Shown: positions 1 through 64,000 of the stretch, one piece after another
How the letters are laid out: every line of letters starts with the position of its first letter
Numbering within the stretch: the first letter of the stretch is position 1
DNA from: Nitrososphaera sp.
Lineage (GTDB): Archaea > Thermoproteota > Nitrososphaeria > Nitrososphaerales > Nitrososphaeraceae
Assembly: GCA_029263715.1 (NCBI GenBank)
Contig: JAJUFP010000007.1
Location: 88,319 to 152,318 of the forward strand
Direction of reading: 5' to 3'
DNA: 64,000 bases
Made by a program: the position numbers and the translations under genes
The notes under the pieces: model-generated
Told to the model about the DNA's origin: nothing
Database searches by the model: none
The model's input: only the letters and a program-made list of their open reading frames with translations

Positions 1-1
1 A

Positions 2-67
2 GAACAGCTTGACCGACAAATCTTGCCGGAGGTAATAGTTAGTCCTAGGAGCCCCATGGGCAGATAG
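2..67 (+). CDS. 3' end of an unidentified gene (partial)
   Basis: An open frame enters from the left edge and runs to a TAG at 65-67, giving a 21-residue tail that ends SPRSPMGR. It could be the C-terminus of a gene upstream of the window, in the same orientation as the toxin-antitoxin pair that follows. Too short to identify, and it could be chance. Confidence 0.25.
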   Translation, partial: EQLDRQILPEVIVSPRSPMGR

Positions 68-99
68 ACATTTAAGGTAAGAATGTAAGAGAGTTATAC

Positions 100-402
100 A
101 TGGAACAACAGGAAAGCGACGAACCTGATATCACCATAGTAAGCGACAAAGGACAGATAGTGATCCCAGCCTCCATAAGAAACAAGTTTGGTATCAAGCC
201 CAGATCTAAGCTTCTTATCTATGGAGTTGATGATGCCATCGTCATCAAGAAACTTGTTCTGCCTGATGCCAAGAAAGAAATGCAAGAAATCTGGAAGAAA
301 ATAGATAAAAAGATCTCAAAATACGGCGAATTTACGCAAGAAGAGATACAAAAAGAAATAGAGCACGTTAGAAAGTCTAGGAAGAAGAAGACCACGCCTT
401 AG
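100..402 (+). CDS. AbrB/MazE-type antitoxin of a PIN-toxin pair
   Basis: A 100-residue protein with an N-terminal SpoVT/AbrB DNA-binding domain: residues 12-45 contain the SDKGQIVIPASIR swapped-hairpin core followed by a loop and LLIYG strand. The rest is a charged helical tail, which in such antitoxins wraps the cognate toxin. It is followed 14 bp later by a PIN-domain gene, the standard antitoxin-toxin order. By family knowledge it represses its own operon through the AbrB domain and neutralises the nuclease. The ATG at 100 lies about 30 bp after an A/T-rich TTTAAGG element at 71-77, a plausible TATA box for a nearly leaderless transcript. Confidence 0.8.
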   Translation: MEQQESDEPDITIVSDKGQIVIPASIRNKFGIKPRSKLLIYGVDDAIVIKKLVLPDAKKEMQEIWKKIDKKISKYGEFTQEEIQKEIEHVRKSRKKKTTP

Positions 403-416
403 AGAACCGCTTTGTC

Positions 417-842
417 ATGATCAGGGCAGTCTTTGATACAAACGTCCTGGTATCGAGTCTCATAAGGCATGGAAAACCAAGGGATCTGTGGAATTGTGTT
501 CTTGATGGACAAATAACGCTGGTAACATCTAAAGAAATTCTTGATGAATTTGACGGCGTCGTTGCAAGACCCAAGATAACAAGATATCTTGACGATGTCA
601 TGACAAGCAAATTCAGGCAGATACTATATCAAGTGGCGGAAATCGTGGAGATAGACAAGAAAAATGTTGCTCTACAAAGCTCAATCTTGAAAGATCCGGA
701 CGATAACGTCATTATTGAAACCGCTTTGGCGGGTAAAGCTGACTATATCATATCCGGAGACAAAGATCTACTGGATCTGATGGTATTTGAAAAGGCGAAG
801 ATAGTGTCTGTCGAGCAGATGCTAGAGATATTGAGTGCGTAG
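417..842 (+). CDS. PIN-domain toxin, VapC-like ribonuclease
   Basis: A 141-residue PIN-domain protein of the type annotated as putative toxin component of a toxin-antitoxin system (COG1569). The acidic residues expected for Mg2+-dependent RNA cleavage are visible: D6 in VFDTNVLVSS, a mid-protein Glu (ILDEFD), and the C-terminal DPDDN and ISGDKDLLDL segments. It follows the AbrB-type antitoxin gene with a 14-bp gap and is probably co-transcribed with it. Inference: inhibits translation by cutting RNA when freed from the antitoxin. The RNA target cannot be read from sequence. Confidence 0.85.
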   Translation: MIRAVFDTNVLVSSLIRHGKPRDLWNCVLDGQITLVTSKEILDEFDGVVARPKITRYLDDVMTSKFRQILYQVAEIVEIDKKNVALQSSILKDPDDNVIIETALAGKADYIISGDKDLLDLMVFEKAKIVSVEQMLEILSA

Positions 843-921
843 GCTTATGTGAGGAGTGTAGCAAAATTCACAGTTCCAGGAGCACTTTATATAGTTTTGA
901 GAGCCATTATAATCACAGGAA

Positions 922-1068
922 ATGCTGACTCTTGCGCCTCAGGAAAGCGTGATTGCCCAGATGGAAGCCAAGGGAAGGGGTACTCATGCATCCTGGAAAT
1001 TCAAGGGCAAAGGAGTGCTGTACATCACCACACGCAGGATTGCTCTTGAAGACAGGAAGAAAGGATGA
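922..1068 (+). pseudogene. Short PH/GRAM-like protein or gene remnant
   Basis: A 48-codon frame starts at ATG 922 and ends at TGA 1066. It contains the segment GKGVLYITTRRIALEDRKKG, which resembles the beta-hairpin of bacterial PH/GRAM-like domains (G-x-L-Y-h-T-x-x-R-h). A full domain is at least twice as long, and no continuation is evident in the other frames downstream, so it is probably a truncated remnant beside the toxin-antitoxin module, or a very small protein. It is too short for standard ORF cut-offs. Family assignment rests on the motif only. Confidence 0.35.
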
Positions 1069-1203
1069 TTGTTATTAAAAAATTGAGATTTGATCAACTG
1101 ACGATGGGTGTTGTTCATCTACGTTCCAATGTAATTTGACCAATAAAAATCTGGCAATATTTTGACTTGATTTTTTTACATGTGTTGGTGAAACTTGAAA
1201 TAG

Positions 1204-1297
1204 TGGCGGGCCCGGTGGGCTTCGATCCCACGACTTCCGGCTGTCTTCATTGAGAATTTAGAAGGCAGGCGCTCTATCCATGCTGAGCTACGAGCCC
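1204..1297 (-). tRNA. tRNA-Arg (anticodon UCU) with a 16-nt intron
   Basis: Read on the minus strand, a cloverleaf starts with acceptor GGGCTCG at 1297 and pairs with CGGGCCC (1214-1208; one G-U). The D arm is GCTC/GAGC, the T arm GTGGG-ATCGAAG-CCCAC, the discriminator is G, and CCA is encoded at 1206-1204. The anticodon loop reads CT-TCT-A, then a 16-nt intron (1258-1243) sits at the canonical archaeal position 37/38 before A38 and the 3' strand GCCGG. The anticodon stem CCTGC/GCCGG has one U-C mismatch. The T loop begins with A rather than T. Isoacceptor assignment depends on the intron boundary, which is the standard one. Confidence 0.85.
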
Positions 1298-1484
1298 GCA
1301 GCTAATGAAAGGCCAATCCGCCCTTTATAAAATGTTTATGAACCAAAAATATCCTACTGGAAAGCCTCGAAACCCGCCAGAATTGTGGGCGTGGTAAAAG
1401 AACGGGCCAGTAATCTAGATGCAAGAATTATACAATACGTTGCAATATTTTTACTTAAATACGATGCATGTGTATATTTTATTG

Positions 1485-1601
1485 ATGAAAAGAAAAATGC
1501 GATTTTCACAAAGTGGCGGGTGTGGATGTTTCTGTCATGATAGGACGGCTGCGGACTATTGTGGCTACTGTTCGTTATACCACAGAAGATACATACGTTA
1601 A
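1485..1601 (+). CDS. Cys-rich microprotein candidate (38 aa)
   Basis: A 38-residue frame with the cysteine pattern C-x-C-x-C-H ... C-x2-C and a His/Arg-rich end (YHRRYI). This looks like a minimal zinc- or metal-binding peptide, not random coding. A TATA-like stretch TTACTTAAATA at 1451-1461 lies about 28 nt before the ATG at 1485, the distance expected for a leaderless archaeal mRNA. No family is recognised. An in-frame ATG at 1497 is an alternative start. The surrounding 1300-1920 holds no other convincing gene. Confidence 0.35.
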   Translation: MKRKMRFSQSGGCGCFCHDRTAADYCGYCSLYHRRYIR

Positions 1602-1762
1602 CCACGAACAAACCAATATCCAGTCGCCTATTCTTTCATTGCAAACTCGAAGGTTTCTAGCACATTAATGCAGTCTGATCTATTGCCTTGAGCTTGCCTG
1701 CAAGGATCAATTCTCGGTCCCAGTCAAAAGGAACTCTGTGATTTTTATAAAATGTTTTTGAG

Positions 1763-1817
1763 CATTTGCTCACATGCAAATGGCACTGCATGTAATTAGT
1801 ACATTTGCCAAATGTAC
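1763..1817. promoter_or_regulatory. Pair of palindromes with shared CATTTG half sites
   Basis: Two dyads lie close together: CATTTGC-N6-GCAAATG at 1763-1782, and a perfect 19-bp palindrome at 1799-1817 (GTACATTTG, one central C, CAAATGTAC). Both use the same CATTTG/CAAATG half site. An A/T-rich TTTTTATAAAATG element sits at 1742-1754. The site is downstream of phaC and not next to an obvious gene start. Such symmetric sites are typical of dimeric regulator binding; a 1-nt loop makes the second a poor RNA hairpin. Role unknown. Confidence 0.4.
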
Positions 1818-1920
1818 CACAAGCCCTAATATTCAAAAACGTCCAACTCTTGGTAGGGCCTTGTTCATCGGGCACTGGGCATCTGTGGAGTGCCCTCTGC
1901 CTCAATTTTTCTGCCCTAGC

Positions 1921-3048
1921 TCAGCTGGACCGGGCCTTGAGCCACTGACCGACCTTTGGAAGAACGTTGTTCTGCGAGTACGAGCTGGCTATCAGGCCGA
2001 CGTGGCCAGTGTGGAACCGCATCAGTCTCTTGTCTGTGCTAGAGACCGCGTCGTTGAGGGGTACGCTGCACTCCGGCGAGACCAGGTGGTCCTCGTCGGC
2101 AACGATGTTTAAGAGCGGGACGGTTATCTTGGACAGGTCCACCAGCTTGTCTCCAAGCATAAACTCGTTTTTCACCAGCAGGTTGTCCTTGTAAATGTCA
2201 TCGATCCACTGCTTGAAGGCCGAGCCGGCAATGGCCGGCGTGTCGTACAGCCACTTCTCGATGCGCAAAAAGTTGCCTACAAACGAATCGTTGTCGATGT
2301 TCTGCACCAGGTTAAAGTACTTGGCAAGGCCCTGCTTGAAGGGCTTTAAAGCCGCGTAGCAGGCGTAAAGTTGTTCTGGCGGCAGGTTCCCGATGGTTGC
2401 AAGCATCTTTTCAACGTCCATGTTCCGGGCCATGTTTCCGATGACCGTCGAGTCCTTGGAAGTGTCGACTACCGGAGCGATGAGGGCCAGGTTGCGCACC
2501 TTCTTTTGGTGCAGCGAAGTATACATCGTAGACATGGTCGCGCCCATGCAGTAGCCGTGCAGCGTGAGCTGGTCTACCTTCGTCTTCTTTAATACAAAAT
2601 CAACGCAGTCGTCGATGTACGCGTTGACATAGTCGTCAAACGAGACGTACTTGTCCACCACTGAAGGGTCCTTCCAGTTTATCAGGTAAATGTCAAACCC
2701 TTGGGAAAGCAGGCTTCTGATCCAGCTCTTGTCTGGCTGCAGGTCCAGAACGTAGGACTTGTTTATCAGCGCATAAACCGTCAGTATCGGTACCTTGGCC
2801 GTGTTGGCGACCATGGGCCTGTAGTGCAGTAACTGATACGCCCGCGTCTCGGCAACTATCTCGTGGGGGGTCTGGCCAACCTCGATGGACCCCGCGCTAT
2901 GCAGGATCTCACGGGTCTTTTCCAGCTTGCGGTAGGCTTCCTTTGCTTCATTGATTGCCTCTGCCAGCGGCTTTTTTGCAGGGACCGGCTGATCTGCCGC
3001 TGCAGGGCCCTGCGGCTCTGGTTTTGGCAAGGGTTCTAGTTGCGTCAT
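1921..3048 (-). CDS. phaC: Class III poly(3-hydroxyalkanoate) synthase subunit PhaC
   Basis: A 375-residue alpha/beta-hydrolase that polymerises hydroxyacyl-CoA into polyhydroxyalkanoate storage polymer. The PHA-synthase lipase-like box is GYCMGAT, with the nucleophile Cys at about 167. The catalytic Asp lies in ADEDHLVSPE (about 320) and the His in HTGHVGL (about 349). The N-terminal 45 residues are a Pro/Lys-rich and helical extension before the conserved core. Length fits class III enzymes (about 350-380 aa), which need PhaE. Its ATG overlaps the phaE stop by 4 bp, so the two are translationally coupled. Thaumarchaeal PHA synthases of this type are known. Granule-associated, cytoplasmic. 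Confidence 0.93.
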   Translation of the reverse strand: MTQLEPLPKPEPQGPAAADQPVPAKKPLAEAINEAKEAYRKLEKTREILHSAGSIEVGQTPHEIVAETRAYQLLHYRPMVANTAKVPILTVYALINKSYVLDLQPDKSWIRSLLSQGFDIYLINWKDPSVVDKYVSFDDYVNAYIDDCVDFVLKKTKVDQLTLHGYCMGATMSTMYTSLHQKKVRNLALIAPVVDTSKDSTVIGNMARNMDVEKMLATIGNLPPEQLYACYAALKPFKQGLAKYFNLVQNIDNDSFVGNFLRIEKWLYDTPAIAGSAFKQWIDDIYKDNLLVKNEFMLGDKLVDLSKITVPLLNIVADEDHLVSPECSVPLNDAVSSTDKRLMRFHTGHVGLIASSYSQNNVLPKVGQWLKARSS

Positions 3049-3572
3049 GCCGCTTCTTTCTTCTCCAGATCCCGTACGCGTCTTTTAAGGTCGTGCAGGT
3101 CCTTGAGGATCTCGTCCATCTCGGACCTAGTGGGCAGGTTCAGCGCCTTAAAGTTGCGCTCAACAATGTTTTGAAATCCCTTGGACATGTCCAGCTGGTT
3201 TGAGAATACCTTGCCATAGACCTTGGAAAACTCTGCCGAGGAAAACAGGTCGGTAAAAGCATTTTCAAAAGTCTCGATCATCACCTTTCGGTAAGCCTCA
3301 AAATCATCCTTTGTAAGAAACTGTTTGGGTGCTTTCTCCGCGGTCTCCTTGGAGGCCTTGGCGTAGGTGGCGTTTACCATCGACCAGTACTGGTCAAGGC
3401 TGGTCTTCATGTCCGACATGACCTTTCCCAGGTTGATGAACTCGCTGGCAAACTCGCCAAACTCCTTGGAAAAGGCATACATGGGACCTATGGTCGGGAG
3501 TTTCATACTCTCGGCCCAGACGCTGAGCATCTTGTTGAACTGCTCCACATTGAATTGATTATTATCCGTCAT
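3045..3572 (-). CDS. phaE: Class III PHA synthase subunit PhaE
   Basis: A roughly 175-residue helical protein, the accessory subunit required by class III PhaC. It is recognised by position, size and the C-terminal coiled coil with the conserved N-L-P-T-R-S-E-M-D core (LPTRSEMDEILKDLHDLKRR), which is the PhaE hallmark. The start was set at the third ATG-proximal codon giving MTDNNQFNVE; a start three codons upstream is also open. It is the first gene of a phaE-phaC operon (4-bp ATGA overlap). The A/T-rich block at 3600-3700 upstream likely carries the promoter. Confidence 0.88.
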   Translation of the reverse strand: MTDNNQFNVEQFNKMLSVWAESMKLPTIGPMYAFSKEFGEFASEFINLGKVMSDMKTSLDQYWSMVNATYAKASKETAEKAPKQFLTKDDFEAYRKVMIETFENAFTDLFSSAEFSKVYGKVFSNQLDMSKGFQNIVERNFKALNLPTRSEMDEILKDLHDLKRRVRDLEKKEAA

Positions 3573-3798
3573 AAACAACACTTGTTGACTAGCATTATTT
3601 CTCCCCCGTGTTATTATAGTTTTATTATGAAAGAACTGTATTATTCTTCTTGATGCATTGTAAATATTATATGAAGATTTATAATATTAACACCCTTCTA
3701 CGATCGCAGTATGCTTAAGATGTAGCCTGAGATGAAAATTTATGTTCTCTGAGGCAGGAGCCGGTTAGATTAAATGCCATTGTTGTTTGTTGATGTTT

Positions 3799-3975
3799 AT
3801 GTATTTCGTCTGCCCGGAATGCGGCAAGAAACTTCCCATAGGCTGCTCCATCTGGAAGAAAGATCAGGTGCATAAAATCCATGTGATGGTAGATGAACTG
3901 AACGCCGGTCAGACTGCCAAGTCCGATGGGATCTTGGCAAGGGGTCCGACAAAAGCCGAAGACCGACCGATTTAA
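3799..3975 (+). CDS. Possible small zinc-motif protein
   Basis: A 58-residue frame beginning MYFVCPECGKKLPIGCS. The C-x2-C-G-x-x-L knuckle resembles half of a zinc ribbon, but the second pair of ligands is missing; only one further Cys follows. Codon bias is unremarkable and it ends 37 bp before the PfkB kinase gene. It may be a real small protein or a chance frame; no family recognised. Confidence 0.3.
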   Translation: MYFVCPECGKKLPIGCSIWKKDQVHKIHVMVDELNAGQTAKSDGILARGPTKAEDRPI

Positions 3976-4012
3976 TCATCTTTTTTAGGCTGCGTTTGCT
4001 GCCATACCACCG

Positions 4013-4987
4013 ATGCCTGAGATGCTTGTTTGCGGCGTGGTAAACTGGGATGTCACGTTGTTTGCAGAAAACCTTCCCCGTCCTGGTGAGGAGGTGCGGG
4101 TCGGCCGGGTTATCGCCGTTCCCGGCGGCAAGGGCGGCAACACCGCCGTGGCAGCTGCCAGAATACTGGGTCCAGCCAAGGTGGGATTGGCGGCCATGCT
4201 TGGCTGCGACGAGATAGCAGACCGGCAGATCAAAGTCCTTGAAAATGAAGGCGTCGACACTTCGTGCATAATGAAGCAAGAGGGGGTTGCCTCCGGCCAG
4301 GCCTACGTGATTGTTGACAGCGCCGGCGAGGACATGATCCTTACTCACCATGCGGCAAACAAGATGATGACTGCAAAGCATGTGGCAAGCGAGCCTGTGA
4401 TGTCTGCAATCAAGCAGTCCAGCATGATGGTGATAATAGACCCGCCCCTTGAAGTTGCTGCCGCGCTGGCCGAGCAGGGCAGGAGACAAGGCAAGACCGT
4501 GATATGGTCGCCGGCCCTCCTTTCCCGGCACGGGTTTTCGGTTCTGTCCCGGCACATGGATAACGTTGACTACTTGATACTAAACGAGCATGAGGCCATG
4601 ATGCTAGCCGGCGCCGACGACGGCCAAGATGCGTGTGCAGAACTTTCTCGCCGGCTTGGTGGAAAAAAGGTTGTCACCACCCTGGGAAAGACCGGCTGCG
4701 TGTTCTGCTGGGACGGCAAAAAAGCACTGGTGCCAGCCATGGACCTGGCTTTGTTTGGACTGAAAACCATCAGCACCGTGGGCGCCGGCGACACGTTCGT
4801 GGGCGCCTTTGCCGCGTTCAGGCTCCTGGGACTCGATGACATAGATTCCATCTTTATGGCAAGCATCGCGGCAGCCCTGAAAACCACCAGGGCGGAGACA
4901 AGGGCAAGTCCGGCCTACGAGGAGATCAAGCGTTATGCAGACGACGAGCGCATGGTCCTGCTGCGCAGCAAGATAACCGTCACCTGA
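4013..4987 (+). CDS. PfkB/ribokinase-family carbohydrate kinase
   Basis: A 324-residue kinase phosphorylating a sugar or nucleoside with ATP. The N-terminal PfkB substrate-binding signature is at about 40-55 (PGGKGGNTAVAAARILG). The C-terminal ATP/anion-hole signature with the catalytic Asp is STVGAGDTFVGAFAA at about 256-270. The layout matches ribokinase more than fructokinase or 6-phosphofructokinase (GG-K-G-x-N motif). It converges with the nucleoside hydrolase gene, their ends overlapping by 8 bp. Together they suggest salvage of ribose released from nucleosides. Substrate not provable from sequence. Confidence 0.85.
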   Translation: MPEMLVCGVVNWDVTLFAENLPRPGEEVRVGRVIAVPGGKGGNTAVAAARILGPAKVGLAAMLGCDEIADRQIKVLENEGVDTSCIMKQEGVASGQAYVIVDSAGEDMILTHHAANKMMTAKHVASEPVMSAIKQSSMMVIIDPPLEVAAALAEQGRRQGKTVIWSPALLSRHGFSVLSRHMDNVDYLILNEHEAMMLAGADDGQDACAELSRRLGGKKVVTTLGKTGCVFCWDGKKALVPAMDLALFGLKTISTVGAGDTFVGAFAAFRLLGLDDIDSIFMASIAAALKTTRAETRASPAYEEIKRYADDERMVLLRSKITVT

Positions 4988-5930
4988 GGCCGTCGACTAA
5001 ATGCTCCTTAAACCGGACGCTGTCAACCTTCTTGCAGGCAAGGACGTTTCCCCTGTCTGATGGTGTTACGATGCATCTTCCCCTTGCTTTCTTTGAGCAG
5101 TCCACCCTGACGCTGCACCGCTCCATCTTAAAGATCTCCGGGTAAAGAAGCGAGAACAGGGCAAACACGTCGTGCAAGTTGAACTGCGAATACCTGCTTA
5201 CAGGATGCTGAAGGATTCTGCAGGCCAGATCCGCTGACTTGCTTTTGGCAGAACTTATCGCTGCAAGCATTTCAGCATCCACCGCGCAGGCCGGGTCGCA
5301 TGTAACATCAAGGCCTGAAGAAACAATGGCCCTGCCGCCTTTCATGACGATGTCAGCCGCCTCCGGATCGCAGTAGAAATTGAACTCGGCATACCTGGTG
5401 ACATTTCCTTCTACAGACGGGTCGTACACGCCGCCCATGACAAAGATCCTGTCAAGCCTTGCCACCAGGGACGGCTCGCTTTTAAAAAGCATGGCAACGT
5501 TGGTGAGGGGACCGGTTGCCACCATGGAGACCTCTTTGCGTCTATGTGTCTTTATCAGGTCAGCAAGCATCTTGAATGCCCCGGTCTTTTCCGGCCTCTG
5601 CCTTGCTGCCGGCAGATTGGAATTGCCAAGGCCGTCTGAGCCGTGTATGCCCTCTGCATGGACTGGCCGCCTACCGCCAAGCGGCCGGCTGGCACCCATG
5701 TACACTGGCACGTGCTTTCCGCTTGCCTGCATGATCTTGAGGGCGTTGGCCGTGGCCTTGCGGAGGCTGACGTTTCCGCTCACGGTAGTGACTGCCAGCA
5801 CTTCCAGATGGGGGTTGTGAAGCGCCAGCAGAAGAGCTACGGCGTCATCGACCCCCGGGTCCATGTCCAGGACGACCTTCACATGATCCGGGATCTGCCG
5901 GTTGCATAAATCGCTATCTTGGCATGCCAA
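4980..5930 (-). CDS. Inosine-uridine-type nucleoside N-ribohydrolase
   Basis: A 316-residue nucleoside hydrolase (IUNH family) that splits ribonucleosides to base and ribose. The Ca2+-binding, catalytic D-x-D-x-G-x-D-D motif is LDMDPGVDDAVALL near residue 23. The second conserved block (VATGPLTNVA) and the late Asp region (HDVFALFSLLYPE) are present. Length fits the family. It overlaps the end of the PfkB kinase gene and the end of the upstream winged-helix gene (5914-5930), which points to co-transcription with the latter. Start chosen at MACQDSD; a later start near the first Met before the catalytic motif is not available. Confidence 0.9.
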   Translation of the reverse strand: MACQDSDLCNRQIPDHVKVVLDMDPGVDDAVALLLALHNPHLEVLAVTTVSGNVSLRKATANALKIMQASGKHVPVYMGASRPLGGRRPVHAEGIHGSDGLGNSNLPAARQRPEKTGAFKMLADLIKTHRRKEVSMVATGPLTNVAMLFKSEPSLVARLDRIFVMGGVYDPSVEGNVTRYAEFNFYCDPEAADIVMKGGRAIVSSGLDVTCDPACAVDAEMLAAISSAKSKSADLACRILQHPVSRYSQFNLHDVFALFSLLYPEIFKMERCSVRVDCSKKARGRCIVTPSDRGNVLACKKVDSVRFKEHLVDGLR

Positions 5931-6330
5931 ACTTTTTGCTGGCCTTTTCCGGCATCTCTTGCTCTGTCTGGCTTCCCTTGATGCACCCTAGAAGGTTCAG
6001 CCCAAGTTCGGTAAGGCGCACCTTGCTGTTTAGAAAATGGTAAAAGTACGTGTCCCCAGAAACCAGTAATCCTTCGTATGGATCTTCTGACTTTTTGTCA
6101 ATCTCTATGACTTCGTTCGTCAAGACATGGTTGACGTCTTTTCTTGTCAGGCCGTACTCCAGCAGCTCAAGGATCGAAAGGCTGGCGATGTCAAGAACCG
6201 TTACCAGCCTCACAATCGTCGGGTCTTTCAGTAGCCTTGTGACGGTCTCCAAGTCTGTCTGCTTGGCCACGTCTGTAGAATAGATAGCATCATCTAAAAG
6301 ATGTCGGTGATGGTAAAAAGCCCTGCCCAA
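5914..6330 (-). CDS. Winged-helix-like regulatory protein
   Basis: A 138-residue protein with a central helix-rich segment (TVLDIASLSILELLEYGLTR) and a following KDVNHVL-type recognition helix, as in archaeal winged-helix regulators. A second part, GDTYFYHFLNSKVRLTELG, is the typical 'strand then LTELG' wing found in archaeal HTH proteins. It lies directly upstream of the nucleoside hydrolase (17-bp overlap) and may regulate it. No specific family name can be assigned. The 250 bp upstream (6331-6582) hold no gene, only a GC-rich stretch with a small CGCGG/CCGCG-like hairpin at about 6438-6455. Confidence 0.6.
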   Translation of the reverse strand: MGRAFYHHRHLLDDAIYSTDVAKQTDLETVTRLLKDPTIVRLVTVLDIASLSILELLEYGLTRKDVNHVLTNEVIEIDKKSEDPYEGLLVSGDTYFYHFLNSKVRLTELGLNLLGCIKGSQTEQEMPEKASKKFGMPR

Positions 6331-6582
6331 GAACGGATTCTTGGGGTCTAGCCAAGGGCAGGGCCAAGCCGAAGTCTATCTGCCGCACGCTTTGAACAAG
6401 GGTAGATTATAACCAGTAGGTGTACAATGCCTTGCAACCGCGGAAAGCGCGGCCGTTGCATCGTTGATCATATTCATCGAGTCAGCTGATACTCCTTTAC
6501 ATCATGTTGCTGAGTGGCATCGCTTAATGCTGTGGTTTTGCGCAGGTGGCTTGGTTTTTCAGCTGCAAAAAAAAGCGCAGCG

Positions 6583-7101
6583 TTAGTTTATCGTGACGAT
6601 GTTGCTCTGGACCGGTGTCAGCACCGTGACCGGGTCGATAAAGCCGGATATCAGAAAAGTCCTCAACTCATACTGGCCGGCGCTTTCGGGAGTCCAGGAT
6701 ATGCCCAGCTCTGACTCGCCGTCTGGCGGCAGGTTTCCAAACTGGAACTGAAGGTAAACGGTCACTCCCTGCGAGTCACGCACTTCCATGAGCGCGACAT
6801 AGGATACAGAGTCGGAAGACTCGTTTGTGTTGGTTGTGGACAGAATAACCAGGCTGCCGACTTCTCCGGCTTCCAGCGTCCGTCCAAGCGAGTCTTTTAT
6901 CACCGGCTTGGTCTGCGATACCGACCCCTGGGCGTATGCTGGCAAGGCAAAAACCGACGCAAACAGTGCTGCTGCAATTATAGCCAAGTATAGCTTGATC
7001 TTGCTGGTCAATGCAGTTCTCAATAAGAGCAGGTACAATTTAAACTTGCTACGATCTGGAATACTGATGGCATAGTTTCTGTACCTGGAAACTGCATCCA
7101 T
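6583..7101 (-). CDS. Secreted protein with signal peptide, Ig-like fold likely
   Basis: A 172-residue exported protein. Residues about 30-58 form a hydrophobic Sec signal (KLYLAIIAAALFASVFALPAYA) ending in an A-x-A cleavage site. The mature 115 residues are beta-strand rich: VIKDSLGRTLEAGEVGSLVI, SWTPESAGQYELRTFLISG. This pattern is typical of single Ig-like or CARDB-type domains in archaeal surface proteins. The long pre-signal segment suggests the real start is an internal TTG/GTG near residue 25. Function unknown; divergent from the PEF-type surface protein at 7147. Confidence 0.65.
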   Translation of the reverse strand: MDAVSRYRNYAISIPDRSKFKLYLLLLRTALTSKIKLYLAIIAAALFASVFALPAYAQGSVSQTKPVIKDSLGRTLEAGEVGSLVILSTTNTNESSDSVSYVALMEVRDSQGVTVYLQFQFGNLPPDGESELGISWTPESAGQYELRTFLISGFIDPVTVLTPVQSNIVTIN

Positions 7102-7146
7102 GCCCTGTGCATACCCTTATGAACCGGTCGACATTTTTGAATAAGC

Positions 7147-8145
7147 ATGATCAGATACGCTGTCCTTGCCATCATGGCTTTGCTTGTAATCCCTGTATTC
7201 GCATTTGCACAAGACGAAGGCGGTTCCAAGCTAGGGCCAATTCCCAACCTTTCTGGGCAGTACGAAAACCCAGAGGCGGAATTCAAGATCGTTCTTCCAG
7301 AGGGCTGGACCGGTGTTCAAACTTATGGCGGATTTGTTGTCGTAAGCCCGGAGGGCGCGACGCTTGACTTTAAAGTCAAGCAAGATGTAGCCATGTCCAT
7401 CCTACCGTTAAGCAAGGTTGCCTACATTGATTCTATTACAAAATACAGCCCTGCCCCTGTCGAAGAAGATCAGGCAGTTTGCAGCATCACCGATGCATCC
7501 TATACCACTATAAACCAGGTCAGTGTGAGAAAATCCATTCAGCAATGCGACGAGCAGAGCGTTTACCAGAAATCCTATGCTGTTGAGATAATCACCGACA
7601 AGAATTACATCGCCTTTGTCATGTCGGCCAAGACAGCCGAGCTTTATGACAAGAATGTTGCAGCGTTTGAAAAGTCCCTTGAAAGCCTCGAGGTCAAGGG
7701 TGCCCAGGATTTCCGCAGCTCAGAGTCATCACTTTTGCAGCTGCAGGATTCGTATCCTGTAGTAACGTTGAACGAGAAAAAGACGGACGTTTTGGTAAAC
7801 AGCAACGTTCCGGTCACCGAGTTTGGCTTTGACGAGCAGAAAAAGCAGGTCTCCTTTCACGTCGAAGGAAAGAAGGACACCCGCAGCATAATGGTTCTGG
7901 AGATAAGCAAGGTTCTTGAGGGCCCCTTTACCGTTCTGGTTGATGGAAAACCCTCCAACACGTTTGCGGCAATTAGCAGCGGAGACGCCCAATTCCTGCG
8001 GGTGTATTTTGATGATGCACCCCACGATGTGACAGTGATAGGGACGAAGGTGGTTCCAGAATTTCCAGCAGTCCTAGTTGGCGTGCTTGCCTCTGTCATG
8101 GGCGCCGTGATACTTTTGAGCCGGAAGTTCGGCCGGCGGGCCTAG
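7147..8145 (+). CDS. Exported surface protein with PEF-type C-terminal sorting signal
   Basis: A 332-residue protein. Residues 1-21 are a signal peptide ending FAFAQDE. The middle is a PsbP-like/DUF-type beta-rich domain (PEAEFKIVLPEGWTGVQ...). A second domain, VSFHVEGKKDTRSIMVLEI...FTVLVDGKP, recurs in the other two PEF proteins of this window. The end is VVPEFPAVLVGVL..., a PEF tripeptide, one membrane span and a basic tail (RKFGRRA), matching the PEFG-CTERM architecture of Thaumarchaeota. An archaeosortase gene at 59461-60468 is the expected processing enzyme. Start ATG at 7147 precedes the signal directly. Confidence 0.8.
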   Translation: MIRYAVLAIMALLVIPVFAFAQDEGGSKLGPIPNLSGQYENPEAEFKIVLPEGWTGVQTYGGFVVVSPEGATLDFKVKQDVAMSILPLSKVAYIDSITKYSPAPVEEDQAVCSITDASYTTINQVSVRKSIQQCDEQSVYQKSYAVEIITDKNYIAFVMSAKTAELYDKNVAAFEKSLESLEVKGAQDFRSSESSLLQLQDSYPVVTLNEKKTDVLVNSNVPVTEFGFDEQKKQVSFHVEGKKDTRSIMVLEISKVLEGPFTVLVDGKPSNTFAAISSGDAQFLRVYFDDAPHDVTVIGTKVVPEFPAVLVGVLASVMGAVILLSRKFGRRA

Positions 8146-8491
8146 GCCTTTTTTTGTAGTAGGCAAAGTACCGGCGCAGGCTTTTTGTGTACGGCTCTAT
8201 CATCTGGAATATCTCCTCGCTTTCCTCCTCTGTCAGCGTTCGCTTGTGCCTCTCAAGCATCAGGCCCTCTGCAAGGCCGGTGTAGTAGCCGGCCCGCTGC
8301 CCGTACAGAAAATCGTAGGCGCTGCTGCACTTCCAGACCTTCTTTAGTTTTGGTACCCGCCCCCTTGGAACCTTTGGTGCTGCCAGGTCGTTTTCTATAA
8401 CGTACTGTACCATTTTTCTGATATCGCTGTCAAGCGGCAATTGAAACCGGTGTATGCAGGGCAGGCAAAAACCATTTCTGAATCTCCGCAC
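8096..8491 (-). CDS. Conserved-looking hypothetical protein
   Basis: A 131-residue basic protein whose last 50 bp overlap the end of the convergent PEF-type gene. It contains FRNGFCLPCIHRFQ (C-x2-C-x2-H near the start), a helical middle (YDFLYGQRAGYYTGLAEGLML) and an Arg/Lys-rich C-terminus. No family recognised. The start could also be the internal Met giving MVQYVIENDL, which would drop the cysteine motif; the cysteine motif favours the longer form. Confidence 0.5.
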   Translation of the reverse strand: MRRFRNGFCLPCIHRFQLPLDSDIRKMVQYVIENDLAAPKVPRGRVPKLKKVWKCSSAYDFLYGQRAGYYTGLAEGLMLERHKRTLTEEESEEIFQMIEPYTKSLRRYFAYYKKRPRPAGRTSGSKVSRRP

Positions 8492-8522
8492 AGATTTTTC
8501 AACATACGCCGGCTACCAACAT

Positions 8523-9140
8523 TCAGTTCTTTTTAGATGAGCCCGCTGATCCGCTTGCAGCATCACCTGATCCTTGACATGAATCGTTTTCAATCGCATC
8601 TTGTACAATAGAGATGTACTGAATCGTGGATTTCTTCAATCTCTCCACCCTTGCCTGAAAATTGGCCGGATCGTTTCTTGCACTGTCTGCGGCTTCTGCA
8701 AACTGAAGCGAGTACAGTTTGTAGATCATCTGGATCTGCGCCAGGTTCCCAAGAGCTTTGGCCGCGGTTTCAGAGATACGTTTCTGCTGGTTTGTAAAAA
8801 ATATGGAGACAATCGAGCTAAGGCTCATACCGCCGGTTATCACGCTCAATTCACTCATCCCGCCTCCCTCAAAAGTAAAGTAGATGGAAGCTCCGAAAAG
8901 CACAAGCCCCATACCGACAAGGATGTAGCTTATCTTGTTTGTGCTGATGTATGCCCGCTGCACAAACCCTATCGTGCTGTAAAAGCTCTTGTCCATGTCA
9001 CGCCACATGAGCCTGGCCTCATCAATACAGGAGGTCTGCTCTGCAACTTTTCTAATGGAAAGCCTGTCTAAAAACGAGCGGCGTCTTCTGTCTGACTGCC
9101 TTTCATGCAATTCGTTGCTGTCGTCCTTTAACGATTGCAT
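8523..9140 (-). CDS. Membrane protein with two spans, TRADD-N-associated-like
   Basis: A 205-residue protein: a charged N-terminal helix (1-60), two adjacent membrane spans (about 75-95 ISYILVGMGLVLFGASIYF and 100-120), then a long amphipathic helix region. The span-glycine turn-span layout (GGGMSELSVITGGMSLSSIVSIFF) resembles the membrane domain found attached to TRADD-N/effector-like domains in bacteria and archaea. That is a resemblance only. A 20-bp dyad at 9191-9210 covers the expected transcription start. The C-terminal tail is Ser/Gly-rich. No enzymatic motif. Confidence 0.6.
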   Translation of the reverse strand: MQSLKDDSNELHERQSDRRRRSFLDRLSIRKVAEQTSCIDEARLMWRDMDKSFYSTIGFVQRAYISTNKISYILVGMGLVLFGASIYFTFEGGGMSELSVITGGMSLSSIVSIFFTNQQKRISETAAKALGNLAQIQMIYKLYSLQFAEAADSARNDPANFQARVERLKKSTIQYISIVQDAIENDSCQGSGDAASGSAGSSKKN

Positions 9141-9190
9141 GCTGTATGTTGGTCGATGTGGGATATTAGACTTGGTAAAAACGCTGTTCT

Positions 9191-9210
9191 ATGCGTCAGA
9201 CTCGACGCAT
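9191..9210 (-). promoter_or_regulatory. Dyad operator next to TATA box of the 9140 gene
   Basis: ATGCGTC and GACGCAT arms separated by 6 bp (9191-9210). On the minus strand it lies directly downstream of a CTATATAGAA TATA-like element (9217-9226), so it covers the expected transcription start of the membrane-protein gene that begins at 9140. This is the usual place for an archaeal repressor site. Confidence 0.45.
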
Positions 9211-9303
9211 ACGCATTCTATATAGTTATGATGTATATCGCCTTATTATTACAATAAAGCTTGTAGATATTGAGATAATGATGCTTGAGGGACGTTGTGG
9301 TGC

Positions 9304-9633
9304 CTATTTTTCGGATTTCTCGACTTCAACCGTGCATTTGGTCACTATTCCGGCAATCACCCCAAGGGCTGCAAGCCATGGTGCCAGAGCCAGCGTGGCA
9401 ACGGCGCCAACAGCGCCCCATGTGACCGGGATGGATACTAGGACCTTGCCCTTGTCGTCCTTGACTACGATCCGCTTGACGCTGGCGTCGCGTACTATCT
9501 CCTTGACTTTTCCAACCAGCCCCTCGGCTGAGACCTGGTAGACATCCTTTTTCAGTCCCGCCTGGGTTCCACAGTTTGAGCAGAATTTGGCATCGCTTGC
9601 CAGATCCGCTCCGCATTCGGTGCACTTGGCCAT
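9304..9633 (-). CDS. Zinc-ribbon plus DUF4342 protein
   Basis: A 109-residue protein. Residues 2-22 form a zinc ribbon (CTECG...FCSNCG). The rest matches the DUF4342 pattern: a helical GLVGKVKEIVRDASVKRIVV segment, the strand KDDKGKVLVSIPVT, and a hydrophobic Ala/Leu-rich segment (AVGAVATLALAPWLAALG) that is probably membrane-inserted. The domain is of unknown role and is widespread in bacteria and archaea. Start set at the Met before AKCTEC; a Met three codons upstream is possible. The 230 bp that follow (9643-9873) contain only the hairpin-like repeat at 9787-9838. Confidence 0.8.
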   Translation of the reverse strand: MAKCTECGADLASDAKFCSNCGTQAGLKKDVYQVSAEGLVGKVKEIVRDASVKRIVVKDDKGKVLVSIPVTWGAVGAVATLALAPWLAALGVIAGIVTKCTVEVEKSEK

Positions 9634-9786
9634 TACTGACACGTATAGTATGCCAAGCTTTTATCGTTTCTGTCTTCTCAGCCGCTATCTGTAACCATGA
9701 ACCTCATCGATTATCCTGTCAGAGTTCTGTACATAATAGGTAATTACAGATTCTGAAGACCGTTGAATAGCAAGAGAAATACACAG

Positions 9787-9838
9787 AATCCTAGTATGAC
9801 ATCGATGAGTAAAGTGTCACGAACCCTCTCCTAGGATT
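9787..9838 (-). terminator. Inverted repeat downstream of the PEFG gene
   Basis: AATCCTAG at 9787-9794 and its exact complement CTAGGATT at 9831-9838, separated by 36 bp. It begins 36 bp after the stop of the minus-strand gene at 9874. It may act as a 3'-end hairpin or as a protein site; the long loop makes the first use uncertain. Confidence 0.3.
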
Positions 9839-9873
9839 AACTACTGCTCTTACGCTTATCTTTGAACCTTTGG

Positions 9874-11064
9874 TTACCACTTTATTTTGTGATAACGCGT
9901 CGCCACGACAATTGCTCCAGTTATAGCTGCCATAACAAAAATGGTAATTGAACCAAATTCAGGAATAACCGTCGTACCTATTACATCAATGGACATTGCA
10001 TCCTTGGGATAGTTAAAGACAAGATGGCTTGCCTTGACAGGTGTAAAATCATCACCAACAGCCGATTCCACCTCTATTTCAGTATAGTTCTTCGTGAAAA
10101 ATTGTTCTTCCGTAAAGCTTACAGGTTTTCCATCTGCAAGCACTGTGTAGCTGCCATTCAATAAGTCATGGGGTATGGTAATTCTAAAGTATCCCTGCTC
10201 ACCTGCTACCTCATTTCCGCCTTCGATATCTATGTGGATTTTCTTTTCCTCCTTGATAAAGAAAGTATCACATCTTGTAGCATCTGTTATCAGGCGAATA
10301 CTAAATTTCTCGCCTTCTTCTACAAAGGTCTTTTTGAAATCAAGCCTTGGAGGATAAGGATGACTGTGGACCATCAAAATATCTGCCACGACGAATTCTA
10401 CTTCTGTTGTGCCTGCTTTGATTGGAATGCGCATCGAGATCTGATCGCATGATGTAAAGAGATCGGGATTCTCAGGTATTCCATCCACGAATACTGCTGG
10501 CCCATGATCCGTAAATGAGAGGGCATCGTATAGCCCTCTGGGAAAAATTAGACTTAGATATCCGTCTGCAGGTGATGTCACACTTACGAGCACGTTTTGT
10601 ATTTCAGGATTGATTCTAATGTCAGTAATTGAGCCACCATTGGTCATCTGGTATGCTAGAAGGTACGTCTTGTTTCCAACTTCGACATCAATTGTCGAAG
10701 ACAAACTTTCAGGCTTGGAGGGCCCATCCATAACGTATGGATGTTCTGAATACTTGTTTGTTGCATACATATTGTTGATATTTTCGTTAACATCTAGACT
10801 TATGGAAGGATCTGACCACGCTTCATATCCTTTGAAAAGTATCGAGGATGATCGATTTTCTGTGGCGACATTCAAAACTGTTATCGAGTTATCATCGTTT
10901 ACAAGATACAATTTGTTTGATTGAGAATTGACGGTTATCGCAACAGGAATGGTATCGGTTGCAAAAGATCTAGGCGAGGCAAGAGTGTAAGCATCATGCC
11001 AGCTGGTTTGCACAATTACAATAAACATGATGAGACATCCAAAGAAAATACTCCGACTTTTCAT
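9874..11064 (-). CDS. Surface protein with PEFG C-terminal sorting signal
   Basis: A roughly 396-residue exported protein. It has an N-terminal signal (FFGCLIMFIVIVQTS). One YVTN/YncE-like beta-propeller repeat follows (IPVAITVNSQSNKLYLVN, then SITVLNVATEN). Two beta-sandwich segments follow, the second containing GSYTVLADGKPVSF, the same VLxDGKP segment as the PEF protein at 7147. The end is TVIPEFGSITIFVMAA..., i.e. PEFG, one span, and a basic tail (RYHKIKW). It is the best example of the PEFG signal here. Start at MKSRSIFF was chosen; a Met seven codons upstream is open. Likely cell-surface anchored after archaeosortase processing. Confidence 0.8.
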   Translation of the reverse strand: MKSRSIFFGCLIMFIVIVQTSWHDAYTLASPRSFATDTIPVAITVNSQSNKLYLVNDDNSITVLNVATENRSSSILFKGYEAWSDPSISLDVNENINNMYATNKYSEHPYVMDGPSKPESLSSTIDVEVGNKTYLLAYQMTNGGSITDIRINPEIQNVLVSVTSPADGYLSLIFPRGLYDALSFTDHGPAVFVDGIPENPDLFTSCDQISMRIPIKAGTTEVEFVVADILMVHSHPYPPRLDFKKTFVEEGEKFSIRLITDATRCDTFFIKEEKKIHIDIEGGNEVAGEQGYFRITIPHDLLNGSYTVLADGKPVSFTEEQFFTKNYTEIEVESAVGDDFTPVKASHLVFNYPKDAMSIDVIGTTVIPEFGSITIFVMAAITGAIVVATRYHKIKW

Positions 11065-11130
11065 CAGCGCGCTATGGTGTCTCATGATTGGTCAAATAGC
11101 AAAAGTACACCGAACCTTTTGAGCTTTTGG

Positions 11131-11589
11131 TTACTTTTTGGGCAGTACTACTATTACGGTACCACTCTCCCACGGTTGACCGTGGTAGCCAAACTCCCCG
11201 GGCTTGGTAAACGTATACTCAAAGGCTTCGCCGGGATTAAGGTACGAATGACGTTCCCCGATAAAAGATGACGCACCAAAAGTCGTTTCTCTGAAAAAGT
11301 CGGGGTCCTTGTCATCATCTGCTTCTATCCAGTGAGGAACAATGTCATTGTTTGTCCATCTGACCGTGTTGTTTACTCCGATTACCACCTTGATTGTCTG
11401 CGGCTCGAAGGTTTTCCCGGAATTTGGATTGCTTGCGCCTTCTGGAATTACTACATCCGATACCTCGCTGCTAATGCCGGTTGCTGGCAATCTGGGGGTA
11501 GTGGGATTGCTCGTCATCAGGGTAAATACGACTACAATAGCAATGCCTGTAGCAAGACCCGCCGCTACTGGCGCTAGCATTCTAGCCAT
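11131..11589 (-). CDS. Cupredoxin-fold protein lacking classical type 1 copper ligands
   Basis: A 152-residue protein: an N-terminal membrane anchor or signal (about 5-26) followed by a plastocyanin-like domain. The core is recognisable: FEPQTIKVVIGVNNTVRWTNND, the first His in IVPHWIEAD, and the final GEFGYHGQPWESGTVIVV strand. Relative to the di-plastocyanin at 52306 (YFCTLHPFMTG), the C-terminal Cys, His and Met ligands are absent or replaced (YHGQPWESG). It therefore either binds metal differently or is a structural cupredoxin. Extracytoplasmic. It sits between two surface-protein genes on the same strand. Confidence 0.8.
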   Translation of the reverse strand: MARMLAPVAAGLATGIAIVVVFTLMTSNPTTPRLPATGISSEVSDVVIPEGASNPNSGKTFEPQTIKVVIGVNNTVRWTNNDIVPHWIEADDDKDPDFFRETTFGASSFIGERHSYLNPGEAFEYTFTKPGEFGYHGQPWESGTVIVVLPKK

Positions 11590-11654
11590 TGCAGCGCATT
11601 CTTATCTGAGCATTCTATTGAGTATTTGTCCAAACAGCTTTCGAACCTTCGGCC

Positions 11655-12662
11655 CTACTTCCGCCTTCTTAAGGTAATAAAAGCAATGATGCTTGCAATT
11701 GCTGCTCCAATACCAACCATGTACATAGAATTATTGATTTGATTCTGCTGCTCCACAATCTTTGGTCTTTCTTCGTTTGACACTGGTATCTTGTGAATCC
11801 TTTTTTGCACTATTGCAGCATCGGCACAATCTTGCTCTTCAATACCCAGTTCCATACATTCTTTTAATTGCTCCATTGTTAGTGGTGTCTTTGGCTCAAG
11901 CAATGAACTATCAAAGGCGATGATGGTCAGTGATGTAGTTTCGGTATTGGTTTGACTATCCGGGATCAGACCGGACTTGTAATGCGTATAAACTCCTCCG
12001 GTCTCATCATCTTGCATCTTTTGCAGTATTTCTGTAGCCCTCTTTGCGACATCCACTTCGTCTCCTCTGGCCAAATCCGCTGCTATCTTCCATAAAGCTA
12101 CTTTGTACGTGCTGTAGCGGTCGCCATCTTCGGTATAGGCTTTGTCTTTGAATCCTGTGCCATCAAACATCCTTTGCCCTGCCAGATAGCATTCTGTGCT
12201 TTTTGCGTAGTCGCCTGTCTTGTAGTAATAGATAGCTTTGAGAAATGCAATATCTGCATAGTCGGTACACTGCAGCTCGCCATCACCGGAAAAATCTGTA
12301 TACCATATCTGGTCTGTGATGTTCTTGTTTATTGGCGCTAGAAACGCAGTGTCTTTTCCCAGTATTGCTCCGTAAGCAGATCTAAATTCAATACCATGAA
12401 CCTCCTTGTAAGCCAGAACCGAGCTTGTGATATTTCCTGATATGGCCGGCGCGTAATCCCTTAGCACAATAGCTGCCAGCTCGTTATCAGACCAAAGCCA
12501 GTATTTCTCAATATGCTCATTTTCTCGAACCAAGCCTAGCGAAGCATTGTATTGTGATTTTATATAAGACTGAGCTTTCTGCAAGTCAAACACAGAGATG
12601 CCCACGAATGTCTGGATGGGAAGCACAAGTAGAATAACCATGAGCACTGCTGAAACGTTCAA
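11655..12662 (-). CDS. Exported, C-terminally membrane-anchored hypothetical protein
   Basis: A 335-residue protein with an N-terminal signal (VLMVILLVLPIQTFVG), an all-helical ectodomain with aromatic-rich helices (YWLWSDNELAAIVLRDYAP, IAFLKAIYYYKTGDYAKS), and a C-terminal span followed by RRRK. The helical repeats and the sequence YADIAFLKAIYYYKTGDYAK suggest an (alpha/alpha) toroid or TPR-like fold as in six-hairpin proteins; no catalytic motif is obvious. There is no PEF tripeptide. Probably in one transcription unit with the cupredoxin-like gene downstream (65-bp gap). Confidence 0.7.
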   Translation of the reverse strand: MNVSAVLMVILLVLPIQTFVGISVFDLQKAQSYIKSQYNASLGLVRENEHIEKYWLWSDNELAAIVLRDYAPAISGNITSSVLAYKEVHGIEFRSAYGAILGKDTAFLAPINKNITDQIWYTDFSGDGELQCTDYADIAFLKAIYYYKTGDYAKSTECYLAGQRMFDGTGFKDKAYTEDGDRYSTYKVALWKIAADLARGDEVDVAKRATEILQKMQDDETGGVYTHYKSGLIPDSQTNTETTSLTIIAFDSSLLEPKTPLTMEQLKECMELGIEEQDCADAAIVQKRIHKIPVSNEERPKIVEQQNQINNSMYMVGIGAAIASIIAFITLRRRK

Positions 12663-12800
12663 CTAATGGAATACTATTTTGCACTGCAAGATAATGAAGA
12701 TTTACGTTAGCTTAGGTGAAGATATTTGTTGCATTTGCAATCGTAATTGTCAACGGGGGAACCTTTTTAGCAATGGCCTAGGCAGTTAAAGGAAGACTTG

Positions 12801-12983
12801 ATGCGACGTGGCATTGACGAGTGCATACACTGTTCCCATCCGCGGTCTGTCCATTTTACCAACGATCTTCGGGGGCTTGGAAGCAAGGACATCGGTCAAG
12901 TGAAAAGTGGCTGCAGCTACGTTTCGTCAGAAGGCATACCATGCCCGTGTCCAGGTTTTAGGCCGACCACGTCAAGTCCTTGA
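12801..12983 (+). CDS. Small Cys/His zinc-binding protein
   Basis: A 60-residue protein with C-x2-C-x3-H (CIHCSHPRSVHF) followed by a second cluster ending GIPCPCPGF. The C-H-C-x-H-P-R start with a C-x-C-x-G-F end looks like a compact zinc finger. Start at ATG 12801 rather than the TTG just before. Its end overlaps the convergent small gene at 12972 by 12 bp. DNA/RNA or protein binding cannot be told. Confidence 0.6.
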   Translation: MRRGIDECIHCSHPRSVHFTNDLRGLGSKDIGQVKSGCSYVSSEGIPCPCPGFRPTTSSP

Positions 12984-13232
12984 CCACCAGGACTTTTTCA
13001 GATGCGGGAATATCTCTCGGATCTCCTTCTTTACGTCCTTGGGCATGTTTCTGTCCTCGATTATCATGTGCAGGTCCTTTTCGGGGATGGCAAGTCCATT
13101 TGGGCTTATCTTGTAAAACCATTCAATGTCTTTTTCACTGATGACGTCAACAGACTTGCTGCAGCCCTTCATGCCGCAGTACCGCAGATCCCTGCTGAAG
13201 CTGATGTGTCCGTCAGAACACCGATAGATCAT
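12972..13232 (-). CDS. Small Cys-containing hypothetical protein
   Basis: An 86-residue protein. The N-terminus MIYRCSDGHISFSRDLRYCGMKGCSK has three Cys and a His, a likely zinc site. The C-terminal half is helical (PEKDLHMIIEDRNMPKDVKKEIREIFPHL). It converges with the zinc-finger gene at 12801, overlapping 12 bp. Good coding quality but no recognised family. 13233-13500 holds no gene; a TATA-like CTCTAAATAG at 13483-13492 probably serves the phosphate transporter. Confidence 0.55.
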   Translation of the reverse strand: MIYRCSDGHISFSRDLRYCGMKGCSKSVDVISEKDIEWFYKISPNGLAIPEKDLHMIIEDRNMPKDVKKEIREIFPHLKKSWWSRT

Positions 13233-13538
13233 CGCACATGTCTTGTCGTTGGCGGATAATAATGGTTTTACAGTTCGACCAGTTCCGACCGCAATGCCAG
13301 CAGCCTTTTGACCGGTGCAGAATCACTTCTATTGTACAGGCTAATAACCCCCTAGAATATGTTTAACGACCGATGTCTGCAAACCCCGGTTCTTGTTGTC
13401 TATCTGCTGAAGCAGTCAGTCGTAGTCTTTTGGCAAACAACAAAAGGTGTCTGCAGTCGATGTTGCCACCGCCGATACCCTGTTCTCTAAATAGTTCACG
13501 TATTTATGCAAAACGGCTATATCCATCTACAATTATGC

Positions 13539-14570
13539 ATGATCAGCATGGTTGCCGCGGAAGGCACGGTCTTTGTGGTTTACGGGGCCATTGCCGCCGC
13601 GCTTTTCTTTGACTTTGTAAACGGATTTCATGATGCTGCTAATTCCATAGCAACCATAGTCGGCACGAGAATCCTGCGCCCGCTGCAGGCAGTCACACTT
13701 GCGGCCGCCGCAAATTTCGCCGGGCCCTTTGTCTTTGGGACTGCCGTTGCGGCAACCGTGGGCAAGGGGATAATCCAGCCAGAGTTCTCTACCATATACG
13801 TCATCCTTGCCGGGTTGATAGGCGCAATCGTCTGGGACCTTGTCACTTGGTGGTTTGGCCTCCCCTCGTCCAGCAGCCACGCCCTGGTAGGCGGCCTGGT
13901 GGGCTCAGCCCTCATCGCCGGGGGCGTCGAGGGGATCATATTTGGCGGCATAGAGCGGGTGCTCACCTTCATGGTTGTTTCTCCAACTATAGGATTTGCC
14001 ATTGCCGCCGCCTTTTCTGTTGCAATCATGTACTTTTTCCGGCGCTCGCCGTCAACGAAGATCAACCGGGCCTTTGGAAAACTGCAGATCCTTTCATCCG
14101 GATTTTTCTCCCTTACCCACGGAGCCAACGACGGCCAAAAGACCATGGGGGTGATAACCGCCCTCCTCATTGCCGGCGGGTTTCTTGAGGCAAAATCATT
14201 TCAAGTCCCCTTCTGGGTCATCATCACCGCTGCAGCAGCCATCGCATTTGGCACGTTCTTTGGCGGCTGGAGAATAGTCAAGACCATGGCCTTCCGGCTT
14301 ACCAACCTCAAGCCGTACCAGGGATTTTGCGCCGAGACCGGTGGCGGGGCAATCCTGACTTCCATGGCATGGCTGGGGATACCGGTGAGCACGACCCATG
14401 CCATATCCGGCGCCATAATGGGGGCCGGTTCCACCCGCAGGCTGTCAGCAGTGCGCTGGGGCCTTGGCAAGAGAATAGTTTACGCCTGGATCATAACCAT
14501 ACCGGCCAGCGCAGCCATAGCCGCGGCGGTGCTGTTGCTGATAAATGCTATTGTTGGCGTCCCGCGTTAA
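13539..14570 (+). CDS. pit: Inorganic phosphate transporter, PiT family
   Basis: A roughly 343-residue polytopic membrane protein that imports phosphate with H+ or Na+. The PHO4 signatures are present in both halves: FVNGFHDAANSIATIVGTR near the N-terminus and LTHGANDGQKTMGVI in the middle. About ten hydrophobic spans are visible. The DUF47/PhoU-like gene at 14869 is the usual partner of Pit in archaea. Start placed at MISMVAAEG because the TATA-like element at 13483-13492 argues against the upstream Met at 13506; the Met at 13548 is also possible. Confidence 0.93.
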   Translation: MISMVAAEGTVFVVYGAIAAALFFDFVNGFHDAANSIATIVGTRILRPLQAVTLAAAANFAGPFVFGTAVAATVGKGIIQPEFSTIYVILAGLIGAIVWDLVTWWFGLPSSSSHALVGGLVGSALIAGGVEGIIFGGIERVLTFMVVSPTIGFAIAAAFSVAIMYFFRRSPSTKINRAFGKLQILSSGFFSLTHGANDGQKTMGVITALLIAGGFLEAKSFQVPFWVIITAAAAIAFGTFFGGWRIVKTMAFRLTNLKPYQGFCAETGGGAILTSMAWLGIPVSTTHAISGAIMGAGSTRRLSAVRWGLGKRIVYAWIITIPASAAIAAAVLLLINAIVGVPR

Positions 14571-14757
14571 TAGAGCTGAAACACTGGTCGCAGCAGCGCT
14601 TGAGCATACTTACCTTGCCCTTTACAAAGACATCGTACGAGGCCTTGCCTACCTTGCAAAAGTCGCAGCTGATTACCCGTAGGCTCCGTATCGCTTCTGT
14701 GATCTCTGACGTGCTGATGATGTCAAGTTGTGAAAAGGCCGCGGCCGCGTTTGCCAT
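14548..14757 (-). CDS. Small zinc-knuckle protein between pit and phoU-like genes
   Basis: A 69-residue protein with two cysteine pairs, CDFC and CCDQC, spaced by a strand-rich linker (KASYDVFVKGKVSMLKR). This resembles a treble-clef or ribbon zinc site. The N-terminal helix (AFSQLDIISTSEITEAIRSL) is uncharged and could be an interaction helix. It overlaps the pit end by 23 bp in convergent orientation. Unknown function. Confidence 0.5.
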   Translation of the reverse strand: MANAAAAFSQLDIISTSEITEAIRSLRVISCDFCKVGKASYDVFVKGKVSMLKRCCDQCFSSINAGRQQ

Positions 14758-14793
14758 GGTTGTGGGTCACCGGTCCCGACTTATGAGCTAGAT

Positions 14794-14819
14794 CTACATT
14801 ATCTATATAGAATATGTAG
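14794..14819 (+). promoter_or_regulatory. 26-bp dyad centred on a TATA element before the PhoU-like gene
   Basis: CTACAT and ATGTAG arms flank a 14-bp centre that itself contains TCTATATAGA; 22 of 26 positions are symmetric. It lies 50-75 bp upstream of the ATG at 14869. A symmetric site superimposed on a TATA element would make regulator binding and TBP binding mutually exclusive, a plausible phosphate-responsive switch. The match to a TATA box is by eye. Confidence 0.45.
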
Positions 14820-14868
14820 GGGCAAAGCAATTGACTTCATATAGGCATCAATACAATGCCGGTCAGAA

Positions 14869-15504
14869 ATGAAGCAGGGCTTCATGTCATGGCTGCGTTC
14901 AACTGAAAACGACATAATTTCATCCATCGAGTCGCAGGGAGAGATTCTGCTCAAGGCTGTAAGCACCCTTGTAGAGATGATGTCGTCCTTTGACAGGGTC
15001 GTCGAGTACAAAACAAAGATCGAGGATCTGGAGCATGAGGGCGACAAGATCACCCACAACGTCTACACCTTGCTCAACAAGAGCTTTGTAACGCCGCTAG
15101 ACAAGGAGGACATATCTGCGCTGACCGGCGAGATCGACCAGATAATCGACTACACCGACCGGTTGACAGGAAGCATCATACTTTTTGACGTAACATCGCC
15201 TACGGTGTACATGATCGAACTGGCCAAGATGCTGCTTTCGTCCACCCAGGAAGTCTATGCACTGACAAAGAAGCTGCGCGGCTTCAAGAACGCTGACGAC
15301 CTGATAGAGCACTGCCACAACATCAGCCAGTACGAGCATGAGGCCGATGTCATCTACAGGACCGCGATAGCCCAGCTGTTCAAGACAAACGATGCGGTCC
15401 AGATAATAAAAATGAAGGAGATCTACGACATCTTGGAAGGCGCGCACGACCGGTGTGCCGACGTGGCCGACGTGTTTGAGGACATTGCCCTAAAGTACGG
15501 CTAG
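14869..15504 (+). CDS. DUF47/PhoU-like phosphate transport regulator
   Basis: A 211-residue, all-helical PhoU-like protein (DUF47, TIGR00153 type). Typical segments are visible: DRVVEYKTKIEDLEHEGDKI (the E-x-x-D/E-H-E-x-D metal-binding repeat), and again HNISQYEHEADVIYRTAI in the second half. In archaea and bacteria this family partners Pit transporters; pit lies 300 bp upstream in the same direction. It likely modulates Pit activity at the cytoplasmic face. A dyad over the TATA region suggests its own regulation. Confidence 0.9.
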   Translation: MKQGFMSWLRSTENDIISSIESQGEILLKAVSTLVEMMSSFDRVVEYKTKIEDLEHEGDKITHNVYTLLNKSFVTPLDKEDISALTGEIDQIIDYTDRLTGSIILFDVTSPTVYMIELAKMLLSSTQEVYALTKKLRGFKNADDLIEHCHNISQYEHEADVIYRTAIAQLFKTNDAVQIIKMKEIYDILEGAHDRCADVADVFEDIALKYG

Positions 15505-15547
15505 ATGGCACAAACGGTGATATACTGCCGCCACGAAGCCGTATTGA

Positions 15548-15841
15548 ATGAGCGAACCCCTTCCTGAAGGTGTGAAATACCTTGTCAAGATAAACCCGGT
15601 GGAAAAGGCTCCCAAGCTGACCGACGAGGCCAAGGCCGAGCTCATATCGGTGGGGATGATGGATGAAAAAGGCAAGCTCAAGCTCAAGGGCGTGAGCCCC
15701 AAGATGCTCAAGCGCATGAAGCAAGAGTCTGTCAACTGCCCCGTGCTTAGCAAGGAGGTGGCCTTTGTCCAGTGCTACGTCTGCCGAAACTTTCACAGCC
15801 GGGTGTCCGGGCAGGTCTACTGCAAGGGCGACCCGCTTTAG
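15548..15841 (+). CDS. Small hypothetical protein with C-terminal zinc site, upstream of proS
   Basis: A 97-residue basic protein. Helical Lys-rich middle (KGVSPKMLKRMKQESVN), and a C-terminal four-Cys cluster: CPVLSKEV...CYVCRNFHSR...YCKG. The cluster resembles a rubredoxin-like or short zinc knuckle. It lies 43 bp after the PhoU-like gene and 36 bp before proS, in the same direction, so it may be co-transcribed with proS. Function unknown. Confidence 0.6.
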   Translation: MSEPLPEGVKYLVKINPVEKAPKLTDEAKAELISVGMMDEKGKLKLKGVSPKMLKRMKQESVNCPVLSKEVAFVQCYVCRNFHSRVSGQVYCKGDPL

Positions 15842-15877
15842 ACAAAACTTCATAAACCCTGCCAGAACTGTCTGCAG

Positions 15878-17326
15878 ATGTTGAGCGCAAAGGAAGCCGG
15901 CATCACCGTCAAGAAAAATGAGGATTTTAGCGATTGGTACACACAGGTGGTGCTCAAGGCCGGTCTTGCCGATTACGCACCGGTCAAGGGGTTCATCGTT
16001 CTTAGGCCGTACGGCTATGCCATCTGGGAGTCAATCCGTGACATCCTTGACAAAAGATTCAAGGAGACCGGGCACCAGAACGGCTTTCTTCCAGTGCTGA
16101 TACCTGAAAGCCTGCTGGCGCGCGAAGAGGACCACTTTGCCGGCTTTACTCCGGAGGTGTTCTGGGTCACCAAGGCCGGGAACAACGATATCGGCGAGAG
16201 ACTGGCACTGCGGCCAACCTCAGAGACGCTGGCTTATTCCATATTCTCAAAATGGATAACCAGCTACCGGGATCTTCCCCTCAAGATCAACTTTTGGAAC
16301 ACGGCGCTGCGGGCAGAGATCAAGGCCACAAAGCCGTTTGTGCGGACGTCAGAGTTCCTCTGGCAGGAGGGCCACACAGTGCACGCCACCAAGGAGGAGG
16401 CAGAAGAAGAAGTCAGGATGATCCTTGACATTTACCGGGAGCTGATTGAAGATTATTTGGCAGTTCCTGCCATCCGCGGGTACAAAAGCGAGAAGGAAAA
16501 GTTTGTGGGCGCAGAGTACACCACCACGCTTGAAGGGATGATGGCCGACGGCCGGGCTCTGCAGATGGGCACGTCGCACCACCTTGGGCAGAACTTTTCA
16601 AAGCCCTTTGACATCAAGTATCTGGGCAGGGATACTGCCGAGCATTTCGCCTGGCAGACATCGTGGGGCGTCTCATGGCGTCTTATCGGCGCAATAATCA
16701 TGGTTCATGGCGACGACAAGGGGCTCATCTTGCCTCCCAAGGTCGCGCCCATACAGCTGGTAATAGTTCCAATCCACAAGGACAAGGACGCCGAGCTGGT
16801 CAAGGGCAAGGCCGCCGAGCTTGCAGCAGAGCTGAAATCTGCAGAAATCAGAGTCCACCTTGATGACCGCGATGAGTACACTTCCGGCTGGAAGTTCAAT
16901 GAGTGGGAGATGAAGGGCGTGCCCCTGCGCATAAACCTGGGGCCGCGGGACATAGAGAAGGGCCAGGTAGAGTTTGTCCGGCGCGACAGCCGAGAAAAGG
17001 TGCTATCAGAGCGAGGCAAGGCTATCGAGACGGCCAACCTGCTCTTGGGCAAGGTGCAGTCCGACCTGTTTGTGCGGGCAAAAAGCCTGCTGGACTCCCA
17101 CGTTACAAGGCCTGCAAATTACGAGGAATTCAAAAAAACTCTCGACGGCAAGGGCGGCTTTGTGCCTGCCGGCTGGTGCGGAAACCCGGAATGCGAGGTG
17201 CGCATCAAGGAGGAGACTGGGGCCGATATTCGAGTTATACCCTTTGACCAGGCGGGGATGCCGGAAAACTGCATCCTATGCAACGCACCATCAAAGAAGC
17301 TGGCATACTTTGGAAGGGCATACTAA
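15878..17326 (+). CDS. proS: Prolyl-tRNA synthetase (archaeal/eukaryotic type)
   Basis: A 482-residue class II synthetase that charges tRNA-Pro. Motif 2 (FVRTSEFLWQEGHTVHAT) and motif 3 (GLILPPKVAPIQLVIVPI region) are present, followed by the anticodon-binding domain and the C-terminal zinc-like domain (GWCGNPECEVRIKEETGADIRVIPF ... CILC). It ends KLAYFGRAY, typical of the archaeal ProRS type, without the bacterial insertion domain. Length is normal (about 480 aa). Confidence 0.96.
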   Translation: MLSAKEAGITVKKNEDFSDWYTQVVLKAGLADYAPVKGFIVLRPYGYAIWESIRDILDKRFKETGHQNGFLPVLIPESLLAREEDHFAGFTPEVFWVTKAGNNDIGERLALRPTSETLAYSIFSKWITSYRDLPLKINFWNTALRAEIKATKPFVRTSEFLWQEGHTVHATKEEAEEEVRMILDIYRELIEDYLAVPAIRGYKSEKEKFVGAEYTTTLEGMMADGRALQMGTSHHLGQNFSKPFDIKYLGRDTAEHFAWQTSWGVSWRLIGAIIMVHGDDKGLILPPKVAPIQLVIVPIHKDKDAELVKGKAAELAAELKSAEIRVHLDDRDEYTSGWKFNEWEMKGVPLRINLGPRDIEKGQVEFVRRDSREKVLSERGKAIETANLLLGKVQSDLFVRAKSLLDSHVTRPANYEEFKKTLDGKGGFVPAGWCGNPECEVRIKEETGADIRVIPFDQAGMPENCILCNAPSKKLAYFGRAY

Positions 17327-17355
17327 TAAGGGATTGAACCAGAGCTAGTTTACAG

Positions 17356-18000
17356 TTGGTTGGCATTGAAGACCTGTTCCCGTTTGACAATGAGCTTGGC
17401 TATCTAGGAATATTCATCATCAGCCTTCTGGCCAGCCTGGTGGTGTTCGTGCCACTGCCGTATTTCCCACTGATTATAACGGCCTCTTTTAATCACAACT
17501 TTAACCCGCACCTGATAGCTCTTGTAAGCTCGGTTGGCATTGTCATTGCCAAGACCATCATCTTCCTTGTGAGCTATTACGGCCGGAACGCGCTTTCAGA
17601 GAAGACAAGAAAGAGGATGCTTCCCCTGCAAAAGCTGGTCAGCAGATACGGCTGGCCCGGCGCGTTTATTGCCGCTGCCACGCCCATCCCTGACGATATT
17701 ATCTACATACCACTTGGCCTGGCAAAGTACAGCCCCTGGAAGTTTGCCCTGGCCACGTTTGGAGGCAAGATGGTCATGAACGAGGCCATAGTCTGGAGCT
17801 CGATATTCCTTGGCCGGCCGCTTGTAGAAGACGTGCTTTCAAGCACGACGGACGTCACGTCGCTTGTCCTGATAACGGTTGCAAGCATCGCCGTCCTTGG
17901 AGTCGTCGTATACTTCTCGCTAAAGATAGACTGGGCCAAGCTGATTGGCCGGTGGTTTCCGTGGGCTGTCGAGGATGACGAAGGAAAAAGCAAGACCTAG
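17356..18000 (+). CDS. VTT-domain (DedA/SNARE-associated-like) membrane protein
   Basis: A 214-residue integral membrane protein. The VTT core is seen at about 20-60 (VVFVPLPYFPLIITASF, then the glycine/asparagine region) and at about 95-130 (RYGWPGAFIAAATPIPDDIIYIPLGLAKYSPWKF), the conserved F-h-x-R-h-x-P-h-P-D-x-x-h block. It starts with TTG at 17356; no ATG precedes the first span. Family members are lipid scramblases or transporters. It lies 30 bp after proS and may be cotranscribed with it. Confidence 0.8.
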   Translation: MVGIEDLFPFDNELGYLGIFIISLLASLVVFVPLPYFPLIITASFNHNFNPHLIALVSSVGIVIAKTIIFLVSYYGRNALSEKTRKRMLPLQKLVSRYGWPGAFIAAATPIPDDIIYIPLGLAKYSPWKFALATFGGKMVMNEAIVWSSIFLGRPLVEDVLSSTTDVTSLVLITVASIAVLGVVVYFSLKIDWAKLIGRWFPWAVEDDEGKSKT

Positions 18001-18061
18001 CACACAATTGCCGTCTGGCTGACATCCAATTTTATGACAAGGCTTTGGCGATCAACATCCA

Positions 18062-18661
18062 TTACGTGGAGAGATGCACATCCATACTCTTAAGGATGTT
18101 AAAAGAAAATTCTCCTACCTTTACCTTCTTGTTTCCTATCATCATGGGTATCAAAAAATACAGTTTGAAATGTGCCACCAAACTTTGGATGCTGATTATT
18201 TTATCGCCTTCTAGACTAGCTTTCACTCCTTTGACTTCAGCTACCGGACTTATTTCAAACATCAATTTGAGCAGATTGTTGGGTATGGGAACTCCATTTA
18301 CCACTACTTCAAAAATAATGTCTGGTTTGATTGTTGGAAGCTTTAGAGATGGAATATCGAATCCTTTTTCAAGCCTGTTTTTAGCTTCAGAAGACAACTT
18401 GTCAAACAAACCTCTTTTGAATTCCGGCGAGGCTGCACTTGCAATTTGTTCTGCTATGGTCTGCTTGATTGTGGTCATAAGATCTCCCAGATGGATAGAA
18501 CCATCGCCCTTTCCTTTTTCTTTGAAATTTTTGTACCAATCACCCAGCAACCTGACATGCTGTAATTGATCCAATAACTCCCCGGAGTCAGAAAGTAGCA
18601 GCTGATGCACAGACTCATTCATCTTGTCTTTGATTAGTTGTTCGACGGAATCTAGGGACAT
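18062..18661 (-). CDS. Hypothetical protein downstream of the giant Ig-repeat protein
   Basis: A 199-residue, mostly helical N-terminal half (KDKMNESVHQLLLSDSGELLDQLQHV) and a beta-rich C-terminal half (PDIIFEVVVNGVPIPNNLLKLMFEISPV). No signal peptide or membrane span. Its ATG lies 7 bp after the stop of the 1056-residue surface protein, so the two form an operon. No family recognised. It may be a cytoplasmic partner of the surface protein or simply co-transcribed. Confidence 0.6.
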   Translation of the reverse strand: MSLDSVEQLIKDKMNESVHQLLLSDSGELLDQLQHVRLLGDWYKNFKEKGKGDGSIHLGDLMTTIKQTIAEQIASAASPEFKRGLFDKLSSEAKNRLEKGFDIPSLKLPTIKPDIIFEVVVNGVPIPNNLLKLMFEISPVAEVKGVKASLEGDKIISIQSLVAHFKLYFLIPMMIGNKKVKVGEFSFNILKSMDVHLST

Positions 18662-18668
18662 TTTGCAT

Positions 18669-21600
18669 TCACTCCTTTCGTAATTCCACCCTCACCCGAA
18701 TGGTAGCTGCAGGATTTCCGTATTGAGAAATTGGTGGTTTTGGCAGTGGTTTTGGTACTACGAAGTGAAACGCCGCGACTGCTCCGGCAACAGAAGGGAC
18801 AACAACCGACACAACAGTGCCTACATCAGGAGATGGTGAAGGTGGTGCCTCTGGAGGCGGCGATGCAGAAAGGGTAAAGGTGATTTTATCAGAAGCATCA
18901 CCATATCTGGCAATAATTCTCCAAGTTTCATCAAATTCGTTCTTTCTGTCTGGAAGTTGAAATTCATACGAGTACGCATTCTGGGACGAAATAGGAACCA
19001 AAAATGATTCGTATACTGCATTATCTGGTCCAAGAACATCTATTCGGACAGGTTCTTCATCGGCTTTACCGAAGACATCTCCTGAGACAATTATGGTTTC
19101 ATTGTTCAAGTAAGTTGTCTTGTCGACGGCGATTGTAATTTTAGTTGGGGGCGGCGGTCGTTCGGTTGGCCCTATCTCTATGCTAGGACTAAGGGACGGC
19201 TCATAAAGTTCATCGCCATCAAATCTACCTTGAATCAATTGCATAGACGGAATTATGTCAGGCAAAACGGTAGGGTCGGAAAGAAATGAGCCGTTGGCAT
19301 CTGTTACTAATGGTTCTATTTCAATTTCAATGATGGACGAGCCAAGAAAGTGGATCGTCTTGTGCTCCATTCCTAAATCAACGTCTAGATCAACAAGCGC
19401 TCCAGATATTACAAGAGATTTTGTATCCCCGCTTACGTGAATATCGTCCTTCAGGGAGAGAGCTGTCGCGTGTTTCTTTACAGTAACAGAAACGGGGTTA
19501 CTTTTTGCCACTTCTCTTGATTCATCATCGATTAATATGGCGATTATCTCGACGCTTGGATCGCTGCTCATGACACCTGCATTGTAAATGTGATCAACTG
19601 GCCCCCACGAGTTTTCTGTTATCAGGATTCCGGTTGTAGGCGTACTGCCGTCCCCCCAGTCTACCGTGACAGTGCTGCCAGAGGGAACGGAGCTAGAGAC
19701 TGTTCCTGAAACGACTACCTTTTCTATTCCCCATTTTGGTTGGGTATTGCTAACATAGTCCAACGTTATGCCTTTATTCTGTAAATTAATGACATCCTGG
19801 TAGGTAGAGGTATTGCCTTGTGTGTCTTGGAACTCTGCTCCGATGGTTTTTACACCCTCAGCATCGGAGAATGAAAACTCGGCAGTTATTACATAGCCAT
19901 CCTTGGCGCCAACATCCTGCAAGGCAAAACCTGCTACAAATACGCCGGTATTGGGTCCTGTCTCTGTTGCTGTAACAACCGTTGATTCATTTCCAAAAGA
20001 AATGGTGATTTCTATCGACTCTGCATCAAGGAAACTCTTGTTTAAACCTGGATCCGGTATTGACAGTACAACGTTGAAGCAGTCATCGTCAGGATCGTCA
20101 CAGACGATCTCTGCCATGACGTTACTGTCGCTAGTATTTTCCACACCGTTGTTTATTGTTATCGAACCCTTGGGAGGCTCGTTAGGAAAGACGATCTCTA
20201 CGCTATCTTGTTCATCTGATGAATTACCGCCTTCATCCTCTAATTCCACTTCAATGGTTTTCACACCATCAATTTTTGAGAACGGGTAGGTGGCAACAAT
20301 AGTATCTCCATCTTCAGCACCAACATCCGACAGAGGAAACGAGGCTTCAAAAATTCCGGTATTATATCCTGTTTCTCTTGCGATGAAGGAATTTCTTGCA
20401 GGAGATAGAATGTCGACTTCGATTAAATCGATGCTTTCTTCGTCTATGTTAAGACCAGGATCTATGATCAACAGGCGTATTACATTACACGCATAGTCAT
20501 CTGAATCCCTAGAGTCATCACAAATAATTCTTGCAGTAAGATTTGTATCGATAGTGGGATCTACGTCATCGATCTTTACAGAGCCTGATGGAGGGTCTCC
20601 TATAATAATCTCGATTATTATATAGACTTCTGATTTTCTCTCACTTTCATTGCCTGCTATATCCAAGCCATAGTACGTAATCTCCACATCATCACTAACC
20701 TGGATTGGATCCGTGTATTCTTCAAACTCTTCGCCGTCAAAAGAATAGAAAATAACTGTCCCTTCTTCATCGGATGCTAGTGCAACTTCTTGATCCGAAT
20801 CAAAAGAACCTCCAGCCGGCGTAGCTGATATTGTTGGAGGCACGGTGTCTAAAACAATATCGTCATTATCACCGGATGTGTTGCCTGCGGCGTCTTCAAA
20901 CCTAGCTCCAACGCCTTTTACACCGTTATCATCGGAGAATGAAAATTCGATTACAATGGTCTGGCCGTCTTCTGCTTTTAATTCTACGAAATCAAGTTCC
21001 GCTTCGAATATTCCCGTATTGGATCCTGTCTCTGTTGCCTCTAACTTCTGTCCATGAGATGTAAGACTTAATGTTATCACGTCTTCAGTGCCGGAGCTGG
21101 AATTGAGGCCTGCATCTGCAATGGACAATGTTGCATTAACGCATCTTAGATCCAGCTTGCCTACGTCAGGATCATTACACTCGACTTGTACAACAACATT
21201 TTTGTTATTGGTGTACTCTGCGCCGTCGTTGATTATTACTGAACCTTTTGGATCGGTGGTATCCAAAATTATAGAATCATCTTTCGTTTCGGAAGGACCG
21301 GAATGTATGAAGGTTCCAGCAATAGATTTTACGCCATCAAGATTGGAGTAAGAGAACTCGGCTGTTATGGTCATCTTTGTATCCTGACCAATACCATCCG
21401 TTGAAAAGTCTGCAAAGAATATTCCCGTATTGGCTCCTGTTTCCCTAGCGGTTATCTTCTCTGTCTTCAAAAAAGAGACAACGATTGTTACTACATCAAC
21501 TGCCCGTTCATCTTCATTTAGGCCGTTATCGATAATCAATAATTCGATGTCAGTACAAGGCACCCCATCGCCAGACACAATATTGCATTCCATCTCTACA

Positions 21601-21839
21601 GTAATATCTGGGTCATTGGTATACTCATCATCTCCGTTGATTACAATTGAGTGGTAATATTCCGGAGGTACTGTAGAGGAGATGGTGGGCGGACTAATGA
21701 TGGTGGGTGGCGCGACGGCGGTCGTGTCAGCGTAATAGATGCTCGAGTAGCTACTTGCAGGCAGAAATAACAACAATAGGGGAATGAAAAGAAGAATCAG
21801 GGTAAATGAAATTCGCCTTAATATCAAGAATCGATTCAT
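18669..21839 (-). CDS. Giant cell-surface protein with Ig-like tandem repeats
   Basis: A 1056-residue exported protein. A signal peptide (about 10-30, LILLFIPLLLLFLPASSYS) is followed by four copies of a roughly 130-residue repeat. Each repeat begins with GSxxINxG, carries a Cys pair, has D/NPGLN in the middle and ends with ATETGxNTGIF plus an acidic SFSDxxGVKxxG segment. Between repeats 2 and 3 lies a chitobiase-C-terminal-like stretch (ISATPAGGSFDSDQEVAL). Then come a PKD-like domain (VTVDWGDGSTPTTG), further beta domains, a Pro-rich linker and a C-terminal span near 1005-1030. It lacks a PEF motif, so anchoring differs. Probable S-layer-associated or adhesion protein. Confidence 0.8.
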   Translation of the reverse strand: MNRFLILRRISFTLILLFIPLLLLFLPASSYSSIYYADTTAVAPPTIISPPTISSTVPPEYYHSIVINGDDEYTNDPDITVEMECNIVSGDGVPCTDIELLIIDNGLNEDERAVDVVTIVVSFLKTEKITARETGANTGIFFADFSTDGIGQDTKMTITAEFSYSNLDGVKSIAGTFIHSGPSETKDDSIILDTTDPKGSVIINDGAEYTNNKNVVVQVECNDPDVGKLDLRCVNATLSIADAGLNSSSGTEDVITLSLTSHGQKLEATETGSNTGIFEAELDFVELKAEDGQTIVIEFSFSDDNGVKGVGARFEDAAGNTSGDNDDIVLDTVPPTISATPAGGSFDSDQEVALASDEEGTVIFYSFDGEEFEEYTDPIQVSDDVEITYYGLDIAGNESERKSEVYIIIEIIIGDPPSGSVKIDDVDPTIDTNLTARIICDDSRDSDDYACNVIRLLIIDPGLNIDEESIDLIEVDILSPARNSFIARETGYNTGIFEASFPLSDVGAEDGDTIVATYPFSKIDGVKTIEVELEDEGGNSSDEQDSVEIVFPNEPPKGSITINNGVENTSDSNVMAEIVCDDPDDDCFNVVLSIPDPGLNKSFLDAESIEITISFGNESTVVTATETGPNTGVFVAGFALQDVGAKDGYVITAEFSFSDAEGVKTIGAEFQDTQGNTSTYQDVINLQNKGITLDYVSNTQPKWGIEKVVVSGTVSSSVPSGSTVTVDWGDGSTPTTGILITENSWGPVDHIYNAGVMSSDPSVEIIAILIDDESREVAKSNPVSVTVKKHATALSLKDDIHVSGDTKSLVISGALVDLDVDLGMEHKTIHFLGSSIIEIEIEPLVTDANGSFLSDPTVLPDIIPSMQLIQGRFDGDELYEPSLSPSIEIGPTERPPPPTKITIAVDKTTYLNNETIIVSGDVFGKADEEPVRIDVLGPDNAVYESFLVPISSQNAYSYEFQLPDRKNEFDETWRIIARYGDASDKITFTLSASPPPEAPPSPSPDVGTVVSVVVPSVAGAVAAFHFVVPKPLPKPPISQYGNPAATIRVRVELRKE

Positions 21840-22164
21840 TTCTAGTAATTACCATGATGACCCGTACTATATAACATATTTTCTTATGTTTATCGTATTT
21901 ATCAAATATATTGACAATAAATCAGCAGTTTTGACTAATTATAATATTTCATGCTTTTGTATTGTTCAAAGTTTTTTAAATTAATTTTATTAATCTGCCA
22001 TTCTTTTTGGGAATCATACATGATCGATCTGGAGGGGGATATGTAAGCGCTGCCTGGACGACAAAAAGTCGTTTCGCATAGATATTGTAACGATCATGCG
22101 TATGGATTGGAACCTTTTTTGAACAAATCTAATATAATTGAATTTAATATACTAAACATCGAGA

Positions 22165-23649
22165 TTGATAAAAACTTTCTTTCTTCTTGCTATTGCTCTG
22201 CTAATCTTGGCTGTGGTAGATCCGCTTTTGCAGTCAAAGGCATTTTCAAGCAGCCAAATAACTGGAAGATTAAATGAAATTGTTGGTGATGACAAAAGAC
22301 AGATCTACGTCAATTCCATAAGCCAAGCGTACATCAACAGCGAGCAGAAGAGAATCCAAATCGATCTGCTATGTAAAAATATCCGCACCTATCCCATAAA
22401 TTGTCTAGATGTTTCCTTCATAGTAACGGATTCCGATGGAAAGGAATACTCGCCCCTTTCTCTGGCGTCCATTCCTGCCATAAGGATACCAACTTTAGAC
22501 GTTATAAGAGCAGAGCTGAGATTTGTCATCCCGGCTGAAGCATCTGCGGATACTCTCGTGATTATTGACAAAGTAAGTTCCAACGTGATGACCATCGCCT
22601 TGACCCAGACCAAGGATCCTAAAGATAATCTCCCATCAGGTTCATGGAACATCACACTTAGACGCGGCGAAACGTTGTCTAGTGAAGAAAAACAGATCAA
22701 GATACATGATTTTGTACAAACAGACACTTACTACAATTTTGATATATCCGTATCAAATACTGGTAGAGAGGCTTTCAAATACGACTCGAAATATGCGCAC
22801 ATAAAGGATCAAGCCAATGTTGTTTACGATAGCACGACGTCAGAAAAGGAACCAAAGTTGAATTCAGTGACTTTGAACCCCCAAGAAACGGTTAGAGGGT
22901 GGGTGTCATTTGATGTGATAGATAAGGTCAGTACAAGGAATTTTATGTTCATCTACGATGAGCCTGATGGACCGCTTCTTAATAGTGGGGAATTTTTGGA
23001 CAGGATCGACCCTGTACTATACCTGCCGGAAAATATGACCGTCAGGAACAATACCAGACTTGGTGCCATAGTGTATTATAATGTGACAGCATTTGACGAC
23101 TATAGCAAATCTGTTCGAATTGAATGTAAACCAGAGCCAGGGGCGATTTTTGTTTTAAACAAAACAACCACTGTTAATTGTGTAGCGACTGACGAATCAG
23201 GCAATTCTACGGAAGGGTCGTTTACAATAACAGTAGTAGAGTCGTTAGGAAACAAGGTGATTGTTAATTTTGAGCATGGTGGAAAGACCTACACCGTGGT
23301 ATCGGTGTCGGAGAAGGTTCAAGTTAAAAATCTTCTTGTAAACCATGCCAACAATTCCACGATAATCGAGCTGGCACCGGGTGATAACGGCCTTGTAGAA
23401 ATGACGCTGCCCAAGGATTTGATAGACGGAATTTATGGGATTTCTATTTTGGGACAGGATGTGCCTTTTCAGAAAATATATGAAAACGAAACTTCAACTG
23501 TCATAAAATTCGATGTTGTAAAGAATGCTGGTTTGATAGAGATCTATGGAGCAAGAGTAATACCTGAATTCAGTATTGTTGCCGCCCTTGTCCTGGCGGC
23601 ATCTTTTGCTATCTCTGTTTTTATAAATTGGAAACGAAGTTCAGTTTGA
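22165..23649 (+). CDS. Surface protein with HYR-like domain and PEF-type sorting signal
   Basis: A 494-residue exported protein starting with TTG at 22165. Signal peptide at about 4-22 (TFFLLAIALLILAVVDPLL). The N-terminal third is a DUF4352-like beta domain; the middle a second beta-sandwich (FDISVSNTGREAFKYDSK). A HYR-like domain sits near 295-360 (LPENMTVRNNTRLGAIV ... VNCVATDESGNSTEG). The end is ARVIPEFSIVAALVLAAS, a PEF, one span and KRSSV. The 325 bp upstream (21840-22164) are A/T-rich with no gene; AATTTAATATAC at 22140-22151 is a likely TATA box, about 20 nt from the start. Confidence 0.8.
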   Translation: MIKTFFLLAIALLILAVVDPLLQSKAFSSSQITGRLNEIVGDDKRQIYVNSISQAYINSEQKRIQIDLLCKNIRTYPINCLDVSFIVTDSDGKEYSPLSLASIPAIRIPTLDVIRAELRFVIPAEASADTLVIIDKVSSNVMTIALTQTKDPKDNLPSGSWNITLRRGETLSSEEKQIKIHDFVQTDTYYNFDISVSNTGREAFKYDSKYAHIKDQANVVYDSTTSEKEPKLNSVTLNPQETVRGWVSFDVIDKVSTRNFMFIYDEPDGPLLNSGEFLDRIDPVLYLPENMTVRNNTRLGAIVYYNVTAFDDYSKSVRIECKPEPGAIFVLNKTTTVNCVATDESGNSTEGSFTITVVESLGNKVIVNFEHGGKTYTVVSVSEKVQVKNLLVNHANNSTIIELAPGDNGLVEMTLPKDLIDGIYGISILGQDVPFQKIYENETSTVIKFDVVKNAGLIEIYGARVIPEFSIVAALVLAASFAISVFINWKRSSV

Positions 23650-23708
23650 CAAGATGCCACATCGAAAAGACATTTCTGGACTTTCATTTTACCGTGCGGA
23701 CAATCCAT

Positions 23709-24923
23709 CTACGGGTGCCTTGATACGATACAGTCATGGTACCCGACCACGAGCTTGTCAAGGTCCGCGCGATTCTTGTCCGGAGGCGATCCAAGTACGA
23801 CAGAGATGTACCTGATCATTTTGGCAGGATCGCCTCCGCGCTCTACGCGCACGATCCCGCCGTCGTGGCTGAACCGGTCATCGCCGTATCCGATCTTTGA
23901 CGCGACGGAGCTAACGTCCCGCGGCGGCGTCGCAGACAGCAAGCCCCCCTTGATATAGCTGCCGATTCCATCCTCGCCGGTCATCATGCTTATCATGTCA
24001 GAGCAAGACGCCGAGTCGATGAGGTTTCCCTGCGCCAGCAGCGTCATAAAGCGCGCCACCTGCATTGCTGTACCTGCAAAATTGGTTACGGGGCGTTTTT
24101 GCAATCGGGCCCAACGGGCGGTCAATTTCTGGCCTGCTCTGTCATTGGGGAGCCAATCGTGGCCCGCGTAGTCCCCCGATATCCACAGGCCGGACTTCTT
24201 TGCCTCGCTAAAGAATCCGGCGGCTGCCAGGGCGCCGTTGATGTACGGGTAGCTCAGGGCCAGGATGCATTTGCTGGCGGCTTCGTTGTTAGACTGGCGT
24301 AGCATCAGCCTCATCCAGTCACGGAACTTGCCCTGAGGTGCACCAAATTCACCAATACGGTCCAGCTCGGCGTCTGTCAGTGGAGGAGCGCGTTCGGCTA
24401 GTTTCACTTCCCCGCTGGGCAGCAGAGAGAAAATTTCTGACAATTTTGGGAATCCCTGTGGAAACGAGGGAAACTTTGCATCAAGTATGGGCTTCCACGC
24501 CTTTTTCAGTTCAGCAAAGACCTTGCCTTCCCATCCTGCTGTCGCCGTCGAAAGGCCGTCGGAGATCATATTTTTTGCATGAACTTCAACCCGTCGCCGT
24601 AGCTCAAAGACGACATACATGGGATATATCTTTGCAAGGCTTCCAACATAGAGCATATCCGTGTCGTTGGAGCCAAAGTAGGGTGGGAGAGCAGGATTCC
24701 CGGTGACATCAACGACCGCGCTGCACAAATCCTTGACCTCCGGATCGCCTGAGGCGGCGCCGGCGCATGTGGTAAACCCCGAGTTTGCCATATCAAACGA
24801 CTGTATGTATGGGCTGCTAGGAAACGGTGCGATTACCGGCGTGCTTGCACTATTTGCGACTCTGGCTAGTGCCGGGGTATGAACTGTTCTCCCTCCATTG
24901 CGAGTTGTTGTTACTTCCACCAA
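23709..24923 (-). CDS. Serine beta-lactamase-like hydrolase (SxxK family)
   Basis: A 404-residue protein with the three class A beta-lactamase/PBP-type active-site elements in order. These are S-x-x-K at 95-98 (VGSLAKIY), S-N-N at 211-213 (RQSNNEAA, the S-D-N element) and K-I-G at 343-345 (SKIGYGDD, the K-T/S-G element). No signal peptide or membrane span was found, so it is probably cytoplasmic. Starts with TTG or the next codon GTG. Archaea lack murein, so the substrate is likely a peptide or ester. It is GC-rich compared with the Ig-protein block before it. Confidence 0.75.
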   Translation of the reverse strand: MVEVTTTRNGGRTVHTPALARVANSASTPVIAPFPSSPYIQSFDMANSGFTTCAGAASGDPEVKDLCSAVVDVTGNPALPPYFGSNDTDMLYVGSLAKIYPMYVVFELRRRVEVHAKNMISDGLSTATAGWEGKVFAELKKAWKPILDAKFPSFPQGFPKLSEIFSLLPSGEVKLAERAPPLTDAELDRIGEFGAPQGKFRDWMRLMLRQSNNEAASKCILALSYPYINGALAAAGFFSEAKKSGLWISGDYAGHDWLPNDRAGQKLTARWARLQKRPVTNFAGTAMQVARFMTLLAQGNLIDSASCSDMISMMTGEDGIGSYIKGGLLSATPPRDVSSVASKIGYGDDRFSHDGGIVRVERGGDPAKMIRYISVVLGSPPDKNRADLDKLVVGYHDCIVSRHP

Positions 24924-25188
24924 TTATTGGAATGCAAAAGAAAGGCTAATGAATAATGATCGCTTTCTGATACTCCCATATAGGACCGAATGTCGATTAG
25001 CAGATACAGACCAAACCAAGATAGGATCGATTTCTCTAATAACGTAGCTGGTACTGCCGGTGGGGAGATCAAGGCCCTTCTTACCAAATAACGAAAGATC
25101 TTGACGGCGAGATTTCGCAAGTTCGGGCCTGGTTATCAAATGAATCTGATGTCTTGATCTGTGGCATCCGGCGATCCTTGACCTGACC

Positions 25189-25713
25189 TCACTTTACCTT
25201 GAGGTTGACAACCAGCATCTTGTCAGAAGACTCGATCTCTGGCTTGTTTATGGCGGCCTGCTCCGCCACATAGCTGAACAGTCTGTTCAGATAATAGGAC
25301 CATTTGTACCCCATGTCGTGCTGAATTATGTAGGTGTGATGGTTGTCCTCCACAATGTGACGGTAACTGTAACCAGAGGTCTTGACCCACCTCTCCATGA
25401 ACTCAAGCAACGACTTTTCTGTATGTTTTCTGACCATCAGCAGGCTTGCGTCCTTTAGCTCCTTTGCCATGTCCTTTGCCATGCGGTCAACCTCATCTTC
25501 GCTCAATGGATCCATGAGTTTTTCTACAAGGGTCCGGCGAACAGTCATGAATCCGGCTTTGTTGGCGTGGGCATGCCATTCAACATGGGAGGTTACGATC
25601 TGATTTAACAGCGTATTGAGGCTGACCTGTTTATGTGCAGCCTCTTCTTTTAACTCGTGAAATAAGGACGTGGGAAACCTAAACGTGATGCTTATGCTCT
25701 TTGGGTTTGGCAC
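25189..25713 (-). CDS. Ribbon-helix-helix-like hypothetical protein
   Basis: A 174-residue protein beginning at a GTG (25713) with a ribbon-helix-helix-like N-terminus: ISITFRFPTSLFHELKEEAAHKQVSLNTLLNQIVTSHVEWH, i.e. strand, helix, short turn, helix. The remainder is helical and acidic, ending in a strand (DKMLVVNLKVK). A longer frame extends 83 codons upstream but has no coding character. The RHH fold suggests DNA binding; the 130-residue C-terminal part is of unknown fold and recurs in thaumarchaeal hypothetical proteins as far as I can recall. Confidence 0.6.
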   Translation of the reverse strand: MPNPKSISITFRFPTSLFHELKEEAAHKQVSLNTLLNQIVTSHVEWHAHANKAGFMTVRRTLVEKLMDPLSEDEVDRMAKDMAKELKDASLLMVRKHTEKSLLEFMERWVKTSGYSYRHIVEDNHHTYIIQHDMGYKWSYYLNRLFSYVAEQAAINKPEIESSDKMLVVNLKVK

Positions 25714-25837
25714 TAGCAGGTATAACGCGTTACTAAGATATAGGATTTGTGCAAATGCGTAATTCAGTTGCAAACGATTAAAATATTGCGCATTGTATGC
25801 ATACTGTAGATATATCCAACACGGGCATTCTGGGATT

Positions 25838-26068
25838 ATGAAAGTACAAGGGTCAATTCGCGATTGTGAATCTGGCCGGTTATTTGCGCTTTGCGAATCT
25901 TGTTTCTGGACTGCTTCGTTTCTTACAAAACTGGATCTGCCATCATGCCCGGTATGTTTCAAAAGGGACGTGGCGTTGATGCCGCTTTTGTCAAACGAAT
26001 CATACAGATGGACCGAATACCTCGGCCTGGAACTTTTTTCAATACGCGAAAGTAACTCTCAAGCCTGA
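25838..26068 (+). CDS. Small zinc-binding hypothetical protein
   Basis: A 76-residue protein beginning at ATG 25838. It has CESGRLFALCESCFWTAS, then CPVCFKRDVALMPL, i.e. two C-x2-C knuckles about 20 residues apart, followed by an acidic SNESYRW tail. Zinc-ribbon-like, probably a real gene of the small thaumarchaeal zinc-protein type. 26069-26462 after it contains no gene, only the inverted repeat at 26311-26366. Confidence 0.5.
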   Translation: MKVQGSIRDCESGRLFALCESCFWTASFLTKLDLPSCPVCFKRDVALMPLLSNESYRWTEYLGLELFSIRESNSQA

Positions 26069-26310
26069 CACAATCATCAAATGAGCGGTTCTTGTTTCTA
26101 TCAAAAGACGATCTGGCATAAAAAGTGATTTTGCCGGTCATCACGAGCTATGGAATTTAGCAAACACAGGGGGCGTTGCAGACATTGCTGATGGTCACCT
26201 GACCCGTAGTTGGTTGCAACATTGCCAGTTGTACACAATGTACACGCCATGATTATAACAGATGTTGTAAAATCTAGCCCGTCCTCGAGAAATTCAGAGG
26301 CAGGCTGTGC

Positions 26311-26366
26311 TAGGCCCACCCTGCATCCCTACTTGGCATGATTTCTCCCCCGAAGGGGTGGGCCTA
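26311..26366. repeat. 11-bp inverted repeat in a gene-free stretch
   Basis: TAGGCCCACCC (26311-26321) and its exact complement GGGTGGGCCTA (26356-26366) flank a 34-bp spacer containing CTCCCCCGAAGGGG. As RNA it would form a strong nested hairpin (C-rich arm, GAA loop, G-rich arm). It could be a terminator, a structured RNA, or the end of a lost insertion sequence; no transposase is near. Confidence 0.5.
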
Positions 26367-26462
26367 ACTATAATTTTGACAAGCGTCATGTTTTTTGTTT
26401 GAAATATCGTCTAGTACATTTGCGTTGCATCGACCGGTCTGCTTGGAGGTTCATTCGCCGAA

Positions 26463-26783
26463 TTAGATCTTTCTGTCTGAATCGATTCCGCGGTTCAGCT
26501 CGACTTCAACATAATCTTCGTTCATGCCGGTAACGCAGTCCGTGACCACGGCCTTTATGGGCTCAAAGTGTATCGTGCCGGCCGGGACACTGCCTTCCTT
26601 TTGCAGTGCGGCAAGCCGCTGTCCAAAAGCCTCCTTGTGGTCCTCGCAGACCACGGCTACCATGTATTCGCCGTCGGCGGCCTTGATGGAGACGACGTAC
26701 GACGGTGGGAGCGGGCATTCCTCCTTGCCCACCTTAAAGGAGCAGTTTTCAGGCAGAAGCATCTTGATGTAAAAGACAGCCAT
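26463..26783 (-). CDS. Hypothetical protein
   Basis: A 106-residue mixed alpha/beta protein: MAVFYIKMLLPENCSFKVG, PSYVVSIKAADGEYMVAVVCEDHKE, then an amphipathic helix and strands VGTIHFEPIKAVVTDC. Reasonable coding statistics. No family is recognised. It follows the membrane-protein gene at 26802 by 18 bp on the same strand, suggesting one transcript controlled by the operator at 27222. Confidence 0.6.
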   Translation of the reverse strand: MAVFYIKMLLPENCSFKVGKEECPLPPSYVVSIKAADGEYMVAVVCEDHKEAFGQRLAALQKEGSVPAGTIHFEPIKAVVTDCVTGMNEDYVEVELNRGIDSDRKI

Positions 26784-26801
26784 TCAATATAAACTTGAAA
26801 T

Positions 26802-27185
26802 TCAGGATTCTGGCTGCTCGTCGCCCAGCTTCTTGTCTATTTCTTCCTGCATCTTCTTGTACTGCTTGTACTTTTTGGTCCACTTTGAAAGCACGAACCA
26901 CTGCCTTATGCCAAATCCCAGCCAGAAAAGGGCTATGAAGAACGGCACGTAGCGTACAAAGACAAAGGCCGGAGGTTCAACCCCTCCCCGCGGACCGTGG
27001 AATCCGCCAAACGGAAACGGCGGGCCAAACAAAGAATACGTGACTGCAAAGGAGATAGGCGGGATTATCATGATGGAGAGTATCATAATTATGAATATCT
27101 TCTTGGTCCGGTCTATCTGCTCGATGATGCCGTCCATTATCTGGAAGATGTTCTCCTTTGGCTTTTCGTCAGGACCTGCGGCCAC
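26802..27185 (-). CDS. Two-span membrane protein
   Basis: A 127-residue membrane protein with a GTG start preceded by a GGAGG-type ribosome site about 13 bp upstream. Two spans: about 29-52 (KKIFIIMILSIMIIPPISFAV) and about 73-95 (VFVRYVPFFIALFWLGFGI). A Gly/Pro/Phe-rich loop separates them and a Lys-rich coiled tail follows. Function unknown. Its promoter region carries a copy of the conserved operator (27222-27245) also found upstream of the neighbouring genes, implying control by the winged-helix protein encoded next door. Confidence 0.65.
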   Translation of the reverse strand: MAAGPDEKPKENIFQIMDGIIEQIDRTKKIFIIMILSIMIIPPISFAVTYSLFGPPFPFGGFHGPRGGVEPPAFVFVRYVPFFIALFWLGFGIRQWFVLSKWTKKYKQYKKMQEEIDKKLGDEQPES

Positions 27186-27221
27186 TGCTATCGTTTCCCT
27201 CCTTCATTAAAAAAACGTATA

Positions 27222-27245
27222 GTAACTATGTTACTCATCATAGTT
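27222..27245. promoter_or_regulatory. Conserved operator, copy A
   Basis: GTAAC-TAT-GTTAC (13-bp dyad) followed by TCATCATAGTT. It matches copy B at 27645-27668 in 20 of 24 positions, including all ten arm bases and the distal TCATAGTT. It lies 37-60 bp upstream of the GTG start of the membrane-protein gene (27185). It overlaps the 3' end of the winged-helix gene. Confidence 0.65.
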
Positions 27246-27525
27246 CTCCCCTGGGAAACAGGTACTCGTAGGGCTCGAGGATCGCCTTGAGCAGTTCGTT
27301 TCCCTTCTGCGAGACTCGATACTTTATTATCGTCTTGTTGCCCCACGGCTCCTCTGTCCTAGTTATCAACCCCTTTGTTACCATGTCTTCGATTATCTCC
27401 TTGTGCTTGACGTTGTTGAGGCCGCAGTAGCTCATCAGCTTGCTCTGGTTGAGCTCGCCGTATTCTGATAGCTTTAGGAGGATGTCCTTTCTGATGTAGA
27501 TCCTGTCGCGGTATTCGTGCACCAA
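27238..27525 (-). CDS. Winged-helix transcriptional regulator
   Basis: A 95-residue regulator of the archaeal winged-helix type. The DNA-binding unit is seen as DILLKLSEYGELNQSKLMSYCGLNN (helices 1-2 with the recognition helix next, KHKEIIEDMVTKGLI) and the wing (NKTIIKYRVSQKGNELL). It lies between two conserved operator copies: A overlaps its end and B is 120 bp upstream of its start. This is consistent with local autoregulation and control of the neighbouring membrane protein and PepSY-like genes. Confidence 0.8.
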   Translation of the reverse strand: MVHEYRDRIYIRKDILLKLSEYGELNQSKLMSYCGLNNVKHKEIIEDMVTKGLITRTEEPWGNKTIIKYRVSQKGNELLKAILEPYEYLFPRGEL

Positions 27526-27644
27526 TTCAGTTCAGTGTTTCAGGTGTCGCTTCGCAACGGCTGGAAACGCAATCAAAGTCACTAGCTGCCGACCTGCCCC
27601 TCAAACCCACCATAGTACCGGTGGTCAGATAAATTAAGAGTGAG

Positions 27645-27681
27645 GTAACATTGTTACTTGTCATAGTTTAACAATTGTTAA
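27645..27681. promoter_or_regulatory. Conserved operator, copy B, plus adjacent palindrome
   Basis: GTAAC-ATT-GTTAC at 27645-27657 is followed by TTGTCATAGTT, matching copy A. Directly adjoining is a perfect 14-bp palindrome TTAACAATTGTTAA (27668-27681). The site is in the divergent region between the winged-helix gene (start 27525, minus) and the PepSY-like gene (start 27790, plus). AACA/TGTT half sites recur in both palindromes, so it could hold two regulator dimers. Confidence 0.65.
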
Positions 27682-27789
27682 TATTGCATTTAAAGACTAT
27701 ATCTCCATGAGAGGCTTTGTCATCACAGCGGTGACCTTACGGACATTTGCAGAAAGGCCGCGGGAGCTTGTCTTGGAAGTTGGATAGAC

Positions 27790-28128
27790 ATGAAAGAAGA
27801 GCTCAGTTCCATTAAAGATACCGTCAAGATCCCGTTTGCCATGGCGGTCGATATTGCCGAGATGCAGATAGATGGAGGCAAGGTGCTCAGCGGCCGTCTG
27901 GGCGTTGTACAGGGTTTTCTGACCTATGGCTTTTTTGTCGTGATCCCGGACAGTGCAACTGCCTACATCGTGCTGGTGGACGCATACAACGGATCCGTCC
28001 TGTACGTCTCAGACAAGGTAAGTGTCGGTGACCTGCAGTTCATGTCCCTGCCCTTTGGCCCTGCAGGGGCAAATCTTGGTCATGGCTGGCCCATGAAGCC
28101 GCGATGCAGCGGACCGGTGGTAAATTGA
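27790..28128 (+). CDS. PepSY-like domain protein
   Basis: A 112-residue protein. Its middle fits the PepSY pattern: helix (PFAMAVDIAEMQIDGGKVL), strand (GFLTYGFFVVIPDS) and the closing strand-turn VDAYNGSVLYVSD. The C-terminal part is Gly/Pro-rich and disordered. No signal peptide. PepSY domains often inhibit or sense, sometimes as small propeptide-like proteins. Placed on the far side of the operator region shared with the winged-helix regulator. Confidence 0.6.
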   Translation: MKEELSSIKDTVKIPFAMAVDIAEMQIDGGKVLSGRLGVVQGFLTYGFFVVIPDSATAYIVLVDAYNGSVLYVSDKVSVGDLQFMSLPFGPAGANLGHGWPMKPRCSGPVVN

Positions 28129-28247
28129 AGACAAGCATTTTTTCTCCGATATTTCGATGCAGAAAAGGGTAGTAGCAGGGCAGAAAAGAAACGTTTTCTC
28201 GTAACTGGAGTCAGGAAACAGCATGCAGATTTTTTCCGGCAATGCTG

Positions 28248-28637
28248 CTATTCGTCTTCCGCATGCTCAGCGCTAAACGCGATCTTGAGCATGGGCAGTA
28301 TCTTTTTTGTAATTATTGGACCGGGCCGGGCAGCAATGTCAAAGGACAGCACCAGCACGTCCTTGTTGGCGTTGTGAAGCGGCACTGTGGCGCGCTTTAC
28401 CTTCTCGTAGACCGTGATGGAATACATCGCCTTTCCCAGCTTGCTTTCAAAAGTCTCTCTTGTTATCACCCTTGCTATGGACTGAAGCGTGGACAGGTTT
28501 GCCTCGTTGTCGGTAAGCAGCGGCCTGACGTCGCTTCTGTATTCATATGTCAGCATCTCGCCTTTGCGGCTGACGATGCCGGCAAACCTGATGCCGGGGT
28601 CAAGGGCCAGGATATCCCTGCAGAGTTCTTTGGACAT
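28248..28637 (-). CDS. Conserved small alpha/beta protein
   Basis: A 129-residue protein: helix (MSKELCRDILALDPG), strand IRFAGIVSRKGEMLTYEYR, helices, and strands AMYSITVYEKVKRATVPL and DVLVLSFDIA. The strand-turn FAGIVSRKGEM resembles the sensor/roadblock-like proteins that start 'IRFAGVVD..GK', which in archaea partner small GTPases. The assignment is a resemblance. It stands alone with 70 bp on its upstream side. No membrane span. Confidence 0.55.
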   Translation of the reverse strand: MSKELCRDILALDPGIRFAGIVSRKGEMLTYEYRSDVRPLLTDNEANLSTLQSIARVITRETFESKLGKAMYSITVYEKVKRATVPLHNANKDVLVLSFDIAARPGPIITKKILPMLKIAFSAEHAEDE

Positions 28638-28705
28638 GGCACTTGAGGCTATCTATTATACGGATATACATTAAGTTTGCACTGCAAGGCAACGCGCAGC
28701 AAGAA

Positions 28706-29890
28706 TCATTGCAAAGAAACAGCCCTTGCCAAAGACCGCAGGTCTTTATTTTCTATGCTGTTGGCTTGAATGACAACAAGCAGGTCTTGGCCGTCCATAC
28801 TACCCCAGTCAAGGGCCACGCCTTCCTTTTCAGGCTTTGCGAAACTGATGACAGCGTACTGGCCGGCTATACCTGTGCCTTTTTCCACTGCCGGGCTGTC
28901 TGCCGGCGGAAGGCCGGCGACGAGATTCACCGTCTTGGTGTTAAACGGGTATCCGTTATCTGCTAGTGTGTTTAGTGCCAGATCTGGAAATGTTTTGGTC
29001 GGATACACACTTATCGTGATGTATTTGGATGCGCCAAAGGGATCATAGTAGACAGCCTCAAAGGGCATATCATCGCCCACGTACCGCAATCCATGGGGAA
29101 TATTTGCCGGCTGCAGTATACGAAGGTCTATGCCCTGGCCGATGCTGGCTGGAAACGGCAGCGTGTACTGGGCAGCCCTAAGCATATCGGTGTTGCTGCG
29201 CTCCAGGGTTTCCTGAGAAAATCTGCGGCCCTCGCCGGGCACACCGTTGGCAAAGGGGTCCCTGTCTGGCCGGCTTACAGCAATGTATCCCTCCGCATCG
29301 ACGGTAAGCGGCATTGTGGCAAGGCCCAGAATGTAGCCGCGCACAGGGATCTGCCCACTGGTGATTCCAGCCGCCGGTGGACCGGAGACTGCAAGGCCGT
29401 CCCAAAGCCGGTACTGGTCACCGGCACAGGGGTTTTCAATGGCCCATCTTCCCCAGCTAGAAAAGTAATTCATGATGCACTTGTCGTATGGCGAGACAGC
29501 GTTGTAGGCGCGGTACGACGAAATGTCGTTTTCAAGCCCACCAAGCCAGTCCGGAAGGCGGATAAGTATGTACCTTGAGAAGTGCTCCGACTTTTCAAGG
29601 ATCTCAAACTTTTGCACCGGTGTTGCAGACTCTATCGAGTCTTGGTCGAAGGTGCTGCTGAAGGGATCTACAAACCACGCTATTTTGTTTGGCTGCAGAT
29701 CGCTGACGTGCAGGTACTGGGTTTCTGCCACGTATTTGTCCAGATCCCGGTCGTAGCTGACCTGAAACGCAAGGATCCTCTGCACTTTATCGGCTTCTGT
29801 TCCAGAAATAGACAGCATGGCAAGGGTGGCGCCGATGATTCCGGCCACGACAACAAGGGCGACTACAGAATACCGAAGACTTGTAGTCAT
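28706..29890 (-). CDS. Membrane-anchored protein with degenerate Rieske-like domain
   Basis: A 394-residue protein with one N-terminal span (about 8-28, SVVALVVVAGIIGATLAML), the rest extracytoplasmic. At about 138-173 it has DKCIMNYFSSWGRW ... NPCAGDQYRLWDGLAVSGPPA. The latter resembles the second Rieske loop (CxxH...GxxVSGPAP) but both cluster His residues are absent. The C-terminal 170 residues are alpha/beta with a lipoprotein-like LNTLADNGYPFNT segment. It may have kept a Rieske fold without an Fe-S cluster. The start was set at the Met before TTSLRYS. Confidence 0.55.
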   Translation of the reverse strand: MTTSLRYSVVALVVVAGIIGATLAMLSISGTEADKVQRILAFQVSYDRDLDKYVAETQYLHVSDLQPNKIAWFVDPFSSTFDQDSIESATPVQKFEILEKSEHFSRYILIRLPDWLGGLENDISSYRAYNAVSPYDKCIMNYFSSWGRWAIENPCAGDQYRLWDGLAVSGPPAAGITSGQIPVRGYILGLATMPLTVDAEGYIAVSRPDRDPFANGVPGEGRRFSQETLERSNTDMLRAAQYTLPFPASIGQGIDLRILQPANIPHGLRYVGDDMPFEAVYYDPFGASKYITISVYPTKTFPDLALNTLADNGYPFNTKTVNLVAGLPPADSPAVEKGTGIAGQYAVISFAKPEKEGVALDWGSMDGQDLLVVIQANSIENKDLRSLARAVSLQ

Positions 29891-30090
29891 CCTTGCAACA
29901 CATTCGCACAGCAATTATTTGAAATTTCGTCCAATCTGTGCGTTTCAAGCTGATTCTTTGCTGGTAGGTTGCTGTAAAGAATAACGAATCGTTTCCATGA
30001 AATCGGCAATAAATGTCAAAATGTGTATGTGTGGGCCGCATTGAGCAAACAAGAACAGTTAAAAAACGGTCATTTGATTCTGCAGGTGTT

Positions 30091-30261
30091 ATGGGAAGCC
30101 GAAGAAGAAAGATGGCCGCAAGGCCGGTAAAGAAGGCCACGGTGGACGGCCGCTGTCCGAAATGCACCACCATTGTCAAGTTCAACGTGTCAGGGCCAGT
30201 GGGCGACGAGATCTACGAGTGCACTGGCTGTATGTCAAAATTCCATATAGACGAACTTTAA
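30091..30261 (+). CDS. Small zinc-ribbon protein beside smc
   Basis: A 56-residue basic protein: Arg/Lys-rich N-terminus (MGSRRRKMAARPVKK) then a zinc ribbon, GRCPKCTTIVKF ... YECTGCMSKFHIDEL. Start at ATG 30091; the frame is open upstream but without coding character. Its stop overlaps the convergent smc stop by 4 bp. The basic tail suggests nucleic-acid binding. Confidence 0.6.
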   Translation: MGSRRRKMAARPVKKATVDGRCPKCTTIVKFNVSGPVGDEIYECTGCMSKFHIDEL

Positions 30262-33200
30262 CTGCCTTCCGCGCCAAGCTGGGCCAGCGGGACCTGGGAC
30301 GGGTTTCTGTATTTCACGACCTGCGAAACCCCCTGCCTCGGGTAAACGCCGTATATCAGGCTGGCCTTGGCCACTGTCGAGTCTTTTAGCGTGACCATGA
30401 TTATCTGGCTTGTCTTTGAGCGCTCCACCAATATCTTGGAAAGCCTCTCGGTGTTCTGTGCATCCAGGTGCGCGTCCACCTCGTCCATCAGGTAGAAAGG
30501 CGACGGCTTTAGCGACTGCAGCGCCAGCAGGAAAACCGTTGCTGCAATGGTCTTTTCTCCGCCGGAAAGCGCGGTTGACTCGCGGCCGACTTTGCCGGGG
30601 AACTGCATCAAGAGCATGACACCGCCGGCAAAAACGTCTTCCGGGTTTTCTATCTCAAGCCAGGCCGCGCCGCCGGTGAGCTTGGAAAATGTGTCGCGGA
30701 TGTCGCCGTCCACCTTCTGGAAGGCGTCCATGAACATCTCCTTTTTCTCCTTGACAATGTTTTCAATGAACGACACAATCGAGTTGCGCTCGTTTTCCAG
30801 CTGGTTTCTTCTGTCCGACATGCTCCTGTAGCCCTCGATGACCTGGACGTAGGACTCGTCGGCCCGTAGGTTTATCCTGGACTTGACCTGCTCGTGCTCG
30901 TCTGACAGTTCCTTGATGGCGGACTCGACGTCCATGGGATCAAGCAGGTTCTTGTAGCCAAGCCAGACCAGGTCGTTGGTAAGGCGCAGCTCCTGCGCCG
31001 ACAGGTCTGCCTGGTCCTTTTTCATCAGCGCGGACTCGCGCTCAAGGATGTTGTTTTCCTTTGATAGCCTGCGCTCGTTTTCTGACAAGGCCTTTATCTT
31101 GCGCTCATAGTCCTGCAGGACGGAATACGCGTTGCCCGACGAGTCGATTATCTGCTGCTCCTGGTCACGAAGGGACTTTAACTCTGATTCTAAAGATTCT
31201 GACTTGGACTGCATTTCTGAAATCTGCTTCTTTCTCTGTTCAAGCTCAAGGGTCAGCCGGCTGCTTTCATCGTCCATGTCAGATGTCTGCCGCAGGTCAA
31301 ACTCTAGGCGGGAGTCTTTGCCGTTCAGGCTCGCAGTCAGCTGGTTTAGCTCCATGTTTGCCGCATCGACCTGCTTTAGGACATGGTTGCGGGCAACGTT
31401 TTTTTCTGCATGCTCTGAGCGGGCCTTGGACTCGTCGATGCTCTGAAGCCTTGCCGCCATCCTGGCTACGGCCGGGCCCAGCAGATCAAGCCTTCTTTTC
31501 AGCCTTTGCAGGTCTGACTGCAAAACCTCGCCTTCCTTTTCCAGCCCCTGCATGCTTGCCGCAAGTTCGGAAGCGGACTTTTCCTTTGAGCTGATAAAGG
31601 CCGCCTCGCTGGCCATCGCCGACTCGTGGCTTGAAATCTCTAGTTCAAGGCGCATCCTTTCTGACTCAAGGCTGGATATCTTGTCTGAAACACTCTTGAG
31701 GTCAGAGTTCTTTTTTTCCACCATCCTTGAAAGGCGGCCCAGGGTCTCCCGGAGGCCCTCAACAGAGTTCCCAAGCAGTATGGCCTTTGTAAGGTCCGAT
31801 ATCCTGGACCCAAAGTCCAGGGACATGGAGCCGCCGGCTGGCTCGAAAAGCTCGCCCTCTATCGATACAGCGCGGTAGCCCTGCCTGGCAAGCATGTATG
31901 CCGACGACGAGTTTCTGACCAGCACCGTGTCTGAGAAAAGAAAGGCCGGCAGCCTGTCATATTCTGAATAAACAAAACCATCCAAGGTCCCAACCACGTT
32001 GACGTCGTGCTCAATCTCCTTGGCTGGCCGCGGCTTGAACCGGCTTACCACGTCCAGCGGGATTATCCGAAGCCTCGGCAGCTTTCGCTCCTTGGCGTAC
32101 GTGGCAACTGCGATCATGGACTTGACGTCCTCGACTACAAAGGCCTTCATCCAATCAGAGCCAGCGGCCAGCACCGGTCGCTCGTAATCCTTGTCCCAGC
32201 GCACCAGGTCGTGGACAAGGCCCTTTATGCCAAACCGGTCCCGGTCCTTCATCAGCTCTGCAATGGCCATGTCGTCGGCCATGGCGTTTTTGGCCACGCT
32301 GGCCCGCTCCTCAAACTTGGTGGCCATGCTCTCTGCCCTGGCTATCAGGCCTGCCGAGCCTTCCAACTCTCGCTCAAGGCTGGCCTTGGTATCGCGCAGC
32401 GATTCTATGGTGACTGTCAGGCCGGCAAGCCTCTGCCTTTCTGATTCAACTGTCTGCTGGACTGCTGTCAGACGTTCTCGGGCAGCATCCACCTCGGAAT
32501 TGAGCGCCGCCAGGGCCTGCTTGCTTGCGTCTTTTTTGTAGGTGCTGGTCTTGATCTTTTCCTCAATCCTTGCCGATTCTAGTTCTATCCTGCTTTTCAG
32601 GCCATTGATACGCCGGCTTCTTTCCTCGAGTTTTCTTCTAAAGCCAGCATACTTTGATAGGGTGGCCGTTATCTGCTCTATCTGGGCGTTTATCTCGTCC
32701 AGCCTTGACCTGTGCACTGATAGTTCGGCCTTCTTCTGGTCTGCCGAGACTTTCAGTTTCTGTATCTCAGAGCGGGCCTGCTCCATTCTGGCAAAGACTG
32801 CCTGCCGGTTTCCGGCTATGGCCGGAAGCCTCCTTTCAATCTCTGATATCCTGCGCTGAGACTCGTTTAGCATGGCCTTGGTCCTTTCAGAGTCGTGCAC
32901 CACCACCGCAGTCCTGCTGGCCAGCTGCGCCTTGGCCTTGTTGGCCGCGTCTACTTCCTGCATGAACTTGGACTTTTCAGTCTCTAGAACCTCTATCTCG
33001 GCCCGCAGCTCGTCTATCTGCTTGGTTAGCTGCATTGATCTGCCGAGGTTGTTTTCAAGTATCTGGGTGGTGGTGGCCAGCTTGCTTTTGACAGTCCGAA
33101 TGTTGTTGGATATCTGGACTGCCCTGAACCTTTTTAGTTCTGAGGATATCTGCTCGTAGCGCAGCTGGTCGTTTCGCTCCACTTCCAGCTCCTCTATGCG

Positions 33201-33803
33201 CTTGCGGATCTCACCCATCCTGGCAAAGGCCACCTCCAGTCGCCGGTCAGCCTCGTCCAATTGTTTTAGGGACTCGGCCTTCTTTTCATCAAAATACGAC
33301 AACCCCACAATGTCCTCGATTATCTTGCGCCGCTCCTCGGAGTTTAACTCCGAGATACGGGTGATCATGCCCTGCTGGACAATGTTCAGCTTGTTTGGCG
33401 CGGAAAGCACCACTTCTAAAAGCTCCATGATGGCAGATTTGGAGACTTTTTTGCCGTTTAGGAGGTACTGGCTTTCTCCGCTTTGGCCCTCCATCTCTCT
33501 TGTCAAGGTTACGGCGTCCTCGTCCATGGGGATCCCACGGTCCGCGTTGTCAAAGGTTACGCTTACCCTAATGAGGCGGTGGCCGGACGCCCCGCTGTCG
33601 TGGAAAAGCGACGAGAACTTGTCAACCCGCATCGCCTTGGGGCTGTTCTCGCCAATGGCAAACATGATGGCATCAAGAATGTTGCTCTTGCCGGAGCCGT
33701 TTGGGCCGGTAACCGCCACAAGACCGGGGTCAAAGTGCACCACGGTGTTCTTAAACCCGAAGGACTTGAAGCCGTAAACTTCGAGTTTCTTGATGTGGAC
33801 CAA
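30258..33803 (-). CDS. smc: Chromosome segregation/condensin ATPase SMC
   Basis: A 1181-residue SMC protein, normal length. Walker A at 33-40 (GPNGSGKS); two long coiled coils (about 170-490 and 680-1000) flanking a hinge near 500-650; the ABC signature ALSGGEKTIAATVFLL and Walker B FYLMDEVDAHLD near the end. It organises chromosomes by DNA loop extrusion. No scpA/scpB gene is adjacent. It ends against the zinc-ribbon gene (4-bp overlap). Confidence 0.97.
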   Translation of the reverse strand: MVHIKKLEVYGFKSFGFKNTVVHFDPGLVAVTGPNGSGKSNILDAIMFAIGENSPKAMRVDKFSSLFHDSGASGHRLIRVSVTFDNADRGIPMDEDAVTLTREMEGQSGESQYLLNGKKVSKSAIMELLEVVLSAPNKLNIVQQGMITRISELNSEERRKIIEDIVGLSYFDEKKAESLKQLDEADRRLEVAFARMGEIRKRIEELEVERNDQLRYEQISSELKRFRAVQISNNIRTVKSKLATTTQILENNLGRSMQLTKQIDELRAEIEVLETEKSKFMQEVDAANKAKAQLASRTAVVVHDSERTKAMLNESQRRISEIERRLPAIAGNRQAVFARMEQARSEIQKLKVSADQKKAELSVHRSRLDEINAQIEQITATLSKYAGFRRKLEERSRRINGLKSRIELESARIEEKIKTSTYKKDASKQALAALNSEVDAARERLTAVQQTVESERQRLAGLTVTIESLRDTKASLERELEGSAGLIARAESMATKFEERASVAKNAMADDMAIAELMKDRDRFGIKGLVHDLVRWDKDYERPVLAAGSDWMKAFVVEDVKSMIAVATYAKERKLPRLRIIPLDVVSRFKPRPAKEIEHDVNVVGTLDGFVYSEYDRLPAFLFSDTVLVRNSSSAYMLARQGYRAVSIEGELFEPAGGSMSLDFGSRISDLTKAILLGNSVEGLRETLGRLSRMVEKKNSDLKSVSDKISSLESERMRLELEISSHESAMASEAAFISSKEKSASELAASMQGLEKEGEVLQSDLQRLKRRLDLLGPAVARMAARLQSIDESKARSEHAEKNVARNHVLKQVDAANMELNQLTASLNGKDSRLEFDLRQTSDMDDESSRLTLELEQRKKQISEMQSKSESLESELKSLRDQEQQIIDSSGNAYSVLQDYERKIKALSENERRLSKENNILERESALMKKDQADLSAQELRLTNDLVWLGYKNLLDPMDVESAIKELSDEHEQVKSRINLRADESYVQVIEGYRSMSDRRNQLENERNSIVSFIENIVKEKKEMFMDAFQKVDGDIRDTFSKLTGGAAWLEIENPEDVFAGGVMLLMQFPGKVGRESTALSGGEKTIAATVFLLALQSLKPSPFYLMDEVDAHLDAQNTERLSKILVERSKTSQIIMVTLKDSTVAKASLIYGVYPRQGVSQVVKYRNPSQVPLAQLGAEGS

Positions 33804-33890
33804 AGGCCTTGCAGATGAGATTTTCCGGACGGTTAATTATACACAGTGGCGTGCATTGCTGTTCCCTTTTTGTTAAATATTTTTTAGCAG

Positions 33891-34979
33891 CTAGCGCTCG
33901 CGCTTGCCCTCGACGAACTCTAGGAAGTTGGCCTTGGCCACAGAGTACGGCATCTGCACCGGCGGGTGCTTGAAGCAGTACGCAGAGATGCTCTCAAGGG
34001 GTCCGGATATCCCGCGTTCAATGCCAAGTTTGGTGGCCCGGACGGCGTCTATCATGACCCCGGCGCTGTTGTAGGCGTCCACAACCTTGAGTTTTACGTC
34101 CAGCTCGACGGGTATGCCGCCAAAGTACTGGCCCTTTATCGAGATGTAGCAGACCTTGTCGTTGTCCAGGAAGGACACAAAGTCTGACGGGCCGATGCGC
34201 ATCGGTATCTCGTACGGTGCCATGGCCGCCACGGCCGAGGTCTTGCTTATGCGCTTGTCCTCAAGTCTGTCTTCATCAAGCATGTTGTAAAAGTCCATGT
34301 CGCCACCGATGTTCAATTGATAAGTTTCGTTTATCTTGACACCGCGGTCGACGAACAACTTCACCAGGGTTTTGTGGACCACGGTTGCGCCAAGCTGGCT
34401 CATGACGTCGTCGCCGGCGCAGATAAGGCCGCGGTCATGAAAAGCCTGCTGCCACTTTGGCTCAGAAGCGATAAACACGGGGATGGCGTTGACAAACGCG
34501 CAGCCGGCCTCAAGGCAGGCCTCGGCGTAGTACTGCGCGCCGCGCCGGCTTCCCACGGGAAGGTAGCATAAAAGCATCTCAGCTCCGGTATCCTTGAGGG
34601 TCTTGGCCACGTTGGCTGCCGGGCCGTCGGCCTGCTTGACCTTTTGTGAAAGGTGCCGTCCAACCCCATCAAGGGTCTCGCCCTTCTGGACCTTGACGTC
34701 CAGCTTGTCCATCTCCTTGACTATCCTGACGGTGTTGTTTGGCTTGGCAAATATCGCCTCAGAAAGGTCCTTGCCCACCTTGGTATTGGCAACATCAAAG
34801 GCCGCCACAAACTCGATATCGGATGGCTCCATGCCGGCCAGGTTGTATGCCGTCAGGCCTATCCAGTCGTTTTCCGGCTTGGCGGCCTCCGGATTGCTTT
34901 TGTAGTAACGGGTACCTTGAACAAGAGCAGATGCACAGTTGCCCACACCAGCGATGGCAACCTTGATCTTTCTTCGCAT
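33891..34979 (-). CDS. ino1: myo-Inositol-1-phosphate synthase
   Basis: A 362-residue NAD-dependent enzyme converting glucose 6-phosphate to inositol 1-phosphate, for archaeal inositol phospholipids. The Rossmann start is KVAIAGVGNCASALVQG; the signature region LLCYLPVGSRRGAQYYAEACLEAGCAFVNAIPVFIAS and the catalytic-domain LNIGGDMDFYNM are present. Length fits the shorter archaeal/actinobacterial form. It follows smc on the same strand (87 bp). Cytoplasmic. Confidence 0.95.
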   Translation of the reverse strand: MRRKIKVAIAGVGNCASALVQGTRYYKSNPEAAKPENDWIGLTAYNLAGMEPSDIEFVAAFDVANTKVGKDLSEAIFAKPNNTVRIVKEMDKLDVKVQKGETLDGVGRHLSQKVKQADGPAANVAKTLKDTGAEMLLCYLPVGSRRGAQYYAEACLEAGCAFVNAIPVFIASEPKWQQAFHDRGLICAGDDVMSQLGATVVHKTLVKLFVDRGVKINETYQLNIGGDMDFYNMLDEDRLEDKRISKTSAVAAMAPYEIPMRIGPSDFVSFLDNDKVCYISIKGQYFGGIPVELDVKLKVVDAYNSAGVMIDAVRATKLGIERGISGPLESISAYCFKHPPVQMPYSVAKANFLEFVEGKRER

Positions 34980-35026
34980 TACATATCTGGCATCATCCCG
35001 GGACTAATATATCTTGAAGGTTTTGC

Positions 35027-35497
35027 TCACCGGCTGGTGCTCACGGCTTCTGGCGCCTTTACCCTGGCAAAATACAGCATGAACCCAAACCAGGAGGCCA
35101 GCTGCAGGGAGGTGACAAAAATGTCAAGGGAGCCGGACAGGTAGACGCGGGTAAAGAACCCCTCAAGGATTATCTTGGCAGACTGGTCCACCATGAAGGC
35201 AAGGCCCACGGCAAGTATGGCAACATGTCTTTTTGCGGCAAGCCAGACGGCTATGATGGCCCCGCTTCCAGCAAGGCCGAATACACCGCCTATGGCGTTG
35301 TAGGCCGGTATGGACTCTAGTCTTCCAAAGCACTGCATGTGGCCGCCAGTCACGTCTATCCAGACGCGGTACTGGTAGCCGTTCTCGGCGCAGACGTAGA
35401 CGTGGCCGGACTCGTGCAAGAGCGTGATGGGGATCATGAGGGCCAGGTACAGGACAACGGTCCACTGCATGACCCTCCGGTTAAGCTGCAACGTCAT
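35027..35497 (-). CDS. Small membrane metalloprotease-like protein (HExxH)
   Basis: A 156-residue membrane protein. An HESGH motif (LLHESGHVYVCAENGYQYR) follows the first span, as in M50-type intramembrane metalloproteases. Three further hydrophobic segments follow (NAIGGVFGLAGSGAIIAVWLA, VAILAVGLAFMVDQ, LQLASWFGFMLYF). The usual second motif with the third zinc-binding Asp is not certain. If active it would be a minimal site-2-like protease; otherwise a membrane protein of unknown role. Confidence 0.65.
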   Translation of the reverse strand: MTLQLNRRVMQWTVVLYLALMIPITLLHESGHVYVCAENGYQYRVWIDVTGGHMQCFGRLESIPAYNAIGGVFGLAGSGAIIAVWLAAKRHVAILAVGLAFMVDQSAKIILEGFFTRVYLSGSLDIFVTSLQLASWFGFMLYFARVKAPEAVSTSR

Positions 35498-35645
35498 GGG
35501 TACGAAGACGCTTCCTTTTAGTGTTATTCCAATTTCTGCCTTTTTCTAAAGCCAGCATTCTGCCGGCTCGATAAAAGAGGAACAAGTAGTCGAATCATCG
35601 TACCTTACACTCAATATTTCTGCAAGAAGAAAAGGGTGCGCCCCG

Positions 35646-35840
35646 TCAATTGCTGTCAGTAGATCTTGCTGACCGTATCACTTCGTACAGGTAACAGGCC
35701 CTGCAGAGGATCTTGTTTTCATTTCTAAAATACATCTTTTCAGGGAAGGAAAACGGCTGGTTTTCAAGGGGGGCATTACAGCAGTCACAGGTCTTGTCAA
35801 AAGCTTGATTCATGGATGCAACGGAAATTTGTTGAGACAA
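35646..35840 (-). CDS. Small zinc-binding protein candidate
   Basis: A 64-residue protein with TCDCCNAPL and, 25 residues later, ILCRACYLYE, giving paired cysteine ligands. Start may be the first Met or the internal one at 35813 (MNQAFDKTC). Isolated, flanked by A/T-rich spacers. Function unknown. Confidence 0.45.
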   Translation of the reverse strand: MSQQISVASMNQAFDKTCDCCNAPLENQPFSFPEKMYFRNENKILCRACYLYEVIRSARSTDSN

Positions 35841-35944
35841 ACTCCGGAAGACTCTTGAGTATATCCTAATATTTATTTTTTATGATAATTTTATGTCGTG
35901 TTTACCCAAATCCAAATGCACCTTTTGGTTTCGATTGGTAACGA

Positions 35945-36160
35945 ATGGTAGATTGTGGGCCGAAAATTGAACGCAAGATCCGTCTTGGCAACATACAGGA
36001 CTCAATAACCGCCAAAAATCTAGATCGTCCAAGACGAGAAAATGATGCTATTTGTGACAGAAGCGATGATGCAAAAGCATTCATGCAGAACAATAAGCAA
36101 TTTAAAATACAGGAGCGGAAAAAAGCGGCAAATCACTTAATTTCGCGGCATCAGAGGTAA
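35945..36160 (+). CDS. Doubtful small basic protein
   Basis: A 71-residue frame with many charged residues (KIERKIRLGNIQDSITAKNL, KAANHLISRHQR), ending 5 bp before the SRPBCC gene. An A/T-rich promoter-like stretch (TTTTTTATGATAATTTTATG) lies before it. It may be a real small gene co-transcribed with the next, or a chance frame. Confidence 0.3.
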   Translation: MVDCGPKIERKIRLGNIQDSITAKNLDRPRRENDAICDRSDDAKAFMQNNKQFKIQERKKAANHLISRHQR

Positions 36161-36165
36161 AAAGC

Positions 36166-36651
36166 ATGGCCAGAGAGCAATACGAAGTGGAGATTATGGC
36201 TTCTCCGGAGAAGGTATTTGCTCACTTAGATGACATTAACAATGTAGGCGGGCACATGAGTGAAAAGAGCTCCATGCCAATGATGGGAAGTCGCCTCAAG
36301 CTAGAAGTGATTGATGATAAGAAAGGCGTAGGTGCCACATATAGATGGAAAGGAAGTGTCATGGGCATGACTGTCGATATCCAGGAAACCGTCACTAAAT
36401 GGGTAAGAGACGGTGAAAAGACTTGGCAGACTATTGGAAAGCCAAAGATGATAGTGATGTCCGGCTATACCATGCATTTGTCGCTGACCGGCACCGACAA
36501 GGGAACGCGGGTCGTGTTTGAGATAGATTACTCGCTTCCAAAAACACCATGGGGCTGGATTATTGGAAAGCTTCTCGCACGCAGATATGCCAAGTGGTGC
36601 TTGCAAAGAGCGTGTGAGGACGCCAAAAGAACACTAGAATCAACGGCATAG
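36166..36651 (+). CDS. SRPBCC-family (START-like) protein
   Basis: A 161-residue START/polyketide-cyclase-like protein. It begins with the family pattern: strand YEVEIMASPEKVFAHLDDIN, then the long beta-sheet (ATYRWKGSVMGMTVDIQETVTKW, TKGTRVVFEIDYSLP) and a final C-terminal helix (RYAKWCLQRACEDAKRTLES). These form a hydrophobic ligand cavity. The ligand is unknown. ATG start follows an A/T-rich spacer. Confidence 0.85.
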   Translation: MAREQYEVEIMASPEKVFAHLDDINNVGGHMSEKSSMPMMGSRLKLEVIDDKKGVGATYRWKGSVMGMTVDIQETVTKWVRDGEKTWQTIGKPKMIVMSGYTMHLSLTGTDKGTRVVFEIDYSLPKTPWGWIIGKLLARRYAKWCLQRACEDAKRTLESTA

Positions 36652-36712
36652 CGTATTTTTCTCGCATTTGAGACGGGCCATCTATGCTTAAATTGTTAAC
36701 GCGGTATGTACA

Positions 36713-37258
36713 ATGGGTTTGAGCAAAATTCAGGTTCTTCTTCAGCCCGTCGGTGCCGTTCCTGACAGCGTGTTGAAGTTCTTGCAAGAAGCCCTAGCCG
36801 AACAATTTGACGGTTGCACGTTTAGCATATCGAAATCCATTGAAATCCCGTCGCATGCATTTGACGAAAGGAGAGATCAGTTCAAGTCGCCCGTCATTCT
36901 GGACTTGCTTGATAAAGAGACGCACTGCGACAAGATCCTTGGCATCTGCGACTTTGACGCATATGCAGAAGACCTTAACTTTGTTTTCGGCCAGGCCCAG
37001 CACGGAGGAAGGACGCTGGCGGTCTACCTGCCGCGATTAAGGCAGGAATTCTACGGATTCAAGCCGGACGTTTCTTTATTTTTACAAAGGGCAGTAAAAG
37101 AAGCTGTTCACGAGTTGGGGCACAGTTTTGGCCTTGGCCACTGCAGATTGCCTTCCTGCGTGATGTACTTTAGCAATTCTCTGCGTGATACCGACAAGAA
37201 AGGCAAAGAGTTTTGCAGCGTATGTAAATTGGTGATGGCGAGCAAGGCAAAGGGCTAA
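36713..37258 (+). CDS. amzA: Archaemetzincin metalloprotease
   Basis: A 181-residue archaemetzincin. The zinc site is HELGHSFGLGHC (133-144), and the characteristic extra cysteines are C149 with V-M after it, then C168 and C171, forming the family's second zinc site. The Met-turn M151 is in SCVMYFSNS. Length is typical (about 180 aa). Cytoplasmic; substrates uncertain in archaea. Confidence 0.93.
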   Translation: MGLSKIQVLLQPVGAVPDSVLKFLQEALAEQFDGCTFSISKSIEIPSHAFDERRDQFKSPVILDLLDKETHCDKILGICDFDAYAEDLNFVFGQAQHGGRTLAVYLPRLRQEFYGFKPDVSLFLQRAVKEAVHELGHSFGLGHCRLPSCVMYFSNSLRDTDKKGKEFCSVCKLVMASKAKG

Positions 37259-37296
37259 TCATCGAATCATGATATGTACCAGATCATGCCGATGAA

Positions 37297-37632
37297 CTAC
37301 CGGATGAATTGAAAGGAAGACTTGTATCCTGAGCCTGCTCCTTTCTTCATCGCTTCCATGGCCTCCTCCGGTGTCAGCAGTAGCGTTGTCTTGATGGCCT
37401 TGAGCGCTCCGCCAGCGGCAAATGCCATTGCAATAGCTGCTGCACTGATGTTGTCTGGCATACTCAATACGAGAACAACATCAAACTCTCCAAACGAGAA
37501 CCAGCCTCCTTCGACCTTGCCTCCAAGGTTTTCAACCGCAGGCTTGATGGCTTCTATCCTGTTTTGAGGGTTTTTTGTAAGGATTGCCCATGCTTCAGGC
37601 GTATAAGCCGCCTGAACAAGGTAGTATGACAT
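37297..37632 (-). CDS. GYD-domain protein
   Basis: A 111-residue ferredoxin-like (GYD superfamily) protein. Key segments are YYLVQAAYTPEAWAILTKNPQNRI, the GGKVEGGWFSFGEFDVVLVLSMPD strand pair where GYD is replaced by GEFD, and an Ala-rich helix. The C-terminus ends with TLLLTPEEAMEAMKKA. Small conserved oligomeric proteins of unknown function. Confidence 0.75.
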   Translation of the reverse strand: MSYYLVQAAYTPEAWAILTKNPQNRIEAIKPAVENLGGKVEGGWFSFGEFDVVLVLSMPDNISAAAIAMAFAAGGALKAIKTTLLLTPEEAMEAMKKGAGSGYKSSFQFIR

Positions 37633-37761
37633 ATCTTAGTAATGGTATTCTAGAATATAAGCGTGTGATGCCCATTGTGCCTGCATGCAGGCATGAACGG
37701 TTTGTGACATCCCAGATAAGAGCGCAGACTCCATCATGCACCTTTTTTACAATAGCGACCT

Positions 37762-38469
37762 TCAGACCGGTCGGGGTAACAAGCAGATCGTCTTTTGGTA
37801 GACAATCTCAAAACCTGCTTTTTGGTAGAGCGCAAGGGAGCCTTCCGATTCCAACGACTGCACAAACAGGAAATCAGAATGCTCATGGGCAACCCTTGCT
37901 GATTCTCTTATCAGGCTCTTTGCAACGCCCTTGCCGCGAAATTCCGGGATCGTTCCAAGGCAGTACAATCCTGTGACATTGTTCTTCCTGAACAATGCTG
38001 CGCTGCCGGCAGGCCTTTCGTCTATGTAGCATACAAGTAGGTCCAGCTGGTCAAAACTAGCATTCACTATCCTGCCAACTTCGTCTTCCCATGACGGGAC
38101 TTCAAAGGCGCCGCAGAACGTCTTGACCCATGCAGGGATATCTGCTCTGTCGATTATACGCACATCCAACCCGTCTTTGATGCTGTTTTGGTCTTTCAGC
38201 CAGAGCGTGTACATTTTGTCCACGACTCTGTGCTTGCTGGAAGACCTAAAGTACAGGTGGCAGTCCATTCCCCGGTTCCAGAACTCTGCTGCAACCCTGC
38301 CTTCAGTCTTGTCAGGACAGCCTTCGGTCCTGGCCCTGTTGAAAAAGTAATCGCCGGCCAGCCTGGCATTGACAAGGACGTCAGCGCAATCATCAATCCT
38401 TAGTCGGTCGGTCCAAAGCGAGCAGAAGGACCACTCGTTGTCCTCCATCCTTTCAATATCGAAGTCCAA
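37762..38469 (-). CDS. GNAT acetyltransferase, possibly two-lobed
   Basis: A 235-residue acetyltransferase. The C-terminal GNAT core holds the acetyl-CoA pyrophosphate loop (GTIPEFRGKGVAKSLI), preceded by the VTGLYCLG strand and followed by LYQKAGFEIVYQK. The first 120 residues look like a degenerate second GNAT lobe. The gene overlaps the end of the CysRS-like gene by 17 bp on the same strand, so they are co-expressed. Substrate unknown. Confidence 0.8.
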   Translation of the reverse strand: MDFDIERMEDNEWSFCSLWTDRLRIDDCADVLVNARLAGDYFFNRARTEGCPDKTEGRVAAEFWNRGMDCHLYFRSSSKHRVVDKMYTLWLKDQNSIKDGLDVRIIDRADIPAWVKTFCGAFEVPSWEDEVGRIVNASFDQLDLLVCYIDERPAGSAALFRKNNVTGLYCLGTIPEFRGKGVAKSLIRESARVAHEHSDFLFVQSLESEGSLALYQKAGFEIVYQKTICLLPRPV

Positions 38470-39562
38470 GAATGCCTGCCATCACCTGAAGGTCTTTTCC
38501 ATTGCCGGACCGCGCAGAATCAATAACTGCGTTCAGTGCAGAGGGGCTATCAAAATCATCCTCAAGGTGCCGCAGGAATGATTTCAGGTTTGATTTTGCA
38601 TGGTTTGTCTTTGATTGTATTTTGGCAGATATTGCTTGGTCAATTTCTTCAAACCTGGCAAGGTCCTGCTCTGAAAAATCAAACTGCTTGCGATACGGCT
38701 TTGAGTAAAAGTACAGCCTGATGGTGTTGGTGTTATGCTTTTCAAGCAACTGACGTACGGTTACCACGTTGCCGGCAGATTTGGACATCTTTTTTCTTCC
38801 GGAATAGACCAAGCCCACATGGCTCCATATTCTGACAGGGCGTGCCATGGATGTAAGGACTTTGAGCTGCGACAAATGGAACTCGTGGTGGGGGTATACA
38901 AGTTCTGTTGCGCCGCCGTGGACGTCATACTTGCCACCAAAGTTGGCCATGGCCACCGAAGAGTCCTGCATGTGCCACCAGGGGATGCCGGCACCAAGAT
39001 CCTTGTCGGCAAAACCAACAATGTCGCTGGCATTCCAGACAAGTATGTCTGATGGCGATCTTTTGCCCGGCGAGATGTCCAGCCGGCAGTTGTCCAGCTC
39101 CTGCCTTGTGGACATGGAAAGCTGGCCAAAGCCCTTGATTGCCATGGTGTCAAGGTAGACGTTTCCGTCTGCAGAGTACGCCTTGCCCTCTTTTAGCAGC
39201 TTCGTGATAAGTTGTTTTGCCATGTCTGTGTAATCGGAGACTCTGGCAAAGACAAAGCCGTCCATTCCAAGGGCCGACATATCGACAAGGAACCTGTCTG
39301 CATACTCTTGCGCAAGGTGTTGCGGGTTGACGCCTTCAGACTGCGCCCTTGCTGAAATCTTGGGGTCGATGTCTGTTATGTTGACAAGTGCAGTGACTTT
39401 TTTGCCCTTGTAGCGCAGATACCTTGAAACAAGGTCAAAGAAAAGCAGCATCCGAGCGTGGCCGGCGTGGATATCGTCGTAGACTGTGGGCCCGCAGACA
39501 AACATCCTGACCGTGCTTCCGGATAGTTGCTGTTGGCGGCCGGTCAAGGTATCGTACATCAA
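38453..39562 (-). CDS. cysS: Cysteinyl-tRNA synthetase-like protein (short, altered zinc site)
   Basis: A 369-residue class I synthetase of the CysRS family. Motifs: the N-terminal CGPTVYDDIHAGHAR with the HIGH-like HAGH, VNITDIDPKI, and the KMSKS loop (KKMSKSAGN) at 258-262. It is about 90 residues shorter than typical CysRS and lacks most of the C-terminal anticodon-binding domain. The zinc-binding Cys of the WHxECS element is replaced (WHMQDSS); the HH of PHHE is kept. It may still charge tRNA-Cys, or be a CysRS-derived ligase. It overlaps a GNAT gene. Confidence 0.8.
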   Translation of the reverse strand: MMYDTLTGRQQQLSGSTVRMFVCGPTVYDDIHAGHARMLLFFDLVSRYLRYKGKKVTALVNITDIDPKISARAQSEGVNPQHLAQEYADRFLVDMSALGMDGFVFARVSDYTDMAKQLITKLLKEGKAYSADGNVYLDTMAIKGFGQLSMSTRQELDNCRLDISPGKRSPSDILVWNASDIVGFADKDLGAGIPWWHMQDSSVAMANFGGKYDVHGGATELVYPHHEFHLSQLKVLTSMARPVRIWSHVGLVYSGRKKMSKSAGNVVTVRQLLEKHNTNTIRLYFYSKPYRKQFDFSEQDLARFEEIDQAISAKIQSKTNHAKSNLKSFLRHLEDDFDSPSALNAVIDSARSGNGKDLQVMAGILGLRY

Positions 39563-39614
39563 CTGGTCGCGCGGTCAAAGGCATTATAAGGTAAACTATT
39601 ACATCTTCACCACA

Positions 39615-39806
39615 ATGGCGGCGGATCTTTCCCAGCTAAGACCGGTCACCGTTCGTTTCCAGAGCAAGGAAGATGCAGTGAGGGGATTTTACGTCTTGAT
39701 GACATCAGGCATGCCAGTCCATACCACGAAAGATGAAAAATACATCGTAAACGAAGTCCAGTGCAATCTGCTTACCAAGAAAGGCATCAACTACATCAAA
39801 GAATGA
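39615..39806 (+). CDS. Small conserved hypothetical protein
   Basis: A 63-residue protein starting at ATG 39615: LRPVTVRFQSKEDAVRGFYV, TSGMPVHTTKDEKYIVNEVQ and LLTKKGINY. The order strand-helix-strand-strand-helix suggests a compact alpha/beta fold. TATA-like TAAACTATT at 39592-39600 is near. The longer frame starting upstream crosses the divergent cysS start and is not used. Confidence 0.6.
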   Translation: MAADLSQLRPVTVRFQSKEDAVRGFYVLMTSGMPVHTTKDEKYIVNEVQCNLLTKKGINYIKE

Positions 39807-39971
39807 GGCTTGTCGCAGGATCGACTAGATATTCAGAGGATATAGCAATACACATAGGACTTGGTCATTCTGTTATTTCGTCTTTCTTGCATATGTATCT
39901 AATAGTTGGATACATTATGAAAACAGCCTTGAATTATGATCATCACTCACTTTTCAACAAATAAAGGATTG

Positions 39972-41048
39972 TTATACTGCCTCGGCCAGCTCCGGCCTCT
40001 GCTGGCTTATCATCTTTGATAGGCCGCGCATGTAGTTCCTGGCAAACGTCGTTACGGGCTGCGAGGAGTACCAGATGCAGCCAAGAACCTCGCAGTCATG
40101 GCAGGTCTTGGCAATCTCCCACTGCGGAGCGTCCCATATCTCGCCGACGTCTTTTTCAAGCAGGTTGTACGTATTTTCCGGGCTGTTAAACTTCCAGCAG
40201 GGCACCATCACCGTCCCGTTGCCGTTGACAAATATGCTCTTCCATACGCCGCACTCATCAAACAGACCGCGGCCATGGTCGATTATCTGCTGAAAGTATT
40301 CTGGCGGGATCATGACCTGCGGGTCCTTTTTCTTTGCCATATGGTCAAGGATGCTTTCGCAGACCTTGACCATGGTTGGCCGGTCTGGCAGAAGCGAGTA
40401 GTTGACGTCCGATCGGTCTTCTACAAAGGTAAACGAGACCGCGTTGGCACCCAGCTCCTTTGCACGCTCAAAGTAGATCTGGTCAATGAACTCCTGCGTG
40501 TTGTACTTGGTTATGACGCTGTTAAAGTAGTGGGGAACTTTATGTTCTGTCAGGAGGTTCAGGTTGTCCATCACCCGCCGATACGTTTGCGGAGAGACGC
40601 CGCGGACCTTGCAGTAAGACTCCTCAAACACTGAATCGATGCTGCATGTGACAAACTGGATGTATTTTTTCAGCTCGTCAAGGTCGATGGTGTGAAGAAG
40701 CGAGCAGTTTGATATCAAGGTAACAGGCATCTTGATGCTGTGCAGGTATCTGACCAGTTCCATAAAGTCTGGCCGGCTTGTGGGCTCGCCTCCTTCGACT
40801 ATGGACCAGACACAGTACTTCGATACCTTGTCAAAGACCTGCTTCCACTGATCGGTGGTCAGGTCCTTTCTCTTGGCCAAGAGTATCTGGCCTTCCTTGT
40901 CCGGATCGCCAAAGGGGCACATGGGGCAGTAAAAGTTGCAGTAGTGGGTCAGGCTAAACACAGCTATCACAGGCCTTCGTTTGCCCATGGCGCGGTTGGC
41001 TGACCACTTGCCCAAAAGCTTGATTGTCCGGATGGTGTCGACCACCAT
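39972..41048 (-). CDS. Radical SAM enzyme with C-terminal SPASM-like cysteines
   Basis: A 358-residue radical S-adenosylmethionine protein. The cluster motif is C-x3-C-x2-C in THYCNFYCPMCPFG (residues about 36-45). The GEP-type SAM-binding segment is VEGGEPTSRPDF. A second cysteine-rich region (VMVPCWKF ... CHDCEVLGCIW) near the C-terminus suggests an auxiliary Fe-S cluster. Starts at MVVDTIRT. Substrate unknown; the N-terminal pattern resembles the molybdenum cofactor and peptide-modifying enzymes. Confidence 0.85.
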   Translation of the reverse strand: MVVDTIRTIKLLGKWSANRAMGKRRPVIAVFSLTHYCNFYCPMCPFGDPDKEGQILLAKRKDLTTDQWKQVFDKVSKYCVWSIVEGGEPTSRPDFMELVRYLHSIKMPVTLISNCSLLHTIDLDELKKYIQFVTCSIDSVFEESYCKVRGVSPQTYRRVMDNLNLLTEHKVPHYFNSVITKYNTQEFIDQIYFERAKELGANAVSFTFVEDRSDVNYSLLPDRPTMVKVCESILDHMAKKKDPQVMIPPEYFQQIIDHGRGLFDECGVWKSIFVNGNGTVMVPCWKFNSPENTYNLLEKDVGEIWDAPQWEIAKTCHDCEVLGCIWYSSQPVTTFARNYMRGLSKMISQQRPELAEAV

Positions 41049-41109
41049 TTGCCAATTCTGGCGGTGCCGGAGTATTTCTGTATTGTGTAAAGATTAACAG
41101 TGGCCTCTG

Positions 41110-41747
41110 GTGCAACAAAGACTGTTGGAAGTCCTAGACTTTGGACTCGAGGTTGTTGCCGTTTCGGCCTCCGGAGTCCTGGCTCCCGGCCCGCTGTTTG
41201 TCACCAACATGCTGTACGGTGCAAAGGGGAGCGTGGCGTCGGGAGTAAAGATGGCCCACGGCCATGCATTGGTTGAAGTTTGCGTGGTAGCGGCCCTGGC
41301 AGCCGGCCTGTTCTCCGCCGCTGCCCTGGTATCAGGCTATTCAAACATCATCGCTCTGGTTGGCGGGGCTGCCATCCTTGGTTTTGCTGCATTGCAGGTG
41401 GCCGGCGTGATAAGACAAAAGGAACCAGAGCCTTCCAGAAAGCACAGACACGGGCCGGTGGTTGCCGGCATGCTCATGACAGGACTAAACCCGTTCTTTT
41501 TGATATGGTGGTCAACAGTAGGCCTGAAACTGGTCTCTGACTCGGCAGTCTTTGGACTGGCAGCCGGCGTCATGATGCTGTTTTTCATGCACGTCTGGAT
41601 GGACTATGCATGGCTTGCCGCCACCGCGTACCTTGCATCCCGTGGCAGCCAGGTACTAAAGTCAAGATACTACAGGATGCTGGTTCTGGCCTTGTTGCCT
41701 TCCTTGTTTACTATGGAGTGCAGTTCATTTTATCGGCGGCAAAGTGA
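41110..41747 (+). CDS. LysE-type exporter, frameshifted near its 3' end
   Basis: An integral membrane protein of the LysE/RhtB type. It starts with GTG 41110, the N-terminal AVSASGVLAPGPLFVTNMLYG (family signature with the P-G-P turn) and about six spans. After residue ~194 the reading frame breaks: frame 1 gives a hydrophilic tail, while frame 3 continues with LVAFLVYYGVQFILSAAK and a stop at 41745-41747, matching the expected last span. A single missing base near 41691 (CTGGCC-CTTG) explains it. Either a sequencing error or a genuine lesion. The read-through tail overlaps alba on the other strand. Confidence 0.7.
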
Positions 41748-41777
41748 ATTCCATCGCCACCAAACATTGAGCATCTC

Positions 41778-41805
41778 TAGAGTTTTGGAAGTACATGAAA
41801 CTCTA
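41778..41805. terminator. Hairpin between convergent lysE and alba
   Basis: TAGAGTTT (41778-41785) and AAACTCTA (41798-41805) form an 8-bp stem with a 12-nt loop, in the 87-bp gap between the convergent LysE-type and alba genes. It is followed by an A-rich run on the plus strand (GACAAGAAAAAAAG), i.e. T-rich downstream for the minus strand. Plausible bidirectional terminator or processing site. Confidence 0.4.
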
Positions 41806-41834
41806 ATTCACAAAAATAGAGACAAGAAAAAAAG

Positions 41835-42149
41835 TTATTTCGTTCGTGAAACCGGGACTTCGATCGTTGAAACGCTTCTGACCTTTCCGTCTTCTGACTG
41901 CATTTGTTCTGAGCCTAGCGTTATGGGTCCTATCGTGTATCCGATGCTGTTCATCCTCTTGACAATGATCTGCGCCACGTCCACGGCCCTTGTGATGCTC
42001 TTGCCCCTTGCCTTTATAACGACCGTTGGCTCGTTTGCCAGTTGGACCAGCGCCGCAGTCACGTAGGTCATAAGCGGTTTCTTGCCGATGAAGATCTTGT
42101 TGCTTTCCTTGCTTTTTGTAGTGTTGGTGCTGGCAGACAACGTTGGCAT
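41835..42149 (-). CDS. albA: DNA/RNA-binding chromatin protein Alba
   Basis: A 104-residue Alba-family chromatin protein. The core IFIGKKPLMTYVTAALVQL (with the G-KP-x-M-x-Y motif) and the loop KARGKSITRAVDVAQIIV are diagnostic. Start is placed at MPTLSAS because the upstream 26 codons have no Alba homology and cross a TATA-like region. The N-terminal tail (SASTNTTKSKESN) is extended relative to Sulfolobus Alba. Binds DNA and RNA; in Thaumarchaeota it is a major chromatin protein along with histones. Confidence 0.93.
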   Translation of the reverse strand: MPTLSASTNTTKSKESNKIFIGKKPLMTYVTAALVQLANEPTVVIKARGKSITRAVDVAQIIVKRMNSIGYTIGPITLGSEQMQSEDGKVRSVSTIEVPVSRTK

Positions 42150-42192
42150 CTGTTCCGCACGGTAGAATATAATGTTTATCGATAAATCGTCT

Positions 42193-42432
42193 CTAGACGC
42201 CGGCGTACTTTTTGAGTATCTTCTCAATGTCTGACGGGTTTTTCACTATCTCCTCGACGGCGTTCCTGTCTTCCACCTCGTAGCAGTGCAAAAGCCCCAG
42301 ATCGTCTTTGTAGAACAAGAATACTTTGCCCTCAAATATGCAGTGGTACAGCTGGTCTGCTGCCATCTTCTCCGTCTTGAGCTTGATGCTGCCCTCGCTG
42401 ATGGTAACAGGGTATTCATCGGCAGACATCAT
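42193..42432 (-). CDS. Small conserved hypothetical protein
   Basis: A 79-residue acidic/basic protein: strand-rich first part (YPVTISEGSIKLKTEKMAADQLYHCIFEGKVFLFYKD), helix second (RNAVEEIVKNPSDIEKILKKY). Probably a cytoplasmic alpha/beta protein. Positioned between alba and the beta-propeller protein, same strand. The 43-bp gap to alba's start suggests separate promoters or a short operon. Confidence 0.55.
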   Translation of the reverse strand: MMSADEYPVTISEGSIKLKTEKMAADQLYHCIFEGKVFLFYKDDLGLLHCYEVEDRNAVEEIVKNPSDIEKILKKYAGV

Positions 42433-42451
42433 GATCTGTTCTGATCTTGTC

Positions 42452-44062
42452 TTATATTACGTTGACCCTGACGGCCTTGAGGACTGTCACGTCGCCGGTG
42501 TCCATCCCAAGCATCAGGATGTACTGACCGGGGGCAAGGTCTTCTGCCGGCGTAAATACAAAGGAAACCTGTTTTGAACTACCGGCGGTCAGCGATACGG
42601 CAGACTCGCTGAATATGCCTGTCGAGCTTCCAAGCTGACCGGTGTTGGTAAATGTGCCGGAGGCAGCCATCGTGCCCCTTACATCAGCAGATGAGTTTAC
42701 CGTAACCTTGATCTCTGTGCTGTCGCCCTTTCTCACGGTCACTTCGTCGTCTGCTGAAACTGAGAACGGTATCTGGGCCTTTGAATCAATGCGGCCTATC
42801 TTGTTCTCGCTCCATTCGGTGAACCAGACCTGTCCGTCTGGGCCCACCGAGAACTGGAGTGCGTTGGCAATTCCGCAGCTCGCCGCGCCTTCAGGACAGT
42901 TGGCCCAGTTTTCATTCTGGGTGGGGATCCAGTACTCCACCAGCGTGCCGGTCTTGGTGTCAAACCGGTCTATCTTGTTTCCAACGTGCTGGTTGAACCA
43001 TATCGCGCCGTCCGGCGCCTTTTCAATCCAGTAAGGCAGCGTGTACGCGTTGGGCGGCGCTGGGCCACCGTACAGCCGGTCTGAGGCCACAGAAGTGGTG
43101 TACTTTGTCAGATCGCCGCTGGCAGGATCCAGCTTAAAGAATATGCTGGTGCCGTGGTCCGTGACCCAGACGTTTCCAGAATCGTCCACTGCAAGGCCCA
43201 CCGGCGAGTTGAGTTCCTGGGGCAGGTCGTAAATCTTGGTATCCTTGGTTACCGTGTCGTAGCGGAAGACCTGGCCTTTTTCCTGGAAGGCAAGAACCGA
43301 TGTCCAGACAGCGTTTCTCTCCTTATCAACAACTACAGAGCCGGAACTTATCTTGAAATCGGTTACGTCTTTGAACCCGTCAAGGGGCAGCTTTATCTCT
43401 GTAAAGCCATCAGATGTGCCGCTCTTCATCTTTGAGACCTCGCCAAAGAAAAGCGAAGTAGAGCGGACTCCAACAATGTACATGTTACCGTCAGAATCAA
43501 AATCAAAGGATATTGGCTGGGCAGCTGGAACCTTGAAGGAATCGAACGTGCCGGCTGCCTTGTCAAACCTCCAGAGCAGGTTTGCCTTGTCGTCGGTGAA
43601 CCAGACGTTGCCAGCCGAGTCGGTCTTGGCCGCCCAGGTCATAGAAAACTCGATGGGGTTTGACCGCGTCGGCCATGAGGGGGTCAGGAATTCCTGGAAC
43701 TTGCCGTCAGCAAAGACACCAACCGAGCCGTTCTTTGACGACACATAGTAGACGCCGTCGCCTTCCGCCGTGATGCCAAGGGGCATCTCGCACTCGTTTG
43801 GCAAGACGTACTCTGTTACGTAGGCGTTGGAGTTGGTCACCGCGTCTGGCCCGCAAAACTGGGTCCTGAACAGCTGCAGTTGTTGCTGTCTTGACTCCTC
43901 CAGGTTTCTCTGGACTTCATCATTATTGCTGGCAGGGTTCCTGCCAAGCGTGGTTACTGAAAAAACTGCTACAACGAGAATTCCAATGACGGCGTAAATG
44001 ATAATCCTCTTGTTAGAAGATCTGCTCTTGCCGGGCAATGGCAAGAATCCTGTCCTGTCCAA
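42452..44062 (-). CDS. Exported beta-propeller protein (Vgb/NHL-like)
   Basis: A 536-residue protein with an N-terminal span (about 20-40, IIIYAVIGILVVAVFSVTTL). The extracytoplasmic part is a streptogramin-lyase-like beta-propeller with repeated strands ending in DSxGNVWFTD, DSDGNMYIVG, DDSGNVWVTDHG, APDGAIWFNQ, GPDGQVWFTEW. The C-terminal 110 residues are Ig-like beta domains (VSADDEVTVRKGDSTEIKVTV). Catalytic residues of Vgb cannot be confirmed; more likely a surface binding or electron-transfer-linked protein. Confidence 0.8.
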   Translation of the reverse strand: MDRTGFLPLPGKSRSSNKRIIIYAVIGILVVAVFSVTTLGRNPASNNDEVQRNLEESRQQQLQLFRTQFCGPDAVTNSNAYVTEYVLPNECEMPLGITAEGDGVYYVSSKNGSVGVFADGKFQEFLTPSWPTRSNPIEFSMTWAAKTDSAGNVWFTDDKANLLWRFDKAAGTFDSFKVPAAQPISFDFDSDGNMYIVGVRSTSLFFGEVSKMKSGTSDGFTEIKLPLDGFKDVTDFKISSGSVVVDKERNAVWTSVLAFQEKGQVFRYDTVTKDTKIYDLPQELNSPVGLAVDDSGNVWVTDHGTSIFFKLDPASGDLTKYTTSVASDRLYGGPAPPNAYTLPYWIEKAPDGAIWFNQHVGNKIDRFDTKTGTLVEYWIPTQNENWANCPEGAASCGIANALQFSVGPDGQVWFTEWSENKIGRIDSKAQIPFSVSADDEVTVRKGDSTEIKVTVNSSADVRGTMAASGTFTNTGQLGSSTGIFSESAVSLTAGSSKQVSFVFTPAEDLAPGQYILMLGMDTGDVTVLKAVRVNVI

Positions 44063-44109
44063 ATATATCTTTTACAAAGCAGACATAATATAGGGCGACG
44101 GACAATGTC

Positions 44110-45021
44110 TTGTGCTTGACGCAGGTAACGCCGCCGGGCACAAAGCAGCGGGGGTATCTAGGTTACCTGTCGGTTTTGCTTGCATCCGCGCTTTTCGGAT
44201 CAGTCTTTGCTATAGCCAAGGTGCCTCTTGCCACGGTTGACCCCCTCAGCCTCTCGGCGCTGGTGTACCTGATATCCGGCCTTTCGCTGATACCCTTTGC
44301 CAGGGCATCGTTCCGCCTAAAATCGACGCGGGAGTCCAAGTACATCTTGGCCATAACCGGGTTTGGCGCCGTTGCAGCCCCGCTTTTGCTGATGTACGGG
44401 CTTCAGCAGACCGAGGCCTCCGATGCGTCCATCCTCACCAACGGCGAGGTCCTGTTCACCATTATCCTGTCCTCAGTCTTCTTTGGAGAAAAGCCCAAGG
44501 GCAGGATGGGGCTTTTTGCTGTAATCCTGGTCATAATCGGCCTTTTCATGGCCACCACCAACATGGAATTTTCTGACACCATACTACAGTTCAATGCCGG
44601 CAACATCATGATACTGGCAGCCATGTCCCTCTGGGCCGTTGACAACAACCTCAGCAGGAGGCTGACGGTGTTCTCAGACATGAGCCCAGCCAAGATGGCG
44701 ATGCTCAAGTCCCTGATAGGCGGAAGCACAATGCTTGCCATCGCCGTGGCTGCAGGCAGAGGAGGCGACATTGCGGCCATCAACCCCGACCTCTGGCCGC
44801 TGATAATTGGCATGGCCGCGTCAGGGTTTGGCGGCGCTCTCTTGCTGTTTCTTGAAGGCATCAAGCGGATTGGGACCATCAAGACTATGTCCGTGTTCTC
44901 CACAGTCCCCATATTCGGGATAGTGGTAGCCGCCCTCACCCTTGGCGAGTCCATAAGCGTTTTTCAGGGGATCGCCACCGGCCTGATAGTGCTTGGAATA
45001 GTCCTGATAAGCCGGCGCTAG
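44110..45021 (+). CDS. EamA/DMT-family transporter
   Basis: A 303-residue protein with ten spans in two EamA halves: about 15-150 (YLSVLLASALFGSVFAIAKV ...) and 165-300 (GNIMILAAMSLWAVDNNLSRR ...). TTG start at 44110. In the DMT superfamily such proteins export amino acids or metabolites. Its end overlaps pth2 by 4 bp. Confidence 0.85.
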   Translation: MCLTQVTPPGTKQRGYLGYLSVLLASALFGSVFAIAKVPLATVDPLSLSALVYLISGLSLIPFARASFRLKSTRESKYILAITGFGAVAAPLLLMYGLQQTEASDASILTNGEVLFTIILSSVFFGEKPKGRMGLFAVILVIIGLFMATTNMEFSDTILQFNAGNIMILAAMSLWAVDNNLSRRLTVFSDMSPAKMAMLKSLIGGSTMLAIAVAAGRGGDIAAINPDLWPLIIGMAASGFGGALLLFLEGIKRIGTIKTMSVFSTVPIFGIVVAALTLGESISVFQGIATGLIVLGIVLISRR

Positions 45022-45380
45022 AGCAGCTTTAGGTCGCTAGTTACCCTGTCTATCAGATCCGAGGGAGCGGGGCCTATCCCTATGCAGGTTGTTGTTCCCG
45101 GCGGGATCTGGGTAAGGCCGCTATCCTGCACCTGGACCACCGGCAGGCTGAGGGCCTCAGCGCGCTGCCGGACCTGCATCAGTTCTTCAAAACTGCTGAC
45201 CTTGACTACAACCTTGGCCTGGCCGCCGTAAAACCAGGCATCAAACCATTCTGGCTTTCGCTGCTTGGTACGCTCTGCAGCCATCACGGCGGCATGCGCG
45301 ACCTGCGCCGCTATCTTGCCGGTCCCCATGCCAAGGTCCCTTCTTACCACCATCACCTGCTTGAATTCCAATTGCGTCAT
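45018..45380 (-). CDS. pth2: Peptidyl-tRNA hydrolase, archaeal type (Pth2)
   Basis: A 120-residue Pth2 enzyme that recycles peptidyl-tRNA. Signature: KQVMVVRRDLGMGTGKIAAQVAHAAV (with the catalytic region), KVVVKVSSFEEL, and VQDSGLTQIPPGTTTCIGIGP. It starts at MTQLEFKQ. The archaeal/eukaryotic family, unrelated to bacterial Pth. Confidence 0.95.
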   Translation of the reverse strand: MTQLEFKQVMVVRRDLGMGTGKIAAQVAHAAVMAAERTKQRKPEWFDAWFYGGQAKVVVKVSSFEELMQVRQRAEALSLPVVQVQDSGLTQIPPGTTTCIGIGPAPSDLIDRVTSDLKLL

Positions 45381-45417
45381 AGTTTAATTAATAGAGTGAA
45401 AAATAGATTGCTAGTCC

Positions 45418-46578
45418 TTGTCAGATTTTCAGGTCATCGTGGCAGGAGGCAGCATATCCGGACTTGTAGCGGCCCGCGAGGCTGCGCTGGCCGGAGCCTC
45501 AGTGGCAGTACTTGAGGAGGACTCGGAGATCGGAACGCCGGAGCACTGCGGTGGGCTTGTGAGCATGACTGGCCTTGCCAATATCGGCGTGATTCCTGAC
45601 TCTGCCGCCGTCGAGAACAGCGCGATAAAGAAAGCAAGGGTTCTGTCTCCAAGAAGCGGCTTTGAGCTGAACGCTGAAAAGCAGAAGGTAGTAGTCTTAG
45701 ACAGACGAGTGCTGGACAAGCAGCTGGCCTTTCAGGCGCAGCGGGCCGGCGCGGAGATCCGAGTCAAGTGCTCCGTCCGCTCTGCAACAAGGGACGGCCA
45801 GCACTACACCATCCGGTCTTCTGAAGGCGACATGACCTGCGACTATTTTGTCGATGCAAGAGGTGTCAGCTCCATCATCAACCGGGACAGAAACGGGGTG
45901 CTGCAGTCGGCCCAGTACGAAGTCTACGCCGACTGGATAGAGCGCGATACCATCGAGGTTTCATTTGACAGCGAGAAGTACCCCGGCTTTTTTGCCTGGA
46001 TAATCCCCACCGGTGCCGGCAAGGGCAAGGTGGGCGTTGCCGGCAGGGCAATAAATGCCGCCGGTGCATTAAAGTCCTACATGGACGGCAAGGGCCGGTA
46101 CTCTGTTATGCGCAAGGTATATGCTCCTATCTGGGTCAGCGGCCCCCTCAAGAGCTTTGTGGAGGGCAGGACGGTCCTGGTAGGTGATGCGGCCGGCCAG
46201 ACCAAGCCGACTACTGCCGGCGGCATATACAGCTGCGGCATGGGCGGCCTTTTTGCAGGAAGGGCCGTGGCTGCGGCCTGCAAAAACCAGGACGACAGGA
46301 TGCTTTTAGAGTATGAAAGGAACTGGACATCCGTCTTTGGATCCGAGTTTGACAAGATGCTTCTGGCCAGAAAACTGCTGGAGCGGATGGACAACAAGAC
46401 CATAGACGAGGTCTTCTCGGCTGTTCCAAAAGACGAGCTGGATCGTGCAGAGGGCGATGACTTTGACTTTCACTCCGCGGCGCTATCCAAGATACTGAAA
46501 AAGAGCGCCCCTCGTCTGGTCAAGGCCCTGCTTGGAAACGAAATCCGCCGGCTGTTTGACAGCCAAGACAAGATATAA
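45418..46578 (+). CDS. Geranylgeranyl reductase family FAD enzyme
   Basis: A 386-residue FAD-dependent reductase that saturates geranylgeranyl chains of archaeal lipids. N-terminal Rossmann GxGxxG-like start (VIVAGGSISGLVAAREAALAG), the family EHCGGLVS motif, and the FAD-binding VLVGDAAGQTKPTTAGGIYS near 260. TTG start at 45418; 37 bp divergent from pth2. Membrane-associated. It may act on digeranylgeranylglyceryl phospholipid. Confidence 0.88.
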   Translation: MSDFQVIVAGGSISGLVAAREAALAGASVAVLEEDSEIGTPEHCGGLVSMTGLANIGVIPDSAAVENSAIKKARVLSPRSGFELNAEKQKVVVLDRRVLDKQLAFQAQRAGAEIRVKCSVRSATRDGQHYTIRSSEGDMTCDYFVDARGVSSIINRDRNGVLQSAQYEVYADWIERDTIEVSFDSEKYPGFFAWIIPTGAGKGKVGVAGRAINAAGALKSYMDGKGRYSVMRKVYAPIWVSGPLKSFVEGRTVLVGDAAGQTKPTTAGGIYSCGMGGLFAGRAVAAACKNQDDRMLLEYERNWTSVFGSEFDKMLLARKLLERMDNKTIDEVFSAVPKDELDRAEGDDFDFHSAALSKILKKSAPRLVKALLGNEIRRLFDSQDKI

Positions 46579-46604
46579 ATTCGGATATTTCATCCATGGA
46601 TTGT

Positions 46605-46784
46605 ATGTCTAAACAGATGCAGTTGCCGGTCTGCACTTCATGCAGTAGGCCCATCATGCCTAACGATGAGTGTGTAAAATTCTACTGTCCGTCTTGCGGC
46701 TATGTTTTACTTTGGCGCTGTGAGAGCTGCCGCGAATTTGCAAGGCCATACAAGTGTGTTGGCTGCGGTTTTGAGGGTCCGTAG
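46605..46784 (+). CDS. HVO_2753-type zinc-ribbon protein
   Basis: A 59-residue protein with four C-x2-C knuckles: CTSCSRPI, CPSCGYVLLWRC, CESC, and CVGCGFEG. This matches the archaeal HVO_2753/DUF1610-type family, which lies beside EF-1beta in many archaea. ATG at 46605 is chosen over 46596. It ends 2 bp before EF-1beta, so the two are co-translated. Possibly translation-related. Confidence 0.88.
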   Translation: MSKQMQLPVCTSCSRPIMPNDECVKFYCPSCGYVLLWRCESCREFARPYKCVGCGFEGP

Positions 46785-46786
46785 AA

Positions 46787-47068
46787 ATGGCGCGCCTTGT
46801 TGCAAGGATAAAGATACTGCCTGCTGACTCGGACGTTGATGTTGATACCGTCGCGCAGGGCCTGAAGGGAAACGTGCCCGCTGGCATGGAGCTTAGGGGG
46901 CATGCCAAGGAGCCGCTGGCCTTTGGCCTTAATGCACTGGTTGCCGACTTTTTGCTTGACGACAGCGAGGGCCAGATGGACAAGCTGGAAGAGGCCATCC
47001 GCAGCGTTTCCGGCGTCGGCGAGATAGAAGTGATGAACATCAGCAGACAGTCAGTCAAGATGAAGTAA
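46787..47068 (+). CDS. ef1b: Elongation factor 1-beta (EF-1B)
   Basis: A 93-residue EF-1beta, the nucleotide-exchange factor that reloads EF-1alpha with GTP. Pattern: ARLVARIKILPADSDVDVDTV, FGLNALVADFLLDDSEGQMD, and the final EEAIRSVSGVGEIEVMNI. Preceded at 2 bp by the zinc-ribbon gene and followed by cdc48 (34 bp), an archaeal-typical order. Confidence 0.93.
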   Translation: MARLVARIKILPADSDVDVDTVAQGLKGNVPAGMELRGHAKEPLAFGLNALVADFLLDDSEGQMDKLEEAIRSVSGVGEIEVMNISRQSVKMK

Positions 47069-47102
47069 AACTAATGACCGCATACTCCGGAGGCCTGCCG
47101 CA

Positions 47103-49295
47103 TTGAAGAAGTCCAAGACAGACGGTGAGTTGCCTTCAGTGCAGCTGCGCGTTGCAGAAGCCAAGCACCGGGATGTGGGCAAGCAGCGCGCCAGGCTCGA
47201 CGCCCGTCACATGGATCAGCTGGGAGTCAAACCCGGCGAGGTTGTCCAGCTGGTCGGCAAAAGGTCAACAGCCGTCACAGCGTGGCCGGCAGACGAGGAG
47301 GAGAAAGAACCAGACATCATCCGCATCGACGGCCAGACAAGAAAGAACGCCGGCGTGGGCCTAAACGATCTTTTAACCATACAAAGGGGCGAGAGCAAGA
47401 CGGCCCGGTCCGTGACCCTGATGCCGGTGGGCGACAGCAACATCACCGTTGACAAAGAATTCTGCGAGTTTGTCAAAAGCCGCTTGAGGGGCTTTCCCAT
47501 CAACGAAGGCGACGACATATCCGTGATAATACTTGGAAACCCCATGGACTTTAAGGTGGCCAAGATATCGCCCAAGGCCATTGTCAGGATAGAGCGATCA
47601 ACGAAGCTGAGCATAATGGCGGCTAGTTCCATGGACAAAAAGCCACGGGTAACGTACGAGGAGATCGGCGGGATGCGCGAGCAGATACGCCGCTTACGCG
47701 AGATAGTCGAGCTTCCCATGCGCCACCCCGAAGTCTTTGCAAGGCTTGGAATCGAGCCCCACAGCGGCATCCTGATGTACGGGCCGCCGGGCACCGGCAA
47801 GACCCTGATAGCCAAGGCGCTGGCAGCCGAGTCAGAGGCCAACTTTTACGTGATAAACGGGCCGGAGATAATGAACAAGTACTACGGCGAGACAGAGGCC
47901 CGGCTGCGGGACATATTCAAGGAGGCCAAAGAATCGGCTCCAAGCATAATATTCATTGACGAGATAGACGCCATAGCCCCAAAGCGGGAGGAGGCCTTTG
48001 GCGATGTTGAAAAGCGCGTCGTTGCGCAGCTCTTGGCGCTGATGGATGGCATGTCAGAGCGCGGCCAAGTAATAGTGCTTGGCGCGACCAATCGGCCTGA
48101 AAGCCTTGATCCTGCCCTGAGGCGCCCCGGTCGCTTTGACAGGGAGATAGAGATCGGCGTGCCAAACGCGGAAGGACGGCTTGAGATCCTGCAGATCCAT
48201 ACCAGAGGAATGCCGCTTGCCGACGAGATAAACCTGCCAGAGCTGGCCGGCGACCTGCACGGCTACACCGGCGCCGACATCAAGGCCCTTTGCCGGGAGG
48301 CGGCCATGAAGGCGCTTAGGCGCTACCTGCCAGAGATCGACTTGGAAGGAGACAAGATCTCGCCGGAGATCCTCGAGCAGATGGTGATAACCAACAAGGA
48401 CTTTCGCGACGGCATGAAGGAGATAATACCCACTGCCATGCGCGAGTTCTACGTCGAGGTAGCCCGGGTCCGGTGGAGCGACGTCGGTGGCCTGTACGAG
48501 GCCAAGCGGATACTGCATGACAACCTGATAACCGCGATAAAAGAGCCGGAGAGCTTTACCAAGATGGGCATCAAGCCTCCCAGGGGCGCGCTGCTTTACG
48601 GCCCGCCGGGATGCGGCAAGACCCTGATAGCCAAGGCTCTGGCAACGGAGAGCAACACCAACATCATCATTGTGCGGGGGCCGGAAGTCCTGTCAAAGTG
48701 GGTCGGCGAGTCAGAGAAGGCCATCCGCGAGATATTCCGCAAGGCAAAGGCATCCTCACCATGTGTTGTGGTGTTTGACGAGCTGGACTCCCTCGCCCGG
48801 CCCCGTGGGGGCGGCGACGATATCTCTGGAAACGAACGGGTTGTAAGCCAGCTCTTGACAGAGATAGATGATGCCGGCAACTCTGGAGTCCTCGTCATCG
48901 GCATAACCAATAGGCCGGACCTTGTGGATGCTTCGCTTCTTCGGCCTGGCAGGTTTGATCTCATCGTCTACATCAGCCAGCCAGACGACAAGTCAAGGCA
49001 AGAGATCCTAAAGATAATGACGCAGCACATGCCCCTTGAAAAGGATGTGGACCTGACAGGGCTTGCCCAGTCCACAAAGAACTTTACCGGCGCGGATATT
49101 GCTGCCCTGTGCCGGGAGGCCGCGGTGAGCGCGATGCAGAACAAGTCTCAGACCGTCTCCAACGCGGATTTCGCCAAGGCCCTACGGGCTGTCCGGCCGT
49201 CGGTCACCAAGGAAGTGGAGGACTGGTACGAGTCTGTCCGCAAAAGCCTGACATACGCCATGCCAAAGCCCATGGACAGATCCTATTACGGCTAG
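47103..49295 (+). CDS. cdc48: Cdc48/VCP-type AAA+ ATPase
   Basis: A 730-residue AAA+ ATPase that unfolds proteins for the proteasome. An N-domain (1-190, double-psi barrel), then D1 with Walker A GPPGTGKT and Walker B IIFIDEIDAIAP, then D2 with GPPGCGKT and VVVFDELDSLARP. Arginine-finger and second-region-of-homology sequences are present. Starts with TTG at 47103. The pattern GILMYGPPGTGKT and GALLYGPPGCGKT is diagnostic. It ends 70 bp before mobile element A. Confidence 0.96.
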   Translation: MKKSKTDGELPSVQLRVAEAKHRDVGKQRARLDARHMDQLGVKPGEVVQLVGKRSTAVTAWPADEEEKEPDIIRIDGQTRKNAGVGLNDLLTIQRGESKTARSVTLMPVGDSNITVDKEFCEFVKSRLRGFPINEGDDISVIILGNPMDFKVAKISPKAIVRIERSTKLSIMAASSMDKKPRVTYEEIGGMREQIRRLREIVELPMRHPEVFARLGIEPHSGILMYGPPGTGKTLIAKALAAESEANFYVINGPEIMNKYYGETEARLRDIFKEAKESAPSIIFIDEIDAIAPKREEAFGDVEKRVVAQLLALMDGMSERGQVIVLGATNRPESLDPALRRPGRFDREIEIGVPNAEGRLEILQIHTRGMPLADEINLPELAGDLHGYTGADIKALCREAAMKALRRYLPEIDLEGDKISPEILEQMVITNKDFRDGMKEIIPTAMREFYVEVARVRWSDVGGLYEAKRILHDNLITAIKEPESFTKMGIKPPRGALLYGPPGCGKTLIAKALATESNTNIIIVRGPEVLSKWVGESEKAIREIFRKAKASSPCVVVFDELDSLARPRGGGDDISGNERVVSQLLTEIDDAGNSGVLVIGITNRPDLVDASLLRPGRFDLIVYISQPDDKSRQEILKIMTQHMPLEKDVDLTGLAQSTKNFTGADIAALCREAAVSAMQNKSQTVSNADFAKALRAVRPSVTKEVEDWYESVRKSLTYAMPKPMDRSYYG

Positions 49296-49366
49296 GATCG
49301 AACTTGCCGAGTCGTTTAAGGGATCCTGCTGAAAAATCGGGGTCGTGGCAGAAGCGTACTTTTGCA

Positions 49367-49400
49367 GACGCTGGTGAAAAATCGGGTGAAAACCGATTGC
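49367..49400 (+). repeat. Left terminal inverted repeat of element A
   Basis: 34 bp, beginning GACGCTGGTGAAAAATC and continuing through GGGTGAAAAC to 49400. Complementary to 50456-50423 with 3 mismatches. Abutted on its outside by CTTTTGCA. Confidence 0.85.
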
Positions 49401-49701
49401 CTGCTGAATTCGGGTCATGGCATGTTGAATTAGGGTGATGCTACAATTTTGCGAATAGATAAACCAAGAATGACAATTTCATCAAGATTACAAGCAAACC
49501 TTTTCATGTTTCATGTGATAAATATAACCATGATTGATCCAAGGCGCTTGGCAATCAGAACAAAATCGATATTCCGGCCACTCAGTCAGCGGGAGGCAGC
49601 CATGAACATCACCCGCGTTCAGCTTCTCGTCATCCTCGTCGTCTTGGCGCAGCACGCGAGCATCATCATGTCGTCGGGAGGTAGTTCTGACGGAGGGCAC
49701 C

Positions 49702-50346
49702 ATGGCACAGGTTGACTGGTACATCGAAGGAGTCGAGTTCAGCAATTGCAACTGCGACTACGCCTGTCCTTGTCAGTTCGAGTCACGCCGTCCCACGCAC
49801 GGAGGCTGTCGCGGCTTCGCGGCCGTTCGCATCGATAAGGGCCACTTTGGAGACGTGGCGCTCGATGGCCTCGGCGCAGCCCTCCTCTACGCCTGGCCGG
49901 GACCGATCTACGAGGGCAACGGCGAGTGTCAGGCCGTCATCGATGAGCGGGCGGACGGCAAGCAACGAGACGCTCTTGCTACCGTCCTGTATGGTGGCGA
50001 GACCAACGAGGGGGCGACCCATTGGTGGGTCTATCGGATGATGTCAAGCACCGTCCATCCCCCGCTTTTCAAACACATCGAGTTTGACGTGAATATCGAG
50101 CACCGAAAAGCACGCATCGTGATCCCCGACGTGCTCGAGTCCACCGCCCGTCCGATCCGAAGCCCTGCGACGGGGGCTGAGCATCACGTCCGCATCAACC
50201 TCCCGAATGGGATCGAGTTCGACCTCGCGGAGATCGGCAGTGGTACCACCAAGACGATGGCCTCAATCGCCCTCGACCTCAAGGACACCTACTGTCATTT
50301 CACTGTCCTGCGCCAGTCGGGCAAGGGGGTGGTCCGCTCACGATAG
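49702..50346 (+). CDS. DUF1326 protein carried by element A
   Basis: A 214-residue DUF1326-family protein. The N-terminal Cys motif is C16-x-C18-x3-C22-x-C24 (NCNCDYACPCQF), typical of the family and probably metal-binding. A later HWWVYR and the HPPLFKHIEF region are also family-like. Its codon use and composition (GC-rich, CGC/GTC-rich) differ from neighbours, and the family is mainly bacterial, so horizontal origin is likely. In bacteria it is commonly paired with a DUF2182 membrane protein, which is missing here. A small frame (49602-49715) overlaps its start. Role unknown, possibly metal or redox related. Confidence 0.8.
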   Translation: MAQVDWYIEGVEFSNCNCDYACPCQFESRRPTHGGCRGFAAVRIDKGHFGDVALDGLGAALLYAWPGPIYEGNGECQAVIDERADGKQRDALATVLYGGETNEGATHWWVYRMMSSTVHPPLFKHIEFDVNIEHRKARIVIPDVLESTARPIRSPATGAEHHVRINLPNGIEFDLAEIGSGTTKTMASIALDLKDTYCHFTVLRQSGKGVVRSR

Positions 50347-50422
50347 AATCCAACCGTGTCCACACCAGGGATCTTACACTCCCTCGTTATCGAGTTTTGT
50401 CGTAGGCGGGTCATTAAAGATA

Positions 50423-50456
50423 GCAGTCTGTTTTCACCCGATTTTTCACCAGCGCC
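50423..50456 (-). repeat. Right terminal inverted repeat of element A
   Basis: 34 bp, reverse-complementary to 49367-49400 with 3 mismatches. On the minus strand it begins GGCGCTGGTGAAAAATC. It is directly followed by CTTTTGCA (50457-50464). Confidence 0.85.
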
Positions 50457-50497
50457 CTTTTGCAAAATGTTTATCTTTTTGCCCGCTAATTTTCGTC

Positions 50498-50674
50498 ATG
50501 CCTATAGTAACCGTGGCCATGTACAGCGGGAAAAGTCAAGCTGAGAAAGACAGACTGGCAGAAGCGATCACAGATGACATAGTAAAGATCTTGAAGATAG
50601 ACAAGAAAGAAGTGGTTATAGTTTTTCAAGAAGCGCCACACGGCAATTGGTACAGTTCGGGCATTCGTCTTTGA
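50498..50674 (+). CDS. 4-Oxalocrotonate tautomerase-like protein
   Basis: A 58-residue tautomerase. The mature N-terminal proline that acts as general base follows Met directly (MPIVTVAMYSG), and the chain matches the 4-OT pattern: SQAEKDRLAEAITDDIVKI, VVIVFQEAPHGNWYSSG. A TATA-like GTTTATCTT lies at 50470-50478, about 25 nt before the ATG, fitting a leaderless transcript; element A ends just upstream of it. The substrate is unclear in this organism. Confidence 0.88.
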   Translation: MPIVTVAMYSGKSQAEKDRLAEAITDDIVKILKIDKKEVVIVFQEAPHGNWYSSGIRL

Positions 50675-50756
50675 TGGTCTTTCAAACAATGCAAAAAGCA
50701 ATCTAATTATGCTTGTAGTTATTATACGCCGTACAAGACATTTACTGGTGATACAG

Positions 50757-50969
50757 GTGAACTACCCACTCCGAAACCATGTGTATGAAAAGATCAAGCA
50801 GGCCGGAAACCTGACGGATGTTGAATTGATGAACTCGCTGACAAAGGAAGGCATGGCTTTGCCGGAGGCCGACCTGAACAAGATCCTGCTGGACTTGGAG
50901 ATCTTTGGACTTATCCGGGTATCATGGGTGACCAAAGACAAGCGCAGGATCGAGGTTGCAGAGGCCTAA
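50757..50969 (+). CDS. Small winged-helix-like protein
   Basis: A 70-residue protein from a GTG at 50757 (an ATG 48 bp upstream is also open). HVYEKIKQAGNLTDVELMNSL then EADLNKILLDLEIFGLIRVSW and a wing VTKDKRRIEVAE. It is typical of thaumarchaeal mini-HTH proteins. The end overlaps ctaB by 4 bp, convergent. Target unknown. Confidence 0.6.
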   Translation: MNYPLRNHVYEKIKQAGNLTDVELMNSLTKEGMALPEADLNKILLDLEIFGLIRVSWVTKDKRRIEVAEA

Positions 50970-51853
50970 ATCCTGAAATAGAAAAGCGCGTCCGCTGCCA
51001 GTGCCACGAATATTATCACAAGGTAGGGCGCGGTAACCTTGTACGCTTTCCAGGCAAACTCTGGCGTCGGGTTCTTGGTCAGCTTGTAGTGGTATGCAAG
51101 CATCAGCCCGCCAGAGATGGCAGCAACTACAGTGTACAAAAGTCCAAGGCCAAAAAAGTATAGGGCGATGGAATACGGAAGCAAGATTGCAGTGTTTAGC
51201 AGTATGTAGCTGGCCGTCCTCTGGTTCCCTATAAGCACTGGAAGCATCGGCACCCTGACGCTGGCGTACTCTTCTCGGGCCTTGATGGCCAAGCACCAGA
51301 AATGTGGCGGCGTCCACATAAAGACTATCCAGCCAACAAGAAAGCCCAGCAGGTCCATCGAGCCGGTGGCAGTGGCCCAGCCGGCCATCGATGCGGCGCT
51401 CCCGGCAAAGCCGCCAATGACGATGTTAGACGCGTCACGGCGCTTGAGCCAGGCGGTGTATATTATCACGTAAAAGAATATGCCCAGGGCTATCATGCCT
51501 GTAGCCACCGGGTTGAGCGTGAACCAGGCGATGATAACAGACAGTATGCTTATGCCGATTCCGTAGGCAAGCACTGTGTTGGCAGACAGCCTTCCGGCGG
51601 GAATCGGCCTGTTGGCGGTCCGGCCCATCACCTTGTCGATGTCCCTGTCATAATAGTGGTTGAGCGCGCTGGAGCCCATGGAAGCAAGCGCCCCGGCCAG
51701 GGTCAGAAATCCCAGCTGCCAGGCAGTCACGTCCCACGCCACATCTGGGGTACTGTCAAACCTTGTGGCAGCCAGAAGCGATGTGACTGCTGTTATGACT
51801 AGAACCACCACTATGCGGGGCTTTGAAACTTCGATAATGTCACGTGCAGTCAC
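50966..51853 (-). CDS. ctaB: Protoheme IX farnesyltransferase
   Basis: A 295-residue UbiA-family prenyltransferase (heme O synthase), converting heme B to heme O for terminal oxidases. The first Asp-rich motif is LNHYYDRDIDKVMGRTANRPIPAGRL and the second region YTAWLKRRDASNIVIGGFAGS is present. About nine spans. Start at MTARDIIEVSKPRI. Supports heme-copper oxidase assembly in an aerobic archaeon. Confidence 0.95.
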   Translation of the reverse strand: MTARDIIEVSKPRIVVVLVITAVTSLLAATRFDSTPDVAWDVTAWQLGFLTLAGALASMGSSALNHYYDRDIDKVMGRTANRPIPAGRLSANTVLAYGIGISILSVIIAWFTLNPVATGMIALGIFFYVIIYTAWLKRRDASNIVIGGFAGSAASMAGWATATGSMDLLGFLVGWIVFMWTPPHFWCLAIKAREEYASVRVPMLPVLIGNQRTASYILLNTAILLPYSIALYFFGLGLLYTVVAAISGGLMLAYHYKLTKNPTPEFAWKAYKVTAPYLVIIFVALAADALFYFRI

Positions 51854-51911
51854 AGAAGCTGCCTCTGGATTGTTCTGCCGTTGCTTGCATTTAATTTATT
51901 CGCCACTAGCT

Positions 51912-52238
51912 TCAGTAGACGAAACGTTTCAAATTTGCCAATTGCATCTTGAAAAAAGTCATGATCTTGCGTCTGAGCAGGGCATGCTCTGCTTCAGACA
52001 GCCCGCATTTGCAGGCGCCCCTGTCTATGCTGTGCAATTCAGCTGTCCGGTATATGCTGGATATCATCTCCCGGGTTCTGGCAAAGTCGTAAAGCCCGGC
52101 CAGTCGCTGGGAGCGCTCAAGCATGTCCAGCAGGTTGACCGTGGTCAGCCATGCATCCCAGACGGTATCACTATCCACAATATCAAACAGGTCCGAAGCG
52201 GACAATCCGGCTGGTTTTTTATTTTTTGATAATAACAC
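51912..52238 (-). CDS. Hypothetical helical protein
   Basis: A 108-residue all-helical protein: SASDLFDIVDSDTVWDAW, LLDMLERSQRLAGLYDFA, and a C-terminal amphipathic helix. It has a C-x-C (CKCGL) near residue 76. Located upstream of ctaB on the same strand, 59 bp apart. No family recognised. Confidence 0.55.
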   Translation of the reverse strand: MLLSKNKKPAGLSASDLFDIVDSDTVWDAWLTTVNLLDMLERSQRLAGLYDFARTREMISSIYRTAELHSIDRGACKCGLSEAEHALLRRKIMTFFKMQLANLKRFVY

Positions 52239-52305
52239 AGCTTATCAAATATTTTAGAGGTCCAGAAAAGATTAATTATGCCAGAAATGCCCAACATTAC
52301 CAAAC

Positions 52306-53496
52306 ATGACGGACTGGGACCTGCTGACCCCCGGTATTGGGCTTACCAGCATTGGTATTGTTGGTGTAGCTGTATCGGTTTCTGGCATAGCCAAGACCTT
52401 CCTTGATGGCATGCACGCTGTTTCGATCTTGACCATGTTCATTGGAATGATACTTCTTGTCCCCGGGTTGTTCAAGGACGGATTTCCCATGTCCGGACGG
52501 GCCAAGTCTGCCACTTTTCTTACGTTGGGTTTCCTTGTTACCTTTGGCGTAGCCGGCGCAGTGACCGTAAGCGGCCAAGTCCCAAGCATCTACTCGTACA
52601 TAGGCTTGATGATCGCCATAGGAGTCCCGGCTGCCGTCCTCACCGTGGTCTCGTACAGAAGGCCGCAGTACACAAAGGCCCTTGGAGTAATTTTCATATC
52701 CGCGGCAATAGTGGCAGGCCTGACATTCTACTTCTTTAGTCTCGTGGCCCCCCAGCCGCCAGCACCGGTGGAAGAAACCGGCGGGGCAGCCCCTGCACCC
52801 GCTACGGCTCCAGCAAGGCCGGCCAACGTCATCAGCGCAAAGATCCTTGCCGGCGCATCTTCTGAGGGCAACCCAGACTACGAGCCGGATCCTCTCTCGG
52901 TTTCTAAGGGAGACGGCGTTGAATGGACAAACGAGGACACGGCGCCGCATACCGTTACCAGCTTTGCCGACGACGGCAAGTCTTTTGATTCAGGAATCAT
53001 CAACGCCAAAGCCACGTGGCTTCTTGACACCTCCACTCTGGCTGAAGGAGACTACGAATACTTCTGCACACTCCATCCGTTTATGAGGGGCATGCTGACA
53101 GTCACCGCAGCTGGTCAAACTGCCGGTGAGGAAAGCCCAGAGGCTACTGCGCCCCCAACCACGGCGCCCGGCGACACATCCGGTGCAGCCACGCCTGCAG
53201 CGACGGTGACCGCAGTCTCCATAGTGTTTGGAGCGTCGGCCCCAACCAACGGCGAGTTTTACAGCCCGGCAACCGTCGAGACAACCGTGGGAAGCATGGT
53301 TACCTGGAAGAATGACGACTCTGCCCTGCACACGGTGACCTCCGGCGATGCTGCCACCGTAAGCCCGGACGGCGTCTTTGACTCCAAGTTCATGAAGAAG
53401 GACCAGACCTTCTCCTTTGTGTTTGACAAGCCCGGAGAGTACAACTACTTTTGCACCCTGCATCCGTTTATGACCGGCAAAGTCATCGTCGAGTAA
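52306..53496 (+). CDS. Membrane-anchored protein with two plastocyanin domains
   Basis: A 396-residue protein. N-terminal four or so spans (about 10-150), a Pro/Ala-rich linker, then two type 1 copper domains at about 190-275 and 305-395. Both have the full ligand set: His in APHTVTS and LHTVTSG, and Cys-His-Met in FCTLHPFMRG and FCTLHPFMTG. The membrane block plus cupredoxins suit an electron carrier of the archaeal ammonia-oxidation chain, in which copper proteins replace cytochrome c. Its TAA overlaps the JAMM gene start (TAATG). Confidence 0.93.
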   Translation: MTDWDLLTPGIGLTSIGIVGVAVSVSGIAKTFLDGMHAVSILTMFIGMILLVPGLFKDGFPMSGRAKSATFLTLGFLVTFGVAGAVTVSGQVPSIYSYIGLMIAIGVPAAVLTVVSYRRPQYTKALGVIFISAAIVAGLTFYFFSLVAPQPPAPVEETGGAAPAPATAPARPANVISAKILAGASSEGNPDYEPDPLSVSKGDGVEWTNEDTAPHTVTSFADDGKSFDSGIINAKATWLLDTSTLAEGDYEYFCTLHPFMRGMLTVTAAGQTAGEESPEATAPPTTAPGDTSGAATPAATVTAVSIVFGASAPTNGEFYSPATVETTVGSMVTWKNDDSALHTVTSGDAATVSPDGVFDSKFMKKDQTFSFVFDKPGEYNYFCTLHPFMTGKVIVE

Positions 53497-53885
53497 TGCA
53501 AATAACCCTTACAGCAAGACAGCTGGCAGAACTAGAAGACCTGGCCAAGCAGTCGCTGCCAAACGAATCCTGTGCGCTTCTTTTGGGCAAGGAATCCAGC
53601 GTATTGGAAGTCCTGCCCATTGCAAACGCCGGCCTTTCAGAGGTCTCCTTTACCATCCCATCAGAAGAGCTGCTGATGGCCTACCATCTGGCGGAAAGCA
53701 AGGAGATGGATGTGGTCGGAATCTTTCACTCACACCCGTCATCGCCGGCGCCCTCCAGCACCGACGAAAAATACATGGAGATAAACCCCGTCGTCTGGCT
53801 GATATACTCTACCACCCAGAACCGGTTTGGTGCATGGGTCTTTGAAGATAAAGTCCGGCAAGCAGAGATGGTCGTTAGGGCGTAA
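53496..53885 (+). CDS. JAMM/MPN+ metalloprotease
   Basis: A 129-residue JAB1/MPN+ domain protein. The zinc site is HSHPSSPAPSSTD (H-x-H-x10-D), with an upstream Glu in PNESCALLLG. It starts ATG 53496, overlapping the preceding stop (TAATG), so it is translationally coupled to the di-plastocyanin. Archaeal JAMM proteins remove SAMP-type ubiquitin-like modifiers or process sulfur carriers. Confidence 0.9.
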   Translation: MQITLTARQLAELEDLAKQSLPNESCALLLGKESSVLEVLPIANAGLSEVSFTIPSEELLMAYHLAESKEMDVVGIFHSHPSSPAPSSTDEKYMEINPVVWLIYSTTQNRFGAWVFEDKVRQAEMVVRA

Positions 53886-55173
53886 GCCGTTCCGTGTCAC
53901 GGGGATACAGCACGACATCGCGGATGTTCTGTGCGCCGGTGAGAACCATCATCAGCCGGTCAAAGCCAAGGCCCCACCCAGAGTGCGGCGGCATGCCCCA
54001 GTCAAAGGCCTTCAGGTGCTCTGAAAAGCTGGCCGGGTTGAGACCCTGCTCTGCCAACCTACTCCTCAGTTTTTCTGGGTCGTGCAGCCTGCGGCCGCCA
54101 GATACCAGCTCCAGGTAGCCGTACTGCAGGTCAAAGGACTTGGACAGCTTGGGGTTGTCTTCCTTTTCATGGATGTAAAACGGCTTGAGTTTTAGCGGCC
54201 AGTCCATGATAAAGTAAAACCCGCGGTGAATCTCGCCCAGCCGGCGCAAGGCTGCGTCTGACAGGTCGTCTCCAAACTGCAGCTTCTCGCCTTCCTTGGA
54301 CAGCTCTTCAAGGCACTGCTCGTAGGTCAGCCGGTCTATCTTGTCAAAGGACAGGTCTGTCTTTAATCCGGCGGTCTCGACATCAGCCCGCCTTTTCTCG
54401 CGGAACTCGCGGATCACGTTTCCAACCAGCCTTTCGACGATGTCCATGACGTCCTCGTAGTCCATGTAGGCGGCCTCGACATCAACAGATATGAACTCGG
54501 AAAGGTGCCGCACCGTATGCGAGTTTTCTGCCCGGAAATACGGCCCTATCTCAAAGACCCGGTCCAGTCCCAGGGTCAGCTGTTCCTTGTACAGCTGCGG
54601 GCTCTGGGCCAGGTATGCTTTGCGCTTGAAATAGTCAAACCCAAAAAGGTTGGCGCCACCCTCACTGGCGCTTCCAATCACCTTGGGGGTGTTGACCTCG
54701 ATGAACCCCTCTTTTGCAAGAGTATCGCGTATAACCTGCAGTCCGGCTGAGCGAAGCCGAAAGATGGCCGCTACCCGCGGATTTCTCAGGTCAAGGGCCC
54801 GGGCGTCAAGCCTCTTGTCAAAGGATGACTCGACTCTTCCTGTGGGGTCTATGGGAAGCGGGTGGACTGCCCGTGTAAGCACTGTGAATTCCGTGACCTT
54901 GACTTCTATTGGAAAGTCCTTGGCCTTGCTTTTCTGAACCGTGCCGGCCGCAACGATGGCAGACTGCCTTGGCGTCTGGACTGCCAAAGGCACGTTGTCG
55001 CCGGTCACCACCAGCTGGCAGGCGCCAGTCACATCGCGGACCGTGATGAAGGCCAGTTTGCCTATATCCCGTATGTCTTCAATCCAGCCGCCGATGCGGA
55101 CCTGCTTTCCAACCAGGTCTTCACCCAGCTGGCTTGCATAATGGGTTCTATGAATGTCTGTCATCTTGATCAC
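53875..55173 (-). CDS. aspS: Aspartyl-tRNA synthetase (archaeal type)
   Basis: A 432-residue class IIb synthetase. N-terminal OB fold (VRIGGWIEDIRDIGKLAFITVRD), then motif 2 (YFRAENSHTVRHLSEFISVD) and motif 3 (GWGLGFDRLMMVLTG). The ATG overlaps the KH-protein stop by 4 bp, so the two form an operon. Archaeal AspRS may be non-discriminating (charging tRNA-Asn as well); that depends on the GatCAB partner. Confidence 0.96.
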   Translation of the reverse strand: MIKMTDIHRTHYASQLGEDLVGKQVRIGGWIEDIRDIGKLAFITVRDVTGACQLVVTGDNVPLAVQTPRQSAIVAAGTVQKSKAKDFPIEVKVTEFTVLTRAVHPLPIDPTGRVESSFDKRLDARALDLRNPRVAAIFRLRSAGLQVIRDTLAKEGFIEVNTPKVIGSASEGGANLFGFDYFKRKAYLAQSPQLYKEQLTLGLDRVFEIGPYFRAENSHTVRHLSEFISVDVEAAYMDYEDVMDIVERLVGNVIREFREKRRADVETAGLKTDLSFDKIDRLTYEQCLEELSKEGEKLQFGDDLSDAALRRLGEIHRGFYFIMDWPLKLKPFYIHEKEDNPKLSKSFDLQYGYLELVSGGRRLHDPEKLRSRLAEQGLNPASFSEHLKAFDWGMPPHSGWGLGFDRLMMVLTGAQNIRDVVLYPRDTERLTP

Positions 55174-55697
55174 CTGTATTCAAACTCGACTAAAAGCTCG
55201 ATGTTCCTTACGGCCTTGGCTATCTTTTGGATCTTGGCAATGTCTTTTTTCTGGTCCGGCCTGCCAGCAACAACGACTTTTGTTACCTTGCCGTCTGGAA
55301 GCCAGAACTGGTTGACGCTCAGCACCCTGGCCGGGTGGAACAGGCTTTCAACGAACTGTCTTTCTGATGACTCGGATTCCAAGAACCAGACCTCCTGGCC
55401 AAACTCATTTCCTATCCTTTCTGCCAGGGCCGGGTTCCTGCGCAGGGCCATGACATCGGGATTCCTCAAAACCAGCACAAAGTCGTCATCCACCCTGGCG
55501 CTCTTGACCAGAGTGAACTTGTCGACTTCTGGGCTTTTGCTGGCAACCTTGGATAGTTTGATGGATGCATCCACATCGTCCTGCGTCAGCGCTCCAGACT
55601 GGAGTCTTGCCTCGCATTTGGCGCATAGAACGCCGGTCTTGGCGTCAAACGAGCAGATGGGAACCTTCAAGCTTGGACTCCTGTTATAAACTTGCAT
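55170..55697 (-). CDS. KH-domain protein, NusA-like, upstream of aspS
   Basis: A 175-residue protein beginning MQVYNRSPSLKVPICSFDAKTGVLCAKC. The N-terminus has a C-x2-C unit (LCAKC) and the C-terminal part contains the KH-like VVVAGRPDQKKDIAKIQKIAKAV. This order is typical of archaeal KH/NusA-like RNA-binding proteins. It overlaps aspS by 4 bp. Its TATA-like element (CCATATAA, 55713-55720) lies just inside the left target duplication of element B. Confidence 0.7.
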   Translation of the reverse strand: MQVYNRSPSLKVPICSFDAKTGVLCAKCEARLQSGALTQDDVDASIKLSKVASKSPEVDKFTLVKSARVDDDFVLVLRNPDVMALRRNPALAERIGNEFGQEVWFLESESSERQFVESLFHPARVLSVNQFWLPDGKVTKVVVAGRPDQKKDIAKIQKIAKAVRNIELLVEFEYR

Positions 55698-55733
55698 TAT
55701 TTTAATTGACTGCCATATAACCGGTATGAAGAA

Positions 55734-55772
55734 TACACCATTCATCTGCATATTCAAACCATGTTCAAGATG
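55734..55772 (+). repeat. Left terminal inverted repeat of element B
   Basis: Starts TACACCATTCATCTGC and ends CATGTTCAAGATG at 55772. Complementary to the right repeat apart from two mismatches and a 3-nt gap. Confidence 0.85.
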
Positions 55773-55927
55773 AAGGGCAGTTGTTGCACGCTTGTCTGTT
55801 AACTTCGAGTGATGAATCTATAATTTTATCATATGAATTCGTACGTTGGAACGGATAAAGCAGTTGATATTATAAAAGACAACAAACAGATCAGAAAACT
55901 TAATGCAAACCCAAAGTCAGCCATACT

Positions 55928-56644
55928 ATGCAAGTCGAATTATTGAATAGAATGAACGAGAAGAACAAGGCAGAAATGCCAAATTGGACCCGTATTGCTA
56001 GTTTAATACCTTCAACATTTCCAGAATCAATGTCGGATTTATTGGATTTTGCTCAAACTCATACTAGCGTATATTCCAAGATGGCATTTGCTGACTACCA
56101 TTATCACATCTTGAACCAAGTTTATCGACCAAATCAGACAGACAGGCAGTCTGATACCCCCGAATGGGTCATGGCAGAACTATATGCAATTATCAATAGT
56201 CTATATTCTGCACTTGACACCTTAGGATATGAGATAAGCTTAGCTTACAAGTTGAGTTTTAGTGCAGGGGATATTTATATTAGCCACAATCATGCTGAGC
56301 CAAAGAAAGATTGCTTTAGATGTTCTTTGCCTACTTCGGAGCAAATTACATCCTATCTAAATAGAGAATTGAATCAAAATTGGTTTGATACATTCAAAAA
56401 ATTACGTAACCAGATAAATCACAAGAATCTGGTCGTTAGTAGTATTGTTATACGTGTTGACGGAAATGATAATACAACACTGCTGAAAATTCCTAGAGAC
56501 TCATCAAAATTTGCTCCACCACCGTCGGATTTCATTCACGAAATCAACCAATATTGTCTGGAAAGAAGAGATAATGTAATAAAATTGATTGACAACGCAT
56601 ATCCATTAATTGAGTCACAAATACGAAACACCTTCAAAATTTAG
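55928..56644 (+). CDS. HEPN-like protein with RX4H motif, cargo of element B
   Basis: A 238-residue, mainly helical protein. It contains R160-NQIN-H165 (KKLRNQINHKN), an RX4H motif of the HEPN ribonuclease type, after a helix-rich N-terminal part with an aromatic YHYHILNQVYR segment. HEPN proteins are often toxins or defence effectors. A TATA-like CTATAATTTTATC is upstream near 55818-55830. The gene is low-GC, unlike its surroundings, so it looks acquired. The fold assignment rests on the RX4H motif and helical pattern. Confidence 0.55.
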   Translation: MQVELLNRMNEKNKAEMPNWTRIASLIPSTFPESMSDLLDFAQTHTSVYSKMAFADYHYHILNQVYRPNQTDRQSDTPEWVMAELYAIINSLYSALDTLGYEISLAYKLSFSAGDIYISHNHAEPKKDCFRCSLPTSEQITSYLNRELNQNWFDTFKKLRNQINHKNLVVSSIVIRVDGNDNTTLLKIPRDSSKFAPPPSDFIHEINQYCLERRDNVIKLIDNAYPLIESQIRNTFKI

Positions 56645-56656
56645 CAAAACCACACG

Positions 56657-56698
56657 CATCTTGAACATGTAAGTTTGAATATGCAGATTAATGGCGTA
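56657..56698 (-). repeat. Right terminal inverted repeat of element B
   Basis: Read on the minus strand it begins TACGCCATTAATCTGC and ends CATGTTCAAGATG. Followed by ATGAAGAA at 56699-56706. Confidence 0.85.
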
Positions 56699-56742
56699 AT
56701 GAAGAACAACGTATTATAGGCAGCAGGAAGCCCGGCGATCAG

Positions 56743-57717
56743 ATGCTTGCCCCGGCAGACAAGAAACTTGCAGTGTCCGGCCTAAAGGCGTACTATATGA
56801 CTGAGGCCGGCCCGGTCAAGGCTGTCGACGGGGTGGACCTGGAACTGGCGCCAAATGAGTCCCTTGGAATAGTGGGCGAGTCTGCCTGCGGGAAAAGCAG
56901 CCTTGGCGCGGCATTGATGCGATCGCTGCAGGCCCCCGGTAAGATAGTCGAGGGCTCCGTGGTTTTGGCCGGCCAGGACGTCTCCAAGCTATCGAACTCG
57001 GAGTTCAACAGGCAAGTGCGCTGGAAAAAAATAGCCATGGTCTTTCAGGGCGCCATGAATGCCCTTGACCCTGTCTACACTGTGGAAAGCCAGCTGCGTG
57101 AGCTTTTAAAAGAGCACGGTTTTGAAGGCGACTTACACGACAAGATAGCCAAATCCCTGGAGCAGGTGGACCTTGACCCGTCGGTGGCATCCAGGTACCC
57201 CCATGAGCTGTCCGGCGGCATGAAGCAGCGCGTTGTCATAGCCATGGCCCTGCTTTTGGAGCCAGACCTGCTGATAGCCGACGAGCCCACCACCGCCCTT
57301 GACGTGCTTGTACAGTCGCAGATAATAAAACTGCTGAAAAAACTGCAGGAAGAAAAGGGCATCACAGTCATCCTCATCAGCCATGACCTGGGGCTTGTCT
57401 CCCAGCTGGCAAGCAAGATAGCCATAATGTACGGCGGCCAATTGATAGAAGTTGGGTCCACACAGGACATCTACAAAAACCCCAAGCACCCGTACACACA
57501 GGCCCTGATTGCCGCAGTTCCCCGGCTTAGGTCCGACAGCAAAAAGATCCACTTTATACCCGGAAGCCCGCCAAACCTGCTCAACGCGCCGGAAGGCTGC
57601 AGGTTTTACGATCGCTGCCCGTACGCCATGGATGTCTGCAAAAAAACGCCGCCAGAGTTCAAGACAGAGACCGGGTACGTGCGCTGCTGGCTTTATGATC
57701 CTAAAGGAAAGGAGTAG
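56743..57717 (+). CDS. Peptide/nickel-type ABC transporter ATPase (DppD/OppD-like)
   Basis: A 324-residue ATP-binding protein of the dipeptide/oligopeptide importer type. Walker A GESACGKSS, Q-loop FQGAMNALDPVYTV, signature ELSGGMKQRVVIA, Walker B LLIADEPTTALD, and the C-terminal oligopeptide-family region FIPGSPPNL ... CRFYDRCPYAMDVCKK (cysteines possibly for an Fe-S cluster). No permease or binding-protein genes adjoin it in this window, so it is an orphan here. A TATA-like TATTATAGG at 56712-56720 precedes the ATG by about 28 nt. Confidence 0.9.
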   Translation: MLAPADKKLAVSGLKAYYMTEAGPVKAVDGVDLELAPNESLGIVGESACGKSSLGAALMRSLQAPGKIVEGSVVLAGQDVSKLSNSEFNRQVRWKKIAMVFQGAMNALDPVYTVESQLRELLKEHGFEGDLHDKIAKSLEQVDLDPSVASRYPHELSGGMKQRVVIAMALLLEPDLLIADEPTTALDVLVQSQIIKLLKKLQEEKGITVILISHDLGLVSQLASKIAIMYGGQLIEVGSTQDIYKNPKHPYTQALIAAVPRLRSDSKKIHFIPGSPPNLLNAPEGCRFYDRCPYAMDVCKKTPPEFKTETGYVRCWLYDPKGKE

Positions 57718-57720
57718 TCC

Positions 57721-59424
57721 ATGTCGATTCTGACCTACTTTCCATTCCAGCAGATGCGCGAAAGGCAGCGCTCCACGCTTTTAGAGATTGAATCAGCAAT
57801 CAAGTCCGGATACCGGCACATCTTCCTTGAGGCTCCCACCGGCTTTGGCAAGACGCCGGTTGCCATCACCATGGTAAGGTACCTGGGCAACTCGCATATC
57901 TGCACTGCAACAAAGGACCTGCAGGCGCAGTACAGACGTGACTTTCCATTTGTCTTTGAAGTCAAGGGCCGCGGAAATTTCCCCTGCATCGTAAAGGAGG
58001 AGATGGGCCTTGACGAGAACTGCGACTTTGGCCCATGCGTCAAGGATGCCGAGTACGACTGCGCGTACAAGACGCGGCTTTTAGACTACAGAACCATAGG
58101 CGAGGGCACGCCGTCTGAAACCGTCAGACTTGATAGCCTTGCAGAGAAGGGCTACATCGAGAGACTGAGAAAACAGTCAAAACTAGTCGAGCTGGAATGG
58201 AGGCCCTGCCACTACTTCCACCAGAAATGGATAGGAGCCAGGGCCAGCCACACCGTATACAACTACCACTACTTTTTGTCAGACATATTCTATGCCGGCA
58301 CGACTCAAACTCGAAAACTGCTGGTGCTAGACGAGGCCCACCAGCTGGAAAGGGAGGTGGGGGACTTTAAGAGCCTTGCAATCAACAAAAACTCGCTTCG
58401 GTTCCTTCCAAGGCTTCAGATGCCAAGGGAGCGGCTTGACGACATTGAGACATGGATGGAGTTTTGCTCCAACTTCCATGACCGGCTGCTCAAGTTTGTA
58501 GAGCTGGCCACCGACTCGATAGAGGCAGGACGGCTAGTAGAGCCGTACACGGAAAGAAACCTCATCGAGGCGATAAACCGGCAAAAGAACGTCGAGGCCG
58601 CGCTTTACGACATGCGGTCAAACAAGCGCAACTGGATAGTCTCCGGCGTGCAAAAAGATCCTGCAGGCCAGTGCCAGTCCGTCACGCTGACGCCCCTTGA
58701 GACCCACCGGTACTTTGACGAGATACTGGACAAGGGCACCATCTCGCTTTTCATGAGTGCCACGATACTCAGCAAGGACTACATGTGCAAGGTGACCGGC
58801 CTTGACCCGCAGAAAGTCAAGTTCATCCAGATCCGAGATTCCGAGTTTCCGGTAAGCAACCGGCCCATACGGCTGATGAACGTTGCCTGGCTTAATGCCA
58901 AGACCATGAGCGAAAGCCTGCCCAAGATAGCCAAGGCCATAGACAACATCATGTCCATCCACAGAAACGAGAAGGGCATAATCCACACCACGTCGTACAT
59001 GCAGCTGCAGTTCATCCGCGAGAACCTGAGCCGGGAGAACTCTGGCAGGCTGATAGAGACCGGCTCTACCCTAGATAGGGAGGAGGTTCTGGCCAAGCAT
59101 GCGGCAAGCAAGAGGCCCACCGTGCTGATATCGCCCTCATTGCATCAGGGCGTGGACCTCAAAGACGAGCTGTCCCGGTTTCAGATAATAGTCAAGGTGC
59201 CGTATCCGGACCTGACAGACAAAAAGGTCTCGGCCATGAAGGACCGGGACCCCAAATGGTACAACTGGCACACTGTCTTGCGATTGGCCCAGTCCTATGG
59301 CCGCAGCGTCAGAGGTCCGGAAGACTTTGCCACCACGTACATCTTGGACAGCAGCATAACGTATTTGTTAAAGTCGGCGCAGGATATCGTCCCCAAGTGG
59401 TTTTCAGAGGCCATAAAAACATAG
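57721..59424 (+). CDS. XPD/Rad3-family DNA helicase
   Basis: A 567-residue superfamily 2 helicase of the XPD/Rad3/DinG type. Walker A EAPTGFGKTPVA at about 36-47, DEAH box VLDEAHQLE. Four cysteines between them (GRGNFPC, GPC, YDC, RPCHY) fit the Fe-S cluster domain. The C-terminal helicase motif VI is QSYGRSVRGPEDF. Functions in nucleotide excision repair or related processes. Begins 3 bp after the ABC gene, so likely co-transcribed with it. Confidence 0.85.
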   Translation: MSILTYFPFQQMRERQRSTLLEIESAIKSGYRHIFLEAPTGFGKTPVAITMVRYLGNSHICTATKDLQAQYRRDFPFVFEVKGRGNFPCIVKEEMGLDENCDFGPCVKDAEYDCAYKTRLLDYRTIGEGTPSETVRLDSLAEKGYIERLRKQSKLVELEWRPCHYFHQKWIGARASHTVYNYHYFLSDIFYAGTTQTRKLLVLDEAHQLEREVGDFKSLAINKNSLRFLPRLQMPRERLDDIETWMEFCSNFHDRLLKFVELATDSIEAGRLVEPYTERNLIEAINRQKNVEAALYDMRSNKRNWIVSGVQKDPAGQCQSVTLTPLETHRYFDEILDKGTISLFMSATILSKDYMCKVTGLDPQKVKFIQIRDSEFPVSNRPIRLMNVAWLNAKTMSESLPKIAKAIDNIMSIHRNEKGIIHTTSYMQLQFIRENLSRENSGRLIETGSTLDREEVLAKHAASKRPTVLISPSLHQGVDLKDELSRFQIIVKVPYPDLTDKKVSAMKDRDPKWYNWHTVLRLAQSYGRSVRGPEDFATTYILDSSITYLLKSAQDIVPKWFSEAIKT

Positions 59425-59460
59425 AACGTTTTTATTCGGACAAGGGCGAAAATTTCACGT

Positions 59461-60468
59461 TTGTCAGGCGACAAGACCGCGCCAAGCCAGGCTTCAGAGC
59501 AGCCTACCATATTTGGCCTCAACACCAGCATTGCAGTGACGCTGGCCCTTATATCGCCCATAATATTTACCATGGCCGTTTACTCTGATACCTTCAGTCT
59601 TGCCTGGAACGAGGGCAGGGGCGGCTTTATCTTTGCCATGGCCTTTATTGCCGCCGAGCTTGTTGGATTAAAGCTCAAGGTAAGCCAGAAGCGCTTCATC
59701 ATAGTTCTGATACTTGCCGCTGTCACAATAGCATACTTTGCAGCACTCCCATTCGGGCTGCGGGACTCTATACAAAAGACCGGCGAGTCCATCGAGGTCT
59801 CGCTGCTCCTAAGCTGGGTCTGGATGTGGGACTTTATCGTCATGGCCATGTTTGTGGGCGCATCTGCAATAGTGCTGTTTGGCAAGAAATGGTACAAGAT
59901 AGCCCCGGCCGGCGCCATATACCTGGCTGGCACGGCGGTGATACTGTCGCTGGACGCGTTCTTTCCATACGACACCCTTGGCCCGCTGCAGTTCATCGTG
60001 CCGATATACCTACAGATAGACCAGGCCGTGGTGACCTTCATCGACAACAACATCATGGACATCGGCAAGGGCGTGGCAGCCAGGGGAAACCTTCTGGTCC
60101 TAAACGGCCTAAAGGGGCCCTTTGCCCTGCAGGTGTTCTGGCCCTCAGCCGGCGTGCACAGCATGATAATCTACACGCTGGTCATGCTGGCTTTCCTGCT
60201 CAAGATGGAGATACCACTCCGGCGAAAGCTGATCTACTTTGCCATCGGCACCTTTGGCACGGCCGCAGTAAACGTGATCAGGATAATCTCACTGACGCTC
60301 TACGCGATGGTTGTCACGACCGACGTAAAGGAGTGGGAGGCCTTCCATTCTGTGGCCGGCGAGATAATGTTTCTTCCCTGGCTTGGAGTTTTCCTGGGTA
60401 TAGTGATGTACATCGAAAGCCGGCGGATCAGAAAGTTACGACGGCAGCAGAGTGCAACACCGGTATAA
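59461..60468 (+). CDS. Archaeosortase (thaumarchaeosortase-like)
   Basis: A 335-residue membrane protein with about eight spans, TTG start at 59461. The exosortase/archaeosortase active-site triad region is visible: FWPSAGVHSMII, with Ser229 where other members have Cys in a C-[SA]-G motif; VNVIRIISLTLYA (Arg274); and FHSVAGEIMFLPWL (His296). A Ser-for-Cys change fits the thaumarchaeal branch as I recall it. It would cleave and transfer the PEF-type C-terminal signals present on three proteins in this window. It overlaps nothing but sits 1 bp from dinB's end. Confidence 0.8.
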   Translation: MSGDKTAPSQASEQPTIFGLNTSIAVTLALISPIIFTMAVYSDTFSLAWNEGRGGFIFAMAFIAAELVGLKLKVSQKRFIIVLILAAVTIAYFAALPFGLRDSIQKTGESIEVSLLLSWVWMWDFIVMAMFVGASAIVLFGKKWYKIAPAGAIYLAGTAVILSLDAFFPYDTLGPLQFIVPIYLQIDQAVVTFIDNNIMDIGKGVAARGNLLVLNGLKGPFALQVFWPSAGVHSMIIYTLVMLAFLLKMEIPLRRKLIYFAIGTFGTAAVNVIRIISLTLYAMVVTTDVKEWEAFHSVAGEIMFLPWLGVFLGIVMYIESRRIRKLRRQQSATPV

Positions 60469-61566
60469 TTATCTCATAAAGTCAAGAAGGGTGTTCTGGC
60501 CAGCGCTGCTCTGAAAGTCACTTGCTCGCACGCCAAGCCGCCGGACATTCATCTTTTCTGGGCTCCTCATCACCTCGTCCAGCAAGGATTTTGCGGTCGA
60601 GAAAAACAGGTCGAGGCTGCTTGAATGCATCTTTAGCGTCCGTGACCTGGAAACGTTCTGCAGGTTGTCAAGGATCAGGATTACCCCCACGGTCTTAAAT
60701 GACAGCTTTCTTTTCATCGCGCTTTCAAAGACAGACTTGCACAGGCCTTCAAGCTCTGCGTACATCTCGCTGCTTTCAGTGGCGTCCTTTTTCAGAGTCA
60801 TTATCCTCATCAGCTGCTTTTGCTGGCCCTCCGACTCGACTACTGGCTCGTCGTTGATGCCCTGCGCCGCATCGTGGATGTAGGCCGCCGTCTTTTTGCC
60901 AAACTCCTCTATCAGCTGAAACATGTCCATCCTGGCCAGCTGGCCTGCACTCTGCACCCCAAGCTCGGCTAGCCTTTGCTTGGTCTTGGGGCCTATTCCC
61001 GGTATCCTGTCAACGTCAAGGCCGGCCATGAACTCTGCAGCCTGCCGCACCACCGTCAGGCCGTCCGGCTTTTGCATGTCAGACGCAATCTTGGCCAGGA
61101 GTTTGTTTGGGGCTATCCCAACAGAGCAAGTGATGCCGGCCTGGCTGCGCACCTCTGCCTTTATCCTGGTTGCCAGGTTCTTTGCACCATCAAGGTCCGT
61201 GCGGCCCGAAACGTCGATGTAGCACTCGTCTATTCCCACCTGCTCAAAGATGTCAGCGTTTTCCCTTATGGCAGACATGGCGGCGTCAGACACATGCTCG
61301 TAGTACTGCCGGTCAAGGGGCAGAAACAAGGCGTCAGGCGCATCGGCAAGGCGCGACTTGGCCAGCTTTATGGGGATACCAGACTTGACGCCATGCTTTC
61401 TGGCAACATAGTTGGCCGTACTTACCACGCCGCTGTCCTCGGTTCTGCCGGAAAAAACGCAGACAACCACTGGCTTTTGTTTGATTTCCGGCCTTCTCAG
61501 CTCCTCGCACTGGGCAAAAAAGTAGTCAAAATCAATGTGCATGACTATTCTTGCCGGTCTAACCAA
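60469..61566 (-). CDS. dinB: Y-family DNA polymerase IV (Dpo4/DinB)
   Basis: A 365-residue translesion polymerase. Catalytic acidic residues in HIDFDYFFAQCEEL (D8 region) and in GIDECYIDVSGR (D-E), and the helix-hairpin-helix IPGIGPKTKQRLAELGV. The little-finger domain follows, ending with a short basic tail and QNTLLDFMR (PCNA-binding-like). Normal length. Cytoplasmic; DNA damage tolerance. Convergent with the archaeosortase gene. Confidence 0.95.
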   Translation of the reverse strand: MVRPARIVMHIDFDYFFAQCEELRRPEIKQKPVVVCVFSGRTEDSGVVSTANYVARKHGVKSGIPIKLAKSRLADAPDALFLPLDRQYYEHVSDAAMSAIRENADIFEQVGIDECYIDVSGRTDLDGAKNLATRIKAEVRSQAGITCSVGIAPNKLLAKIASDMQKPDGLTVVRQAAEFMAGLDVDRIPGIGPKTKQRLAELGVQSAGQLARMDMFQLIEEFGKKTAAYIHDAAQGINDEPVVESEGQQKQLMRIMTLKKDATESSEMYAELEGLCKSVFESAMKRKLSFKTVGVILILDNLQNVSRSRTLKMHSSSLDLFFSTAKSLLDEVMRSPEKMNVRRLGVRASDFQSSAGQNTLLDFMR

Positions 61567-61689
61567 GCCGCCGGATATGACGTCATCAGAATATAATTAA
61601 GTGATCTTTCTTTTTTGCGGCAGCCATTCCAGCTCTTGAGAATGAGAATCGCATCGTTGGCATAAATTCTCTTTGTCTGACAGCACCTC

Positions 61690-62826
61690 ATGGTCTTTGA
61701 CAGAAAACTGACAATCGTTGTGGGGCTATCGCTGGCCCTGCTGGCCGTATCAGCGGCCTACCAGCCTTTCTTAAACTGGCAGAGTCACGCCGAGGTGGCT
61801 ACAACAGGCAAAACCCGCACGTACTATATAGCGGCAGACGAGGTTGAATGGAACTATGCTCCAACAGGCATGAACCAGATCACCGGTCAGCCCTTTGGGG
61901 AGACAGAAAACGTGTTTGTGCAGAACGGCAAGGACAGAATAGGCAGCACCTACACCAAGGCCGTGTACCGTGAGTACATGGACGACTCTTTTACCACCCT
62001 TAAGGAAAGGCCTGAACAGTGGAAGCACCTTGGTGTGCTTGGTCCAGTCATACGAGCAGAGGTAGGCGACACCATCAAAGTTGTATTCAAGAACAACGCC
62101 AGGTTCTCCTTCAGCATGCATCCACACGGTGTCTTTTATGAAAAATCTTCAGAAGGTGCTGCTTACAACGACGACACTTCTGACAGACACGATGACGCCG
62201 TGCCACCCGGAGAGACGCACACATACATCTGGCATGTTCCAGCCCGCGCCGGTCCAGGACCTGACGACCCAAGTTCCATTGCTTGGATGTACCATTCTCA
62301 CGTTGACGAGCCGGGCGACACCAACGCAGGTTTGGCAGGGCCGATAATCATCACAAGGCAGGGCGAGGCCAAGGCCGACGGCTCTCCAAAGGATGTAGAC
62401 AGGGAGTTTGTGACCCTCTTTACGGTCTCAGACGAGAACCGCAGCCCGTACCTTGACTACAACATCCAGAAATATACACGCAGCCCTGCAACTGTAAAAC
62501 AAGACAGCGATGAATTTGTAGAGAGCAACCTGATGCACTCGATAAACGGGTACGTCTACGGCAACCTGCCGGGCCTAGACATGTACCAGGGCCAGCGCGT
62601 AAGGTGGTACACCATGGCTCTTGGGACAGAGGTCGACCTTCATTCGCCACACTGGCACGGCCAGACGCTTCTAATGAACGGCATGCGCACCGACATGGTC
62701 GAGCTCCTGCCCATGAGCATGAAGACGCTGGACATGACTGCCGATGACAAGGGGACATGGATCCTCCACTGCTCCGTCAACGACCACATCGACGCAGGAA
62801 TGCAGGCGCTGTTCAAGGTAAAGTGA
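61690..62826 (+). CDS. Two-domain multicopper oxidase, ceruloplasmin-like (possible NirK)
   Basis: A 378-residue exported two-cupredoxin protein; signal at about 8-28. Domain 1 has H144-P-H146 and H202-S-H204. Domain 2 has H318-x2-H321-x-H323 and H360-C361-S362-x3-H366-x4-M371. Type 1 ligands (H318, C361, H366, M371) are in domain 2. One of the eight trinuclear His, expected at 362, is Ser. The architecture resembles small two-domain MCOs and the NirK-type enzymes of ammonia-oxidising archaea; I cannot settle which. A TATA-like CATAAATTC lies at 61659-61667, about 28 nt upstream. Confidence 0.85.
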   Translation: MVFDRKLTIVVGLSLALLAVSAAYQPFLNWQSHAEVATTGKTRTYYIAADEVEWNYAPTGMNQITGQPFGETENVFVQNGKDRIGSTYTKAVYREYMDDSFTTLKERPEQWKHLGVLGPVIRAEVGDTIKVVFKNNARFSFSMHPHGVFYEKSSEGAAYNDDTSDRHDDAVPPGETHTYIWHVPARAGPGPDDPSSIAWMYHSHVDEPGDTNAGLAGPIIITRQGEAKADGSPKDVDREFVTLFTVSDENRSPYLDYNIQKYTRSPATVKQDSDEFVESNLMHSINGYVYGNLPGLDMYQGQRVRWYTMALGTEVDLHSPHWHGQTLLMNGMRTDMVELLPMSMKTLDMTADDKGTWILHCSVNDHIDAGMQALFKVK

Positions 62827-62828
62827 GC

Positions 62829-62847
62829 CTTTTTCCCTACTTTTTTT
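62829..62847 (+). terminator. T-rich terminator after the multicopper oxidase
   Basis: Two T runs (TTTTT and TTTTTTT) separated by CCCTAC right after the stop, the usual form of an archaeal intrinsic terminator. Confidence 0.6.
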
Positions 62848-62971
62848 CGCTATTGCAAGATGCCTGTTTTGTCAAATCCGAGGTGCAAAGGGATCAAAAA
62901 GCCCCTGCAGCCCTCAGTTGAAGATGCTGGCGGTTAGTGAATGTGCCAATTGACCCGATGTTCCAGCGACA

Positions 62972-62999
62972 TTAGGCGGGCCTAATTAGGACAGCCTAA
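62972..62999. promoter_or_regulatory. Two adjacent TTAGG-N4-CCTAA dyads next to a TATA-like element
   Basis: TTAGG-CGGG-CCTAA (62972-62985) is followed without a gap by TTAGG-ACAG-CCTAA (62986-62999). The TATA-like AATATTTAAA sits at the right end (62998-63007). The direct contact of two identical-arm dyads suggests cooperative binding of two dimers. The transcript controlled is not obvious, since the next gene on the right is on the other strand. Confidence 0.6.
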
Positions 63000-63046
63000 T
63001 ATTTAAACCATCTTGGAACTGGTTCTGTATAGTTAACAGGTGAAGG

Positions 63047-63220
63047 TTATCTGAATCCCGCTTGGATTCCTTGCTTGCCCAAATAGTCAAGATACGGATC
63101 ACCATATTCGTAAGGTTTGGATTTCTTTCGCTTGTGAACCTTCATATGATTCCGTAGCCGATCCTCATCGGCAAGCTCTGCGTTACAAATCTTGCATTTG
63201 TGTATTTTCTTGATGTACAA
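63047..63220 (-). CDS. C2H2 zinc-finger microprotein
   Basis: A 57-residue protein, start TTG at 63220. It contains one classical C2H2 finger: C9-x2-C12-x12-H25-x3-H29 (HKCKICNAEL ... RNHMKVHK), flanked by Lys-rich stretches. This is the eukaryote-like finger seen in some small archaeal proteins. It ends QAGFR. No ribosome site is evident, so the mRNA may be leaderless. DNA or RNA binding is likely. Confidence 0.65.
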   Translation of the reverse strand: MYIKKIHKCKICNAELADEDRLRNHMKVHKRKKSKPYEYGDPYLDYLGKQGIQAGFR

Positions 63221-63281
63221 GATACAAACTACTGTGCTATAAGATTATGTGCTTTGCAGATAGTTTTGTTAACTCATTAGA

Positions 63282-63326
63282 GGTCGGGGGAACACATATA
63301 GCTGCGCTCAGCCCGACCCAGGTGTT
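63282..63326 (+). ncRNA. Possible pseudoknot-forming RNA segment
   Basis: GGTCGGG (63282-63288) can pair with CCCGACC (63312-63318), and AACAC (63291-63295) with GTGTT (63322-63326). The two stems interleave, giving an H-type pseudoknot. Located in the gap between the C2H2 gene and the HTH gene, with no ORF. Speculative; could be a regulatory RNA or chance. Confidence 0.25.
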
Positions 63327-63374
63327 GTACGGTAACCAAAATTTCTTGCCAAATGATTTAAACGCCATTTCATT

Positions 63375-63388
63375 TCTCAAAATTGAGA
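63375..63388 (+). promoter_or_regulatory. TCTCAA-AA-TTGAGA dyad before the 63470 regulator
   Basis: A 14-bp dyad positioned about 20-25 bp after a TATA-like GATTTAAACG (63356-63365), so near the expected start site of the HTH gene at 63470. A likely autoregulatory site. Confidence 0.4.
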
Positions 63389-63469
63389 GCAAGTAGTCAC
63401 AGGTCCTGGTTTTCAAGCCAGAAAATCGGATACCAGTTTATCTGTGGTTTCATTCTCCAACGCTGACAA

Positions 63470-63790
63470 TTGAACGACGCGGGTTTTCATGTAGACGATG
63501 CAGCCAAAATCTTGCAGGTATTGCTGGATAAAATATCCCAGAAGGTTTTGCTGTCTACCATCGATTCAGCAAAGACGGTATCGGAGATCTGTTTTGAAAA
63601 CAGGATCCCTGCCAGCTCTACGTACAAAAGGATAAGGCAGCTGCAGCACGTCGGCTTTATTTACATTGAAAAAACCAACATCAACAGAAACATGAAAAAG
63701 GTTGCCCTTTACCGAAGCAGGATAAAATCACTGAGCCTAACATTTGATCAAAAAGGTATGAACTTGCAACTTGTAGAGAACGACCGGTAG
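63470..63790 (+). CDS. Winged-helix (ArsR-like) regulator
   Basis: A 106-residue protein, TTG start. The HTH is TVSEICFENRIPASSTYKRIRQLQHVGFIYIEK: helix, turn, recognition helix and wing. A thaumarchaeal-type small regulator. Placed in the same neighbourhood as the multicopper oxidase and the C2H2 protein. Ligand unknown. Confidence 0.75.
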   Translation: MNDAGFHVDDAAKILQVLLDKISQKVLLSTIDSAKTVSEICFENRIPASSTYKRIRQLQHVGFIYIEKTNINRNMKKVALYRSRIKSLSLTFDQKGMNLQLVENDR

Positions 63791-63858
63791 AAGTGATTCG
63801 GCATTTTCAAACTTGAAAACGGTTGCAATCTGAAATCATGATGATAAAAACAAAGACG

Positions 63859-64000
63859 TTACGCCCTGTACGGTTTCTCGTTTACGATCTTTAGGATCCA
63901 GAACAGTCCAAGGGCCTCAATGACGGTCAGGACAGACAGTGCGTACATGCCACTTGGCAGTGGGTATGCCCATGGGTATACAGTGATACCTACAAAGACA
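63859..64000 (-). CDS. C-terminal part of a membrane protein (truncated by window end)
   Basis: A minus-strand frame open to the right edge and ending at TAA (63861-63859). The visible 46 residues contain one membrane span, SGMYALSVLTVIEALGLFWI, followed by LKIVNEKPYRA. The protein is incomplete, so no family can be given. The 68 bp to the HTH gene hold only the convergent gap. Confidence 0.6.
   Translation of the reverse strand, partial: VFVGITVYPWAYPLPSGMYALSVLTVIEALGLFWILKIVNEKPYRA

Follow-up and report, generated by a model that had tools for sequence, protein, structure and literature searches.

The window, by which we mean the whole stretch of 64,000 nucleotides analysed here, contains a segment of 965 bp in which one gene lies inside inverted repeats, with an 8-base target repeat at their outer edges (Table 1). 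The segment is placed between a NusA-like/KH gene and an ABC transporter gene which are read divergently from each other, and both reading frames are left whole. As to the host, close relatives of the NusA-like/KH neighbour carry the name Nitrososphaera sp. (P0031, with 72% identity, is one of them), which points to a probable Nitrososphaera-like archaeon; only by this placement can it be taken to oxidise ammonia.

Table 1. Features of the inserted segment and of the two genes beside it, with positions counted in the window
Feature	Position	Strand	Remarks
Left neighbour, NusA-like/KH protein (host gene, outside the element)	55170-55697	-	Several relatives are named transcription antitermination factor NusA-like
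Target duplication, left copy ATGAAGAA	55726-55733	+	From the sequence; single at the empty site L012 of genome G259
Left terminal inverted repeat, 39 nt	55734-55772	+	Outer block of 26 nt, 55734-55759; inner block of 13 nt, 55760-55772
Leader from the left repeat to the gene	55773-55927	+	Presumed promoter region
HEPN-family gene, 238 aa	55928-56644	+	Sole ORF of at least 80 aa within the element
Right terminal inverted repeat, 42 nt	56657-56698	-	3 nt extra separating its two blocks
Target duplication, right copy ATGAAGAA	56699-56706	+	From the sequence
Right neighbour, oligopeptide/dipeptide ABC transporter ATPase (outside the element)	56743-57717	+	PF00005, E 6.2e-26; PF08352, E 7.9e-24

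A first-pass annotation of this DNA had described a pair of inverted repeats abutted by direct repeats around a single low-GC gene, and our analysis confirmed this description to the base. The left arm reads TACACCATTCATCTGCATATTCAAAC-CATGTTCAAGATG and the right arm, when reverse-complemented, reads TACGCCATTAATCTGCATATTCAAAC-TTA-CATGTTCAAGATG; aligned with each other, they agree in 37 of 39 positions and need one gap of 3 nt, and a separate repeat search recovers the same arms in two blocks, 26 nt at 92% and 13 nt at 100%. Both copies of ATGAAGAA directly adjoin the arms, and the GC content is 35.8% in the element against 50.9% in the rest of the window. One may ask whether inverted and direct repeats merely happen to surround a resident gene with no insertion at all, for which nothing speaks beyond the single copy. 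The two 200-bp ends of the segment reach a local inverted score of 59, whereas the highest score among 300 dinucleotide shuffles was 35; moreover, since ATGAAGAA occurs in the 64-kb window only 4 times on the plus strand and 3 times on the minus strand, chance would very rarely put a copy in precise register at each of the two outer edges, just as had been claimed.

The decisive evidence comes from the same place in other genomes of the genus. The NusA-like/KH gene was found in 14 of the 18 genomes of the genus search, its own included, and both the KH and the ABC genes were recovered at 8 loci of other same-genus genomes, a set from which L024 (only 40-aa KH and 22-aa ABC pieces) as well as L013, L020, L021 and L023/L025 (ABC gene not recovered) were left out. 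At all of the 8 loci the HEPN protein is absent between the two genes, and one of these 8 genomes, G132, has a distant HEPN relative elsewhere. In L012 of genome G259 the KH-ABC junction has no element and carries ATGAAGAA once, which is the empty site that the first-pass annotation had proposed to look for between orthologues of the two neighbours; here the junction ATATAACCGGTATGAAGAATAACCTATTATAGGC and the rejoined flanks of the window, ATATAACCGGTATGAAGAACAACGTATTATAGGC, are identical at 32 of 34 bases. This empty site with its single ATGAAGAA establishes that the segment was inserted with an 8-bp target duplication, and it refutes the explanation by chance repeats, whose probability we regard as practically negligible. 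A precise later excision in G259 would give the same trace there, though the duplication in the window would itself still record an insertion. In the other 7 loci the KH-ABC interval has diverged and contains no ATGAAGAA; in 4 of them (L014, L016, L017 and L019) it measures 303-819 bp with other sequence inside, and the site seems prone to gene gain. As a side observation, the interval of L016 holds a 116-aa ORF and that of L019 a response-regulator-like stretch as judged by eye.

The nature of the inserted gene was approached through its protein family. The window's own protein has no match to any HEPN model; in fact it is the family that connects it with HEPN, as 17 of 28 aligned family proteins match PF18730 (Cthe_2314-like HEPN) at E<=0.01, with 7.2e-7 as the best value. 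The family members are 26-50% identical to the window protein and keep the motif residues: the Rx4-6H motif reads R160-N-Q-I-N-H165 in the window protein, at the positions given before, and in the 28-protein alignment His165 is kept in 28/28 and Arg160 in 26/28 (P0001, one of the 28 matches, is a later-starting version of the window protein, for which the full one was substituted in the alignment). The earlier assignment of the product to HEPN is therefore supported through its family, the window protein itself giving no match. This alignment does not include the relatives from genomes G370, G201 and G132, of which the one in G370 (L027:5117-5845, G370:C51, in a neighbourhood of 58% GC) reads RSQIAC at the RX4H motif, with Cys in place of the catalytic His; accordingly RNase activity would not be expected of every family member.

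Besides the catalytic motif, the family has a conserved His/CxRC cluster, made of H120, C129, R131 and C132 (codons 120-132, 56285-56323), which to our knowledge is unusual for a HEPN protein. A faint resemblance to zinc ribbons (Spt4, GRF) is seen for the cluster at the profile level, and a search of the PDB by sequence profile matched residues 117-155 with Spt4 (E 0.06) and RNA polymerase subunit E'' (E 0.094); both matches are weak and may be taken as a hint of a zinc site. A Foldseek search against the PDB found no match at E<=0.001, and in the fold comparison 4 HepT entries stand in the best 8 rows, where unrelated helical proteins score equally high (8.2, 7.9, 7.7). The PADLOC defence models gave no match and NCBIfam nothing useful. 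Moreover, no adjacent minimal nucleotidyltransferase (MNT) gene was found, either among the ORFs of at least 80 aa in the element or directly beside it.

The leader before the gene offers little more. A 37-codon ORF (55833-55946) overlaps the HEPN gene start by 19 nt; nothing comparable precedes the gene in the four relatives examined. The idea of an RNA element here was rejected, as the leader folds no better than its shuffles (z 0.17), and a sigma-70 promoter scan is uninformative for archaea.

The gene family is sparse. It was found in 7 of the 400 genomes of a class sample, its own included; two of the seven were weak (G338 with E 3.8e-4 and G065 with E 6.2e-4) and were not borne out as carriers with a larger alignment, in which G338 had 0 matches and G065 was unmatched. 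In the host's own family 5 of 70 genomes have it, again with its own included and with one weak member (G336, E 6.6e-4), and in another taxonomic family 1 of 250. Neither the protein nor the DNA of the element is present in the plasmid and phage records searched, and pattern scans for the gene in genome contigs and viral contigs confirmed none; considering that the genome search did find relatives, these scans must be less sensitive or lack the genomes concerned.

Four relatives (G087, G132, G370 and G201) were examined together with some 5 kb of DNA to either side. The relative in G087 (L026:15-9329, G087:C31) lies near an 879-aa type-B DNA polymerase of the organellar/viral type and an SLFN_AlbA_2 protein, with a TnpB-like protein further on, and this stretch is possibly an integrated mobile element. 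The distant relative in G132 (L029, G132:C1:2422500-2433500) is located downstream of an integrase-like gene (below the Pfam cut-off), a DNA methylase and a DUF5677 protein, so that its surroundings are perhaps a defence or mobile island. For the relatives in G370 and G201 one neighbour each was scanned, which carries no mobile or defence-type marker. Inverted repeats longer than 12 nt that span the gene within 700 bp were found at none of the four, using an 8-nt seed search which does recover the window's own ends; with 9-nt seeds, 4 pairs of 16-22 nt with 75-84% complementarity appeared, none having arms on both sides of the gene. As 0/4 relatives have terminal repeats, the cassette form cannot be extended to the gene family.

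These surroundings bear on the view that the HEPN gene was captured once, that the ends are now irrelevant, and that selection in the lineage acts on the gene as an anti-virus RNase. The open frame is intact, the motif residues are kept in the family, and relatives stand near mobile or defence-type genes at 2 of the 4 loci, all of which would agree with such a history. However, no PADLOC defence model was matched and the neighbours at the present locus are not defence genes; moreover, the gene is missing at 8/8 same-genus loci and hence gives no sign of retention across species. We consider a single capture of this kind highly unlikely.

As for the ends, no second copy was detected in the own genome with a core pattern allowing 3 mismatches, which permits no length change and matched the element's left end only. 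The 26-nt outer block with 3 mismatches occurs in 1 of 400 class genomes, namely its own, where it has no second copy, and in 0 of the 399 others; likewise the exact pattern of the ends with a gap of 0-6 nt occurs in 1 of 398 phylum genomes, again its own, and in 0 of the 397 others (this sample overlaps the earlier ones, with 324 of the 398 genomes being new). The ends were found 0 times in viral contigs and not at all in plasmids and phages; a 15-nt end scan of the viral contigs was disregarded as too short for meaning. When the 16-nt tip was searched in the own genome with 2 mismatches, 16 matches appeared, 2 of them being the element's own ends, against 6 for a reversed control pattern. 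Among the 14 others only one inverted pair lies within 1 kb, at C1:270200/270853, and it was rejected as chance: it overlaps two ORFs, taking in the last part of one of 217 aa and a portion of another of 176 aa; its arms do not extend; and of the two copies of a 12-nt direct repeat, one lies 3 nt beyond the left tip while the other falls within the pair, some 110 nt short of the right tip.

A partner insertion sequence with matching ends was not found in the own, class or phylum genomes searched. PF12762 (IS1595), PF01609 (DDE_Tnp_1) and PF01610 (ISL3) have 0 matches in the own genome, which is 93.6% complete, and have matches in 1, 9 and 4 of 14 control genomes, respectively. Two checks proposed in the first-pass annotation, a search of related genomes for the same ends and one of the source genome for a full-length insertion sequence with these ends, gave no match, and as the ends did not recur in the searched data, repeated or recent mobility is unproven. 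The same annotation would have yielded to a joint result, in which the ends had no other copy and uninserted loci nevertheless carried both direct repeats; no other copy of the ends was found, but the sole uninserted locus that keeps the target has ATGAAGAA only once, so that the annotation stands unrefuted.

The remaining question is how the segment came to its place, as the element encodes no transposase gene, in agreement with what had been noted before, and no transposase remnant was seen by eye in its six-frame translation. The segment is an inserted cassette of 965 bp, with 39/42-nt inverted ends and an 8-bp duplication around a HEPN-family gene, and in our opinion its transfer was probably carried out in trans by a transposase of the DDE type whose gene lies elsewhere. 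Mobilisation in trans fits an element that is free of transposase and has intact ends together with a target duplication, and for this reason we infer it. Of the previous claim that the element is trans-mobilised and spreading, the insertion stands by virtue of the empty site, but the spreading finds no support, considering that no second copy of the ends exists in the data searched and that the four relatives have no such repeats.

Another history is that an ordinary insertion sequence or transposon carrying an additional gene came in here and that an internal deletion then removed its transposase, which would leave the passenger between intact ends as a fossil that was never mobile in its present form. 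The single copy in the genome and the lack of an active partner among those searched agree with such decay, as do the 2 substitutions and the 3-nt gap by which the arms differ, a difference expected when ends escape selection. Against it, the interior is compact, the gene starting 155 nt from the left arm and stopping 12 nt from the right arm, and shows no visible transposase remnant; moreover, the target duplication is still perfect, which suggests little decay. Altogether we take this history to be unlikely, though it deserves to be kept in mind. It might also be imagined that the element moves itself, the HEPN-like protein acting on its own ends as well, as this is the only protein of at least 80 aa encoded between them. 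Yet the family matches HEPN, none of its Pfam or NCBIfam matches is to a transposase, the four relatives of the gene have no such ends, and we know of no HEPN transposase; such a self-moving element is hardly credible.

If the cassette was moved in trans as we prefer, the following course may be proposed. A transposase recognising the two-block ends would take the element from a donor and join it to a cut with an 8-bp stagger between the divergent KH and ABC genes; the outcome of this step is seen in the window and the enzyme is postulated. The promoters of both the KH and the ABC genes would presumably stay intact. The protein is predicted to be an RNase, whose Arg160/His165 pair would cleave RNA on a trigger, for example infection or stress, and the cleavage is predicted to slow or stop cell growth. 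Since no MNT antitoxin exists in the element or directly beside it, the restraint of this activity would have to be intrinsic or supplied by the host; speculatively, it could be exerted by the conserved His/CxRC cluster, which possibly binds zinc. More boldly, one may imagine a minimal mobile-immunity unit of ammonia-oxidising archaea, in which a solitary, self-restrained HEPN RNase sits between transposon ends and is carried from genome to genome, as well as onto mobile elements, by an archaeal transposase family that makes 8-bp duplications and uses two-block, TAC-ended repeats. We hold this larger scenario to be doubtful and rather improbable; if it were true, an RNA-cutting defence effector would travel without its mover and without an antitoxin.

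The interest of the element is of several kinds. Its cargo, a predicted RNase, provides a concrete case for the question of how a cell tolerates a solitary HEPN effector and how such effectors travel, and its orphan ends provide an exact probe for the partner transposase; the interest would rise with further copies of the ends or with that transposase in hand.

Mobile insertion cassettes (MICs) carry passenger genes between insertion-sequence ends, whereas miniature elements of the MITE type are short and non-coding. With the former our element shares terminal inverted repeats, a target duplication, a passenger gene and the want of its own transposase; with the latter it shares inverted ends and a target duplication, but it contains a complete gene and is present in a single copy. 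Both MICs and MITEs are described as transposase-free derivatives of insertion sequences that a cognate transposase can activate (PMC3129680), the lack of a transposase being thus a further feature that MITEs have in common with the present element. For example, MIC231 of Bacillus cereus is tied to IS231 by titles in the reference lists of PMC3129680 and PMC2266710; it is bacterial and linked to IS231, whereas here the host is archaeal, the cargo is HEPN and no matching insertion sequence was found. In archaea, the palindrome-associated transposable elements (PATEs) of Haloquadratum are described as lacking terminal inverted repeats, as causing no duplication of the target and as being too short for a transposase (PMC3119063); like them, our element is archaeal, presumably mobile and without transposase, but its terminal inverted repeats and target duplication set it apart from their definition.

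The cargo also has its precedents. The table of a 2013 survey places Cthe_2314 in bacteria and gives neither fusions nor operon partners for it (PMC3710099); the protein described here, whose family matches PF18730, is found in Nitrososphaeria, in a presumably mobile cassette and with a His/CxRC cluster. HEPN as mobile cargo is reported for an integron cassette (PDB 3jrt; PMC3710099) and, as a HEPN nuclease, for the thaumarchaeal casposon NitEve-C1 (PMC6563490); in the present case, the gene is alone between ends of transposon type. Compared with the HepT/MntA toxin-antitoxin, a HEPN RNase is likewise predicted, but the partner of MntA type is absent in or beside the element, its neighbours being the NusA-like and ABC genes. 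Altogether the architecture is a known one, and the archaeal host, the HEPN cargo and the orphan ends make the element a variant of it. A 2019 thaumarchaeal survey, which counts 244 insertion sequences in 13 families, names composite transposons, that is passenger genes together with a transposase, among the classes undetected in archaea (PMC6563490); our element, a passenger cassette resolved to the base, without transposase and with an empty site, stands beside that class and not within it.
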